Source: an uncultured bacterium
GTDB lineage: Bacteria > Chloroflexota > Anaerolineae > J036 > Brachytrichaceae
NCBI GenBank assembly: GCA_903921365.1
Contig: CAIXPS010000140.1
Coordinates: 1 to 42,596, forward strand
Length of the DNA stretch: 42,596 bases
Direction: 5' to 3'
Shown here: piece by piece, positions 1-42,596 of the stretch
Layout of the letters: the number at the start of each line of letters is the position of its first letter
How positions within the stretch are numbered: the stretch's first letter is position 1
Translations under genes and position numbers: made by a program
The notes under the pieces: model-generated
What the model was told of the DNA's origin: nothing
What the model saw: the letters and a program-made list of their open reading frames with translations, nothing else
Databases searched by the model: none

Positions 1-1537
1 CTGCGTGAATCAGATATATTTCCCGAGCGCTCTGCCACGCCTGGTCGATGTACAGGCCAAGATTAGTGACAACGGGATAACGGAACTCTGCGCCGGCCCA
101 GCGGTGATTTACCAATTGCTGGTACCAGAATGCAGCGACCTGTTCCCACTCACCGACAATAACGGGGCGCGGTTGGACCATATCCTCGCCATAGGTTGTG
201 AGCCGATCAGCCTGCTGGCCACGCAACTCCTCCCGGTACGCGTACAGGGGGCGCTCCACGCCGGTGTAAACCCACGCCAGACTTTGCTCGGTCATCGGAA
301 GCGCCAATGCAACCACGCTGAGTAGACTGAGACTTACTCCTGCAATCCTAGAACTAACCCGCATCAGTCCACTGCGGTAAGACACTCCCAACGACGCTCC
401 GCGTCCAGGCAGTTTCAGCCTGTTGAGCCAGTCAAAACCCGTGCAGAGCAAATACCCGGCCCCAATACTCACCAGCATATTGACGGGCAACAGAAAAACG
501 ACGTTAAGCTTCGCCATCCCCTCAATGCGGTAGTCGATCGTAAACGCAGCCAGTAGCACGAGGAACGACCACACCAGAACGCCTTCACGCGGACGGCGCA
601 CCAGAAGCAGCACCAACCCCACAACCGCCACCACAAAGCCGGCATTCCCAAACTGGGCGGCGAGGTATTCGATCAGCCACCCCAACCTTTCTGGTATCTG
701 TTGCCAGGTTATCCCCGTCACCATATCGCTCAGGTTGCGCGCCAGAACCAGATCAAGGAAATGGTCCAGTGTGTCCACCGCAAGAGGCTGGTAGGCCGGA
801 TGGTTCAGGCCGCGCCATAGAGGATAGACATAGGTCAGTAACCCTGGAAGAAGCATGATAGCGGCCGACAGGATGGCGCGCCAGTTTCGTAAGATGCGAA
901 ATTGCGTCCATACGATGTAAATAACCAGACCAGGCAACAATAGGATTGTCGTGCGGTGATGCGCCAGGCTCAGTCCAACCACAAGCCACAGTCCCAACCA
1001 AATCCAGTTTTTGGGGGATGTTATGTTTCGCTGTTGACGCGACCAGGCGATCGCCAGCCCGAGAATAGCAACGATGAAAGTGATGTTCATCGAGCGCACG
1101 CCGGCTTTGGTGGACCAGTCCCAGAACAGCGTCGAAACGCCCAGAAGCACCGCGGCAAGCACGCCGCCGCCCCAATTTCTGCCAAGAACAAATGTCACGG
1201 CAGCAACGCCTGCCACAGCGGCTGCACCCGCCACCGCAGACAACAGGTTCATGCGGTAGGCGACGTCGCCGATAACGACAACGTGAGACCACACATATCC
1301 GAGTAGGGTGTAAAGCGGATAGCCTGTGTAGTGCATGATGCTCGCTGTGTATGGGACAAATTGAGCCTCAGCCGAGTCGCCACCGGACAAGCCGGGTTGG
1401 AGCGTCAGCCAATACATGCCAAGCGCCAGCAACCCGATGGTCACAGGCACAACCATCCCAAAAGCGCTCCGCGTCCAGGCAATTTCCGGCAATGACTGAT
1501 TCGTGTTCGATGTCTGCACCGGTACTAAAGGATTCAA
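1..1537 (-). CDS. GT117/DUF2723 family membrane glycosyltransferase (TMEM260-like), 3' end outside window
   Basis: The minus-strand frame is open from a TTG at 1537 to the window edge (about 512 residues); the C-terminus is missing. About 60 residues in, the protein reads GGDSAEAQFVPY followed by HYTGYPLYTLLGY, which I recognise as the conserved first extracytoplasmic loop of DUF2723 proteins (now GT117, protein O-mannosyltransferase-like). Many hydrophobic helices follow (for example LLAFTIDYRIEG after a long Leu/Val run), as expected for a GT-C fold membrane enzyme using a lipid-linked sugar. The TTG start is preceded by GGAG eight bases upstream, which overlaps the stop of the FtsX-type permease, so the two genes are probably co-transcribed. 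The start lies inside a short repeat that recurs in the window. The family call is good; the acceptor and sugar are unknown. Confidence 0.85.
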   Translation of the reverse strand, partial: MNPLVPVQTSNTNQSLPEIAWTRSAFGMVVPVTIGLLALGMYWLTLQPGLSGGDSAEAQFVPYTASIMHYTGYPLYTLLGYVWSHVVVIGDVAYRMNLLSAVAGAAAVAGVAAVTFVLGRNWGGGVLAAVLLGVSTLFWDWSTKAGVRSMNITFIVAILGLAIAWSRQQRNITSPKNWIWLGLWLVVGLSLAHHRTTILLLPGLVIYIVWTQFRILRNWRAILSAAIMLLPGLLTYVYPLWRGLNHPAYQPLAVDTLDHFLDLVLARNLSDMVTGITWQQIPERLGWLIEYLAAQFGNAGFVVAVVGLVLLLVRRPREGVLVWSFLVLLAAFTIDYRIEGMAKLNVVFLLPVNMLVSIGAGYLLCTGFDWLNRLKLPGRGASLGVSYRSGLMRVSSRIAGVSLSLLSVVALALPMTEQSLAWVYTGVERPLYAYREELRGQQADRLTTYGEDMVQPRPVIVGEWEQVAAFWYQQLVNHRWAGAEFRYPVVTNLGLYIDQAWQSAREIYLIHA

Positions 1538-1542
1538 AGCAA
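1524..1542 (+). repeat. Copy 1 of dispersed short repeat CTAAAGGATTCAAAGCAAT
   Basis: CTAAAGGATTCAAAGCAAT lies across the junction between the FtsX-type permease stop and the GT117 start. Near-identical copies lie at 18624, 33151 and, inverted, at 34649; a diverged one is at 4184. All lie at gene boundaries. Confidence 0.55.
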
Positions 1543-4140
1543 TTACTCCTGCCGCAACGCGTTCGCGATCTGGAGCTTGCCCATCCGCAGCATCGGATAG
1601 ACGGCTGCCAGCAACGCCGAGACCACTGCGACCGCCAGCGCCTGCGCAAAGGTCGTCCACTCAAGGTGCAGTTGGATCGTCCAGCCGAATGAGCGCAAGT
1701 TGATGATGTAAACGAGAATCAACGCCAGCAGGTATCCGGTGGGCATCGATAGCGCGCCTGCCGTCGCGCCCATCAATCCTGTTTCGATCAACGTCAAGCG
1801 CCATAGTTGCCCAAGCGTCATCCCATTCGCGCGCAGTACGCCAAGCTCACGGGTGCGCTCGATTTGCAACGCCATAAGCGCGCTCAACACGCCAATGAAG
1901 GCCACAACGGTCGCAAGCAAGTTGAGCGCCCCCGTGATGGCGAAGGTGCGGTCAAACACAGCGAGAGCCTGCGTCCTTAGTTCACGGTTCGCAGTGATCA
2001 CCAGGTCACGCCCAGCAAACCGTTGTCGCAGATCGCCGGCGAATCCAGATGCGTTTTGTTGGAAATCGGGTGTGAGATACACAGCGAGTGACGAGATATC
2101 GGAATCATTCCAATAGCGATCATAGACTTGACGCCGCATGAGGACAACGCCCTGATCAGCAGAATAGTCATAGTAAACGCCCACGACGCGAAACTGGCGC
2201 TCACCACGCTCGGTTCGTAACAGGAGCGCGTTGCGTTGTGGCGTGATGCCATGCTTGTTCGCAAAGGGCTCGGACACCTGCACCTCATCCTGGTCAAGCA
2301 TGCTATTCCATATGGCATTGTGATCGCCTTCTGTCCATACAAAGCTGGCAGCTTGCCGATCCGTCTCGGCATGCACGACCAGCAGCCCAGTCGTTTGCCA
2401 GTCGGCGCTCGCACCCGGTGTCGCCGGATTATCAAGAACAACAAAATCAGTCGTAGTTCTACGCAAAGAGGTGACGGCGGCAACGCCCGCCTGCGCCTTG
2501 AAGTCGGTCAGCAGTTGCGGATCGATCACACTGTTTGCATTATTCACACCACTGGATGGCGGCGAAACATACACATCCGCAATCAACGTAGCGTCCAGCC
2601 ATGTTTCCACAGTGACTCTAAAGCTGCGAATCATACTCTGCAGCCCGATGATGACCGACACCGCAATCATCAATGAGGCTATCGCTATTGAGGTGCGTGA
2701 GATCGCGTTGGCAACCGCGCGCGTCGCCAATCGCCCGATGATCCCGGCGACTCTACCGTCAACGGGTGTGCACAAACGCATCAGCCACACGGTGACAAGC
2801 GGCGAAGCCAGTGCTAAACCGATAATAACGCCGAAGATTCCACCAAGATTTATGACGAGTTGCTTGCTTAGCAACAGCATCAGAACGCCGCTGATAAATA
2901 AACCCAGGCCGGCCAGCGCCACCAGTGGGAGTAATCTGCGCACTCGCTCTTCGATATTGGAACGCTTCGTCACACTGATAGGTGGAATACTCGTGGCCTC
3001 GAACGCTGGCGCGAGCGCCGCTAAAACTGCTGCGCCGATGCCAAGTCCAAACCCTTTGACCAGTGTAATAGGCGCGATGCTGATCGACCGCACCGTGACG
3101 ACATAGTACAGATCGTTGATAGTTTGCGTCACCAGCGCCACCGCGCCGCGCCCAAGTAGAAGGCCAAAGCCCAGACCGAGCAGGGCGCCAATCGTGCTCA
3201 GCACAATCGTTTCAAACAGCACGAGTCCGAATATCTGCTCCTTGGTCACACCCAGACAGCGCAATGTGCCAAATAAGGGCCGGCGTTGCACCACTGAAAA
3301 CGTGATCGTGTTGTAAATCAGGAACATTCCCACAACAAGCGCGAGCAGACTGAGTGCAGTCAGGTTCAACTCAAATGCATCCGTAAGACTCTCAATGCTT
3401 TGACTGCGCGCCTGGGGTTTCGTGATGCGCGCATCCGCGGGCAGAATAGCCTGAATGCGCGCCAGCAACTCGCGTCCCTCTAGCGTGCGCTCGTCGGCAA
3501 TCAAATCGATGTGGCTGAGCTGGTTGTTCAGGCCGAAGAACTCCTGAGCAGCGCTGACATCGACAATTCCAAGCCCGTCCAGCGCGCGGCCACTGCTCTC
3601 ATCCGCGGGTTGCAGAATGCCCACAATGCGCATGACCTGGCGCTTATCGCCTACCCGTAAGGTGACTTGCCCCCCAACGGACAGCCCATAACGTTCGGCC
3701 GTTGCCTTGCCAATCAGAATAGCATCCGAACGGGTCAGGAATTGGGAAAAGCCGTTTAGATCCAGCCTCGCCCCGCCGCCGCCCACAAAAGAGCGAAAGG
3801 GCGCCTCCGCAAACACGTCAACGCCAAGGATGCGCAGAGGTTGCTGGTCAAGCTCAATCGCAGTGGCATAGCCGTCTAAAACCGGCGCGGCATCCTTTAC
3901 GCCAAGATCGACTTTTATCCGCCGATATACGTCCTGATCGATGGTTCCTGACGCGCCGATGATCTGGTGCGTCGCGCGACCTGCGACAGTCTCGGTGCTC
4001 AAAACAAACGCGCGCGAAGCGCTGGAGTTCGCGAGATCGATGGCCACAACAACAGCCACGCCCAGCGCGACACCCAGGATGCAGAGAATCGACTGCAGCG
4101 GCCGCCGCACCAGTGAACGTAATCCCGTGCGTAGTATCAA
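1543..4140 (-). CDS. ABC transporter permease with two FtsX domains (MacB/LolC type)
   Basis: This 865-residue integral membrane protein has the layout of two-module FtsX permeases. A first helix (about 15-38) precedes an extracytoplasmic MacB-PCD-like domain. A three- to four-helix FtsX block follows at about 255-390, then a middle hydrophobic region and a second extracytoplasmic domain. A second FtsX block lies at about 735-855, near the end (RTRELGVLRANGMT matches the FtsX coupling region). Such proteins work with a separate ATPase in lipoprotein, lipid or peptide export; no ATPase gene is adjacent. The start is TTG at 4140 after a purine-rich GAGAAAGAG; no ATG exists before the upstream in-frame stop. 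A TATAGT hexamer lies about 30 bases upstream. It sits between a polysaccharide deacetylase and a GT117 enzyme, suggesting an envelope role (inference). Confidence 0.88.
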   Translation of the reverse strand: MILRTGLRSLVRRPLQSILCILGVALGVAVVVAIDLANSSASRAFVLSTETVAGRATHQIIGASGTIDQDVYRRIKVDLGVKDAAPVLDGYATAIELDQQPLRILGVDVFAEAPFRSFVGGGGARLDLNGFSQFLTRSDAILIGKATAERYGLSVGGQVTLRVGDKRQVMRIVGILQPADESSGRALDGLGIVDVSAAQEFFGLNNQLSHIDLIADERTLEGRELLARIQAILPADARITKPQARSQSIESLTDAFELNLTALSLLALVVGMFLIYNTITFSVVQRRPLFGTLRCLGVTKEQIFGLVLFETIVLSTIGALLGLGFGLLLGRGAVALVTQTINDLYYVVTVRSISIAPITLVKGFGLGIGAAVLAALAPAFEATSIPPISVTKRSNIEERVRRLLPLVALAGLGLFISGVLMLLLSKQLVINLGGIFGVIIGLALASPLVTVWLMRLCTPVDGRVAGIIGRLATRAVANAISRTSIAIASLMIAVSVIIGLQSMIRSFRVTVETWLDATLIADVYVSPPSSGVNNANSVIDPQLLTDFKAQAGVAAVTSLRRTTTDFVVLDNPATPGASADWQTTGLLVVHAETDRQAASFVWTEGDHNAIWNSMLDQDEVQVSEPFANKHGITPQRNALLLRTERGERQFRVVGVYYDYSADQGVVLMRRQVYDRYWNDSDISSLAVYLTPDFQQNASGFAGDLRQRFAGRDLVITANRELRTQALAVFDRTFAITGALNLLATVVAFIGVLSALMALQIERTRELGVLRANGMTLGQLWRLTLIETGLMGATAGALSMPTGYLLALILVYIINLRSFGWTIQLHLEWTTFAQALAVAVVSALLAAVYPMLRMGKLQIANALRQE

Positions 4141-4183
4141 AGTAGCTCTTTCTCTCTTGCTGTCATCTATTTACTATACCTGT

Positions 4184-4204
4184 CCTGAAGAATTCAAAGC
4201 ATTG
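4184..4204 (+). repeat. Diverged copy of the dispersed short repeat
   Basis: CCTGAAGAATTCAAAGCATT resembles the CCTAAAGGATTCAAAGCAAT repeat with a few changes. It lies at the stop codon of the deacetylase gene and upstream of the FtsX-type permease. Confidence 0.3.
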
Positions 4205-5234
4205 CGGCGAGTTGCTGCAGCGTGGTCGTGCCGCGCATCCGTATGCGAGACCATGTCATCGCGTCATCCAGCGAGTGCAGCGCGCCATACTGCGTGGTTA
4301 CAGCGCCCCAGACATCTGCTGACTTTAGCACCCGGATCACTGCATCATCATATTCGCCAGACGGGTAACAGAAGAAGTGCGGGCGCTTGCCCGTATAGGC
4401 TGTAATGGACTCAATCGGGCCAAGGATCTGCCACACCAGGAAATCGACCGAGCGATTGCGCATGTCCGGATGTGTGCGCGAATGAGATTCGATATCCATT
4501 CCCGCTGCCGACATTTCCTTCACCATATCCCACGACAAATAGGCCGGATTACCGCTGTTGATGAAGTCGCTGACGATGAAGAAAGTGCCAGACATGCCAT
4601 ACTTCTTCAACAGCGGGAACGCGTAGTCATACGCGTCCCGATAACCATCATCGAAGGTAAGGATGATTGGCTTTGCGGGCAAGGTGGCGCTGAGCGTAAA
4701 GCGACCATACAGATCGTAAAGGCTGATCGTGCTATAGCCATTTTCAGACAGATACGCAAGCTGTTTCTCGAAGTCAGCTGGTTTCACCGACAAATCCAGC
4801 CGGTATTTATCCGCATCCACCGGCGGCGGCGAGACGTAGTGATACATCAGTATCGGCACGCGCGCTTGCTCTAAACCCATGATGTGGCCTGGTTGTGGAG
4901 TGGCGCCCGTCACTGGCATAGACGCCGTCACGGTGGCGATCGACGCCAGATCGTCCATTGGCATGGGCGTAAAGGTTGGCAGCGGCACAGGCGACGAAGT
5001 TCGGGCCGGCGCAGGCGCCGATGTTGCAGTAAGCATTTCAATTCGGGTTGGAGTAATAGGGGTTGCCGGGGTTGCCGAAGCAAAGACGGCCACTATTGGC
5101 TGGGGCGTTTCAGTTGACCCTGAACTGGTTGTTGCTGAATACGTGACCGAAGTAGGCGGCGCCGGATTCCCGCAGCCTGTCGCAAAGACCGCCGTCAGCA
5201 TGAATAATGAAAATGTAAGAACAATTCGCCCCAT
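4194..5234 (-). CDS. Polysaccharide deacetylase lipoprotein (NodB/CE4)
   Basis: A metal-dependent deacetylase of N- or O-acetylated polysaccharide, probably on the outer face of the cell. The 346-residue protein starts with a hydrophobic signal ending ATGC, so Cys21 is the likely lipidation site. A Pro/Thr/Ser-rich linker runs to about residue 120. The NodB domain carries TFDDGY at 193-198 (catalytic and metal Asp), SHSRTHP at 250-256 (metal His251 and His255) and FCYPSG at 288-293. All metal-site motifs are present, so the enzyme should be active. The ATG at 5234 has no Shine-Dalgarno sequence; a TATAAT hexamer ends seven bases upstream, suggesting a leaderless mRNA. It diverges from the next gene across only 21 bp. 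Confidence 0.93.
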   Translation of the reverse strand: MGRIVLTFSLFMLTAVFATGCGNPAPPTSVTYSATTSSGSTETPQPIVAVFASATPATPITPTRIEMLTATSAPAPARTSSPVPLPTFTPMPMDDLASIATVTASMPVTGATPQPGHIMGLEQARVPILMYHYVSPPPVDADKYRLDLSVKPADFEKQLAYLSENGYSTISLYDLYGRFTLSATLPAKPIILTFDDGYRDAYDYAFPLLKKYGMSGTFFIVSDFINSGNPAYLSWDMVKEMSAAGMDIESHSRTHPDMRNRSVDFLVWQILGPIESITAYTGKRPHFFCYPSGEYDDAVIRVLKSADVWGAVTTQYGALHSLDDAMTWSRIRMRGTTTLQQLAAML

Positions 5235-5240
5235 TCAATC

Positions 5241-5248
5241 ATTATAAT
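5241..5248. promoter_or_regulatory. Palindromic shared -10 element (ATTATAAT) for two divergent leaderless genes
   Basis: ATTATAAT is its own reverse complement. On the plus strand TATAAT is 5243-5248, predicting transcription from about 5255, one base before the GTG at 5256. On the minus strand TATAAT is 5246-5241, predicting +1 at 5234, the first base of the ATG of the deacetylase gene. No good -35 hexamers were seen on either side. Confidence 0.65.
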
Positions 5249-5255
5249 TTCGGTT

Positions 5256-5900
5256 GTGGATAAAAAAACGCGAATTCCAAGTTTGGCACTGACCGTTATA
5301 CTAATCGTTCTGAGCGCATGCACGCAGCAATCCAATACCACACCCCTGCCCTATACCGATGACTTCACCAATCCAGCCAGTGGTTGGCAGACATTGTCTG
5401 ACACATCCGCCGATGTCAAGTATGACGGAGGAGCCCTGCGCTTCGTGATCAAACAGGAAAACCTGACGCAGTGGAGCGTTGCGGGCAAGACTTTCCAGGA
5501 TGGCGTCTTTGAGGTGGATGCACAACCCAATGGCGGCCCTACTGACAACGGTTTTGGGATTATGTACCGAGTGAAAGACAGGAAAAACTTCTATCACTTT
5601 GAGATATCCTCGGATGGTTATTGGCGCGCCGGGATCACGCAAAACGGGAACTGGGTGAACTGGGATGACTGGACTGAAAACGGTTCCGTAAAAGCGAACA
5701 ATGCCAAAAACCATTTGAAGGTCATCATGAAAGGCGACACGTTCACTCTATTCGTAAACGACGAACAGGTGCTCCAGAAACAGGACAAATCCTACGCCGT
5801 CGGCGACATCGGGTTGTTCGCGTTATCCCTGATTGACAAACCCGGCACAGACATCTCATTCGCGAACGTGAAGATTACCGCCGCGCCAAATACTAAGTAA
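5256..5900 (+). CDS. Lipoprotein with concanavalin-like beta-sandwich domain, function unknown
   Basis: This 214-residue protein begins with a short positive segment and hydrophobic helix ending LSAC, so Cys22 is a convincing lipobox cysteine. The remainder (about 35-210) alternates short beta-strand-like stretches and ends in GDIGLFALSL followed by ISFANVKI. That is the usual ending of LamG-like or DUF1080-type (3-keto-disaccharide hydrolase) beta-sandwiches that often bind glycans. No catalytic motif was identified. The start is GTG, with no ribosome-binding site and a -10 box immediately upstream. It is divergent from the deacetylase lipoprotein, and a shared envelope-polysaccharide role is inference. 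Confidence 0.8.
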   Translation: MDKKTRIPSLALTVILIVLSACTQQSNTTPLPYTDDFTNPASGWQTLSDTSADVKYDGGALRFVIKQENLTQWSVAGKTFQDGVFEVDAQPNGGPTDNGFGIMYRVKDRKNFYHFEISSDGYWRAGITQNGNWVNWDDWTENGSVKANNAKNHLKVIMKGDTFTLFVNDEQVLQKQDKSYAVGDIGLFALSLIDKPGTDISFANVKITAAPNTK

Positions 5901-5932
5901 GTTCGCGCTAGATCTTTTACGCGCAATCGCCA

Positions 5933-5961
5933 TTCAGAATTTCACTTCAATCATCTATACT
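5933..5961 (+). promoter_or_regulatory. Promoter of the HIT gene, predicted leaderless
   Basis: TTCAGA (5933-5938), a 17-bp spacer and TATACT (5956-5961) form a reasonable sigma70-type promoter. The predicted +1 falls on the A of the ATG at 5968, and no Shine-Dalgarno sequence exists between them. Confidence 0.6.
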
Positions 5962-5967
5962 CTGACC

Positions 5968-6324
5968 ATGCCAACCGAACCAGAAACAACACTCTTCGGA
6001 CGGATCGCGAGACGCGAAATCCCTGCACAGATCGTGTTCCAGGATGAGGACATCACAGCCTTCCGCGACGTCAATCCGGCGGCGCCAGTGCATATACTCA
6101 TCATCCCGAACAAGACGATACGCACATTGAATGACGCAACCCAGGAGGATGAACGGCTTTTAGGCAAGATTATGCTGACGGCTCAGCGGCTCGCCAGCGA
6201 ACTTGGCATAGCCGACTCCGGGTATCGCATCGTGATGAACTGTAATCACGATGGCGGTCAGAGCGTTTATCATCTGCACTTCCATCTGCTAGGGGGGCGA
6301 CGTTTGACCTGGCCGCCTGGTTAG
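5968..6324 (+). CDS. HIT family nucleotide-binding hydrolase (HinT-like)
   Basis: The 118-residue protein is the usual length for HinT, a purine nucleoside phosphoramidate hydrolase. The histidine triad is HLHFHLLGG at 102-110 (His102, 104 and 106; the central His is the nucleophile). The N-terminal half has the family pattern IFxRIxRxEIPAxIVFxDE in the form LFGRIARREIPAQIVFQDED, and PVHILIIP marks the core strand. The protein is cytosolic. The ATG sits exactly where transcription is predicted to begin. The epimerase gene starts 20 bases after its stop, but functional coupling is not evident. Confidence 0.95.
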   Translation: MPTEPETTLFGRIARREIPAQIVFQDEDITAFRDVNPAAPVHILIIPNKTIRTLNDATQEDERLLGKIMLTAQRLASELGIADSGYRIVMNCNHDGGQSVYHLHFHLLGGRRLTWPPG

Positions 6325-6344
6325 GTTGACTTGTTAATACCAAC

Positions 6345-7277
6345 ATGAAAATTCTGATTACCGGCGGCGCCGGCTTTATTGGCGCAGCATTATCAAACAC
6401 CCTTGCGCGCGCAGGAAATGTGGTGCGCGTGCTCGACGACTTGAGCTCTGGGGATCCGGCGCAACTTGACCGCAATGTGCACTTTACACGCGGCGATGTC
6501 GCCGACGTGCCAAAGTTGTGGTCGTTACTGCAGGGCGTGGACTGTGTGTATCACCTCGCCGCCCGCGTATCTGTTCCAGAGTCGGTGCTCTATCCGCGCG
6601 ACTATAACGCGACAAATGTCGGCGGGACTGTGGCTTTGATGCAAGCGATGCGCGATGCTGGCGTGAAACGCGTGGTGCTGGCGTCGTCTGGCGCGGTGTA
6701 TGGCGAACAGACTGAGCCGGCGGTGGGCGAAGATTGCATACCCAACCCAACCTCGCCCTATGCAGTCAGCAAACTTGCGGCCGAATATTACCTGCATACG
6801 ATTGGGAAGTTATGGGGCATTGAGACTGTGGCACTGCGCATTTTCAACGCGTACGGGCCGGGTCAACAGGCGCGCGCTTCGCATCCACCGGTCGTGCCAG
6901 CCATCGTGCGCCAGGCGTTGAGCGGCGGTTCGATCATCGTGCATGGCAATGGCAAACAAGCGCGCGACTTCGTTTATGTCGATGACGTGATCTCTGCGTT
7001 GGTCAGCGCGTCAACAGCGCTCAACATCAATCGTTTGACCATCAACATTGGCAGCGGCCACGCGACGAATGTCAACGAACTGGTCACCGTGATCGGACGC
7101 ATCCTCGGCAAGGAGCTAAGCCCGCTTCATATTACGGCCGACAGCGGCGGTGTATCTCGGATGTGCGCCGAGATAACTCGCGCGCGTGAACGCCTCGGCT
7201 ACATCCCGCGCGTATCGCTCGAAGAGGGGCTGCGCTTGTTCATCAAGAACTACATGGCAATAACAAGCGCGATATAA
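6345..7277 (+). CDS. NAD-dependent sugar-nucleotide epimerase/dehydratase (GalE-like extended SDR)
   Basis: This 310-residue extended SDR has the dinucleotide motif GGAGFIG at 7-13 and YAVSK at 139-143 (Tyr139 and Lys143), with an upstream SSGAVYG strand supplying the catalytic Ser/Thr. The middle NAYGPGQ and later RDFVYVDDV motifs are typical of UDP-glucose 4-epimerase and related enzymes that supply sugars for surface glycans. Substrate cannot be assigned from sequence alone. There is no clear Shine-Dalgarno sequence before the ATG. The stop is followed 14 bases later by an ABC transporter pair, so the gene could lead an operon for export or modification of a glycan (inference). Confidence 0.92.
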   Translation: MKILITGGAGFIGAALSNTLARAGNVVRVLDDLSSGDPAQLDRNVHFTRGDVADVPKLWSLLQGVDCVYHLAARVSVPESVLYPRDYNATNVGGTVALMQAMRDAGVKRVVLASSGAVYGEQTEPAVGEDCIPNPTSPYAVSKLAAEYYLHTIGKLWGIETVALRIFNAYGPGQQARASHPPVVPAIVRQALSGGSIIVHGNGKQARDFVYVDDVISALVSASTALNINRLTINIGSGHATNVNELVTVIGRILGKELSPLHITADSGGVSRMCAEITRARERLGYIPRVSLEEGLRLFIKNYMAITSAI

Positions 7278-7291
7278 CTCAACCGCACACC

Positions 7292-8296
7292 ATGAACATC
7301 CTTGAATCCTTTGATCTCAGCAAGGCATACGGCAAGCAGGTTGCTGTAGACCAGGTCAATCTGGCTGTGCCGGCGGGGTCGATCTTCGGGATCAGCGGCC
7401 CGGTCAATGCTGGAAAAACCACGCTTCTGCGCCTGCTGGCTACATTGACGTTGCCGACCGCGGGGGATGCGCAATACTCCGGGCACTCGCTCATTGGTAA
7501 TCCTAAGCGTATTCGGCGCATAGTCGGTTATATGCCGCAGACCTTCGGCGTGTGCGAGCATGTGACGGTTGGGGAATATGTCCGCCTCTTTGCGGATTGT
7601 TACGGTATCCCTGAGAACGAACAAGGCGCGCTTGTGGCTGACCTGCTCCAACTGGTCGACTTGTCTCACCGCAAGAATCACCCGATCACGAATCTTACGC
7701 GGGGCATGCGCCAGCGTTTGAGCCTGGCGCGCGCGCTCACGAACGATCCTCAGTTGCTCCTGCTCGATGAACCATTTGCTCACGTAGACCCGCGCGCGCA
7801 CGTAGAAATGCGTGAGCTCATCAAAGAACTGCACAACATGGGCAAGACGGTGTTAATCACGGCAGGAACGCCGGCTGATCTTGCCGGTCTATGCACCGAT
7901 CAAGCCATCCTGGATCATGGCAGGATTGTCCTGTCAGGCTCGGCAGATGTTGTCAAAACCCGAGTGGTTGATCACCGCATAATCGTCGTGCGATTCTTTG
8001 GTAATTTGGAAGTCGCGTCTGGCATCATTACCCAGAGCCGTGGAGTGCAGCGCCTGCAGGTCATTTCGGCAGGCGCTGAAATAGAATCTGGTGGCGCAGA
8101 AAACCAGCAGGAGCTTCCTGCGATCGTGACTGTGCTAAAGGAAGTCCATATCACCTTTAACGGCAGCTATGGTGATGCAAGCGAGTTGCTTCGGTTGTTG
8201 ATGCGCAGCGGCGCACAGATTGTTTCCTTTGGTGAAGCGCCCGAAGACGTTGGCGCGTTGATCATCCGGCTGCCAGCAGATGAATCCTCGGTGTAA
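7292..8296 (+). CDS. ABC transporter ATP-binding protein with altered H-loop
   Basis: The 334-residue protein has Walker A GPVNAGKT at 36-43, the Q-loop MPQ at 81-83, signature LTRGMRQR at 135-142 and Walker B LLLLDEP at 155-161, with the catalytic Glu160 present. The switch histidine expected near 192 is absent; the strand reads TVLITAGTPADL, with Gly at that place. About 120 extra C-terminal residues may be regulatory. It pairs with the permease immediately downstream as an ABC-2 type exporter at the inner membrane. No Shine-Dalgarno sequence precedes the ATG; TATAAC lies 13 bases before it. Whether ATP turnover is normal without the switch His is uncertain. Confidence 0.9.
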   Translation: MNILESFDLSKAYGKQVAVDQVNLAVPAGSIFGISGPVNAGKTTLLRLLATLTLPTAGDAQYSGHSLIGNPKRIRRIVGYMPQTFGVCEHVTVGEYVRLFADCYGIPENEQGALVADLLQLVDLSHRKNHPITNLTRGMRQRLSLARALTNDPQLLLLDEPFAHVDPRAHVEMRELIKELHNMGKTVLITAGTPADLAGLCTDQAILDHGRIVLSGSADVVKTRVVDHRIIVVRFFGNLEVASGIITQSRGVQRLQVISAGAEIESGGAENQQELPAIVTVLKEVHITFNGSYGDASELLRLLMRSGAQIVSFGEAPEDVGALIIRLPADESSV

Positions 8297-8309
8297 GAAA
8301 TCAAGCACT

Positions 8310-9236
8310 ATGCTTCAACAGATACAAACTCGCCTGAAGTTATCATTGAACCCATTCACTGCGCATGAATTGCGGAGCTTGATGCGCGCGCCGCGCGCGT
8401 ACTCGGTGCTGACCGTCTACCTGTCAATTGTGTGCGGCATCACCCTGATTCTTTACATAGCAGCATCCGGCAGTGGAACAAACGGGGTAAATGACAGCAG
8501 CAACGTCGGGGCTGCACTCTTCTACGTCATCGTCGGCATGCAAACGCTATTGGTCAGCTTTTTAACGCCTGCTTTTACGGCTGGTGCGTTGAACGGCGAA
8601 CGCGAGCGAGGCGTCTACGATTTACTGCGGATGACAGCCATTTCGCCTGCGCAGATAGTCATCAGCAAGTTAGCGGCGTCGGTTGGTTACACCTTCCTGC
8701 TTGTCTTTGCCACACTGCCCTTGCTCAGCCTGGCGCTGCTTCTTGGCGGCGTCGAGGTATTACAGCTGGTTGCGGCGCTTGCAGTCGTGCTCATGTCTGC
8801 GACGCTTTTTTCGTCGCTGGGGTTATACGTCTCAGCCCGGATGACAACAATGCTTGGGTCGACCATCGTCACTTATGCTGTGACCACCGCTATCGTGATC
8901 GGCATGGCGGTGTTTACGTTGATTGCTTTCCCTCTGCTGAATGACCTGATCTACGGTTCCAGTTCGGTCGTAAAGACAAGCCCGTTTCTTGGCGTGATCG
9001 TGCAGTTGTTCAGCTTTTTCACCATGAGCATCAGCCCCATCAGCGCTATGGTGTCCAGCGAAGCCAACTTACAGCTAGGTGGTAATGCATGGCTCGTATC
9101 AGTGGCGCCACTTCCGGGCTCCCCGTCTGTTATTGACGTGCCCGCGCCATTTGTCATCCTGATAGTCTTATACATGGTTGTCAGCGCATTACTGCTATGG
9201 CGAACAACCAAGCGTCTCGCCGGCAACACCTATTGA
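8310..9236 (+). CDS. ABC-2 type transporter permease
   Basis: The protein of about 308 residues has six hydrophobic segments. The N-terminus reads NPFTAHELRSLMRAPRAY, a common opening for ABC-2 permeases, and GALNGERERGVYDLLRMT is the conserved coupling segment after the second helix. An in-frame ATG at 8280 would overlap the ATPase gene by 17 bases. I prefer 8310 because residues from MLQQ onward match the family opening, but neither start has a Shine-Dalgarno sequence. With the upstream ATPase it should form an exporter of unknown substrate in the cytoplasmic membrane. Confidence 0.85.
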   Translation: MLQQIQTRLKLSLNPFTAHELRSLMRAPRAYSVLTVYLSIVCGITLILYIAASGSGTNGVNDSSNVGAALFYVIVGMQTLLVSFLTPAFTAGALNGERERGVYDLLRMTAISPAQIVISKLAASVGYTFLLVFATLPLLSLALLLGGVEVLQLVAALAVVLMSATLFSSLGLYVSARMTTMLGSTIVTYAVTTAIVIGMAVFTLIAFPLLNDLIYGSSSVVKTSPFLGVIVQLFSFFTMSISPISAMVSSEANLQLGGNAWLVSVAPLPGSPSVIDVPAPFVILIVLYMVVSALLLWRTTKRLAGNTY

Positions 9237-9260
9237 GTGTTGCGACCTTCCGCCAACTAA

Positions 9261-9266
9261 TAAAAT
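9261..9266 (+). promoter_or_regulatory. -10 element for thyX, predicted near-leaderless
   Basis: TAAAAT at 9261-9266 predicts transcription from about 9272-9273, where the preferred thyX ATG starts (9272). TTGCGA at 9240-9245 is a possible -35 with a short 15-bp spacer. Confidence 0.45.
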
Positions 9267-9271
9267 ATGCC

Positions 9272-10042
9272 ATGACATTCGAAAATAACACTCAGTCACC
9301 GCTGCCCGCTGATGAATCAGCCATTCGGCAAACCCTGTTGAACAAGCGTGTTTCTGTGCTGGACAAGGGGTGGATCGAGTTACAAGACTTGATGGGCAAC
9401 GATCTTGCAATTGTCAACGCCGCGCGCGCATCCTTCCTCGGCGAAAGCAAGGGCAGCGACAAGGACAAGAAGTTGCTCTTCTACATGATGGAACACCATC
9501 ACACCAGCCCTTTCGAGCAAGTCGAGTTCAGGTTTCGTGTGCGAGCGCCTGTCGTTACCTGGTGGCAGTGGGTGCGTCATCGCACATGGTCGTTTAACGC
9601 ACAATCCGGCCGCTACGTGGCCTTTGACGAGGAAGACTTCTACGTTCCGTCAGCCTGGCGAAAACAGTCGTCTATAAACAAACAGGCAAGCCTCGGCGAA
9701 CTCTCTCCAGAGGAAGGTCAACCCTTCTCCGAGGCGCTCGACGAGCACTACAAGCGCAGTTATCAGTTGTATCAACAGGCGTTACAGGCCGGTATTGCCC
9801 GTGAGCAGGCCAGGATATTTCTGCCCGGCTTTTCAGTCTATTACACGTGGGTTTGCAAGGTTGACGCGCACAACCTGATGCATTTTCTTCAGTTGCGCAT
9901 GGCGCCAGAAGCCCAGTATGAGATTCGCGTTTATGCGCAGGCGATCTATCAACAGTTTTTCAAGCCAGCGCTGCCATGGACTGCCGAAGCCTTCGAGAAG
10001 TTCATGCTTATCGACAGCAAGGAGAGCAAAGACAGTAAATGA
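9272..10042 (+). CDS. thyX: FAD-dependent thymidylate synthase ThyX
   Basis: It makes dTMP from dUMP using methylene-tetrahydrofolate, FAD and NADPH. The diagnostic ThyX motif RHRxxxxxxxS is present as RHRTWSFNAQS at 102-112, followed by GRY. EHHHTSPFEQ at about 75-84 is the usual flavin/dUMP region, and ARIFLPGFSVYYTW the later conserved segment. At 256 residues it is near normal length. An in-frame ATG at 9197 would add 25 residues overlapping the permease gene. I prefer 9272 because the preceding residues are unlike ThyX and a -10 box sits directly upstream. No thyA is seen in the window. It converges with the Fe-S assembly gene across a strong hairpin. Confidence 0.96.
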   Translation: MTFENNTQSPLPADESAIRQTLLNKRVSVLDKGWIELQDLMGNDLAIVNAARASFLGESKGSDKDKKLLFYMMEHHHTSPFEQVEFRFRVRAPVVTWWQWVRHRTWSFNAQSGRYVAFDEEDFYVPSAWRKQSSINKQASLGELSPEEGQPFSEALDEHYKRSYQLYQQALQAGIAREQARIFLPGFSVYYTWVCKVDAHNLMHFLQLRMAPEAQYEIRVYAQAIYQQFFKPALPWTAEAFEKFMLIDSKESKDSK

Positions 10043-10051
10043 TCTCGTATT

Positions 10052-10094
10052 CCAGCGTGGGAGTTGCGTGGGAATCCGCGCAACCCCACGCTGG
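10052..10094. terminator. Bidirectional terminator hairpin between convergent genes
   Basis: CCAGCGTGGG-A-GTTGCG pairs with CGCAACCCCACGCTGG, a 16-bp G/C-rich stem with one bulged base. It lies 10 bases after the thyX stop and 10 bases after the end of the opposing gene. There is no long T-tract, so intrinsic termination is not certain. Confidence 0.7.
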
Positions 10095-10103
10095 GTCACC
10101 GTC

Positions 10104-10487
10104 TCAGTAGTACAGGCCCCAATTGGCCGCTGCCTGGTCTTCCATCATGGAGGGGTCCCACATTTCCAGTCCCATCGTGACACGCGCCACCCGCTGAGTC
10201 GCCTCCTGCACCTTCTGACGAATCTGTTCAATAAGCGCCGGCCCGTATGGGCAGAATGGCGTTGTCAGGATCATCGTGACATCCACCTTGTCTGGTTCCC
10301 AATCAAACTTACGGATCAGACCCAGTTCAATGACACTCATGCCAAGTTCAGGGTCAAAAACCTCGCGCAAGCCCTCACGCGCCTTATTTTCCAGATCCAT
10401 CAGGTTCATATCAGTCTGAGGCTCCGAAAGTCCAGTGTTCAGCGCCTTCTGATCAAGGGCTATCCCATTCGTATTCTTTTCTGCCAT
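10104..10487 (-). CDS. Metal-sulfur cluster assembly factor (MIP18/DUF59, SufT-like)
   Basis: The 127-residue cytosolic protein has FDPELGMSVIELGLI at about 53-67 and TTPFCPYGPAL at about 90-100, containing the conserved cysteine of the MIP18/DUF59 fold. Proteins of this family help deliver Fe-S clusters. The C-terminus ends in a Trp/Tyr-containing tail, as in stand-alone SufT-type proteins. A clear GGAGG Shine-Dalgarno sequence precedes the ATG at 10487. No suf genes are adjacent, so the link to the SUF system comes from the family only. Confidence 0.9.
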   Translation of the reverse strand: MAEKNTNGIALDQKALNTGLSEPQTDMNLMDLENKAREGLREVFDPELGMSVIELGLIRKFDWEPDKVDVTMILTTPFCPYGPALIEQIRQKVQEATQRVARVTMGLEMWDPSMMEDQAAANWGLYY

Positions 10488-10841
10488 TTGGCCTCCAATA
10501 CCCTACTTCGCTCTACCTTTACTTTGTTTATCTGTTGTTTCATTCAGCAACAGATACCTATAACCTGTTTTTGATGACGGCCATAAGCTTAAACAGGCCA
10601 TATAGACTGAATTATACTGTGCAGGCTGAGTCCAAAGGCGGCTGGAGAGCGAACGAGTTCTGGTCATATTGACAATTGATTACCTTTCCGTTAAAGTTAA
10701 CGTAAATTCTAATCCGGTTTCGCGCATTTTCATTCTCCGTATATTCAATGCGAATGTCAGTTTTACTTTCAGTTCGGGGAATACAACCATATTTGTTATG
10801 GCTTCCATCTCCCCTGATAGGAGCATGATCGTAGGGACTAC
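10488..10841. other. Intergenic region with hairpin and gene remnant
   Basis: This 354-base gap holds the leader of the Fe-S assembly gene, an inverted repeat at 10529-10556 and an open frame without a start codon (10612-10851, listed separately). It is clearly richer in A and T than the sequence to its left. No tRNA or other RNA gene was seen. Confidence 0.6.
10529..10556. repeat. Inverted repeat TATCTGTTG/CAACAGATA upstream of the Fe-S assembly gene
   Basis: Two perfect 9-base arms are separated by 10 bases, about 40 bases before the ATG at 10487. This could be a regulator-binding site or a leader hairpin; which regulator is unknown. Confidence 0.45.
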
Positions 10842-10851
10842 ATGGTAAAAG
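10612..10851 (-). pseudogene. Possible 3' remnant of an unknown gene (no start codon)
   Basis: A minus-strand frame of 79 sense codons is open between stops but contains no ATG, GTG or TTG. Its translation looks protein-like, with alternating polar and hydrophobic residues, for example RIRIYVNFNGKVI and a C-terminus LQPPLDSACTV. I do not recognise the family. The 5' end runs into the start of the following plus-strand gene, so the original N-terminus has been lost or replaced. It may instead be chance open sequence; I favour a remnant, weakly. Confidence 0.35.
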
Positions 10852-11258
10852 CTATTGAGTACAGGTCGATCATCCTGCTACTTTTCATTATTGCGGCGCC
10901 ATTTTCTAGCGTTTCGTGCATAAGTCGATCCGCTGTCCCCGAATTTGACTACAACCTGATACAACAAGCTTTCAAACAAGAAGATATATCCCCACTCATA
11001 TTGCAAAAACGGGCTAACAGCATTACTTTCACCGTAGCATTTAAGGGAGGCGGTAAAGATTACGATAAAGCACGATTGGAAAGCTATGGCAATACTGAAC
11101 GAATCGTTTTATATAACACGAGTGGCGCACTGGAGAATATGTGGGTTATTTTTCGTATGACTGGTTCAATCTTTGGTCTAGAACCAGGCCATTACAATCT
11201 CCAGATTAAAGACTCCAACGACACGTTAATTGCCGAAAATACATTCACTCTACCTTAG
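10842..11258 (+). CDS. Small putative lipoprotein of unknown function
   Basis: The 138-residue protein has a basic start and a hydrophobic core ending SSVSC, so Cys26 may be lipidated, though the lipobox is imperfect. The mature part has predicted beta-strands (ITFTVAFKGGG, RIVLYNTSG) and ends GHYNLQIKDSNDTLIAENTF, resembling a small Ig-like or carbohydrate-binding fold. I do not recognise the family. Codon use is rich in A/T like the C25 peptidase gene that follows 291 bases later. The shared composition suggests they arrived together. Confidence 0.6.
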   Translation: MVKAIEYRSIILLLFIIAAPFSSVSCISRSAVPEFDYNLIQQAFKQEDISPLILQKRANSITFTVAFKGGGKDYDKARLESYGNTERIVLYNTSGALENMWVIFRMTGSIFGLEPGHYNLQIKDSNDTLIAENTFTLP

Positions 11259-11549
11259 CCACATGATCTTTTGTAGAGGGATAGGATATATGAGATAGCG
11301 AGATCGCCTTATTGCAAACTGGTCAACACATCACCTGCCTAAACCGAACAGATGAGATATAAGCACATTCATTTCTCCGTTTACCCAGCTGACGCTATAT
11401 GAGTACGACAAAGGAGTGTCACTGAATCAAAGAAAGAAACAGACAACTCAAAAGAAACGTGCAGTATCTGGTCCTTAACCCAATGTAGTGAAAACACATG
11501 CGAATAAGCCCATATGACAAGATTGTGGACTTATTCAGGAGGTCTCAAA
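11259..11549. other. Gap before the C25 peptidase gene, no gene seen
   Basis: This A/T-rich 291-base gap has many stops on both strands. The only clear signal is AGGAGG at about 11537-11542, seven bases before the GTG of the next gene. Confidence 0.5.
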
Positions 11550-14500
11550 GTGGAAGCAAGGGTTTTCGTAAAAGCGTCGATTCCGATAATGATCATCGTG
11601 AGCCTAATGGCATCCCCTTCAGCCGCACAAACGCCATTTGTCAAGCAAACTCCCCCCGCAATAACTACGTCATCAGACATCAGGAATGAAAAAACAATTA
11701 CTTACGCTGCGAGCCCACGTAAACAACTGAGTACAACTGCGGTAACAACAGAAGATATTTTGCTTATCCAAACCAGCGATCCGTGGGAAAGTAGCGATCA
11801 TTATGTTGGGAACAACTGGTACGACGGTATTACAGCCGATACCTTGGTACTGGATTCACTTGGTTATACCTACCGGATAGCGACGTGGGACAACATTAAT
11901 CAAGGGACCGTCAACATCTTTGCTTATCCTGTCATTCTCATCGTAAACGATCAGGTTCAGGCATTCTACGATAGTTATGCGGCGCATGTCACCGATTTTG
12001 AAAATTACGTTTCATCTGGACATACGCTTGTCTTTTTCGCCGCGAGTGATGGTTGGGCCGGAGGGAGACTCAATGCCAATTTACCGGGTGGGGTTCATGT
12101 CGTGACACCCTGGTATGAATACAACAACTACATTGTAGATTCTAGCCATCCTATTGTTAGCGGACAATTGTCTGGTGGCGATATCCTGATGAATGCCGAT
12201 CTTTACAGTTATTATTGCAGCCATGGCTACTTTACGTCTCTACCCGCCAATGCTACGACGATTCTAGAGGAGTCACACAACTATCCTACCCTTGTTGAGT
12301 ATAGACTTGGGAATGGGCGTGTGATCGCATCAACACAGACATGGGAGCACAACTGGGCATACCACACTGGATCTGATGGTTATGGGACATTTGCTCGTAG
12401 GGCCTTAGATGATGTTTTTCTCTATGCTTTTTCTGGCGGTACGGTGCCATCCGATGTAAAGCTGGATCTTCGGATAGAAGACGCACCGGCATGGATAAGT
12501 GTGAATAAAAGTCGTAGTAGTTATATGGATGTGGTTGCGCGCGTCAGTGGGGGTTCTTCATATGGATTAAATGTAGTGTTGCAAATACCCTCTGATAAAT
12601 TCGGTGTGCCAGTAAAGACATTTACACGTAATCGCCCAGGTGACCCTAACTTCGGACAAAACAACCAGTATATTAATTTGGGTACTGGTCAGTATCAGAT
12701 ATCAACCACATTACAAGCACTCGGAGGAAGATACTATAAGGAGTTGGTCTGGCGATTCCTTATACCCAGCGGGGTTACCCCGGAGCGTGACGTAACATTA
12801 TCAGCACGTGTTTCAGTTCCCGGATATACAGTGCAAACCTCCAATGGCACCGTCAAGGTTAATATTATCGATAACGCCAATAGTCTAATTGTAACTAATC
12901 GTCGATTACTATTCAGCAAATATCAAGCTAACCCAGACCAAAATGATGTTTCTTCTTTGCTGGAGACTGTTTATGAACAGGCTTGGGTTTTCGACGGCGA
13001 AGTGTTTTATGTAGACTTATATGACAATGGCGCACGAGATTGGGCCCAGAACGTTGATTACTCGAACGAGACAGCGGCCAATACAATTGCTACCGCAATA
13101 CATGGGCTTATGATCAGTTGGTACAACCGCCTGACTAAGCATCCAAGCATATTTGAAACAATCAAACCCCAATATCTTCTTCTTGTCGGTGGTGATGAAA
13201 TAATACCTTTCTATAGAGCAGATGATCGTCCTTATGGAGATCTTGAATTCAATGATGTTCACATAGATGACAGCGATCCGGTGGGGAAGGTGCCACAGCA
13301 ACATTATTTGCTGTCCGATAACATCTATTCATCCATCAGTACTGATAAGAGTCAGTGGGAGGAAGGTAAACTTAACTTATCCACTGGAAGAATAATCGGA
13401 TACTCAGCGGCATCGATGCGACAATTCATCGAGAATGCGACATTTGCTACTCCGGCTCTCTCTCAGGCAGTTGTAGCATCCAGGTCTTCAATACATAAAC
13501 TCGATACCGTTATAGATCGCTTGAATTCACGGCATGTCGCGATTTATAGTCAAAGTAACCCTGATCTTACCGAGAATGACACTTGGACCAGAGCGCAATG
13601 GATTACAGCCCTCCAACAACCCTACCAGGTGCTTGCATATCAAGGACATGGGGCTTATGACGGGTGGTATGGCACTAGCAACTGGACAAGTGGCGTTACA
13701 GCATCAGACCAACCGTCTGGATTGATTAACGAAAACCACCCACTTTTCGCCGTTGAAGCTTGCAACTTTGCCATCCCAACGGACTTACATGGGGCAGCTT
13801 GGTTACCTGATCCCAATGACAACATATCCTGGAAACTTATCTCATTAGGGGCCGGTGGGATTCTGGGATCGATGGGGATTGATACGACCTCTCCGAAGAT
13901 GGCATATGGCACAAGGCTACATAATGATTATTTCAGGTACCTGATTGACAAGAGCTCCTGGTTCGGACTGATACCAGCCAGTGATTATAGCGAAGACTTC
14001 GGGACAGCTCTGCTTAAGGCCAAGCAGAACTATCCGGGAAATGGATTCCCTTGGGGCTATGATTCTACTGATAAGAAGACGTTAATGGAGTATGTATATT
14101 ACGGTCTGCCTTGGTCCTTTATGCCAACGCCCGACAACAATGCCACAGACTTGCTGGCAGCCTCTAAAACACCTTCTGGGTATAACATCTCAGAAGCTGT
14201 CCCGACTAACAACAAGTCAGCATCATACAACGTCGTAATCACGTCGACCATCTCTTCCTATCAATTTACACCCATCACTGGATTTGAGATGCTAGAAATA
14301 CCCGGCGCTGACACTTTGTACTCCTCTGGCAAACCCGTATTGCCCCTGCAAAATACTACGATCAACCTGCCCTCTGGAGCAACTGTATTCGGTGTAAATC
14401 TGATTACCTCACACTCGATACCATTGGGTCAGCATAATATCCCGGCGGCATATCCTTCAACATCATATAACAGTACCAACGGTTATACTAGCACAATGGG

Positions 14501-15872
14501 CGTGACAGGAGTTTTCCCGTCAGTTCTCTTTACTTATACTGTGAGAACAATAGAGGACCATTCAGAATTAAGAATCATTATCGCCCCGGCAACATTTAAT
14601 GTGGGCACGCATGATGTGGCACTCTTTGACTCAATCACGCTGCAAGCCAGTTACACGGCCACGATGCCGGTAGTACTTGATAATATGTCAACAGATCAGC
14701 CGGAGTATCAAGTCGGTGAGACGATTACACCCCGCGCAAATATCAAGAACGTCGGTTCGAATCCCATGTCACTGGTATCGAGAGTTCGCGTATTCGATGC
14801 TGGGGCATCATCAGTGTTGACAATGACCAGCGCTGCATACGTTGTCGACGCTGGAGGAGACTTCAGGTTTCAGTTGCCATTTACGCCCACACTGGCTCCC
14901 GGGAATTACCAACTGTCCCTGTCAGTAGAACAATCGGGTATGACATTAGTGTCAGAGGTCACATCCTTTAGAGTTCTAGCGGGTAGGCTCTCATGGTTTA
15001 ATGCGCCACAGTCAGTCGTATACGGTGAATATGGAACGTTCAATCTGTCGTTTACAAATTACCTCGCTGTGCCCGTGACGGCGACGGCCAAGGTTCACAT
15101 ATACGATGCCTCTGGCACCGAGTTGGCTGATCTTCTGCAACGCACGTTCGTTGTCAGTCCTCATGAAATCGGAGCGACTTCTTGGTCATGGGAACCAACC
15201 GGACTAACATCTGGCACGTATACTGTGCGAGCGGCTGTTAACGTTGGTGACGACACATACACGAGCAATTCGGTTGAAATGCAAGTGAAAGAACCCGCCA
15301 AAGTTTACCTACCCATTATGCTTCTCAACCATAGCAATGCAATACCATATCAGTGGCTGGATGCCACCACTGGTGGGACAATCGTTGCACAAAGTGACGA
15401 TACATATGAATACCTGAATTTGCCATTTACGTTCAACTTCTATGGTAATGCTTATTCTGGAGTCTATGTCTCATCGAATGGGTTTGTCAGCTTTGGTGCT
15501 GGTTATTCAGCTTTCAGCAATACTTGTATTCCCAGTGTAAGCACACCCAATAATGCCATCTATGGATTGTGGGAAGACTTAGTGCCTACAGGTGGCGCCA
15601 ATGGCAATGTATATGTGAAACAGGTTGACACCAATACATTTGTCATCGAATGGTATCAAGTGAAGCACTATGGAACTTCTGATTATGAGACATTCGAGAT
15701 TGTGATCCACAACGACAGTTCAATTACATTGCAGTATCAAACGGTTGTCAATGTAAGTTCAACAACTGTAGGTGTTGAAAATGACTCCGGCACATTAGCC
15801 AAACAATACTATTGCAATGGCAATGGAACACCGGTGGTAAATCAGCAGGTAATTCAATACACAACGCCATAG
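11550..15872 (+). CDS. Secreted gingipain-like cysteine peptidase (C25) with multiple beta domains
   Basis: I start at GTG 11550 because AGGAGG lies seven bases upstream and the product then begins with a clean signal peptide ending near SPSAAQ; an in-frame ATG at 11514 adds 12 unlikely residues. Of 1440 residues, about 60-300 look like a GATase-1/ThuA-like domain. A beta region follows. The peptidase domain contains QYLLLVGGDEIIPFYRADD, then YQGHG with catalytic His about 700 and AVEACNF with catalytic Cys about 738, the His-Cys arrangement of C25. Two CARDB/Ig-like domains, KVYLPIMLLNH near 1252 and a C-terminal nidogen-like beta domain (FYGNAYSGVYVSSNGFVSFG) follow. There is no type IX sorting domain. 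It is probably an extracellular peptidase held at the surface. Codon use is richer in A/T than neighbouring genes. Confidence 0.88.
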   Translation: MEARVFVKASIPIMIIVSLMASPSAAQTPFVKQTPPAITTSSDIRNEKTITYAASPRKQLSTTAVTTEDILLIQTSDPWESSDHYVGNNWYDGITADTLVLDSLGYTYRIATWDNINQGTVNIFAYPVILIVNDQVQAFYDSYAAHVTDFENYVSSGHTLVFFAASDGWAGGRLNANLPGGVHVVTPWYEYNNYIVDSSHPIVSGQLSGGDILMNADLYSYYCSHGYFTSLPANATTILEESHNYPTLVEYRLGNGRVIASTQTWEHNWAYHTGSDGYGTFARRALDDVFLYAFSGGTVPSDVKLDLRIEDAPAWISVNKSRSSYMDVVARVSGGSSYGLNVVLQIPSDKFGVPVKTFTRNRPGDPNFGQNNQYINLGTGQYQISTTLQALGGRYYKELVWRFLIPSGVTPERDVTLSARVSVPGYTVQTSNGTVKVNIIDNANSLIVTNRRLLFSKYQANPDQNDVSSLLETVYEQAWVFDGEVFYVDLYDNGARDWAQNVDYSNETAANTIATAIHGLMISWYNRLTKHPSIFETIKPQYLLLVGGDEIIPFYRADDRPYGDLEFNDVHIDDSDPVGKVPQQHYLLSDNIYSSISTDKSQWEEGKLNLSTGRIIGYSAASMRQFIENATFATPALSQAVVASRSSIHKLDTVIDRLNSRHVAIYSQSNPDLTENDTWTRAQWITALQQPYQVLAYQGHGAYDGWYGTSNWTSGVTASDQPSGLINENHPLFAVEACNFAIPTDLHGAAWLPDPNDNISWKLISLGAGGILGSMGIDTTSPKMAYGTRLHNDYFRYLIDKSSWFGLIPASDYSEDFGTALLKAKQNYPGNGFPWGYDSTDKKTLMEYVYYGLPWSFMPTPDNNATDLLAASKTPSGYNISEAVPTNNKSASYNVVITSTISSYQFTPITGFEMLEIPGADTLYSSGKPVLPLQNTTINLPSGATVFGVNLITSHSIPLGQHNIPAAYPSTSYNSTNGYTSTMGVTGVFPSVLFTYTVRTIEDHSELRIIIAPATFNVGTHDVALFDSITLQASYTATMPVVLDNMSTDQPEYQVGETITPRANIKNVGSNPMSLVSRVRVFDAGASSVLTMTSAAYVVDAGGDFRFQLPFTPTLAPGNYQLSLSVEQSGMTLVSEVTSFRVLAGRLSWFNAPQSVVYGEYGTFNLSFTNYLAVPVTATAKVHIYDASGTELADLLQRTFVVSPHEIGATSWSWEPTGLTSGTYTVRAAVNVGDDTYTSNSVEMQVKEPAKVYLPIMLLNHSNAIPYQWLDATTGGTIVAQSDDTYEYLNLPFTFNFYGNAYSGVYVSSNGFVSFGAGYSAFSNTCIPSVSTPNNAIYGLWEDLVPTGGANGNVYVKQVDTNTFVIEWYQVKHYGTSDYETFEIVIHNDSSITLQYQTVVNVSSTTVGVENDSGTLAKQYYCNGNGTPVVNQQVIQYTTP

Positions 15873-15903
15873 AGCTAATTGTTTTACGTGTCGACTGACG
15901 ATT

Positions 15904-15944
15904 GGTTAAGCTTGTCGAGTGTTCATAGTTCGGCAAGCTTAACC
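15904..15944. terminator. Hairpin after the C25 peptidase gene
   Basis: GGTTAAGCTTG pairs perfectly with CAAGCTTAACC and extends inward through one wobble to CGA/TCG. It begins 31 bases after the peptidase stop. No T-tract follows, so it may be an RNA-stabilising 3' stem rather than an intrinsic terminator. Confidence 0.55.
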
Positions 15945-16128
15945 GACCTATACTTCAAGAGTGAACTCATACGGGCAGGGCTTGTCCTTGCCATTGGGGT
16001 CCGCGCCTTCGGCGCATCTTCCCTTACTGACAGGTGTAACGATGGCATCGGCGGGTATTGCGAGCAACCGCTAGGCGCGTAATGTTCTCAGTTGGAGAAA
16101 CAGAGTGCAGTATTGGGTTATTGTGGTA

Positions 16129-16134
16129 TATAAT
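16129..16134 (+). promoter_or_regulatory. -10 element (TATAAT) for secDF
   Basis: TATAAT at 16129-16134 predicts a start near 16141 and a leader of about 31 bases before the secD ATG, with TTAGGAAA as possible ribosome-binding site. No good -35 at standard spacing. Confidence 0.5.
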
Positions 16135-16171
16135 GCCGCCGATATCGACTTTAGTTAGGAAATTTCCATAA

Positions 16172-17581
16172 ATGCGCGAACGCAACCTCATAACATTAGT
16201 CATTATTATCGTAATTACGCTTCTATCGGTGGTTATTATTGCCCCCATAGCCAAGCCACAGTTCTTGTTAAACCTTATCTTCTGGCAGGACGCGCGTTCA
16301 CGCGACCTGCAGATCAAACAAGGTCTTGACTTGAAGGGTGGCATTCAGATATTGATGTCCCCCGATGTCGGGGAAGGCACCACTGTTGTTTCAGGCACGC
16401 TTGAATCCGCTCGCGCAATCATCGAGAATCGCGTTAACGGCATCGGCGTCAGCGAAGCATCTGTGCAGTTGCAGGGCAGTGACCGCATTCTGGTCGAACT
16501 TCCCGGCGTCACAGACAGACAACTCGCCATTGATATGGCTAAACGCACCGGACTACTCGAGTTCGTTGATGGCGGCACAAACTCACCGGCGACGAAACAG
16601 GTTATCTCTACTACCTACGCCATCCAGCAAACGCTGCTCTATCCCGTCACTGCTGCCGTGGGTAAGCCTATCATCAGTAACACTCAGACGATCTCCGGAG
16701 CCAGCCGCATTTACAATACAGCGTTTACCGGTGAAATTCTGCTCAGTAACAGTCGCGTCGACGCCCAAACCGGCCAGATTGTTGTGTTATTTTCGATCAA
16801 GCCATCTGCCCAGCAGTCCTTTCAGGAATTCACGTCCAGCCGTATTGGACAGCCGTTATGCATCGTTCTTGACTCTGTGGTGCTCTCATGTCCAGTGATC
16901 CGCAGTGTGCTGACTGAAGGCGGTCAAATCAGTGGAAACTTCACGAACGACGAAGCGCGCGATCTGGCGATTACTCTGAATTACGGGTCGCTGCCGATAC
17001 CGCTGAAGATCGAGACCGTTCGCGATGTGGGCGCAACACTGGGCACGGACTCTGTGCGCCGCAGTATTATTGCCGGTGTGATTGGCCTGGTTGTGCTGAT
17101 CATCTTTATGTTGCTGTACTACCGGCTGCCCGGTCTACTCTCGGCTGCGGCCCTGTTGTTCTTCGCAATTACAACGCTTGCGATCTACGTTCTGCTGCCC
17201 GTCACACTCACTCTGCCCGGTATAGCAGGCTTCCTGTTATCCATTGCGACCGCTGTGGACGCAAATATCTTGATCTTTGAGCGGTTTAAGGAAGAAATCC
17301 GCGCCGGTCGAACACTGCGCGGCGCAGTAGAAGCAGGTTTCCAACGCGCCTGGCCGTCAATTCGCGACTCCAACCTGAGCACGCTCATTACCTGCGTTGT
17401 TCTGTTCTTATTCGGAAATACCTTTGGCGCCAGCGCAGTAAAAGGTTTTGCTATTACCCTGATCCTGGGTATTCTCGTCAGCTTATTCTCGGCGATGGTG
17501 GTTACACGCACCTTGATGCGGTTGGTCTTCTCACAGCCATCAGAAGCGCTTGAACAGAACAAAACACTTTTGGGGGTATAA
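16172..17581 (+). CDS. secD: Protein translocase subunit SecD
   Basis: SecD works with SecF in the cytoplasmic membrane, using the proton gradient to help pull proteins out of SecYEG. The 469-residue protein has TM1 at about 7-25, GLDLKGGI at 51-58 (the conserved SecD motif), a P1 domain with ARAIIENRVNGIGVSEASVQ, and five C-terminal helices from about 292 on. The conserved ANILIFERFKEEI segment joins the last helices. Its length is typical of the shorter SecD form. secF starts eight bases after the stop. It lies right after a large secreted peptidase gene but is a housekeeping gene, so that adjacency is probably incidental. Confidence 0.97.
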   Translation: MRERNLITLVIIIVITLLSVVIIAPIAKPQFLLNLIFWQDARSRDLQIKQGLDLKGGIQILMSPDVGEGTTVVSGTLESARAIIENRVNGIGVSEASVQLQGSDRILVELPGVTDRQLAIDMAKRTGLLEFVDGGTNSPATKQVISTTYAIQQTLLYPVTAAVGKPIISNTQTISGASRIYNTAFTGEILLSNSRVDAQTGQIVVLFSIKPSAQQSFQEFTSSRIGQPLCIVLDSVVLSCPVIRSVLTEGGQISGNFTNDEARDLAITLNYGSLPIPLKIETVRDVGATLGTDSVRRSIIAGVIGLVVLIIFMLLYYRLPGLLSAAALLFFAITTLAIYVLLPVTLTLPGIAGFLLSIATAVDANILIFERFKEEIRAGRTLRGAVEAGFQRAWPSIRDSNLSTLITCVVLFLFGNTFGASAVKGFAITLILGILVSLFSAMVVTRTLMRLVFSQPSEALEQNKTLLGV

Positions 17582-17589
17582 GCAAAGCA

Positions 17590-18546
17590 ATGTTTACCAT
17601 CATACGTAACCGAGCTATCTATTTCTTGATTTCACTGGCGATCATCATGCCCGGATTCGGGTTTATGGTCTATAACATGATCACGCTGCCGACGCATACA
17701 CCGTGGCGTCTAAGCGTCGACTTCAGACAAGGAAGCATCTTTGATGTAAAGTTCTCTGAAACCGTCACTGAAGACAAGATACGAACTACTTTCGAGGAGT
17801 TTGGGCTGAATAACCCACTGGTATCCCGGTTGGGCACAGAAGCCGATAACACCTGGCAGATTCGCACGGACTTCCTGCAGGGCGAGCAAACGCAACGCCT
17901 GTTTGACGCGCTGGCTGCGCAAGTAGGGGCGCTGGACCAAAAACAGTCTAGTGTCTCATCGGTCAGTTCAAAGGTTGCCAGTGAAGTAACCAACGCCGCT
18001 GTGTACGCGGTGATCGCGGCCACGATCGCCATCCTGTTGTTTATCTGGTACAGCTTCCGCAAGGCTCCGCACGCCATTCGTTATAGCGTCTGCGCTATCG
18101 TGGCGATGATCCATGACGTTCTGGTCGCAGGCGGCCTGACAGCTATCCTCAGCACACTTTTTAACTGGGAAATCGATGCCCTGTTCCTGACTGCGATGCT
18201 GACCGTGATCGGCTTCTCGGTGCAGGACACAATCGTCGTTTATGACCGCATTCGCGAAAATCTCACACGCCATCGTGGTGAAGAGTTTGAACAGGTCGTG
18301 TCACGCAGTCTGGTTGAGACGCTGCACCGGTCATTGACGATTTCGCTGACGAATATCTTCGTCATGACTGCGCTGCTTCTATTCGGCGGCGCGAGCATCA
18401 AACAGTTCATCGCGGTTCTGTTGATCGGCCTGGTCAGCGGCACCTATTCGTCGATCTTCAACGCCGTTCCCCTGGTTGTCGCCTGGGAAGAACGCAGCCT
18501 CTTTGGCCGACGCAAAGCCACCAGCGACGCCCTTCCAGCCAAGTAA
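17590..18546 (+). CDS. secF: Protein translocase subunit SecF
   Basis: The 318-residue partner of SecD has six helices and a small P4 domain between TM1 and TM2. The usual GVDFxGG motif after TM1 is altered to SVDFRQGS at about 42-49. The TM4-TM5 region has the conserved VQDTIVVYDRIRENL and later LTISLTNIFVMTALLLFGG. Eight bases separate it from secD, so the two are co-transcribed. The ATG lacks a close Shine-Dalgarno sequence, although GGGGG lies about 14 bases upstream, and TATAAG overlapping the secD stop would place an internal leaderless start at 17589-17590. Confidence 0.97.
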   Translation: MFTIIRNRAIYFLISLAIIMPGFGFMVYNMITLPTHTPWRLSVDFRQGSIFDVKFSETVTEDKIRTTFEEFGLNNPLVSRLGTEADNTWQIRTDFLQGEQTQRLFDALAAQVGALDQKQSSVSSVSSKVASEVTNAAVYAVIAATIAILLFIWYSFRKAPHAIRYSVCAIVAMIHDVLVAGGLTAILSTLFNWEIDALFLTAMLTVIGFSVQDTIVVYDRIRENLTRHRGEEFEQVVSRSLVETLHRSLTISLTNIFVMTALLLFGGASIKQFIAVLLIGLVSGTYSSIFNAVPLVVAWEERSLFGRRKATSDALPAK

Positions 18547-18569
18547 GCTTTTTATACTGAGTTAGCGTT

Positions 18570-18610
18570 CCACTGAGTGGTGATTACAAGTCGTGTGATC
18601 CACTCAGTGG
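18570..18610. repeat. Pair of CCACTSAGTGG palindromes between secF and tilS
   Basis: CCACTGAGTGG (18570-18580) and CCACTCAGTGG (18600-18610) are each near-palindromic about a central base and are also reverse complements of each other, so they can form an 11-bp stem. This could be a terminator-like hairpin for secDF or a tandem operator. Confidence 0.5.
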
Positions 18611-18623
18611 CTTCATGGCAGTC

Positions 18624-18642
18624 CTAAAGGTTTCAAAGCAAT
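18624..18642 (+). repeat. Copy 2 of the dispersed short repeat
   Basis: CTAAAGGTTTCAAAGCAAT, one base different from the other copies, ends nine bases before the tilS GTG. Confidence 0.5.
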
Positions 18643-18650
18643 AATTACTG

Positions 18651-19712
18651 GTGACGCCCAATCAACCTGATTCTGCCAACGACCTGTCGAGTGCCGCACA
18701 AGTGCACACGGCCGTCCGCAGGTTTTTCGCAAAGCTTTCATCCCCTCTAAAACCCTACCCGGTCGTGCTCGCCATATCCGGCGGCCCGGACTCGTTGTGC
18801 ATGGCCGACGCCATCGTCGACTTACAGTCAGATATCCAGGTCATTCCAGTCATCGCCCATTTGAACCACGGACTCCGCGGTAAGGAGGCGCAGGCTGATG
18901 CAGACTTTGTGCGTAGTTTTGCCGTCAGCCATGATATCGCATGCCACATTGGCGAATCTGATGTCCACCAGATCAGCAAGGAACATCACATTTCGATCGA
19001 GGAAGCGGCTCGATCCGCCCGTTACACCTTTCTCGCATCCGTCGCAAGAGCGGCGCGCGCGAACTATATCGCGCTCGCACACAACGCCGATGACCAGGTC
19101 GAGACAGTGCTGTTAAGGCTAATCCGTGGAACCGGAATAACAGGGCTGCAAGGCATGCAGGCCGTCAGCCCCTTGAAAGCCGAATTCGACGCAGGTAATG
19201 ACACCCTCTTGCTGCTCAGACCATTACTCTCCCTGCCCCGCAGTGTGATTGACGCTTACTGCTCTGTTCGCAACTTGTCTCCCCGACACGACGCCACCAA
19301 CGATGAACGACATCATCTGCGAAACCGTATTCGGCTCGATCTCTTGCCGTTGCTGGAGAGCTATAACCCAGGCGTCCGCAAAGTGATCAGGCGACTGGCC
19401 GAGACCGCCGGCGCGGACGTGGAAATCGTCAGCTACGCTGTGAAACTTGCGCTGGATCAGATACGCATCCAGGACGCGGAACTGCTGACGATTGATCGAT
19501 CAGCCTGGACATTACTGCCCGTTGGCTTACAACGAGCCACTTTGCGCGACGCCCTCCTGCAGTTCAACGGTGAGCTAACGCATGTGAAATATGCCGGCAT
19601 CGAAGAAGCCCGCGACGTGTTAAACAGCGCGGCGGCCCATGCCGAGATCGCAATCCTCGCTCAGGTGAGGATCGTCGTAACCCCTCGCCAGTTCTGGTTC
19701 AAACGCGCGTGA
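18651..19712 (+). CDS. tilS: tRNA(Ile)-lysidine synthase TilS
   Basis: TilS adds lysine to C34 of tRNA-Ile(CAU) so that it reads AUA codons. The 353-residue protein has the PP-loop AISGGPDS at 41-48, binding ATP, followed by HLNHGLRG, ARYTFL and LAHNADDQVETVLLRLIRGTG, all conserved in the N-terminal catalytic domain. The C-terminus is short, so the tRNA-binding tail is reduced as in smaller TilS forms. The start is GTG at 18651 without a convincing Shine-Dalgarno sequence; the preceding repeat supplies AAAGG but about 20 bases away. Confidence 0.95.
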   Translation: MTPNQPDSANDLSSAAQVHTAVRRFFAKLSSPLKPYPVVLAISGGPDSLCMADAIVDLQSDIQVIPVIAHLNHGLRGKEAQADADFVRSFAVSHDIACHIGESDVHQISKEHHISIEEAARSARYTFLASVARAARANYIALAHNADDQVETVLLRLIRGTGITGLQGMQAVSPLKAEFDAGNDTLLLLRPLLSLPRSVIDAYCSVRNLSPRHDATNDERHHLRNRIRLDLLPLLESYNPGVRKVIRRLAETAGADVEIVSYAVKLALDQIRIQDAELLTIDRSAWTLLPVGLQRATLRDALLQFNGELTHVKYAGIEEARDVLNSAAAHAEIAILAQVRIVVTPRQFWFKRA

Positions 19713-19739
19713 TCTAACCTTCCATCTCTTCTATTCCTC

Positions 19740-19745
19740 TATAAT
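19740..19745 (+). promoter_or_regulatory. -10 element (TATAAT) for the HTH-Kelch gene, near-leaderless
   Basis: TATAAT at 19740-19745 predicts +1 at about 19752, three bases before the ATG at 19755. No ribosome-binding site fits in the gap. Confidence 0.55.
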
Positions 19746-19754
19746 GCAACAGTC

Positions 19755-21287
19755 ATGGCGGAGCCCAAAGAGCCACTAACTGAACGAGAGCTGGAAGTCG
19801 TGCGTCTATTGGGCGTCGCTGGCGCGGGCAACAAGGAAATCGCAGCGCAATTGTTCCTCAGCCCCAACACGGTTAAGGTTCATCTGCGCAACATCTTCAC
19901 AAAGCTCGAAGCCACGTCGCGCACTGAGGTAATCATGATCGCGATACGGAATGGTTGGATTGCGGTCAACCAACCCGTGCCGCCCAATAGTGAGACTGTC
20001 GAGCAGTCCGCTGCTTCGGAACCGCCGCAGATCAGCGCCAACGCGAGAAATCAATCCGATGAGACGACCAGTTCACAGGATGCACCCACCGCCTCCCCGC
20101 CAGACGCCCCCTCAAGTGAAGCGAATGTAGTAGTGCCGCCACAACCGACGATCACGGTGCCTGTAGCGCCAAACCCCCAGGCAATCCCAGCAATGGACAA
20201 ATGGCGCAGAGTCGTGCTGCTGGCGTCGTTCCTCGTGCTGGTGCTGTTCATCGCCTTTGCAGTGCCGCCAAATACCATTGGATATGCGGACACATTCGAC
20301 CCATTGCGAATTGGTCCTAGCCAGCCAAGAAACGGCCTCCTCTCACGCGGCGAGTCCTCACGCTGGTATTTGCGAGCCCCACTTCCAGCAGCCCGCGCCA
20401 GAGCAGTCGCCATCGCTGCCGGGAGTCACATCTATGTCATTGGCGGCGAGGTTAATCAGACTGTCTCTGCAGATGTCATGGTATATGAACCGCTATCCAA
20501 TACCTGGACGCTCGCACCGTCCTCGAAGCCAACTGCGGTGGCGAATACCGCCGCAGTTGCAGTAGGCAACCGCATCTACGTTGCGGGGGGAACAACCGCT
20601 GACGGCAGCCCGAGCAACGCATTGGAGTCCTATGACGTCGCAGCAGGGCGCTGGACAGTGCTCGCGCCGCTGCCCGCGCGTCTCGCCGGGCACGCAATGG
20701 TTGCCCTTGATAACCAGTTATACGTTTTCGGCGGCGTTTCCGACGGTGGAACAACAGACGCGAGTTATCGCTACGATATTACTCAGAACACATGGCATCC
20801 TATCGCCCCAATGCCCGGCGCGCGTAGCCTTATGGCTGCAGACACAGTCAATCCAAAAGGGACCCTGGACAGCGCCCGCATCTATGTCATTGGCGGGTTT
20901 AATGACGGGCGGGAACTAGCGACTTGCGCGTTTTATGCCCCTGACAGCGACTCATGGGACAACTGCGCGCCGATGACAATCCCGCGTAGCGCTCTGGGAT
21001 TAGCGCGCGTAGGCACAAACCTGTATGCTATCGGCGGCGGTTCGACCGGTTTCATCGGTTTTAACGAGCGCTATGACGCCCTGACGGATCGGTGGACGCC
21101 TCTCGAAACCCCTGTCACCAGCGATTGGCAAAGCACCGCCGTGGCTTCCATGCCCAGCGAATTCTTCGTGTTTGGCGGTTACAACAATGGCGAACGGCTG
21201 GCGTTTACATACGTATACGAAGTGTTCACAAACCGCGTCTATGTCCCCGCCTTCCTCGCGACAGACAGCCAGGGTAAGAAGCCATAA
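19755..21287 (+). CDS. LuxR-type HTH / transmembrane / Kelch-repeat protein (putative one-component membrane sensor)
   Basis: The 510-residue protein starts with a GerE/LuxR helix-turn-helix at about 7-70 (LTERELEVVRLL, then NKEIAAQLFLSPNTVKVHL). A Pro/Ser/Ala/Thr-rich linker runs to about 150 and one transmembrane helix spans 152-171. Beyond it come five or six Kelch repeats (about 203-495), each with the GG doublet and the spaced Tyr and Trp, e.g. IYVIGGEVN, LYVFGGVSD, IYVIGGFND. With the basic DNA-binding domain inside and the Kelch propeller outside, the layout resembles ToxR/CadC one-component regulators. No kinase or receiver partner is adjacent. It ends in VYVPAF, like the secreted peptidase's VYLPIM. 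Ligand and targets are unknown. Confidence 0.85.
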   Translation: MAEPKEPLTERELEVVRLLGVAGAGNKEIAAQLFLSPNTVKVHLRNIFTKLEATSRTEVIMIAIRNGWIAVNQPVPPNSETVEQSAASEPPQISANARNQSDETTSSQDAPTASPPDAPSSEANVVVPPQPTITVPVAPNPQAIPAMDKWRRVVLLASFLVLVLFIAFAVPPNTIGYADTFDPLRIGPSQPRNGLLSRGESSRWYLRAPLPAARARAVAIAAGSHIYVIGGEVNQTVSADVMVYEPLSNTWTLAPSSKPTAVANTAAVAVGNRIYVAGGTTADGSPSNALESYDVAAGRWTVLAPLPARLAGHAMVALDNQLYVFGGVSDGGTTDASYRYDITQNTWHPIAPMPGARSLMAADTVNPKGTLDSARIYVIGGFNDGRELATCAFYAPDSDSWDNCAPMTIPRSALGLARVGTNLYAIGGGSTGFIGFNERYDALTDRWTPLETPVTSDWQSTAVASMPSEFFVFGGYNNGERLAFTYVYEVFTNRVYVPAFLATDSQGKKP

Positions 21288-21302
21288 ACTAATATGCGCA
21301 GT

Positions 21303-23117
21303 TTACTGTTGAGCGATAAACTGCCGCTCGTAAAGACCACGGTACAGGCCGCCCAGTTTAAGTAATTCCGCATGCGTCCCATGTTCAGCAATTCTGCCTG
21401 CGTCAATAACATAGATATGGCTCGCGTTGCGCACTGTGCTTAAACGGTGAGCAATCACAATCGAGGTCCTTCCATGCAATAGACGCTCCAGTGCATCCTG
21501 GATCAAGGCCTCCGTCACAGTATCGACGCTCGAAGTCGCCTCATCCATGATCAAAACGCGCGGGTTGACCAGCACTGCGCGTGCGATACAAATCAGCTGA
21601 CGTTGCCCCACTGAAAAGTTCGCGCCGCCCTCCATGATGCGTGTGTCATATCCTTCCTCCAGCTGATTGATGAAATCATCGGCATTCGCAAGGTGCGCAG
21701 CAGCAGTGATTTCCGCGTCAGTGGCCTCCGGCTTGCCAAAGCGAATGTTGTCTGCAATCGTCCCCGCGAACAGGAACGGGTCCTGTGACACCAACCCCAT
21801 CTGCCGATGCAAACTCACCTGAGTAACATCGCAAATATCATGGCCGTCAATCAGCACCGCGCCTGACGTTGCCTCATAGAACCGCGCCACGAGGTTCGCA
21901 ATCGATGTCTTGCCCGCCCCAGTCGGCCCCACTAGTGCGATGATCTGCCCCGGCTCAATCTTCATGCTGACGTCGTGCAGAATTTCACGCTCGCGCGTAT
22001 AGCCGAATGAAACATGCTGTAGTTCTATCGAACCCTTGAGCGGTGGCATTTCTATTGCGCCACTGCGATCTGATATCTCCGGGCGCGTATCCAGGAGCTC
22101 GAGCACGCGCTCGCCACCCGCGGTGGCAGACTGGAGCGTTGTATACAGTTGGCTCAGGTCGCGGATTGGATCGAAGAAGCGGCTCACATAAGAAAGGAAA
22201 GCAACCACCACCCCAATCGTCACTGTCTGTTGCACCGCCATGACGCCGCCGATCCACAAGACGATGCATGTGGCCGCAATGCTCAACACGTCAACCGTAG
22301 GCAGAAAGACAAACGAGAGCGACATTGCATTGATATTGACGTCACGGTTAGAGCGGTTGATCTTCTCAAATCGGTCCTGCGTGTTCTCTTCCTGTGAAAA
22401 TGCCTGGATCACGCGCATGCCAGTGATGTTTTCTGCCAGGTCGCCGACGACAGCGCCCAGTTTCTCGCGCGTCTGTCGAAATGCCACCCGCGCGTGCCGG
22501 CTGAACAGAACAGTCGCCAGCACCATCACGGGTAATACGCTGAATGTCAACAACGCAAGCCGGGGCTCCATCACAACCATCACCACAATTGTGCCAATCA
22601 GAGAGACGCTGTCCCCCAGCACGGTCACCAAACCTTGCGACAACAGATCATTGATTACAGAAACGTCGTTGACCACGCGCGAAATCGTGACGCCAATAAT
22701 TGTTCTATCGTGATAGGCAACGGACAGGTTCTGCAGGTGATAAAAGAGTTGCCCACGCAACGTGCTTAATACCCGTTGACCAATCCATGACAGGACGTAG
22801 TCACGCACCGCGGACGACAGGTATCCACCACACAGCACCGCAGTGAGCAATATGCCCATGTTCACAAGCCCCGATGCATCGCCCTTCCCAATGTACTGGT
22901 CGATCACCACCTTCATCAAGTATGGCGCTAAGAGTTGTGCGCCAGCCGCAATCAGCATCAACGCGATTGCGGCGACTAATTGCCACTTGTAAGGTGTTAC
23001 AAACTTTCCAAGGCGCAACAACACGCGCCCGTCAATCTTGCCCTCGGTCGTGACGCCAAAAGCGCTGAGCACGCCGCCTGGCCCACCCGCCCCGCCGCCG
23101 CCAATGCTGATGCTCAT
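21303..23117 (-). CDS. ABC exporter half, catalytically complete NBD with altered signature
   Basis: This 604-residue type IV exporter half has a six-helix membrane domain (about 35-320) and an NBD with Walker A GPTGAGKTS at about 396-404, Walker B VLIMDEATSSVD with catalytic Glu, and IAHRLST with the switch His. Its signature is FSVGQ instead of LSGGQ. The degenerate features of the upstream partner complement this, as in heterodimeric exporters such as TM287/288, BmrCD and LmrCD. The Gly-rich N-terminus is unusual. The ATG overlaps the partner's stop by four bases (23114-23117). It is probably a multidrug or lipid exporter. Confidence 0.93.
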   Translation of the reverse strand: MSISIGGGGAGGPGGVLSAFGVTTEGKIDGRVLLRLGKFVTPYKWQLVAAIALMLIAAGAQLLAPYLMKVVIDQYIGKGDASGLVNMGILLTAVLCGGYLSSAVRDYVLSWIGQRVLSTLRGQLFYHLQNLSVAYHDRTIIGVTISRVVNDVSVINDLLSQGLVTVLGDSVSLIGTIVVMVVMEPRLALLTFSVLPVMVLATVLFSRHARVAFRQTREKLGAVVGDLAENITGMRVIQAFSQEENTQDRFEKINRSNRDVNINAMSLSFVFLPTVDVLSIAATCIVLWIGGVMAVQQTVTIGVVVAFLSYVSRFFDPIRDLSQLYTTLQSATAGGERVLELLDTRPEISDRSGAIEMPPLKGSIELQHVSFGYTREREILHDVSMKIEPGQIIALVGPTGAGKTSIANLVARFYEATSGAVLIDGHDICDVTQVSLHRQMGLVSQDPFLFAGTIADNIRFGKPEATDAEITAAAHLANADDFINQLEEGYDTRIMEGGANFSVGQRQLICIARAVLVNPRVLIMDEATSSVDTVTEALIQDALERLLHGRTSIVIAHRLSTVRNASHIYVIDAGRIAEHGTHAELLKLGGLYRGLYERQFIAQQ

Positions 23118-24970
23118 TTCAGTGCCTCCAACTCAACATGACGCTCCGCGACAAGCTCTTGCGGGCGCAATTGTCGCTGGTATATCTCCGCATATAGTCC
23201 GCTTGTCCGCATCAGTTCATCATGCGCGGTCTGATGATCGCTGCGCCTGCCAGTCGCAACGATCCTGCCTTTATTCAACAACAGCACAAGGTCAGCCTGT
23301 CGAATGGTGCTCAACCTCTGCGCGATGACAAACGATGTGCGCCCTTGCATCAACCGCTGCAAAGCCTCTTGGATTACCGACTCTGTCTCGGTATCCACAC
23401 TCGATGTGGCATCATCCAGGATCAGAATCTGCGGGTTTTTCAGCAACGCGCGCGCAATGGCGATGCGTTGCTTTTGCCCTCCTGATAGTGTGACGCCGCG
23501 TTCGCCGACCGGCGTTTCATATTGCTTTGGCAACTGCATGATGAACTCATGCGCCGATGCGGCTACAGCTGCAGCGATGATCTCCTCTTCAGTGGCGCCG
23601 GGCCGGCCAAATGCGATATTCTGTCGAATTGTGCTGGCAAACAAGGTGGTGTCCTGCAACACGATCCCTATTTGCTCGCGGAGTGAATTCACAGTCACCT
23701 CGCGCACATCGTGACCATCGATTAATATTCTTCCCTCCGTCGGATCATAGAAGCGCGGGATGAGACTGGTTACCGAGCTTTTGCCTGAGCCCGTTGTTCC
23801 GAGTAGCGCCACAACCTGTCCCGGCTGAACGTCAAACGTGATGTCATTGAGCACCTGATGCCGGCCGAAATATGCAAAGGAGACATGGTCGAACTGAACA
23901 TGCCCTGCCAGGTCGCCGATTGGCTTTGCGCCTGGAGCATCTTTCACCTCTGACTTCGTATCGAGTATCTCAAAAATGCGGTCGCCAGAAGCCGCCGCCT
24001 GCGCAATCGCGCCCAGCACCATGCCCAGTCGCCGTATCGGCATCAGCAGTTGGCTGACATAGGTGGAGAATGCAACCAACTGTCCAATAGTCAGGCTGCC
24101 ATTAATCACCTGATATCCGCCATAGATTAAAATAACAATTGCCCCGATGCTGGTAACCAATTGCAGCATGGGCAGGTTAAAAGCCTGCATCCGGGCGGCT
24201 TGAATGTTTAGCACCAGCAACTTGTCGTTCGCTTCGTCGAAGTGCTTGATCTCATTCTGTTCCTGCGCAAATCCTTTAACGATGCGCGCGCCCCGCAAAT
24301 TCTGATCCAGCCTGGTTGTGACAGCATCGACTTGCTGTTGAATCAAGCGCGATAGCGGGCGAAAACGCGTTCCAAAGCTGATCGCGATATACACCAGGAA
24401 TGGAACCGTCAGCAAAGTGAGTGCTGCGAGTGTCGGGTTAATGATGAACGTCGCAACCGCAATGCCGCCCACCAGTGTTACTACCTCCACCACGCGCAAC
24501 ACGGCGCGGCCGGTCAGGAACCGGATGCGGTCAACGTCGCTGATCGCGCGGGTGAGCAGTTGTCCTGTCTCCGACCGGTCGTGATAGCTGAACGAGAGGG
24601 ACTGTAGTTTGTCGTGGATCGCATTTCGCAGGTCATAAGCCACATTCTGGGATGCGACCTCAGTCCACCGACCATTCAGAAAGGTAAACACACCGCGCAC
24701 CAGCGTGATGATCACCAGGACGGCGCTGCCCTGCCAGATCGACGTGATGTCCAGTTTGCGGATGCCTGTGTCGATGATGTATTGGATGATCAACGGCATG
24801 GCAAGCGTGATGCCATTCATCAACATGAGCAATGCGTATGATCCGACGATGTACTTCCAATAGGGACGCAGGTAGGACATACACCGCATGAGCGTCTTCA
24901 CCGCCGAGGGCGCGGCAAGCATCGCAGGCGCGGAGTCGTCTTTGACAGGTTCGGATTTATGCGCGCTCAT
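23114..24970 (-). CDS. ABC exporter half with degenerate ATPase site
   Basis: The 618-residue partner has a six-helix membrane domain and an NBD with Walker A GTTGSGKSS and a canonical LSGGQKQR signature. The catalytic Glu after Walker B is Asp (ILILDDATSSVD) and the switch His is Gln (VIAQRLST). Exactly these two replacements mark the degenerate-site subunit of heterodimeric exporters. Its good signature would complete the active site formed with the other half's Walker motifs. The gene overlaps the MarR gene by 14 bases, so the three genes form one operon. Export substrate is unknown; MarR control suggests a toxic or phenolic compound (inference). Confidence 0.94.
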   Translation of the reverse strand: MSAHKSEPVKDDSAPAMLAAPSAVKTLMRCMSYLRPYWKYIVGSYALLMLMNGITLAMPLIIQYIIDTGIRKLDITSIWQGSAVLVIITLVRGVFTFLNGRWTEVASQNVAYDLRNAIHDKLQSLSFSYHDRSETGQLLTRAISDVDRIRFLTGRAVLRVVEVVTLVGGIAVATFIINPTLAALTLLTVPFLVYIAISFGTRFRPLSRLIQQQVDAVTTRLDQNLRGARIVKGFAQEQNEIKHFDEANDKLLVLNIQAARMQAFNLPMLQLVTSIGAIVILIYGGYQVINGSLTIGQLVAFSTYVSQLLMPIRRLGMVLGAIAQAAASGDRIFEILDTKSEVKDAPGAKPIGDLAGHVQFDHVSFAYFGRHQVLNDITFDVQPGQVVALLGTTGSGKSSVTSLIPRFYDPTEGRILIDGHDVREVTVNSLREQIGIVLQDTTLFASTIRQNIAFGRPGATEEEIIAAAVAASAHEFIMQLPKQYETPVGERGVTLSGGQKQRIAIARALLKNPQILILDDATSSVDTETESVIQEALQRLMQGRTSFVIAQRLSTIRQADLVLLLNKGRIVATGRRSDHQTAHDELMRTSGLYAEIYQRQLRPQELVAERHVELEALK

Positions 24971-25406
24971 CGGTCATCTCCAGTAATCCTTGAATCTCGC
25001 CGAGTGCAGCGTTGATCCTGGCAAGACGATCCGGCGGCAGAGCGCGCAACTTTTCGCGCAGCAGAGGGATGCCGCCCAGGGAGAGTGATTGCGCCGCTGT
25101 GCGCCCATTCGCGGTCACCGCTACGAGGACTGAACGATTGTCTGACTGGGAGCGCGTGCGCGTGACGTGGCCGCGCTCCTCCAGATGTGCGATCAACTCT
25201 GACGTGCTGCTGTCATTGATGTACAGATAATCGCGACATTGCCCGATGGACAGATCGCCACACTCGACCAGGTATCGAAGGATCGACACCTCGCGACCGC
25301 TCAGTCCCTCATACTGCATTTTGCGGCCATACTGCCGCATGTAACGATAAACGTTCAGAAATCGCTGGATCGTTTGTGTAAACAGGGTCTCTTCCTGCGT
25401 CTTCAC
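24957..25406 (-). CDS. MarR family transcriptional regulator of the ABC exporter operon
   Basis: I choose GTG at 25406, giving 149 residues, because GGAGG lies just upstream; a longer frame to 25514 would overlap the sugar-acid dehydratase gene and its extra residues look like translated promoter. The winged helix covers about 35-105: SGREVSILRYLVECGDLSIGQ, then STSELIAHLEERGHVTRTRSQSDNRS, the wing typical of MarR proteins. These are usually dimeric repressors relieved by small aromatic ligands. It is first in the operon with the exporter. A direct repeat in its own promoter (25421-25445) is a likely operator. Confidence 0.9.
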   Translation of the reverse strand: MKTQEETLFTQTIQRFLNVYRYMRQYGRKMQYEGLSGREVSILRYLVECGDLSIGQCRDYLYINDSSTSELIAHLEERGHVTRTRSQSDNRSVLVAVTANGRTAAQSLSLGGIPLLREKLRALPPDRLARINAALGEIQGLLEMTDERA

Positions 25407-25420
25407 GAAACCTCCGATGC

Positions 25421-25457
25421 TTCGGTAACGAAATTTTCGGTAACGCAGTAAGTTATA
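25421..25457 (-). promoter_or_regulatory. marR-exporter promoter with direct-repeat operator
   Basis: On the minus strand an extended -10 TGGTATAAC (hexamer 25457-25452) predicts a start near 25445. CGTTACCGAA occurs twice (25445-25436 and 25430-25421), 15 bases apart and immediately downstream of that start. This placement suits a repressor that blocks initiation or clearance; autorepression is inference. Confidence 0.5.
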
Positions 25458-25491
25458 CCAGCTTTTCCGGAATATCACAGCGGCAGTGCGA

Positions 25492-26652
25492 TTACCAGTT
25501 GGTGTATGAGCCATCCCGCCGATGCAGATGCGGCGCCTCCCATAGCTTAAGCGATTGTCGCGAGGCCAGTTCCTCGTTAAAGTCGACGCCCAGACCCGGC
25601 GTATTCGGCACTGGATAACGGCTGCCTGCCAGTTTCAACTGGACCGGGAACAGTTCTGAGTCGTCGAAACCCAGCCGCTCAGTGGGCGAGGAACGAACTT
25701 CCAGCCAGGCGAAGTTGGTTACTGCTGCGGCCATATGCACGCTTGCAGCAGTGCAAATCGGCCCAAGCGGGTTGTGCGGCATCAGGTCGATGTAGTGCGC
25801 CTCCGCCCAGCCGGCAATCTTCATCGCCTCCGTCAGGCCACCTGTATTGCATACGTCGATCCGCGCGAAGTTGGTGATATTGCGCTCGATGTAGGGCAGG
25901 AACCCCCATTTGCTGGAAATCTCCTCGCCAATGGCAAATGGCACGTCCACCATCTTGCGAAGGGCTTCGTAGGCTTCCGGCGTCTCATCACGAATCGGCT
26001 CTTCGATGAAGTCGAGTGTTCCGGACGGCATGCGCTGGCAGAATGATGCTGCCTCGGCCACACTGAGTCTATGGTGATAATCAATGCCCAGCACCGGTTC
26101 TGTGCCCACTTCCTCGCGCACCTTGACCAGCCACTTGGCAGTCAGGGGAATCGATTCGCGGGGCTCAAACAGGTTTGGATCGTCTGCATGATCCGGATGA
26201 TCCGGGACGGTTCGGATGACATTCCAACCGCTTGCCATGAGCAGTTTGACATCTTCGATAAGCTGGGGGCCTGATCGGGCGCCAGTCGTTGCAAAGCCAG
26301 GCACAAAGTCACGATGCTTGCCCCCAAGCAACTGATAGACAGGAACGCCAAGCGCCTTGCCGGCGATGTCGTAGAGCGCTATGTCAATCGCTGCGATTGC
26401 GCCCGTCAGCACACGCCCGCCTTCGAAGTAGGCGCTACGGTACATCTCCTGCCACAATGCGCCGATCCGCATCGGATCCTTGCCGATGAGAAACTCGCGA
26501 TAGTGTTTGATGGCGCCTTGCACCGCCAGCTCACGCCCAGAGACTCCCGCTTCGCCCAACCCATAGATGCCTTCGTCAGTTTCAACTTTGACGATGAATT
26601 GATTGCGAGAACCCACCCACACCGGATATGTCTTGATATCACTTATTTTCAT
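25492..26652 (-). CDS. Enolase-superfamily sugar-acid dehydratase (GalD/DgoD-like)
   Basis: The 386-residue protein has an N-terminal capping domain and a (beta/alpha)7-beta barrel. Metal ligands are Asp191 (GIDYHH), Glu217 (DFIEEP) and Glu243 (IGEE). His193 and His293 (LMPHNPLGP) have the same spacing as the ligands and catalytic histidines of galactonate dehydratase (183, 209, 235 with His185 and His285). It should therefore dehydrate an aldonic acid to a 2-keto-3-deoxy acid; galactonate, rhamnonate or another substrate cannot be decided. GAGGTGA precedes the ATG. It lies 15 bases after a hydrolase gene in the same direction, and an HpcH/HpaI aldolase that could cleave such a product lies near 41 kb. 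Confidence 0.88.
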   Translation of the reverse strand: MKISDIKTYPVWVGSRNQFIVKVETDEGIYGLGEAGVSGRELAVQGAIKHYREFLIGKDPMRIGALWQEMYRSAYFEGGRVLTGAIAAIDIALYDIAGKALGVPVYQLLGGKHRDFVPGFATTGARSGPQLIEDVKLLMASGWNVIRTVPDHPDHADDPNLFEPRESIPLTAKWLVKVREEVGTEPVLGIDYHHRLSVAEAASFCQRMPSGTLDFIEEPIRDETPEAYEALRKMVDVPFAIGEEISSKWGFLPYIERNITNFARIDVCNTGGLTEAMKIAGWAEAHYIDLMPHNPLGPICTAASVHMAAAVTNFAWLEVRSSPTERLGFDDSELFPVQLKLAGSRYPVPNTPGLGVDFNEELASRQSLKLWEAPHLHRRDGSYTNW

Positions 26653-26667
26653 GGCTCACCTCGAATA

Positions 26668-27729
26668 TCACACTGAATGCTGGACCAGATACCGCGTAAA
26701 GAAGTCAATTGACTTATGCCCGCCCCAGGAATGCTCGCTTGGGGATAGGTCCAGGTCGAGTCGTTCGCGAACGCCGGCGGCGGTGTAGATCGCCTCCACC
26801 TGCCTGTAGCAGGCCATCGCGGTATCGACGGAAAAGCATGTGTCGTAGATACCGATATCGACCAGTAATGGCCTTGGAGCAAGCAGCCCCTGTAAGTCGG
26901 GTAAATCGACGAGTTTGAACAGCCCTGGCGCCACTTGCATGCCACAGTAGTTCAAGTCGCGCATCCCGAAATAGGCCCACAGATCGCTGTAGCAGATGAT
27001 CTCAGCCGCCTTGAAACGGTCGTCGCACAGTGCGGACCATAACGTCATCGTGCCGCCGCCACTCAGCCCCATCACACCCAGTCGGTCAGCATCAACATAC
27101 GGCAGTGCGGACACAAAATCAGTGGCGGCCATTCCGTGTGTAATGTTAATGGAGATCGATGTCATGCCAAGCATGGTGGCATGCAGGTAATACAAGTTGC
27201 ACCAGTCGCGCCCGTAATTGTGCGTCCTGTAGTGTGGTTTGGCGCTTTCACTGCGCTCGCCCATCCCGATCCAATCGATGCCATAGGTCACGAAACCTGC
27301 CTGCGCCATCTGTCTGCCGTAATCATAGTTGGCAGATTCAATACTCTCTCGTCGCTGATCGGATGAGTCATTTCCCATGACATCATCTTTTCCATGCGGA
27401 CCATGGCCGTGCCAGCACAGAATCGCCGGGCGCTTCTCGCCTGCTTGAAGACCGGGCGGGATATTGATGATCAGAATCGCCGAGATATGCCTCCCCACAT
27501 CGATCAGCCAGCGCTGCTTGTGCAGGCTATCCTGATCCCATTCAACCACCAGTTGCGGGTTCAGGGGCGCGCGCGCCGGGAAATCACCCAATGTGGCCTT
27601 TACCAGCGGCCAGGCGCGTTGTTTCCATTCAGAAAAACTGCCGACATGATCTGTAAATCGATGCAGTGGCTTGTGTTCAAGCGCAAGCTGCTCAAACATC
27701 ACATGCGGACTCAGATTACGGGTATCCAT
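26668..27729 (-). CDS. Alpha/beta hydrolase (acetyl-xylan-esterase/dienelactone-hydrolase-like)
   Basis: The 353-residue protein has an alpha/beta hydrolase core: PAILCWHGHGPHGKDD forms the oxyanion region, GVMGLSGGGT is the nucleophile elbow (Ser about 220), DIGIYDTCF supplies the acid and EHSWGGHK the catalytic His near the end. No signal peptide is seen, so it is cytosolic. A family such as Abhydrolase_7/acetyl xylan esterase fits best; lactonase activity on a sugar lactone is an alternative given the downstream sugar-acid dehydratase. GGAGG lies eight bases before the ATG. These two genes form a two-gene unit. Confidence 0.85.
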   Translation of the reverse strand: MDTRNLSPHVMFEQLALEHKPLHRFTDHVGSFSEWKQRAWPLVKATLGDFPARAPLNPQLVVEWDQDSLHKQRWLIDVGRHISAILIINIPPGLQAGEKRPAILCWHGHGPHGKDDVMGNDSSDQRRESIESANYDYGRQMAQAGFVTYGIDWIGMGERSESAKPHYRTHNYGRDWCNLYYLHATMLGMTSISINITHGMAATDFVSALPYVDADRLGVMGLSGGGTMTLWSALCDDRFKAAEIICYSDLWAYFGMRDLNYCGMQVAPGLFKLVDLPDLQGLLAPRPLLVDIGIYDTCFSVDTAMACYRQVEAIYTAAGVRERLDLDLSPSEHSWGGHKSIDFFTRYLVQHSV

Positions 27730-27763
27730 CCTTATTACCTCCGAAAGCTGCCCGTGAGTGAGT

Positions 27764-29023
27764 TTACTCCAACGCCCGCAACTTAGGGATACGGATTAAA
27801 AATAAGGTGGAACAGACAAGTGTGATGCCTGCGCCAAGGATCACTGTGAGAGGTTCACCTACCGCATCGGCGACGCCGCCTGCGAGCAACGAACCGATGG
27901 GGCCAGAGCCAAAGAACGTCAGCGCATAGATACCCATGACACGTCCTCGCAAGGAGTCACTCACCAGCGTCTGGATAAGTGTGTTCAGCATGTTGAATAT
28001 GATCATCGAGCCAAAGCCCACCAACACCAGAACAAGCACGCTTATCGCAACACTCTGGACTGAGGCAAACAGGATAAGCATCGCTGGAAATAAAAACATG
28101 CCAACTGTCAGCAGCTTTCCTTTCGCATTAAACCTGCCGAGTGCGGCGATCATAAACGCGCCCAGCAGCGATCCAACCCCGCGCGCTGACTGAAGAAGGC
28201 CTGCGGTTGTCGCGTCGCCGCCAAGAACCTTTACAGCCCATGCTGGCAGGAGTGTTCCATAACCCAATGCAAAAAGACTGATAAACAAAGCGATCAGGAT
28301 CAGGGAGCGGATCATCGCGTGATTAGCCACGTAAGACAGTCCTTCGCGAAGGTCGTACATCGCCGAGTGCGTGCTGACGCGTGGCGGCTGTGGCGCAAGG
28401 CGCATCATGAGTAGCGCCGCGATTACGGCGATAAATGACAGCCCATTGATTGTGAAACACCATGCCGGCCCCACCAGGGCATAGGCAATCCCCGCAATCG
28501 CCGGGCCAACGGCTGTTGCTGCGTTAAACATCATCGAGTTGAGCGCAATCGCGTTTGTCATGTCGCGCCGGTCGACCATCTCAAGAACGAATGCTTGTCG
28601 GGCAGGCGCATCAAAAGCATTGGCGATGCCCAATCCAAAAGCGAGAACTATTATGTGCCAGGGTTGCACCACATTGGCAAAAGAGAGGCCGGCGAGGATA
28701 AATGCGAGCAACATCATGGCGATCTGTGTAATCACCAGCAAAGTCCGGCGCTGCACACGATCCGTAATGACGCCCCCATACATCATCAAAATCCACGAAG
28801 GGACACCACCCGCAAACCCGACATATCCGAGATATGCCGGCGACCTGGTCAGTTCAAAAACCAGATACCCTTGCGCGGTTGTCTGCATCCATGTGCCGAC
28901 CAAAGACGCGAGTTGACCGAAAAACCACAAGCGGTAATTGGGGTACTTTAACGCCGCGAATGTCACCGCCAGGCTGAATCGCGGCGAGACAGGGTCGCTG
29001 ACCTGTGCTTCAATCTTTCTCAT
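27764..29023 (-). CDS. MFS transporter (MFS_3/EntS-like exporter)
   Basis: The 419-residue protein has 12 predicted helices. The first-loop region reads YRLWFFGQLASLVGTWMQTTAQGYLVFELTRSP in outline, and GGVITDRVQRRTLL carries the MFS loop 2-3 signature. FDAPARQAF in the middle is characteristic of MFS_3/EntS-type drug and siderophore exporters. The ATG at 29023 overlaps the MarR stop as TGATG, so translation is coupled; a TTG one codon upstream is also possible. The substrate is unknown. Confidence 0.92.
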   Translation of the reverse strand: MRKIEAQVSDPVSPRFSLAVTFAALKYPNYRLWFFGQLASLVGTWMQTTAQGYLVFELTRSPAYLGYVGFAGGVPSWILMMYGGVITDRVQRRTLLVITQIAMMLLAFILAGLSFANVVQPWHIIVLAFGLGIANAFDAPARQAFVLEMVDRRDMTNAIALNSMMFNAATAVGPAIAGIAYALVGPAWCFTINGLSFIAVIAALLMMRLAPQPPRVSTHSAMYDLREGLSYVANHAMIRSLILIALFISLFALGYGTLLPAWAVKVLGGDATTAGLLQSARGVGSLLGAFMIAALGRFNAKGKLLTVGMFLFPAMLILFASVQSVAISVLVLVLVGFGSMIIFNMLNTLIQTLVSDSLRGRVMGIYALTFFGSGPIGSLLAGGVADAVGEPLTVILGAGITLVCSTLFLIRIPKLRALE

Positions 29024-29472
29024 CAAGGGGCAACAGACGCGAATAATGGGCGGAGGATCTGCATGGCATGCAGCACTTCAGCGCATTCGTTCTCAGGGAG
29101 CGCCGCAAGAACCCGCGTCAGATAAGTCTCAGTAGCTTGAACAGCGGACTGCAACGTTGTCTGACCTTCTTGTGTGAGGGACAGCATGATCCGGCGACGG
29201 TCATCCTCAGATGGCTTACGCAGGACCAGCTTACGGTTCACAAGTCCGTCTATCAACTTCGAGGCCGAAGGCAGGGATAACCCGATGTGCTCTGCCACAT
29301 CGGACAACGACGTGCCTTCGTTGTTGCTCAAGTACGCCAACGAGCGAAATTGCGGCACCGAAAGATCAGAACCACGGTTGTTGCGCATCTCCCGGCGTAT
29401 GTTTCGCATCACGAGAGGAACCACTTCGAGCACAGTCGTCGCACAGATTTCAGGGATATTTGACATTTCCAT
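29023..29472 (-). CDS. MarR family transcriptional regulator of the MFS exporter
   Basis: The 149-residue winged-helix protein has VPQFRSLAYLSNNEGTSLSDVA, the recognition helix LSLPSASKLIDGLVNRKLV, and the wing RKPSEDDRRRIMLSLT, all typical of MarR. It overlaps the MFS gene by a few bases and probably represses this two-gene operon until a ligand binds. A palindrome between its -10 box and start codon (29480-29492) is a likely operator. It is divergent from the rhamnose regulator, with 234 bases between them. Confidence 0.92.
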   Translation of the reverse strand: MEMSNIPEICATTVLEVVPLVMRNIRREMRNNRGSDLSVPQFRSLAYLSNNEGTSLSDVAEHIGLSLPSASKLIDGLVNRKLVLRKPSEDDRRRIMLSLTQEGQTTLQSAVQATETYLTRVLAALPENECAEVLHAMQILRPLFASVAP

Positions 29473-29479
29473 TTCCCGT

Positions 29480-29505
29480 TCTAATGATTAGACTTGCGAA
29501 GTATA
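29480..29505 (-). promoter_or_regulatory. marR-MFS promoter and palindromic operator
   Basis: TATACT (29505-29500 on the minus strand) predicts a start near 29493. The 13-base palindrome TCTAATGATTAGA at 29480-29492 lies exactly between that start and the marR ATG at 29472, a normal position for MarR autorepression. Confidence 0.55.
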
Positions 29506-29526
29506 GCGCACTTACATGAAAAAGTG

Positions 29527-29556
29527 ATGAATCCCGCCGAGTTTGGCGGGATTCAT
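29527..29556. terminator. Hairpin between divergent regulators
   Basis: ATGAATCCCGCC and GGCGGGATTCAT form a perfect 12-bp stem with loop GAGTTT. A strong hairpin between two divergent genes is not expected to terminate either; it could insulate them or act as an operator. Confidence 0.5.
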
Positions 29557-29645
29557 TAATGATTCAAAATGCATTGCCGTTTCGACAATCTACACGTAAT
29601 GAATCGACTCGATAACCCATTTTGCAGTTATCGCAAACTGCTATA

Positions 29646-29683
29646 TTGACAATATGGCTGTCATTTCTATAATTCAGACAGCC
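29646..29683 (+). promoter_or_regulatory. Promoter of the rhamnose operon with operator arms around the -10
   Basis: TTGACA (29646-29651), a 16-bp spacer and TATAAT (29668-29673) are full consensus hexamers. GGCTGTC (29656-29662) and GACAGCC (29677-29683) are perfect inverted arms, 21 bases centre to centre, flanking the -10. A second inverted pair, GCAGTT/AACTGC, lies at 29624-29641. The arms are a good candidate site for the DeoR regulator encoded next. Confidence 0.65.
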
Positions 29684-29706
29684 TTGTCGCTTTTCAAACA
29701 ACAACA

Positions 29707-31551
29707 ATGAAACCAAGTGAACGTCGCCAGCACATAATGGAGTTACTACTCCAGAACGGTACAGTTCACCTGTCCCAACTGGTCCAGTTGCTGCAGGTCT
29801 CCGAAGGCACAGTTCGCAACGACCTGCGACTGCTGGAGAAGCAGAATGAACTGATCCGCACGCACGGCGGCGCCGTGCTGGGCACCCGCCCTATGTCTCA
29901 ATTTGCTCCGCAAAAAAGCGTTGCGACAGAACAGGAACGCGCCCTGCGCGCCATCCAGAGTATCGCAAAGCGAGCCACGTCACTCGTCGAGGAAGGCGAT
30001 ATCATCCTGCTTGCGGGCAGCCCGATCACTCAGGAGATGGCATGCGAACTGCTGCCGCTCAAGTCGCTGACCGTCTTGACCAATAGCGTCCAGATTGCCT
30101 TGACGCTTTCCCGCAATCCGACTCAGACCGTGATCCTGATCGGCGGGCAGATGCGCTCGGAGCGCGACACGCTGGACGGCCACACCGCTATTTCAATGCT
30201 GCGCGAGTTGCGCGTGCAAAAGGCATTTCTGTCGTGCGACGGCGTCAGCGCGGCGCGTGGCTTTGCAGATGACGATATTGCCAGCGGTGAGTTGAAGATG
30301 GCGATGCTGGCATGCGCCCAGAAGGTCATTGTCGTGACGACTGTTGACCGTATGGGGAAATCGGCCTTGATCAGCTTCGCTACTCTCAACCGCATTCATC
30401 ACGTTGTCACCACCGAGAGCGCGCCTTCTGAGACGCTGACCGCATTGCGCGCGGCTGGTGTGCAGGTGTCGTTGTGCGGCGAGTACATCACAGAAATCTA
30501 CGCCGATCCACCGCAGGGGCGCCGCTGGCGCGTCGGGTTTGCCAACCTGACCGAGAAACAGGAATTTGCCGTGGCCGTGCGCCAGGGCATCGAGCGCGCG
30601 GCGAATGAAAATAGTGCGATCGACCTCCTGCTGGCCGACAACGACGCTGAGCCGGAGATCGCACTGGCAAATGCCAAGGGGCTCATTGATGCGCGCGTCG
30701 ACCTCGTTATCGAGTACCAGCAGGACGAACAAACCAACAACGTGTTAATGGACTTGTTCCGTTCGGCCATGGTGCCAGTCATCGCGATCGATATTCCTTT
30801 GCCGGGCGCCACCTTCTTTGGCGCAGACAATTACCGCGCCGGGCGAATCGCCGGTGATGCGGCTGCGCGTTGGATCCGGGAGCACTGGAACGGCAAGCTG
30901 GACAAGCTGGTATGCCTTGAACAACCCGAGTCCGGGCCGGTGCCCGCTGCGCGCATCCAGGGCCAGATCGATGGGCTGCGGCTGTCCATACCCATCAACA
31001 CAGACAGCATTGTCCGGTTGAGCACTCGTGGAGACCTGGAAGGATCGCAACTTGCGGCGACCCAGGCGTTGCGCAACATTCCCATGGGTAAACATGTTCT
31101 CTTTATTGGGATTAACGCCCACTCTGCGCTTGGAGCGCTTGCCGCCGCCGAAACGCTTGATCGTCAGGACTATACGGCGGTGATCAGCCAGAATGCCAGC
31201 GGACGCATCCGGCGGGAACTGGTTCGACGCAATCCTATGCTCATCGGCGCCGTGGATTTCTTCCCGCAGAACTATGGGGGCAAAGCCGTCCAACTCGCCA
31301 TCGAGATCCTCACGGGGCGTCCGACTCCCCCGGCGGTCTATACAGACCACCTGTTGATTACAAGCGACAATATCAGCCAGATATACCCGGACGATGCACA
31401 CACACTCGGTTCACATAGCGGTGTGAAGGACGCACACGATCAAGTCAGCGGTTCAAAGACGCCGCTGATCACATCGATCCCTTCGATTCCATCGATTCCA
31501 TCGATTCCATCGATCCCTTCAATCAGGTCTACGATTTCCACCAAGGTCTAA
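29707..31551 (+). CDS. DeoR-type regulator fused to a periplasmic-binding-protein-like sugar domain; probable rhamnose regulator
   Basis: The 614-residue protein has three modules. Residues 1-57 are a DeoR HTH (MKPSERRQHIMELL, then VSEGTVRNDLRLLEKQNELIRTHGGA). Residues about 76-235 are the DeoRC sensor (EEGDIILLAGS, LTVLTNS, ILIGGQMR, KAFLSCDGV), which in the family binds phosphosugars. Residues about 272-565 match the type I periplasmic-binding fold seen in LacI and RbsB (RVGFANLTEKQEF, DLVIEYQQD, VPVIAIDIPLPGATFFGADNYRAGRIAG, GGKAVQLAIEILTG). A tail with five to six SIP tripeptides follows. No signal peptide, so it is cytosolic. Standard DeoR proteins are about 250 residues, so two effector domains are unusual. 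It precedes rhaM by 21 bases under a consensus promoter, so it is probably autoregulated. Confidence 0.88.
   Translation: MKPSERRQHIMELLLQNGTVHLSQLVQLLQVSEGTVRNDLRLLEKQNELIRTHGGAVLGTRPMSQFAPQKSVATEQERALRAIQSIAKRATSLVEEGDIILLAGSPITQEMACELLPLKSLTVLTNSVQIALTLSRNPTQTVILIGGQMRSERDTLDGHTAISMLRELRVQKAFLSCDGVSAARGFADDDIASGELKMAMLACAQKVIVVTTVDRMGKSALISFATLNRIHHVVTTESAPSETLTALRAAGVQVSLCGEYITEIYADPPQGRRWRVGFANLTEKQEFAVAVRQGIERAANENSAIDLLLADNDAEPEIALANAKGLIDARVDLVIEYQQDEQTNNVLMDLFRSAMVPVIAIDIPLPGATFFGADNYRAGRIAGDAAARWIREHWNGKLDKLVCLEQPESGPVPAARIQGQIDGLRLSIPINTDSIVRLSTRGDLEGSQLAATQALRNIPMGKHVLFIGINAHSALGALAAAETLDRQDYTAVISQNASGRIRRELVRRNPMLIGAVDFFPQNYGGKAVQLAIEILTGRPTPPAVYTDHLLITSDNISQIYPDDAHTLGSHSGVKDAHDQVSGSKTPLITSIPSIPSIPSIPSIPSIRSTISTKV
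31473..31521 (+). repeat. 9-bp tandem repeat inside the regulator gene
   Basis: About five and a half copies of TCGATTCCA or TCGATCCCT, in frame, encode the SIP repeats at residues 590-606. Three central copies are identical, so copy number could change by slippage without shifting frame. Confidence 0.75.
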
Positions 31552-31572
31552 AACTCATTTTAAAGGCGGTAC

Positions 31573-31893
31573 ATGATGCGAGTTGGTTTCATCCTGAAAG
31601 TCAAGAAACAGTTGATCGGCGAATACAAGCGCAGGCACCGGAACGTGTGGCCCGACATGCAGCAGGCGCTGCGCGAAACCGGCTGGCACAACTATTCGCT
31701 CTTCCTGCGCGAGGACGGCATGCTGATTGGCTATCTCGAAACGCCGGACTTTGACGCGGCGCGCGCCGGCATGGCTCTCAAGGAGGTTAACGCGCGCTGG
31801 CAGGCAGAAATGGGTGAGTTTTTTGAACAACTGGATGGGCAACGCCCAGATGAAGGCATGATCCAGCTTGAGGAAGTATTCCATCTCGACTAA
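31573..31893 (+). CDS. rhaM: L-rhamnose mutarotase RhaM
   Basis: RhaM interconverts the alpha and beta anomers of L-rhamnose, feeding the isomerase. The 106-residue size is usual for the family. The conserved segment EYKRRHRNVWPDMQQALRETGWHNYSLFL carries the catalytic His, and DFDAARAGMALKEVNARWQAEM is the second conserved helix. AAAGGCGG precedes the ATG. It is cytosolic. It lies between the regulator and the isomerase in one transcription unit (34 bases to the rhaI start). Confidence 0.95.
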   Translation: MMRVGFILKVKKQLIGEYKRRHRNVWPDMQQALRETGWHNYSLFLREDGMLIGYLETPDFDAARAGMALKEVNARWQAEMGEFFEQLDGQRPDEGMIQLEEVFHLD

Positions 31894-31926
31894 CCGTTGA
31901 TCTTTATCGCTAAACAGGAGGCTTTT

Positions 31927-33132
31927 ATGTCCGACTACCAATCGCTCGTTGAAAGACTGAGCAGACGCTCTATCGATATCGAAGCAGTTAAGACAAAGCT
32001 GAAAGAACAGCATGTAGAAACACCCTCATGGGGCTATGGCAATTCCGGCACCCGATTTAAGACATTCGGGTACCCCGGCGCGGCCAATACCGTGTACGAG
32101 AAGATCGCTGATGCGGCGATGGTGAACCGGCTCACTGGCGTGTGCCCGTCCGTGGCGCTGCACATCCCCTGGGATAAGGTCTCGGACTGGCAAGCGCTGA
32201 AGCAATATGCGTCCGACCTCGGCATCTCGATTGGCGCGATTAACACCAACACCTTTCAGGCAGACATCTACAAGTTTGGCAGCATCTGCCACCCTGACGC
32301 GGCGGTTCGCCGCACCGCAATCGATCACCATCTTGAGTGCGTCGATATCGCAAAGCAGACTGGCTCAAACGCAATCAGCCTGTGGTACGCCGACGGCACC
32401 AACTACGCCGGCCAGGATTCCTTCCGCGAGCGGCGCAAGCGCATGATCGATTCACTGAGCGAGGTGTACGCAGCCCTGCCCGACACGATGCGCATGCTGA
32501 TCGAATACAAGTTCTTCGAACCCGCGTTTTACCACACCGATTTTTCAGACTGGGGCGTCGCCTATAGCGTCGCCAACCGGCTCGGCCCCAAGGCGCAGGT
32601 TCTCGTCGACACCGGGCACCACGCTCAGGGGACAAACATCGAGCACATCGTCGCCACCCTGCTGTACGAGGGCAAACTCGGCGGATTCCACTTCAACGCC
32701 CGCAAGTACGGCGATGACGACCTGATCGTCGGCACAACCAATCCGTTTGAACTGTTCCTGATATTCAATGAACTGGTCGATGCCGGTGACGCCGCCAAGG
32801 ACGTTGCCTACATGATTGACCAGAGCCATGCCATCGAGCCGAAGATGGAAGCCATGCTCCAATCCGTGGTGAACATTCAATCTGCTTACGCCAAAGCCCT
32901 TGTCGTCGATCGCAAGGCCTTGAAGACGCGCCAGTCAGAATGCGACGTGCTGGGCGCGTATCGGGTGCTCGCCGACGCCTTCGAAACCGATGTGCGCCCG
33001 ATTCTGGAGCAGGTGCGCTCAGAACTCGACCTGGCTGTCGACCCCATCGGCGCGCTCCACGAGAGCGGCTATGACCGCAAGATCGCGACAGAGCGCGGCA
33101 TCGCCGAAGGCGGCGGCGGTTACCCGACCTGA
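31927..33132 (+). CDS. rhaI: L-rhamnose isomerase, RhaI type
   Basis: It converts L-rhamnose to L-rhamnulose. The 401-residue protein is a TIM-barrel isomerase of the RhaI (non-E. coli) type. [19 protein letters not shown] contains the metal-binding Glu and His region, [14 protein letters not shown] the next metal ligands, and [19 protein letters not shown] the Asp-rich site. The start is ATG 31927 with AGGAGG six bases upstream; an earlier ATG at 31897 would add ten residues lacking support. It is second of the three rhamnose enzymes in the operon. Confidence 0.95.
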
Positions 33133-33150
33133 TTCAGGATCATTCGACCC

Positions 33151-33169
33151 TAAAGGATTCAAGGCAATC
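33151..33169 (+). repeat. Copy 3 of the dispersed short repeat, serving as rhaB leader
   Basis: CTAAAGGATTCAAGGCAAT ends one base before the rhaB ATG. The AAAGGA inside the repeat is the likely ribosome-binding site. Confidence 0.55.
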
Positions 33170-34585
33170 ATGCGATATGTTGCAATTGACATCGGCGCCG
33201 AAAGCGGACGCGCGATCGTTGGCGAACTCAGGGACGGCAAGCTAACCTTGCAGGAAACCCATCGTTTCGCCAACGGCGGCGTGCGCGTCGGCGCCAACCT
33301 GTACTGGGACATCCTCGGGTTGTGGCGCGAAATCAAGAATGGGTTGCGCATTGCCCGCCAGAGCGGCGAAATCGACGCGGTGGGCATCGACACCTGGGGC
33401 GTCGATTACGCGTTGCTGAACGAGAAAGGCGATCTGCTGGGAAATCCCTACTGCTATCGCGACTCGCGCAACGACGGCGTCATCGACCGCGTGTGCGCCC
33501 AGATCGGACGCGACACCGTTTTCGAGCACACCGGCATTCAGTTCATGCCGATCAACACGTTGTACCAACTCGTCGCCGAGAAGGAGCACAACCCGGCGCA
33601 GTTTGAGAACGCCCGACGCTTGTTGATGATCCCCGATCTGCTGCACTACTGGCTGACAGGCGTCGCGGCAAACGAGTACACCATCGCGACGACGACGCAG
33701 GCGTTTAACCCGCGCACGCGCCAGTGGTCGCGTGAACTGCTCGACAAACTCGGCATACCCGCAGCCCTGTTTGGCGACATCGTCATGCCGGGGACTGTGC
33801 TGGGCAAGATCGAGCACTCCGTCGCCGAAGAGACCGGAACAAACGGGCTGCGCGTCATACTTCCCGGAACGCATGATACGGCGTCGGCTGTAGCTGCTGT
33901 GCCCTTTGATCGTGGTTCAGGGCTGCGCGCCTACATCTCTTCCGGCACCTGGTCATTGGTTGGCGTCGAAGTGCCGTCACCCATCATCAACGCCGAAGTG
34001 TTGCAGGCCAACATGACGAACGAGGGCGGCGTCGGCGGGCGCATCCGTCTGCTGAAGAACGTGATGGGAATGTGGTTGATCCAGCAGTGTCGCGCGGCAT
34101 GGAACAAGCAGGGACGCGCCTATTCCTACGACCAGTTGGCGAAGATGGCGGTCGAGGCCAGTTCATTCACCTCGGTGATTGACCCAGACCACGATTCTCT
34201 ATTACATCCGACAGACATGCCGGCGGCTATTGCTGAGTTGTGCAAGGCTTCAGGCCAGCCCGCGCCGCAAACCCCCGGTGAATTCGCGCGTTGCATCTAC
34301 ACGAGCCTGGCGCATACCTATCGCAAAGTGATCCAGCAGGCCGCGGATCTGGTCGGCCAGAAAGTAGAGGCGATCCATATCGTCGGCGGAGGGTCACAAT
34401 CGACCTTCCTCAACCAGATGACTGCCGATGTGTGCGGCGTCCCAGTCCTGGCCGGGCCAATCGAAGGCACCGCCATCGGGAATGTCCTCACCCAGGCCAT
34501 CGGGACGGGCGAACTCGGCTCACTCGACGACCTGCGCGCCGTCGTCCGCAACTCCTTCGACATCGCGCGGTACGAGCCACGCTAG
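33170..34585 (+). CDS. rhaB: L-rhamnulokinase RhaB
   Basis: RhaB phosphorylates L-rhamnulose to L-rhamnulose 1-phosphate. The 471-residue protein is a two-domain FGGY kinase with YVAIDIGAESGRAIVGEL at the start (phosphate 1 loop), GIDTWGVDYALL, PGTHDTASAVAAVP containing the catalytic Asp region, SSGTWSLVGVE, and VGGGSQSTFLNQMTADVCGVPV (adenosine motif). This combination is typical of rhamnulokinases. The start at 33170 is chosen because a longer frame would run inside rhaI. It is the last gene before a strong hairpin; no aldolase gene follows. Confidence 0.95.
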   Translation: MRYVAIDIGAESGRAIVGELRDGKLTLQETHRFANGGVRVGANLYWDILGLWREIKNGLRIARQSGEIDAVGIDTWGVDYALLNEKGDLLGNPYCYRDSRNDGVIDRVCAQIGRDTVFEHTGIQFMPINTLYQLVAEKEHNPAQFENARRLLMIPDLLHYWLTGVAANEYTIATTTQAFNPRTRQWSRELLDKLGIPAALFGDIVMPGTVLGKIEHSVAEETGTNGLRVILPGTHDTASAVAAVPFDRGSGLRAYISSGTWSLVGVEVPSPIINAEVLQANMTNEGGVGGRIRLLKNVMGMWLIQQCRAAWNKQGRAYSYDQLAKMAVEASSFTSVIDPDHDSLLHPTDMPAAIAELCKASGQPAPQTPGEFARCIYTSLAHTYRKVIQQAADLVGQKVEAIHIVGGGSQSTFLNQMTADVCGVPVLAGPIEGTAIGNVLTQAIGTGELGSLDDLRAVVRNSFDIARYEPR

Positions 34586-34595
34586 AGATACGGAA

Positions 34596-34645
34596 AACGA
34601 GCCGGTCATGTCTGTGTCATGTGATGCAGATATGACCGGCTCGTT
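34596..34645. terminator. Hairpin terminator of the rhamnose operon
   Basis: AACGAGCCGGTCAT pairs perfectly with ATGACCGGCTCGTT (14 bp), extended inward by GTCTG/CAGAT, starting 11 bases after the rhaB stop. It is followed by TAGTGCTTTG rather than a T-run. Confidence 0.65.
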
Positions 34646-34648
34646 AGT

Positions 34649-34667
34649 GCTTTGAATCCTTTAGGAG
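34649..34667 (-). repeat. Copy 4 of the dispersed short repeat (inverted)
   Basis: GCTTTGAATCCTTTAGGA on the plus strand is the reverse complement of the TCCTAAAGGATTCAAAGC core found at rhaB, tilS and GT117. It follows the rhaB hairpin directly. Confidence 0.5.
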
Positions 34668-34711
34668 TGCATCGGATTTTGACTGGTCAATTAGGCCCGA
34701 TGATGATGTGA

Positions 34712-34918
34712 GCTAATGAACTTCTCCAAAAGACTCGGCCCTTATACCCCGTTTTAGGGTCAAACACCTGTGCCGACAACACGACTACCGATGTGAACCT
34801 AATCCTGTCCGAAGAAGCACAATCATTGGGTGTTCCTAAACGGAAGCGTAAACCAAAACGTCCTGAACCGGAAGAAGATGCTCTTGACAGGCACATAAAA
34901 TCCTCAACTTGTGACTGA
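34712..34918 (+). pseudogene. Possible remnant with basic/acidic tail
   Basis: A 68-codon frame without an ATG (one internal GTG at 34793) reads DVNLILSEEAQSLGVPKRKR and continues with a Lys/Arg then Glu/Asp-rich tail. It looks like the C-terminus of a lost protein, but I do not recognise the family and chance is possible. Confidence 0.25.
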
Positions 34919-34935
34919 TGGCTTTAGCCTTCTTT

Positions 34936-35064
34936 TCAGCGTAATCTCAGTACCTGGAAGCCATCAATACTCGCGCCTCCGCTGGACGTTAGTCCTACAC
35001 CGCCATTAGAAAATGAGTTGTCAGTAACAATACCTTCGCCAAAATCATGTACATGAAAAAGGGC
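34936..35064 (-). pseudogene. Remnant of a beta-sandwich (LamG/DUF1080-like) protein C-terminus
   Basis: Forty-two codons between stops, lacking a start codon, read SNGGVGLTSSGGASIDGFQV before TGA. A GxxGLxSxGxxxxxDxFxV ending is typical of concanavalin-like glycan-binding domains, and resembles the end of the lipoprotein encoded at 5256. The rest of the gene is gone. Confidence 0.35.
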
Positions 35065-35454
35065 TTATCGAGCAAAATTGTAGCTTCTCACAACTAAAAC
35101 TCACTCGATAAAACCCCGGACAGAAATAATAGCACTTTTAGGAACCATTGCGCCGCTCTTGAAGCTGGCGACTTTTCTCCAGATTAGTCAGGTCACCTTT
35201 GGAGTGCTGATCGTCAGTGTACGAATTACCATACCGCTATTGGCAAGGCGACTAAAACCTGTCATGTCACATGGCGGCAGGATAACGTTCAGTCATGGCT
35301 ACGAGAAAATACCGCATGATAGGGAATAAGAAGTGAATATCAGCGACTACACTGTCGCACACAATGTGCTGACGGCACACGACCGGGAAGGATGCCAGAG
35401 ACGTATCTGGCACCAGTAACATGAGCGGCGCCATGATCTCATTCAAAGACGTAT

Positions 35455-35868
35455 TCAAGGAGATCTATCAGGAAGCAAACCTGAATCACAAAGATTATGC
35501 CTAGCGATGTAGCGCACCCCCTCAATGTCCTTGAAGTGCTCATCTTGCGTCCGCAGGGTTGCGTCAAAATCGCGTGCAGTTGCCAATATCACGCTGTCTG
35601 CCATTGGCAACCCAAAGTCGGTTGAGACTTTTGCGGCGCGTTACGCCAGGGATGCGTCGAGTTCAATGACTTGCCCTGGCTGCATTTGTGCTACAGCTTT
35701 AAGCACATCATCCTCGCCGCGTTGCTGATAAACACGTTTGAAAACCTCATAGAGGCAAATGGCTGGAACGATGAGTTCCTTTGTGTTTTCGATGGCTGGC
35801 GCGAAGAAGTCCGCATTAGGTTCATCGGCAAAATACACCAACCAGCCCGATGAGTCTACGACATTCAT
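35455..35868 (-). pseudogene. VapC-like PIN-domain toxin, interrupted by an in-frame stop
   Basis: Read through, the frame gives 137 residues, a normal VapC length. PIN acidic residues are Asp5 (VVDSSGW), Glu41 (LYEVFKRV), Asp91 (MADSVILATA) and Asp109 (RTQDEHF). Codon 76 is TAA (plus-strand positions 35641-35643) with clear homology continuing on the other side in the same frame, so one base change would restore it. As it stands a 75-residue fragment is made lacking half of the active-site acids. The ATG overlaps the antitoxin stop by four bases. A recent inactivation or a sequencing error are both possible. Confidence 0.75.
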
Positions 35869-36071
35869 ATACGGTCAGCTTCGCGGTTGATAGTCGTGTC
35901 AATGCCTTTTAGAAATCCGCGCGCTTTTTTAGCGGGCAGGATGGGGATCAGTTCAATGCGATTCTCGTATAGCACGACTTGGACTTTTTGTCCGGGTTTG
36001 ATGCCTAATGAGCGCCTGACACGCAGTGGGATGATGACTTGATATTTGGGAGAAACGGTAACGACTTCCAT
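35865..36071 (-). CDS. AbrB/MazE-type antitoxin (VapB)
   Basis: The 68-residue protein has a SpoVT-AbrB swapped-hairpin DNA-binding domain: VVTVSPKYQVIIPLRVRRSLGIKPGQKV and then VVLYENRIELIPI. A short toxin-binding tail follows (KKARGFLKGIDT). Such antitoxins bind the operon promoter and neutralise the VapC RNase. AGGACA precedes the ATG at 36071. It overlaps the PIN gene by four bases, the usual type II arrangement. The toxin is broken, so the antitoxin may persist as a regulator or by chance. Confidence 0.85.
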   Translation of the reverse strand: MEVVTVSPKYQVIIPLRVRRSLGIKPGQKVQVVLYENRIELIPILPAKKARGFLKGIDTTINREADRI

Positions 36072-36561
36072 TGTGTCCTGCCTGTCCCTATCGATGCAGA
36101 AACGATAAGGCTGTTGCTATTCTACTTTGGAACCGGTTAAGCTTTCGATTGTATTACCACGCTATTTGAGCACTCCGAGGTCGCATTGATTGTAGCGCTC
36201 ACGCAGATGGTTAGGGGTCACTCTTTTATCAATTGGCGATCGCAGGTCAAGGCGCCAGCATTGCTCCATAAGGACATCCCAGGCAGACTATATCGCTTTT
36301 TTCTGAACCGGCGCCAGTACAAAGCGCCCATAGTTCATCGGAACTGATCAGATTCTGAATGCCTGAACCCATGAATACAAGCGCGAGCAATCTCGCGATG
36401 CGAGGGTGTCAAGCATTCTGACTGCTAATAGACAAAATGGCCGAGGTGTCTATTTTGCGCTATCATCTGGCCCTGTCTTTTCTAAGTGCACCCGATTTGT
36501 GACGCTTGCGACGATTGGGTGGGCTCTAAACTCAAGTCAAGACGAAAAAGCAGATAAAACA
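36072..36561. other. Gap between vapB and the SDR gene
   Basis: These 490 bases hold the vapB leader with a possible operator (CCTTATCG and CGATAGG near 36091-36112). They also hold a 35-codon minus-strand open frame at 36163-36270 with no recognisable similarity, and the inverted repeat at 36427-36454. No gene is supported. Confidence 0.5.
36427..36454. repeat. Inverted repeat AATAGACA/TGTCTATT upstream of the SDR gene
   Basis: Two perfect 8-base arms are separated by 12 bases and followed by TT, about 108 bases before the SDR ATG. It could be an operator or a hairpin. Confidence 0.35.
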
Positions 36562-37299
36562 ATGATATCGGTAAAAGGTAAATGGGCATTGATTACCGGC
36601 GCGAGCCGGGGGATTGGTTTTCTAGCGGCGGACTTCATGGCGCAACACGGCTGCAACCTGATTCTGCACAGCCGGCGCATCGAGCACAGCCAAAAAGTCC
36701 TGGATGCGGTCAAAGCACATGGCGTCGAGGCTTGGTGCGTCCAGGCGGACCTGGCAAACCACGCCAAAGTGGTGGCAATGCTGGATGAAATCGAGTCCAG
36801 AGGCACAGCGGTGGACATTGTGTTCAACAATGCCGCGGTCCAGGTCGGGTATCGGACGGACTACTGGAAGACACCGGTGGAAGACTTTGACGTGAGTTTT
36901 AAGATTAACTTCATCGCAGCCACTACCATCTGCTACCGCCTGATGCCAAAAATGGTTCAGCGCGGTTTCGGACGGGTGATCAACACCACCAGCGGCATCC
37001 GCGACCAGCCGGAGCAGGCGGGATATTCGGCGAGTAAAGCGGCACTCGACAAATTTACGCGGGATATCGGCACTAAAGTCGAAGGCAGCAATGTGCTGAT
37101 CAACCTGACAGACCCGGGCTGGTGCCGGACCGACATGGGCGGCGCGCGCGCTCCCAATGCGCCTGAAAGCAGCCTTCCAGGGGTCGTTGTGGGCGCATTT
37201 CTGGATGACACCAGAAGCGGCCGTTTTCTGCATGCCAGCTATTTCGCCGGTCTGTCGCTTGAGGATGCCGTAGAAAAGGCAAAAACGCTGGGAATCTAA
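36562..37299 (+). CDS. Short-chain dehydrogenase/reductase (SDR)
   Basis: The 245-residue classical SDR has TGASRGIG at 12-19 (NAD(P) binding), FNNAA at 88-92, the catalytic Ser134 in NTTSG, and YSASK at 145-149 with Tyr145 and Lys149. DPGWCRTDMGG after the active site is the usual substrate-loop region. The ATG at 36562 is preferred over an upstream in-frame ATG at 36406, because the extra residues do not resemble SDRs. The substrate is unknown; being in a sugar-use neighbourhood it may oxidise a sugar or polyol (inference). Confidence 0.9.
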   Translation: MISVKGKWALITGASRGIGFLAADFMAQHGCNLILHSRRIEHSQKVLDAVKAHGVEAWCVQADLANHAKVVAMLDEIESRGTAVDIVFNNAAVQVGYRTDYWKTPVEDFDVSFKINFIAATTICYRLMPKMVQRGFGRVINTTSGIRDQPEQAGYSASKAALDKFTRDIGTKVEGSNVLINLTDPGWCRTDMGGARAPNAPESSLPGVVVGAFLDDTRSGRFLHASYFAGLSLEDAVEKAKTLGI

Positions 37300-37344
37300 C
37301 GAGCTCTGATCCGGTTCGAACTGGCGTTATTGCCATGCGGCAGT

Positions 37345-37406
37345 GTTAGCGCCCGGGCTAAATGAAGGCGCGCGGCTCCCCTCATTCATTTAGCTCGGAC
37401 GCTGAC
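37345..37406. terminator. Long bidirectional terminator hairpin
   Basis: GTTAGCGCCCGGGCTAAATGAA pairs with TTCATTTAGCTCGGACGCTGAC over 22 bp, with only wobble-type departures. It lies between the convergent SDR and PfkB genes. Confidence 0.7.
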
Positions 37407-37428
37407 AGAAGACTTCCCTGAAGCAGTA

Positions 37429-38337
37429 TTACCGCGTCGCCATCAGTCGATTCACCTCATCCAAACTGACCAGAGGATATAGCGAGTCGCGACTGCACTT
37501 GAGACCTGCGGCCGCATTGGCGAAGCGCATGATCTTGTCAAACGGCCAGTTCTGCAGGTATCCATAGATTATCCCGGCATTGAATACCTCACCCGCAAGA
37601 CTCGTGTCCAGCACGGCCACCGGAAATGCGGGGCTTTCGATAAACTGACCCTCTGGACTGATCCCGATGCTGCCGTCGCGGCCAAGCGTTGTGATGACCG
37701 CGATCCCGCTCACCTGGTGCAGGCGCCACATATGCGCGCGCAGGTCGACGCCGGGGAATCTGGCGAGCGTGTAGTCGAGGGAGTTCACAATGATGCCAGA
37801 GCAGGTGAGCATGGGATGGTCGGCCCACACGACATCCGCAGCGACAACAGTGCGCCCGCACTCTCGGGCAATCAGCGCGGCGCGGTTGCGCTCCTCTTTG
37901 CCATAGACATCCACGCTCAGAATGCGCGCGCGTTTGATGACGTCAGCCGTCATGGGCACTTTTGGCGTGTCATCGAACCAGAAACCGATCACGCTGCGCT
38001 CGCCGTCCGGCGTAACCAGCACGCGCCGGTAGGGTGTGCGCGAACCCGGTATGCGTGACACATAGCGCAAATCAACGCCGGGGTGTTTGTGCAATTCGGT
38101 AATCAACTGCCTGCCGTAATCGTCCTCACCAATGACGTTGCCGATGAGCGCCGCCTCGCATCCCCATGCGGCCAGCATGACGCCAACATTCACCGCCTCG
38201 CCGCCGGGGTGGTAGATCTCACGCGTCACCTGCACATCACGTTGCGGGCTGGGCAGATAGGGCACGCGAACAATGTTATCCAGGGATATTGTTCCGTAAC
38301 AGAGCACATCAAAGCGGATGGATCGATCTGGTAGCAT
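37429..38337 (-). CDS. PfkB-family carbohydrate kinase-like protein with altered GAGD motif
   Basis: The 302-residue ribokinase-fold protein has the N-terminal YHPGGEAVNVGVMLAAWG (PfkB motif 1), ALIGNVIGEDDYG and IVNSLDYT. The C-terminal signature, normally DTTGAGDxFxxG, reads DTSLAGEVFNAG at 234-245. The catalytic base Asp is thus Glu240 and the first Gly of the anion hole is Leu237. It may have reduced or changed activity, or be a sugar-binding relative. ATG 38337 is chosen with GAGG upstream; a longer frame to 38412 has no support. Confidence 0.85.
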   Translation of the reverse strand: MLPDRSIRFDVLCYGTISLDNIVRVPYLPSPQRDVQVTREIYHPGGEAVNVGVMLAAWGCEAALIGNVIGEDDYGRQLITELHKHPGVDLRYVSRIPGSRTPYRRVLVTPDGERSVIGFWFDDTPKVPMTADVIKRARILSVDVYGKEERNRAALIARECGRTVVAADVVWADHPMLTCSGIIVNSLDYTLARFPGVDLRAHMWRLHQVSGIAVITTLGRDGSIGISPEGQFIESPAFPVAVLDTSLAGEVFNAGIIYGYLQNWPFDKIMRFANAAAGLKCSRDSLYPLVSLDEVNRLMATR

Positions 38338-38416
38338 GATTGCCTCGTAGTGACTATTATAGTGTCGGGAGCCCTTGACGCTCATCGGTTCCCGCAGACA
38401 ACAGGAGCACATTCAA

Positions 38417-38923
38417 ATGGATGCGAACAGCAAGAAAATCGCGCTTCGTATGATCCCATACGGGCTATATGTTCTGACAGCGATGGCGCCGGATGGGCAG
38501 GTGACTGCCGCCACGGTGAACTGGGTCACGCAGGCCTCATTTAATCCCCCACTGGTAGCGGTCTGCATAAAGGCTGACTCACATGCGCATGCTCTGGTCA
38601 AGCAAACCGGCGTCTTTACCCTGAACATACTGGGCAAGGGTCAAGGCGCACTTGCGTTTACCTTCTTTAAGCCCGCGGTCGTGAGCGGCAACACCATCAG
38701 CGGTGAGCTATTCCACAGCGGCAACAATGGCGCGCCGATCCTGGACAACGCGCCGGCGTTTGTCGAATGCAAGGTGGTTGAGGTTGTGGATGGAAAGGGA
38801 GATCACTCGGTGTTCATTGCCGAAGTGACCGACGCCGGCGTGAATACCGCGCCAACCGGCCGACCCGATGACGCCATCCTGTGGCTCAAAGACCTCGGTG
38901 AGAAGATCTTCTACGGCGGGTAG
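38417..38923 (+). CDS. Flavin reductase-like FMN-binding split-barrel protein
   Basis: The 168-residue protein matches the flavin reductase-like domain. IPYGLYVLTAMAPDGQVTAATVNWVTQASFNPPLVAVCIKADSHA contains the usual FMN-binding strands, FTLNILGKGQ follows, and the C-terminal half has HSVFIAEVTDAGV. It probably binds FMN and acts as NAD(P)H:flavin oxidoreductase or an oxygenase partner; the partner is not seen. AGGAGC precedes the ATG at 38417. It is followed 12 bases later by an aminotransferase. Confidence 0.88.
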   Translation: MDANSKKIALRMIPYGLYVLTAMAPDGQVTAATVNWVTQASFNPPLVAVCIKADSHAHALVKQTGVFTLNILGKGQGALAFTFFKPAVVSGNTISGELFHSGNNGAPILDNAPAFVECKVVEVVDGKGDHSVFIAEVTDAGVNTAPTGRPDDAILWLKDLGEKIFYGG

Positions 38924-38935
38924 GACAATACTGAA

Positions 38936-40051
38936 ATGATCAAAATAGCCGACCTGAAACCGCGCACGTTGATGGGGCCCGGCCCCTCTGATGTTCATCC
39001 GCGCGTCCTGCGCGCCATGGCGCAACCCACCATCGGTCACATGGATGGACAGTTCATGCAGGTGTTGGATGACATCCGCGATATGCTGAAAGCCGTCTTT
39101 CAAACCAGTAACGACCTCACGCTCGCGATCAGCGGGACTGGCATGGCGGGTATGGAAGCGTGCCTTGTGAATCTGCTCGAGCCGGGCGACGCCTTCCTGG
39201 TCTGTATCAACGGCGTCTTCAGCGCGCGCCTGAAAGAAGTCGCCGAACGGATTGGCGCGCGCGTCACCGCGATCCGGGTGCCGTGGGGGCAGGTTTTCAC
39301 GCCCGCAATGGTGCAGGTAGCGCTGGAACAGCACGGTCCGTTCAAGCTAGTCGGTTTGGTGCATGTGGAAACATCCACCGGCGCGCTTCAACCGATCAAG
39401 GACATCAGCGCCGTCGTCCACGCGGCAGGGTCTCTCCTGCTGGTCGATACGGTTGCCAGTCTGAGCGGCGTTGAAGCAGCGGTGGATGATTGGCAGATTG
39501 ATGCCTGTTACAGCGGTTCGCAGAAATGTCTGTCGAGCCCGCCCGGGCTGGCGATGGCAACATTCAGCCCGGCGGCGGTTCACGCGATCACCCATCGCAA
39601 TACCCCGATCGGAAGCTGGTACTTTGATATGATGCTCTTGCGCAAATACTGGGGCAGCGAACGCGTGTACCACCACACCCCGCCAGTAAACCTGTACTTC
39701 GCCTTACACGAGGCGTTGAGCATGGCGCTTGAGGAGGGGCTCCCATCCCGCTGGGCGCGCCATCAAGCGGCTCACGCGGCGCTCAAGACCGGTCTGGCGC
39801 GGCTGGGGATAGGGTACTTGACCGACCCGGGCTGCATAGCGCCAACCTTGAATTGCGTGGCGGCCCCTGCGGGCATTGACGAAGCCGCCGGGCGCAAGCA
39901 ACTCCTCAATGAGTTTGGCATCGAAGTTGGCGCAGGACTGGGCGACTTCAAAGGCAAGGCCTGGCGGATTGGCTTGATGGGTGAAGGGGCAGACCAGCGG
40001 CATGTGGATGCGCTGCTGTCAGCGCTGACAGTGATCGCACCCAAGGGTTAA
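38936..40051 (+). CDS. Class V aminotransferase (alanine-glyoxylate/serine-pyruvate type)
   Basis: The 371-residue PLP enzyme opens with LMGPGPSDVHPRVLRAM, typical of AGXT-type proteins. It has AISGTGMAGMEACLVNL, HVETSTGALQPI, and the PLP lysine Lys197 in CYSGSQKCLSSPPGLA preceded by the Asp171 region (LLVDTVASLSG). It transfers the amino group between alanine or serine and glyoxylate or pyruvate. An AGGACA precedes the start, 12 bases after the flavin reductase gene, so they are likely an operon. A role in glyoxylate metabolism is family-based inference. Confidence 0.94.
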   Translation: MIKIADLKPRTLMGPGPSDVHPRVLRAMAQPTIGHMDGQFMQVLDDIRDMLKAVFQTSNDLTLAISGTGMAGMEACLVNLLEPGDAFLVCINGVFSARLKEVAERIGARVTAIRVPWGQVFTPAMVQVALEQHGPFKLVGLVHVETSTGALQPIKDISAVVHAAGSLLLVDTVASLSGVEAAVDDWQIDACYSGSQKCLSSPPGLAMATFSPAAVHAITHRNTPIGSWYFDMMLLRKYWGSERVYHHTPPVNLYFALHEALSMALEEGLPSRWARHQAAHAALKTGLARLGIGYLTDPGCIAPTLNCVAAPAGIDEAAGRKQLLNEFGIEVGAGLGDFKGKAWRIGLMGEGADQRHVDALLSALTVIAPKG

Positions 40052-40083
40052 CCCCACCAGCGACTGTATTTATCCCTGTCAGT

Positions 40084-40160
40084 TTCCGTGTTTTCCGTGT
40101 ATTCCGTGGTTGATATTCCGGATTCTGAACTTAACCACGGAAAACACTGAATACACGGAA
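40084..40160. repeat. Palindromic intergenic repeat with CACGGAA units
   Basis: Left arm 40084-40111 and right arm 40133-40160 are imperfect inverted copies, each made of three CACGGAA-like units (or TTCCGTG). The long stem lies between convergent genes, and TTTTTTTT follows at 40181-40188. It could serve as a terminator; similar short CACGGAA repeats occur between genes of many environmental bacteria. Confidence 0.6.
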
Positions 40161-40186
40161 GAAGACACGATCACCGGGAATTTTTT

Positions 40187-40750
40187 TTAGCGTTTGTCAC
40201 GAAAGATCAGCTCGACGAGCACAAGGATAACGAACGTTGCGACCAGTGTGCCGGCCCAGCCCGCCCCAACCATCAAGCCAAGCTGATCGACGCGTTGTTC
40301 CACTTCGCGCAACGACCGTCCTACCATCACAAAACCCGGCTTTGCGTCGCGAATGCGTTCGATCACGATCGCATGCCGCACGCCCGGTTCCGGTTGCCAG
40401 GTGATGCGATTTTCATCATTGCGACTCGTGTACTCAAACACACCGGCTGGCAGCACAGGCAGTTTTCCATGCAATAGGCCGTTGCCCGCCACGGGCGCGC
40501 CTTTGTCATCGTACACAACCACAAAAAGAGCGAGACTTTGCCCGATATCCACTTTGGCTGACGGCACGACAGTCTCGACTGGCGCGCCATCGCCAAGCGC
40601 TTGCGCCGCGTCCTGCGCAATCTGTATCTGAGGGTCGTTAGCCGGGATGCGATACCCTTGTTGCGCGATGATGTAGATCACACCGCACAAAAGCGTCACA
40701 ACAACAGCCAGCGGAAAGATATGGCGAAAGACACTCTTGAAAAACTGCAT
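40187..40750 (-). CDS. Two-helix membrane protein of unknown function
   Basis: The 187-residue protein has a first helix at about 11-29 and a second at about 160-180, with an extracytoplasmic domain between. The domain begins QGYRIPANDPQIQIAQDAAQAL and has a beta-rich centre, ALFVVVYDDKGAPVAGNGLLHGKLPVLPAGVFEYT. The conserved outline (helix, RxxANDPQ, sensor-like domain, helix) is recognisable as a family of uncharacterised proteins in several phyla, with some likeness to the outside part of sensor kinases. No output domain is attached. AGGAG lies before the ATG. Confidence 0.75.
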   Translation of the reverse strand: MQFFKSVFRHIFPLAVVVTLLCGVIYIIAQQGYRIPANDPQIQIAQDAAQALGDGAPVETVVPSAKVDIGQSLALFVVVYDDKGAPVAGNGLLHGKLPVLPAGVFEYTSRNDENRITWQPEPGVRHAIVIERIRDAKPGFVMVGRSLREVEQRVDQLGLMVGAGWAGTLVATFVILVLVELIFRDKR

Positions 40751-40846
40751 AGGACTCTCCTCGAAAATACCGCATGTTCTTGCATGCCATGGTACTTCCG
40801 AGGGATGGAGTCAGCAAGCACTCACGTGCAGAACCAGCGCATTCGA

Positions 40847-41650
40847 TCAGTATGGAACCGATGACGATGAACCGGACGAGGGCCTGATTTTCTTTACTGC
40901 GGTAACCGCTTGATTGGCTGCGCCGCTGAGCATGCGCGTGTCCGTCATGACCGTGACGAACCTGAACCCTTTGTCAATCATCGCGAGCGCGTCTGCGGTT
41001 GAACTGGTGTGAATGCCGCCGATCACGTGATGCCTGAGCGCTGCCTTAAGCACTGTGTCAATGGCGTCTGTGAGCAGGGGTTGTGCCAGCGCTCCGCCCG
41101 GCTTCAGACCAAGGCTGATGCTCAGGTCTGTCGGGCCGATATACACCGCATCCAGCCCTGGCACACTCATGATCTCATCGACATTGTTCAGCGCTTCGAC
41201 GGTTTCAATCATCGCCATAGCAATGATGCTCTCGTTGGCCTTCAGCAGATAATCATCCCCGGCGTAAAGCGCTGCGCGTGTGGGGCCTGCGCTGCGATAG
41301 CCCAGCGGCGCGTATCGGCAGGCGCCCACAAACGCCTCGGCCTCCTTGCGGTTATTCACCATCGGGCAGATGATCCCAAGCGCGCCGGCATCCAACAACT
41401 TCATAATGCCGGAGGGTTCGTTCCACGCGGAGCGCGCCAATGGAATGACCTGGGTAGTCGAAATAGCCTGCAACATCGCCAGCGCGGTTTCATACCCTAT
41501 TAACCCGTGCTGGGTGTCCACGATCAGGCTGTCCCAACCCTGATGCGCCATCAACTCCGCTGTCCATGCGCTTGGGATGGTCAACCAGCCGTTGATCACT
41601 GGCTCGCCGCGCTGCCAGATTGTCCGAATTGTATTTTCACGCATTTGCAT
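40847..41650 (-). CDS. HpcH/HpaI family aldolase (2-keto-3-deoxy acid type)
   Basis: The 267-residue TIM-barrel protein has VDTQHGLIGYE near the N-terminus, LDAGALGIICPMVN, then the metal ligands Glu153 (AMIETVEAL) and Asp179 (IGPTDLSISLG), with GYRSAGPTRAALYAG and an Arg (PLARSAWNEP) in the expected places. Such class II enzymes cleave 2-keto-3-deoxy sugar acids to pyruvate and an aldehyde. AAAGGAG lies before the ATG at 41650; an in-frame ATG two codons later is less well spaced. It lies 21 bases after a TIGR04076 gene in the same direction. It could act on the product of the sugar-acid dehydratase at 25.5 kb or on an unknown sugar (inference). Confidence 0.9.
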   Translation of the reverse strand: MQMRENTIRTIWQRGEPVINGWLTIPSAWTAELMAHQGWDSLIVDTQHGLIGYETALAMLQAISTTQVIPLARSAWNEPSGIMKLLDAGALGIICPMVNNRKEAEAFVGACRYAPLGYRSAGPTRAALYAGDDYLLKANESIIAMAMIETVEALNNVDEIMSVPGLDAVYIGPTDLSISLGLKPGGALAQPLLTDAIDTVLKAALRHHVIGGIHTSSTADALAMIDKGFRFVTVMTDTRMLSGAANQAVTAVKKIRPSSGSSSSVPY

Positions 41651-41671
41651 CGCACTCCTTTGAACGAGATA

Positions 41672-42076
41672 TCAATCACAGACGAGTGTACTCCCATCAG
41701 CCCGCGCGCCTTCAGGCTTGACGGCGCTGACATCCGCATGATGCAACTCGCGCTGCTCACGCCGGTCGATTCGCAACACGACGCCGCACAGTGGATCTGG
41801 ACAGATCACTCTCGAATCTGTGCTCATCCAGTCATTTGGGTGCGTCGGGCGCTGTTTTGCCGGCAGCAACGGGATTGCGGACTGCAAGGCATACAGGCAG
41901 AAGGATTGCCCTGGTGGGAAGTGCAGCTTCCCGCCGATCAGCTCGAAGTACTCACCCACCTGGTGGTTGCACGTGCATTGGCCGCGGATTTCTTCAATCG
42001 TGACTTTAAGATCGAATAACGTGAATGTATCTGGCACAGTATGTTTAACTCCCTGAAACTCGCAAACTGTCCACAT
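41672..42076 (-). CDS. TIGR04076 family protein
   Basis: The 134-residue protein carries the family's conserved segments: FDLKVTIEEIRGQCTCNHQVGEYFEL, FCLYALQSAIPLLPAKQR, NDWMSTDSRVICPDPLCGVVLRI. The conserved cysteines suggest metal binding or redox sensitivity. Function is unknown. The first 15 or so residues may be extra; an internal GTG at the VPDTFT position would give a start closer to the family. It lies 10 bases after the glycosidase gene and 21 before the aldolase gene, so the three are probably co-transcribed. Confidence 0.82.
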   Translation of the reverse strand: MWTVCEFQGVKHTVPDTFTLFDLKVTIEEIRGQCTCNHQVGEYFELIGGKLHFPPGQSFCLYALQSAIPLLPAKQRPTHPNDWMSTDSRVICPDPLCGVVLRIDRREQRELHHADVSAVKPEGARADGSTLVCD

Positions 42077-42086
42077 CCCGCTAGGC

Positions 42087-42596
42087 TTACAGCGGACGCC
42101 GGCCTGTGTTTATGCGCGTATCTGCTTTCAGCATCACATCCTCGGCGCCGCCTTCCCAGACAATCCTTAGCATGACATCGACGCCCGATTTCACATCGAT
42201 CACCGGGCGGTCGCGCGTTAATGCGCGCCGCGCACACCGCAGGTCCAGAACGCCCTGGCGGCCGTAGGGATATTGCAACACGCCGTGTTCATCAAGCAGG
42301 CGCACATCCCAAACCAGCCGAGCGTGTTCGCAGTCCGCGCGCAAACCGAACACATATTCAAACATCATCGCTGTCGGCGGCAACCCACCCCAGCCCACAA
42401 AATCCCGCGCGGCCGGATTGCCCGGAGCGACGGACTCAGGCGCCTGTTTTTCCCAGACGGTGCCTGTTTTGGCGAAGAGTTGCACGACGTTATCGAGGTT
42501 GTTGGATGGAATTTCATGCGCAAGCGCGTCGTAACCGAGTCGCGTCAGCCCGCGCAACAGCATGTAGTTAGTTGGCGCCCACACGCCTCCCAGCCA
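42087..42596 (-). CDS. Trehalase-like glycoside hydrolase, C-terminal part (5' end outside window)
   Basis: The frame is open to the window edge; about 169 C-terminal residues are seen. The stretch LGGVWAPTNYMLLRGLTRLGYD is the typical (alpha/alpha)6-barrel segment of GH63/GH37-like glycosidases. NLDNVVQLFAKTGTVWEKQAPES contains the Trp-Glu pair that in these families holds the base, and DFVGWGGLPPTAMMFEYVFGL the last helices. A C-terminal beta region follows (about 110-165). It hydrolyses an alpha-glycoside or a related small sugar such as glucosylglycerate; the part seen does not decide. It is the first gene of a probable operon with TIGR04076 and the aldolase. Confidence 0.85.
   Translation of the reverse strand, partial: WLGGVWAPTNYMLLRGLTRLGYDALAHEIPSNNLDNVVQLFAKTGTVWEKQAPESVAPGNPAARDFVGWGGLPPTAMMFEYVFGLRADCEHARLVWDVRLLDEHGVLQYPYGRQGVLDLRCARRALTRDRPVIDVKSGVDVMLRIVWEGGAEDVMLKADTRINTGRRPL

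Follow-up and report, generated by a model that had tools for sequence, protein, structure and literature searches.

The described systems closest to this locus are gingipains R and K of Porphyromonas gingivalis. A gingipain proper cleaves after Arg or Lys, carries an Ig-like domain after its catalytic domain, and is exported by the type IX pathway with a C-terminal signal. In estuary sediment, gingipain-like C25 peptidases made up 41–45% of the signal-peptide-bearing peptidase genes (PMC6752024). The relevant passages of that paper deal with the abundance and activity of sediment C25 peptidases, and not with the gene or the site described here. Literature searches for C25 or gingipain with Chloroflexi, and for C25 with Anaerolineae, returned nothing.

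The window, meaning the whole stretch of DNA analysed, is a contig of 42,596 bp from an uncultured member of the Anaerolineae; the draft assembly, 96.9% complete, has 6.9 Mb in 603 contigs. Its features are collected in Table 1. Beyond the Fe-S gene, the GC profile of the window dropped from ~0.54 to 0.41–0.48, and it recovered inside secD. The island (10,628–16,100) has a GC content of 0.454, compared with 0.558 for the remaining window. In nine other stretches of the same genome, the minimum among 78 overlapping 5.4-kb segments was 0.524. Codon use pointed in the same direction. The small ORF had the 7th and the C25 gene the 8th lowest codon score among 207 ORFs of the genome, with the score derived from all other ORFs and the ORF set chosen automatically and containing false ORFs. 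Such codon use is not confined to the island: six of the 207 ORFs were odder than those of the island, one of them a doubtful ORF of the window. The abrupt change in base and codon use after the Fe-S gene, and its return at secD, were thus found as the sequence-only reading had described them, and the A/T-rich island is real. Its proposed limits (10,488–15,900) had to be moved, to ~10,627 and 16,105–16,125, based on homology to a genome of the same genus (G004).

Table 1 Positions of the island features and of the neighbouring genes in the window.
Feature	Position	Strand	Remarks
Fe-S cluster assembly protein gene (PF01883)	10104..10487	-	Left neighbour, resident, whole; Pfam 47.6 bits
Putative Fe-S promoter piece	10611..10626	-	16-base block with -10 box, identical in G004; last common block, left edge
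"Gene fragment"	10615..10851	-	Open frame of 79 codons, no start codon; best read as chance
Small ORF, 138 aa	10842..11258	+	Hydrophobic leader by eye; SVSC
Predicted exported C25 (gingipain-type) cysteine peptidase	11550..15872	+	PF01364; predicted GTG start; listed ORF begins at ATG 11514
Ig-like domain and C25 catalytic domain	12453..14168	+	AlphaFold2 model, 572 residues, pLDDT 86.7, pTM 0.91
C-terminal NIDO-like domain	15303..15869	+	NIDO 23.1 bits, cut-off 25; 57% to end of an M14 carboxypeptidase
15-bp inverted repeat downstream of the C25 gene	15904..15944	.	93% complementary, folds at -25 kcal/mol, without T run
Putative secD promoter and leader (TATAAT)	16125..16171	+	19-mer identical in G004; right edge
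secD	16172..17581	+	Right neighbour, resident, whole; 83% to G004 over all 469 aa

Composition also deviated elsewhere in the genome. Several ORFs in three loci (L132, L126 and L127) had codon use as odd as that of the island, with GC3 of 0.39–0.55, and are candidates for further acquired patches. In the window itself, a second AT-richer patch at 34,600–36,400 (GC ~0.48–0.50) had no long ORF. It carries a MazE-type antitoxin ORF (35,865–36,071, minus strand) and a 75-aa PIN-domain ORF with an early stop (35,641–35,868, minus strand), and looks like a decayed toxin-antitoxin pair. The contigs examined appear to form two GC groups, at roughly 0.50–0.58 and 0.59–0.62. The assembly, at 6.9 Mb, compares with 3.3–5.2 Mb for the four listed genomes of the same genus (75–92% complete), and the MAG may be a mix of two populations.

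The large island gene had been recognized as a C25 peptidase from the sequence alone, and this assignment held in profile, residues and fold. The trimmed C25 domain reached 48.4 bits with PF01364 (cut-off 23), and the protein reached 45.9 bits in a profile search of the genome; PF01364 was missed when the full 1,452 aa were scanned with Pfam. Residues H712 (QGHG) and C750 (EACN), numbered from ATG 11514, are conserved in ≥90% of the 21 sequences aligned. We take them to be the catalytic pair, as in gingipains. For the modelled part, a structure aligner placed gingipain R on top (Z 31.8, 314 residues, 2.8 Å), followed by gingipain K (Z 30.5) and then separase (Z 17.8). No gingipain was among the 50 matches listed by Foldseek for the same model, with the Ig-like part driving the top matches. 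The full C25 protein found nothing up to E 0.1 in a PDB sequence search, and a PDB profile search gave four weak matches, the best one to a caspase at E 0.3. The window protein therefore has in common with gingipains R and K the C25 profile, the His-Cys pair and the catalytic fold (Z 30.5–31.8), with a sequence identity of 14–17% over 311–319 residues. Unlike in gingipains, the part that was modelled has its Ig-like domain ahead of the catalytic one, and the N- and C-terminal domains are of other kinds. GTG 11,550 is preceded by AGGAGG at 11,537–11,542 (by eye) and is probably the start, rather than ATG 11,514. The hydrophobic stretch that follows it, also seen by eye, suggests a signal peptide, and the protein is probably exported. 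Its most likely role would be to cut extracellular protein for feeding.

The C25 protein is a mosaic, with N-terminal and C-terminal parts that recur on other types of protein. Residues 45–307 were 58% identical to the start of a 1,825-aa protein of another family. The scan of that protein listed CARDB, PKD and Big_1 domains and no C25, although the same type of scan had missed C25 in the window protein as well. In the C-terminal 190 aa, Pfam gave NIDO, below its cut-off, plus two weaker rows and nothing else. A 42% relative of this domain sits on a protein of G033 that is subtilase-like by eye, and the 57% relative at the end of the M14 carboxypeptidase is encoded in the same genome as the island. 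This own-genome relative, together with two further C25 genes in the genome, would fit a module copied or moved from elsewhere in the same genome. Such a move seems very improbable: apart from itself, the N-terminal and C25 part matched just one own-genome sequence, with 28% identity (two candidates scored), and the DNA of 10,488–11,514 and 15,870–16,171 matched only itself in a search in which short contigs were masked, where a copy could be missed.

The small ORF had been read as an orphan lipoprotein. It is an orphan in that it matched no Pfam or NCBIfam family (NCBIfam gave no match for the window proteins), whereas the lipoprotein label is unproven, because SVSC is not a standard lipobox. 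The ORF matched copper-binding lipoproteins of its own genome and kin at E 0.01–0.05, and hhalign against five of them gave a probability of 88.5% over 74 columns. These lipoproteins are presumably of the auracyanin type, for which we assume His, Cys, His and Met as the copper ligands. All five auracyanin-like relatives keep H84, C147, H152 and M156. The first His and the Cys are absent from the small ORF, which has Asn opposite H84 and no Cys after residue 26; the remaining ligand region lies outside the alignment. The apparent likeness is faint and serves as a lead only, and the fold model of the small ORF was poor (pLDDT 44).

A gene fragment without a start codon, which the sequence-only reading had placed at the left border, is better seen as a frame of chance length. 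The longest open frame within 10,488–10,842 has 76 codons. When this interval was resampled 1,000 times under a first-order Markov model, 216 of the resulting sequences had a frame open for at least 77 codons. In a search of 60 genomes for relatives, the best non-self match (E 0.023) covered 27 residues and had an internal stop. The stop of the frame at 10,612–10,614 lies inside the conserved -10 box of the putative Fe-S promoter, and its last codons also lie in resident promoter DNA.

The site was sought in 28 genomes of the family, including the genome of the window. The Fe-S gene was present in 26 of the 28 (own genome included), and both secD and the Fe-S gene were located in 21 others. 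Ten of these carry the two genes divergently on one contig; in another 10 the two lie on separate contigs, and in one (G021) they are 32.8 kb apart on one strand. Eight divergent gaps were 57–467 bp long (G004, G002, G020, G011, G016, G012, G019 and G010) and two were larger (1,772 bp in G022 and 3,296 bp in G023). Two further genomes of the same genus, G001 and G003, are incomplete, with neither flank gene seen, and G266, G274, G320 and G343 stand outside the gap count. The island genes were absent from the site in all 10 genomes readable on one contig. This comparison of the interval between the Fe-S gene and secD sought relatives with the same genes at the same place and with the same composition, and none was seen at these 10 sites. 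Both larger gaps belong to one genus (g7) and are filled with other genes: a mandelate-racemase-type gene (MR_MLE profiles) in G022 (L244), and a DDE transposase plus a shorter ORF resembling the G022 gene by eye in G023 (L243). The gap between the Fe-S gene and secD seems to tolerate insertions.

The edges of the island could be drawn closely by comparison with G004, in which the Fe-S gene and secD are divergent and 239 bp apart. The 16-base Fe-S block lies 127 bp from the Fe-S start in G004 and 124 bp in the window; the 19-base block with the secD -10 box lies upstream of secD by 46 bp and 47 bp, respectively. The spacing between the two blocks is 51 bp in G004 versus 5,498 bp in the window, and in BLASTN the match to G004 picked up again at 16,124. 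We called the -10 boxes promoters from their sequence and place. The island thus sits between the two putative promoters, and no resident gene is cut. The earlier suggestion that acquired DNA had replaced part of a resident gene was not upheld: the Fe-S gene and secD are both whole, and compared with G004 only ~51 bp of intergenic sequence between the promoters are missing.

The same edges bear on a possible assembly artefact, in which the assembler joined foreign DNA into the contig. A draft of 603 contigs that, at 6.9 Mb, is larger than its genus mates (3.3–5.2 Mb) and has two apparent GC groups makes such an error conceivable. An artefact would need two separate false joins, placed exactly between two conserved -10 boxes, and we regard it as very improbable.

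Within the island, the inverted repeat behind the C25 gene is perhaps a transcription stop. A search of the own genome found no second occurrence of it. Promoter- and terminator-like sites in 10,000–16,600 were about as numerous as in shuffled sequences, and Rfam gave no match above the gathering score for either the island or the window.

In named genomes, the C25 protein matched 55 loci, many of them in Chloroflexi MAGs. The closest relative found was the C25 gene of the Chloroflexi MAG NC_groundwater_1621_Pr3_B-0.1um_59_22 (locus L146), which stood alone at ~70% identity in the core; other loci matched over at least 500 residues had 22–34% (best segment). By BLASTP, L146 and the window protein shared 57.5% identity over 1,199 aa and were aligned up to residue 1,258. 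In blocks of 100 columns, identity was 66–74% in most of the catalytic part and 35–37% in the late Ig-like part. Beyond residue 1,258 the two proteins differ, with SLH (S-layer) repeats in L146 and the NIDO-like domain in the window protein. In a tree of 21 rows, the two formed a fully supported pair with a long stem; the branching that positions this pair was weak (60/35).

The two hosts are much less alike than their C25 genes, with 47% identity for secD and 45% for secF. The L146 gene has a GC content of 0.45, like the ~45% of the island, in a host with 0.60 in its secD region. Its left flank has 0.59–0.69 GC and its right flank 0.43–0.55 up to the end of the locus. The neighbours also differ from those in the window; a second SLH protein and an XRE/MmyB-type regulator are among them. 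The terminal part of one neighbouring gene is present twice, as a 134-bp direct repeat (90%) at L146:3641–3774 and 11980–12113, and the two copies bracket the C25 gene, the XRE/MmyB-type regulator and the SLH-repeat protein; the DNA after the second copy still has low GC.

Further relatives were scattered and more distant. Some match to the C25 query was found in 44 of 396 genomes sampled from the class, the best with 33% identity over the whole C25 part and up to 37% over pieces. In a phylum sample of 400 genomes, only the own genome passed 1e-10, and three of 101 genomes around that of L146 passed 1e-6, its own included. Archaeal relatives had 32–34% identity to the window protein. In viral contigs, no relative of either the C25 protein or the small ORF could be confirmed. 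Among plasmid and phage records, only the C-terminal domain was matched, in four plasmids and one phage with <40% identity. Across 24 related C25 loci (L146–L169), only L146 and L160 of Methanothrix had a GC content more than 0.08 lower than that of their flanks, so the C25 family as such is not marked by low GC.

The patchiness of C25-like genes, with matches in 44 of the 396 class genomes, makes losses likely. In an old-resident scenario, the C25 gene would be ancestral at the site and lost in the relatives, and its low GC would reflect the constraints of an exported, beta-rich protein. The other genes in the gap of the two g7 genomes are compatible with this. However, the C25 gene was found at none of the 10 readable family sites, most homologues follow the GC of their flanks, and the C-terminal domain has a GC of 0.59 on the own-genome M14 protein versus 0.42 in the island. 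We consider an old resident unlikely.

Acquisition by ordinary horizontal gene transfer, as the sequence-only reading had supposed, is in our view the best account, well supported and probable, because the site is empty of island genes in 10 of 10 readable genomes, the composition is foreign, and L146, a low-GC gene in a ~60% GC host, is far closer (57%) than the secD of the two hosts (47%). A ~5.5-kb piece of low-GC (~45%) DNA from another lineage would have been inserted between the divergent Fe-S and secD promoters, replacing ~50 bp and breaking no gene. The relatives plainly differ from the window at this site; the direction of the change and the foreign origin are what we infer. Since both -10 boxes were kept, the neighbouring genes could stay expressed. 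No donor was found in the samples of 396 class and 400 phylum genomes. Given a core difference of 30%, neither L146 nor the window gene appears to be the direct source of the other.

We also considered a self-moving element (IS, transposon, ICE or prophage) and rejected it, as the two main island ORFs matched no transposase, integrase or phage gene in Pfam or PHROGs and no tRNA was identified in the window. The remaining ORFs listed in the island overlap these two or are short. The island edges showed no convincing pair of terminal repeats or target-site duplications; GTGCAG occurs near both edges (by eye), and six bases can be chance. The DNA thus probably entered through recombination, with no self-moving element involved.

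That two low-GC copies occur in hosts of higher GC, each among unrelated neighbours, suggests that a low-GC source was drawn on twice. The low-GC C25 family could then be cargo among the Chloroflexota: coming from an unsequenced low-GC lineage, it would have entered hosts of higher GC independently, at unrelated sites, and its C-terminal domain would have changed on the way (SLH versus NIDO-like). We put this forward tentatively, at somewhat less than even chances, because only the left flank of L146 is GC-rich.

Both the type of event and the protein family were already known, and the general knowledge of C25 peptidases and gene transfer is unchanged. What the locus offers is a well-bounded case: relatives lack the insert, its edges between the two putative promoters are known to within tens of bases, and another low-GC copy exists in a distant host. 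The gap between two divergent housekeeping genes carries different cargo in different genera. The island is an example of how uncultured Chloroflexota may acquire the capacity to degrade proteins one gene at a time.
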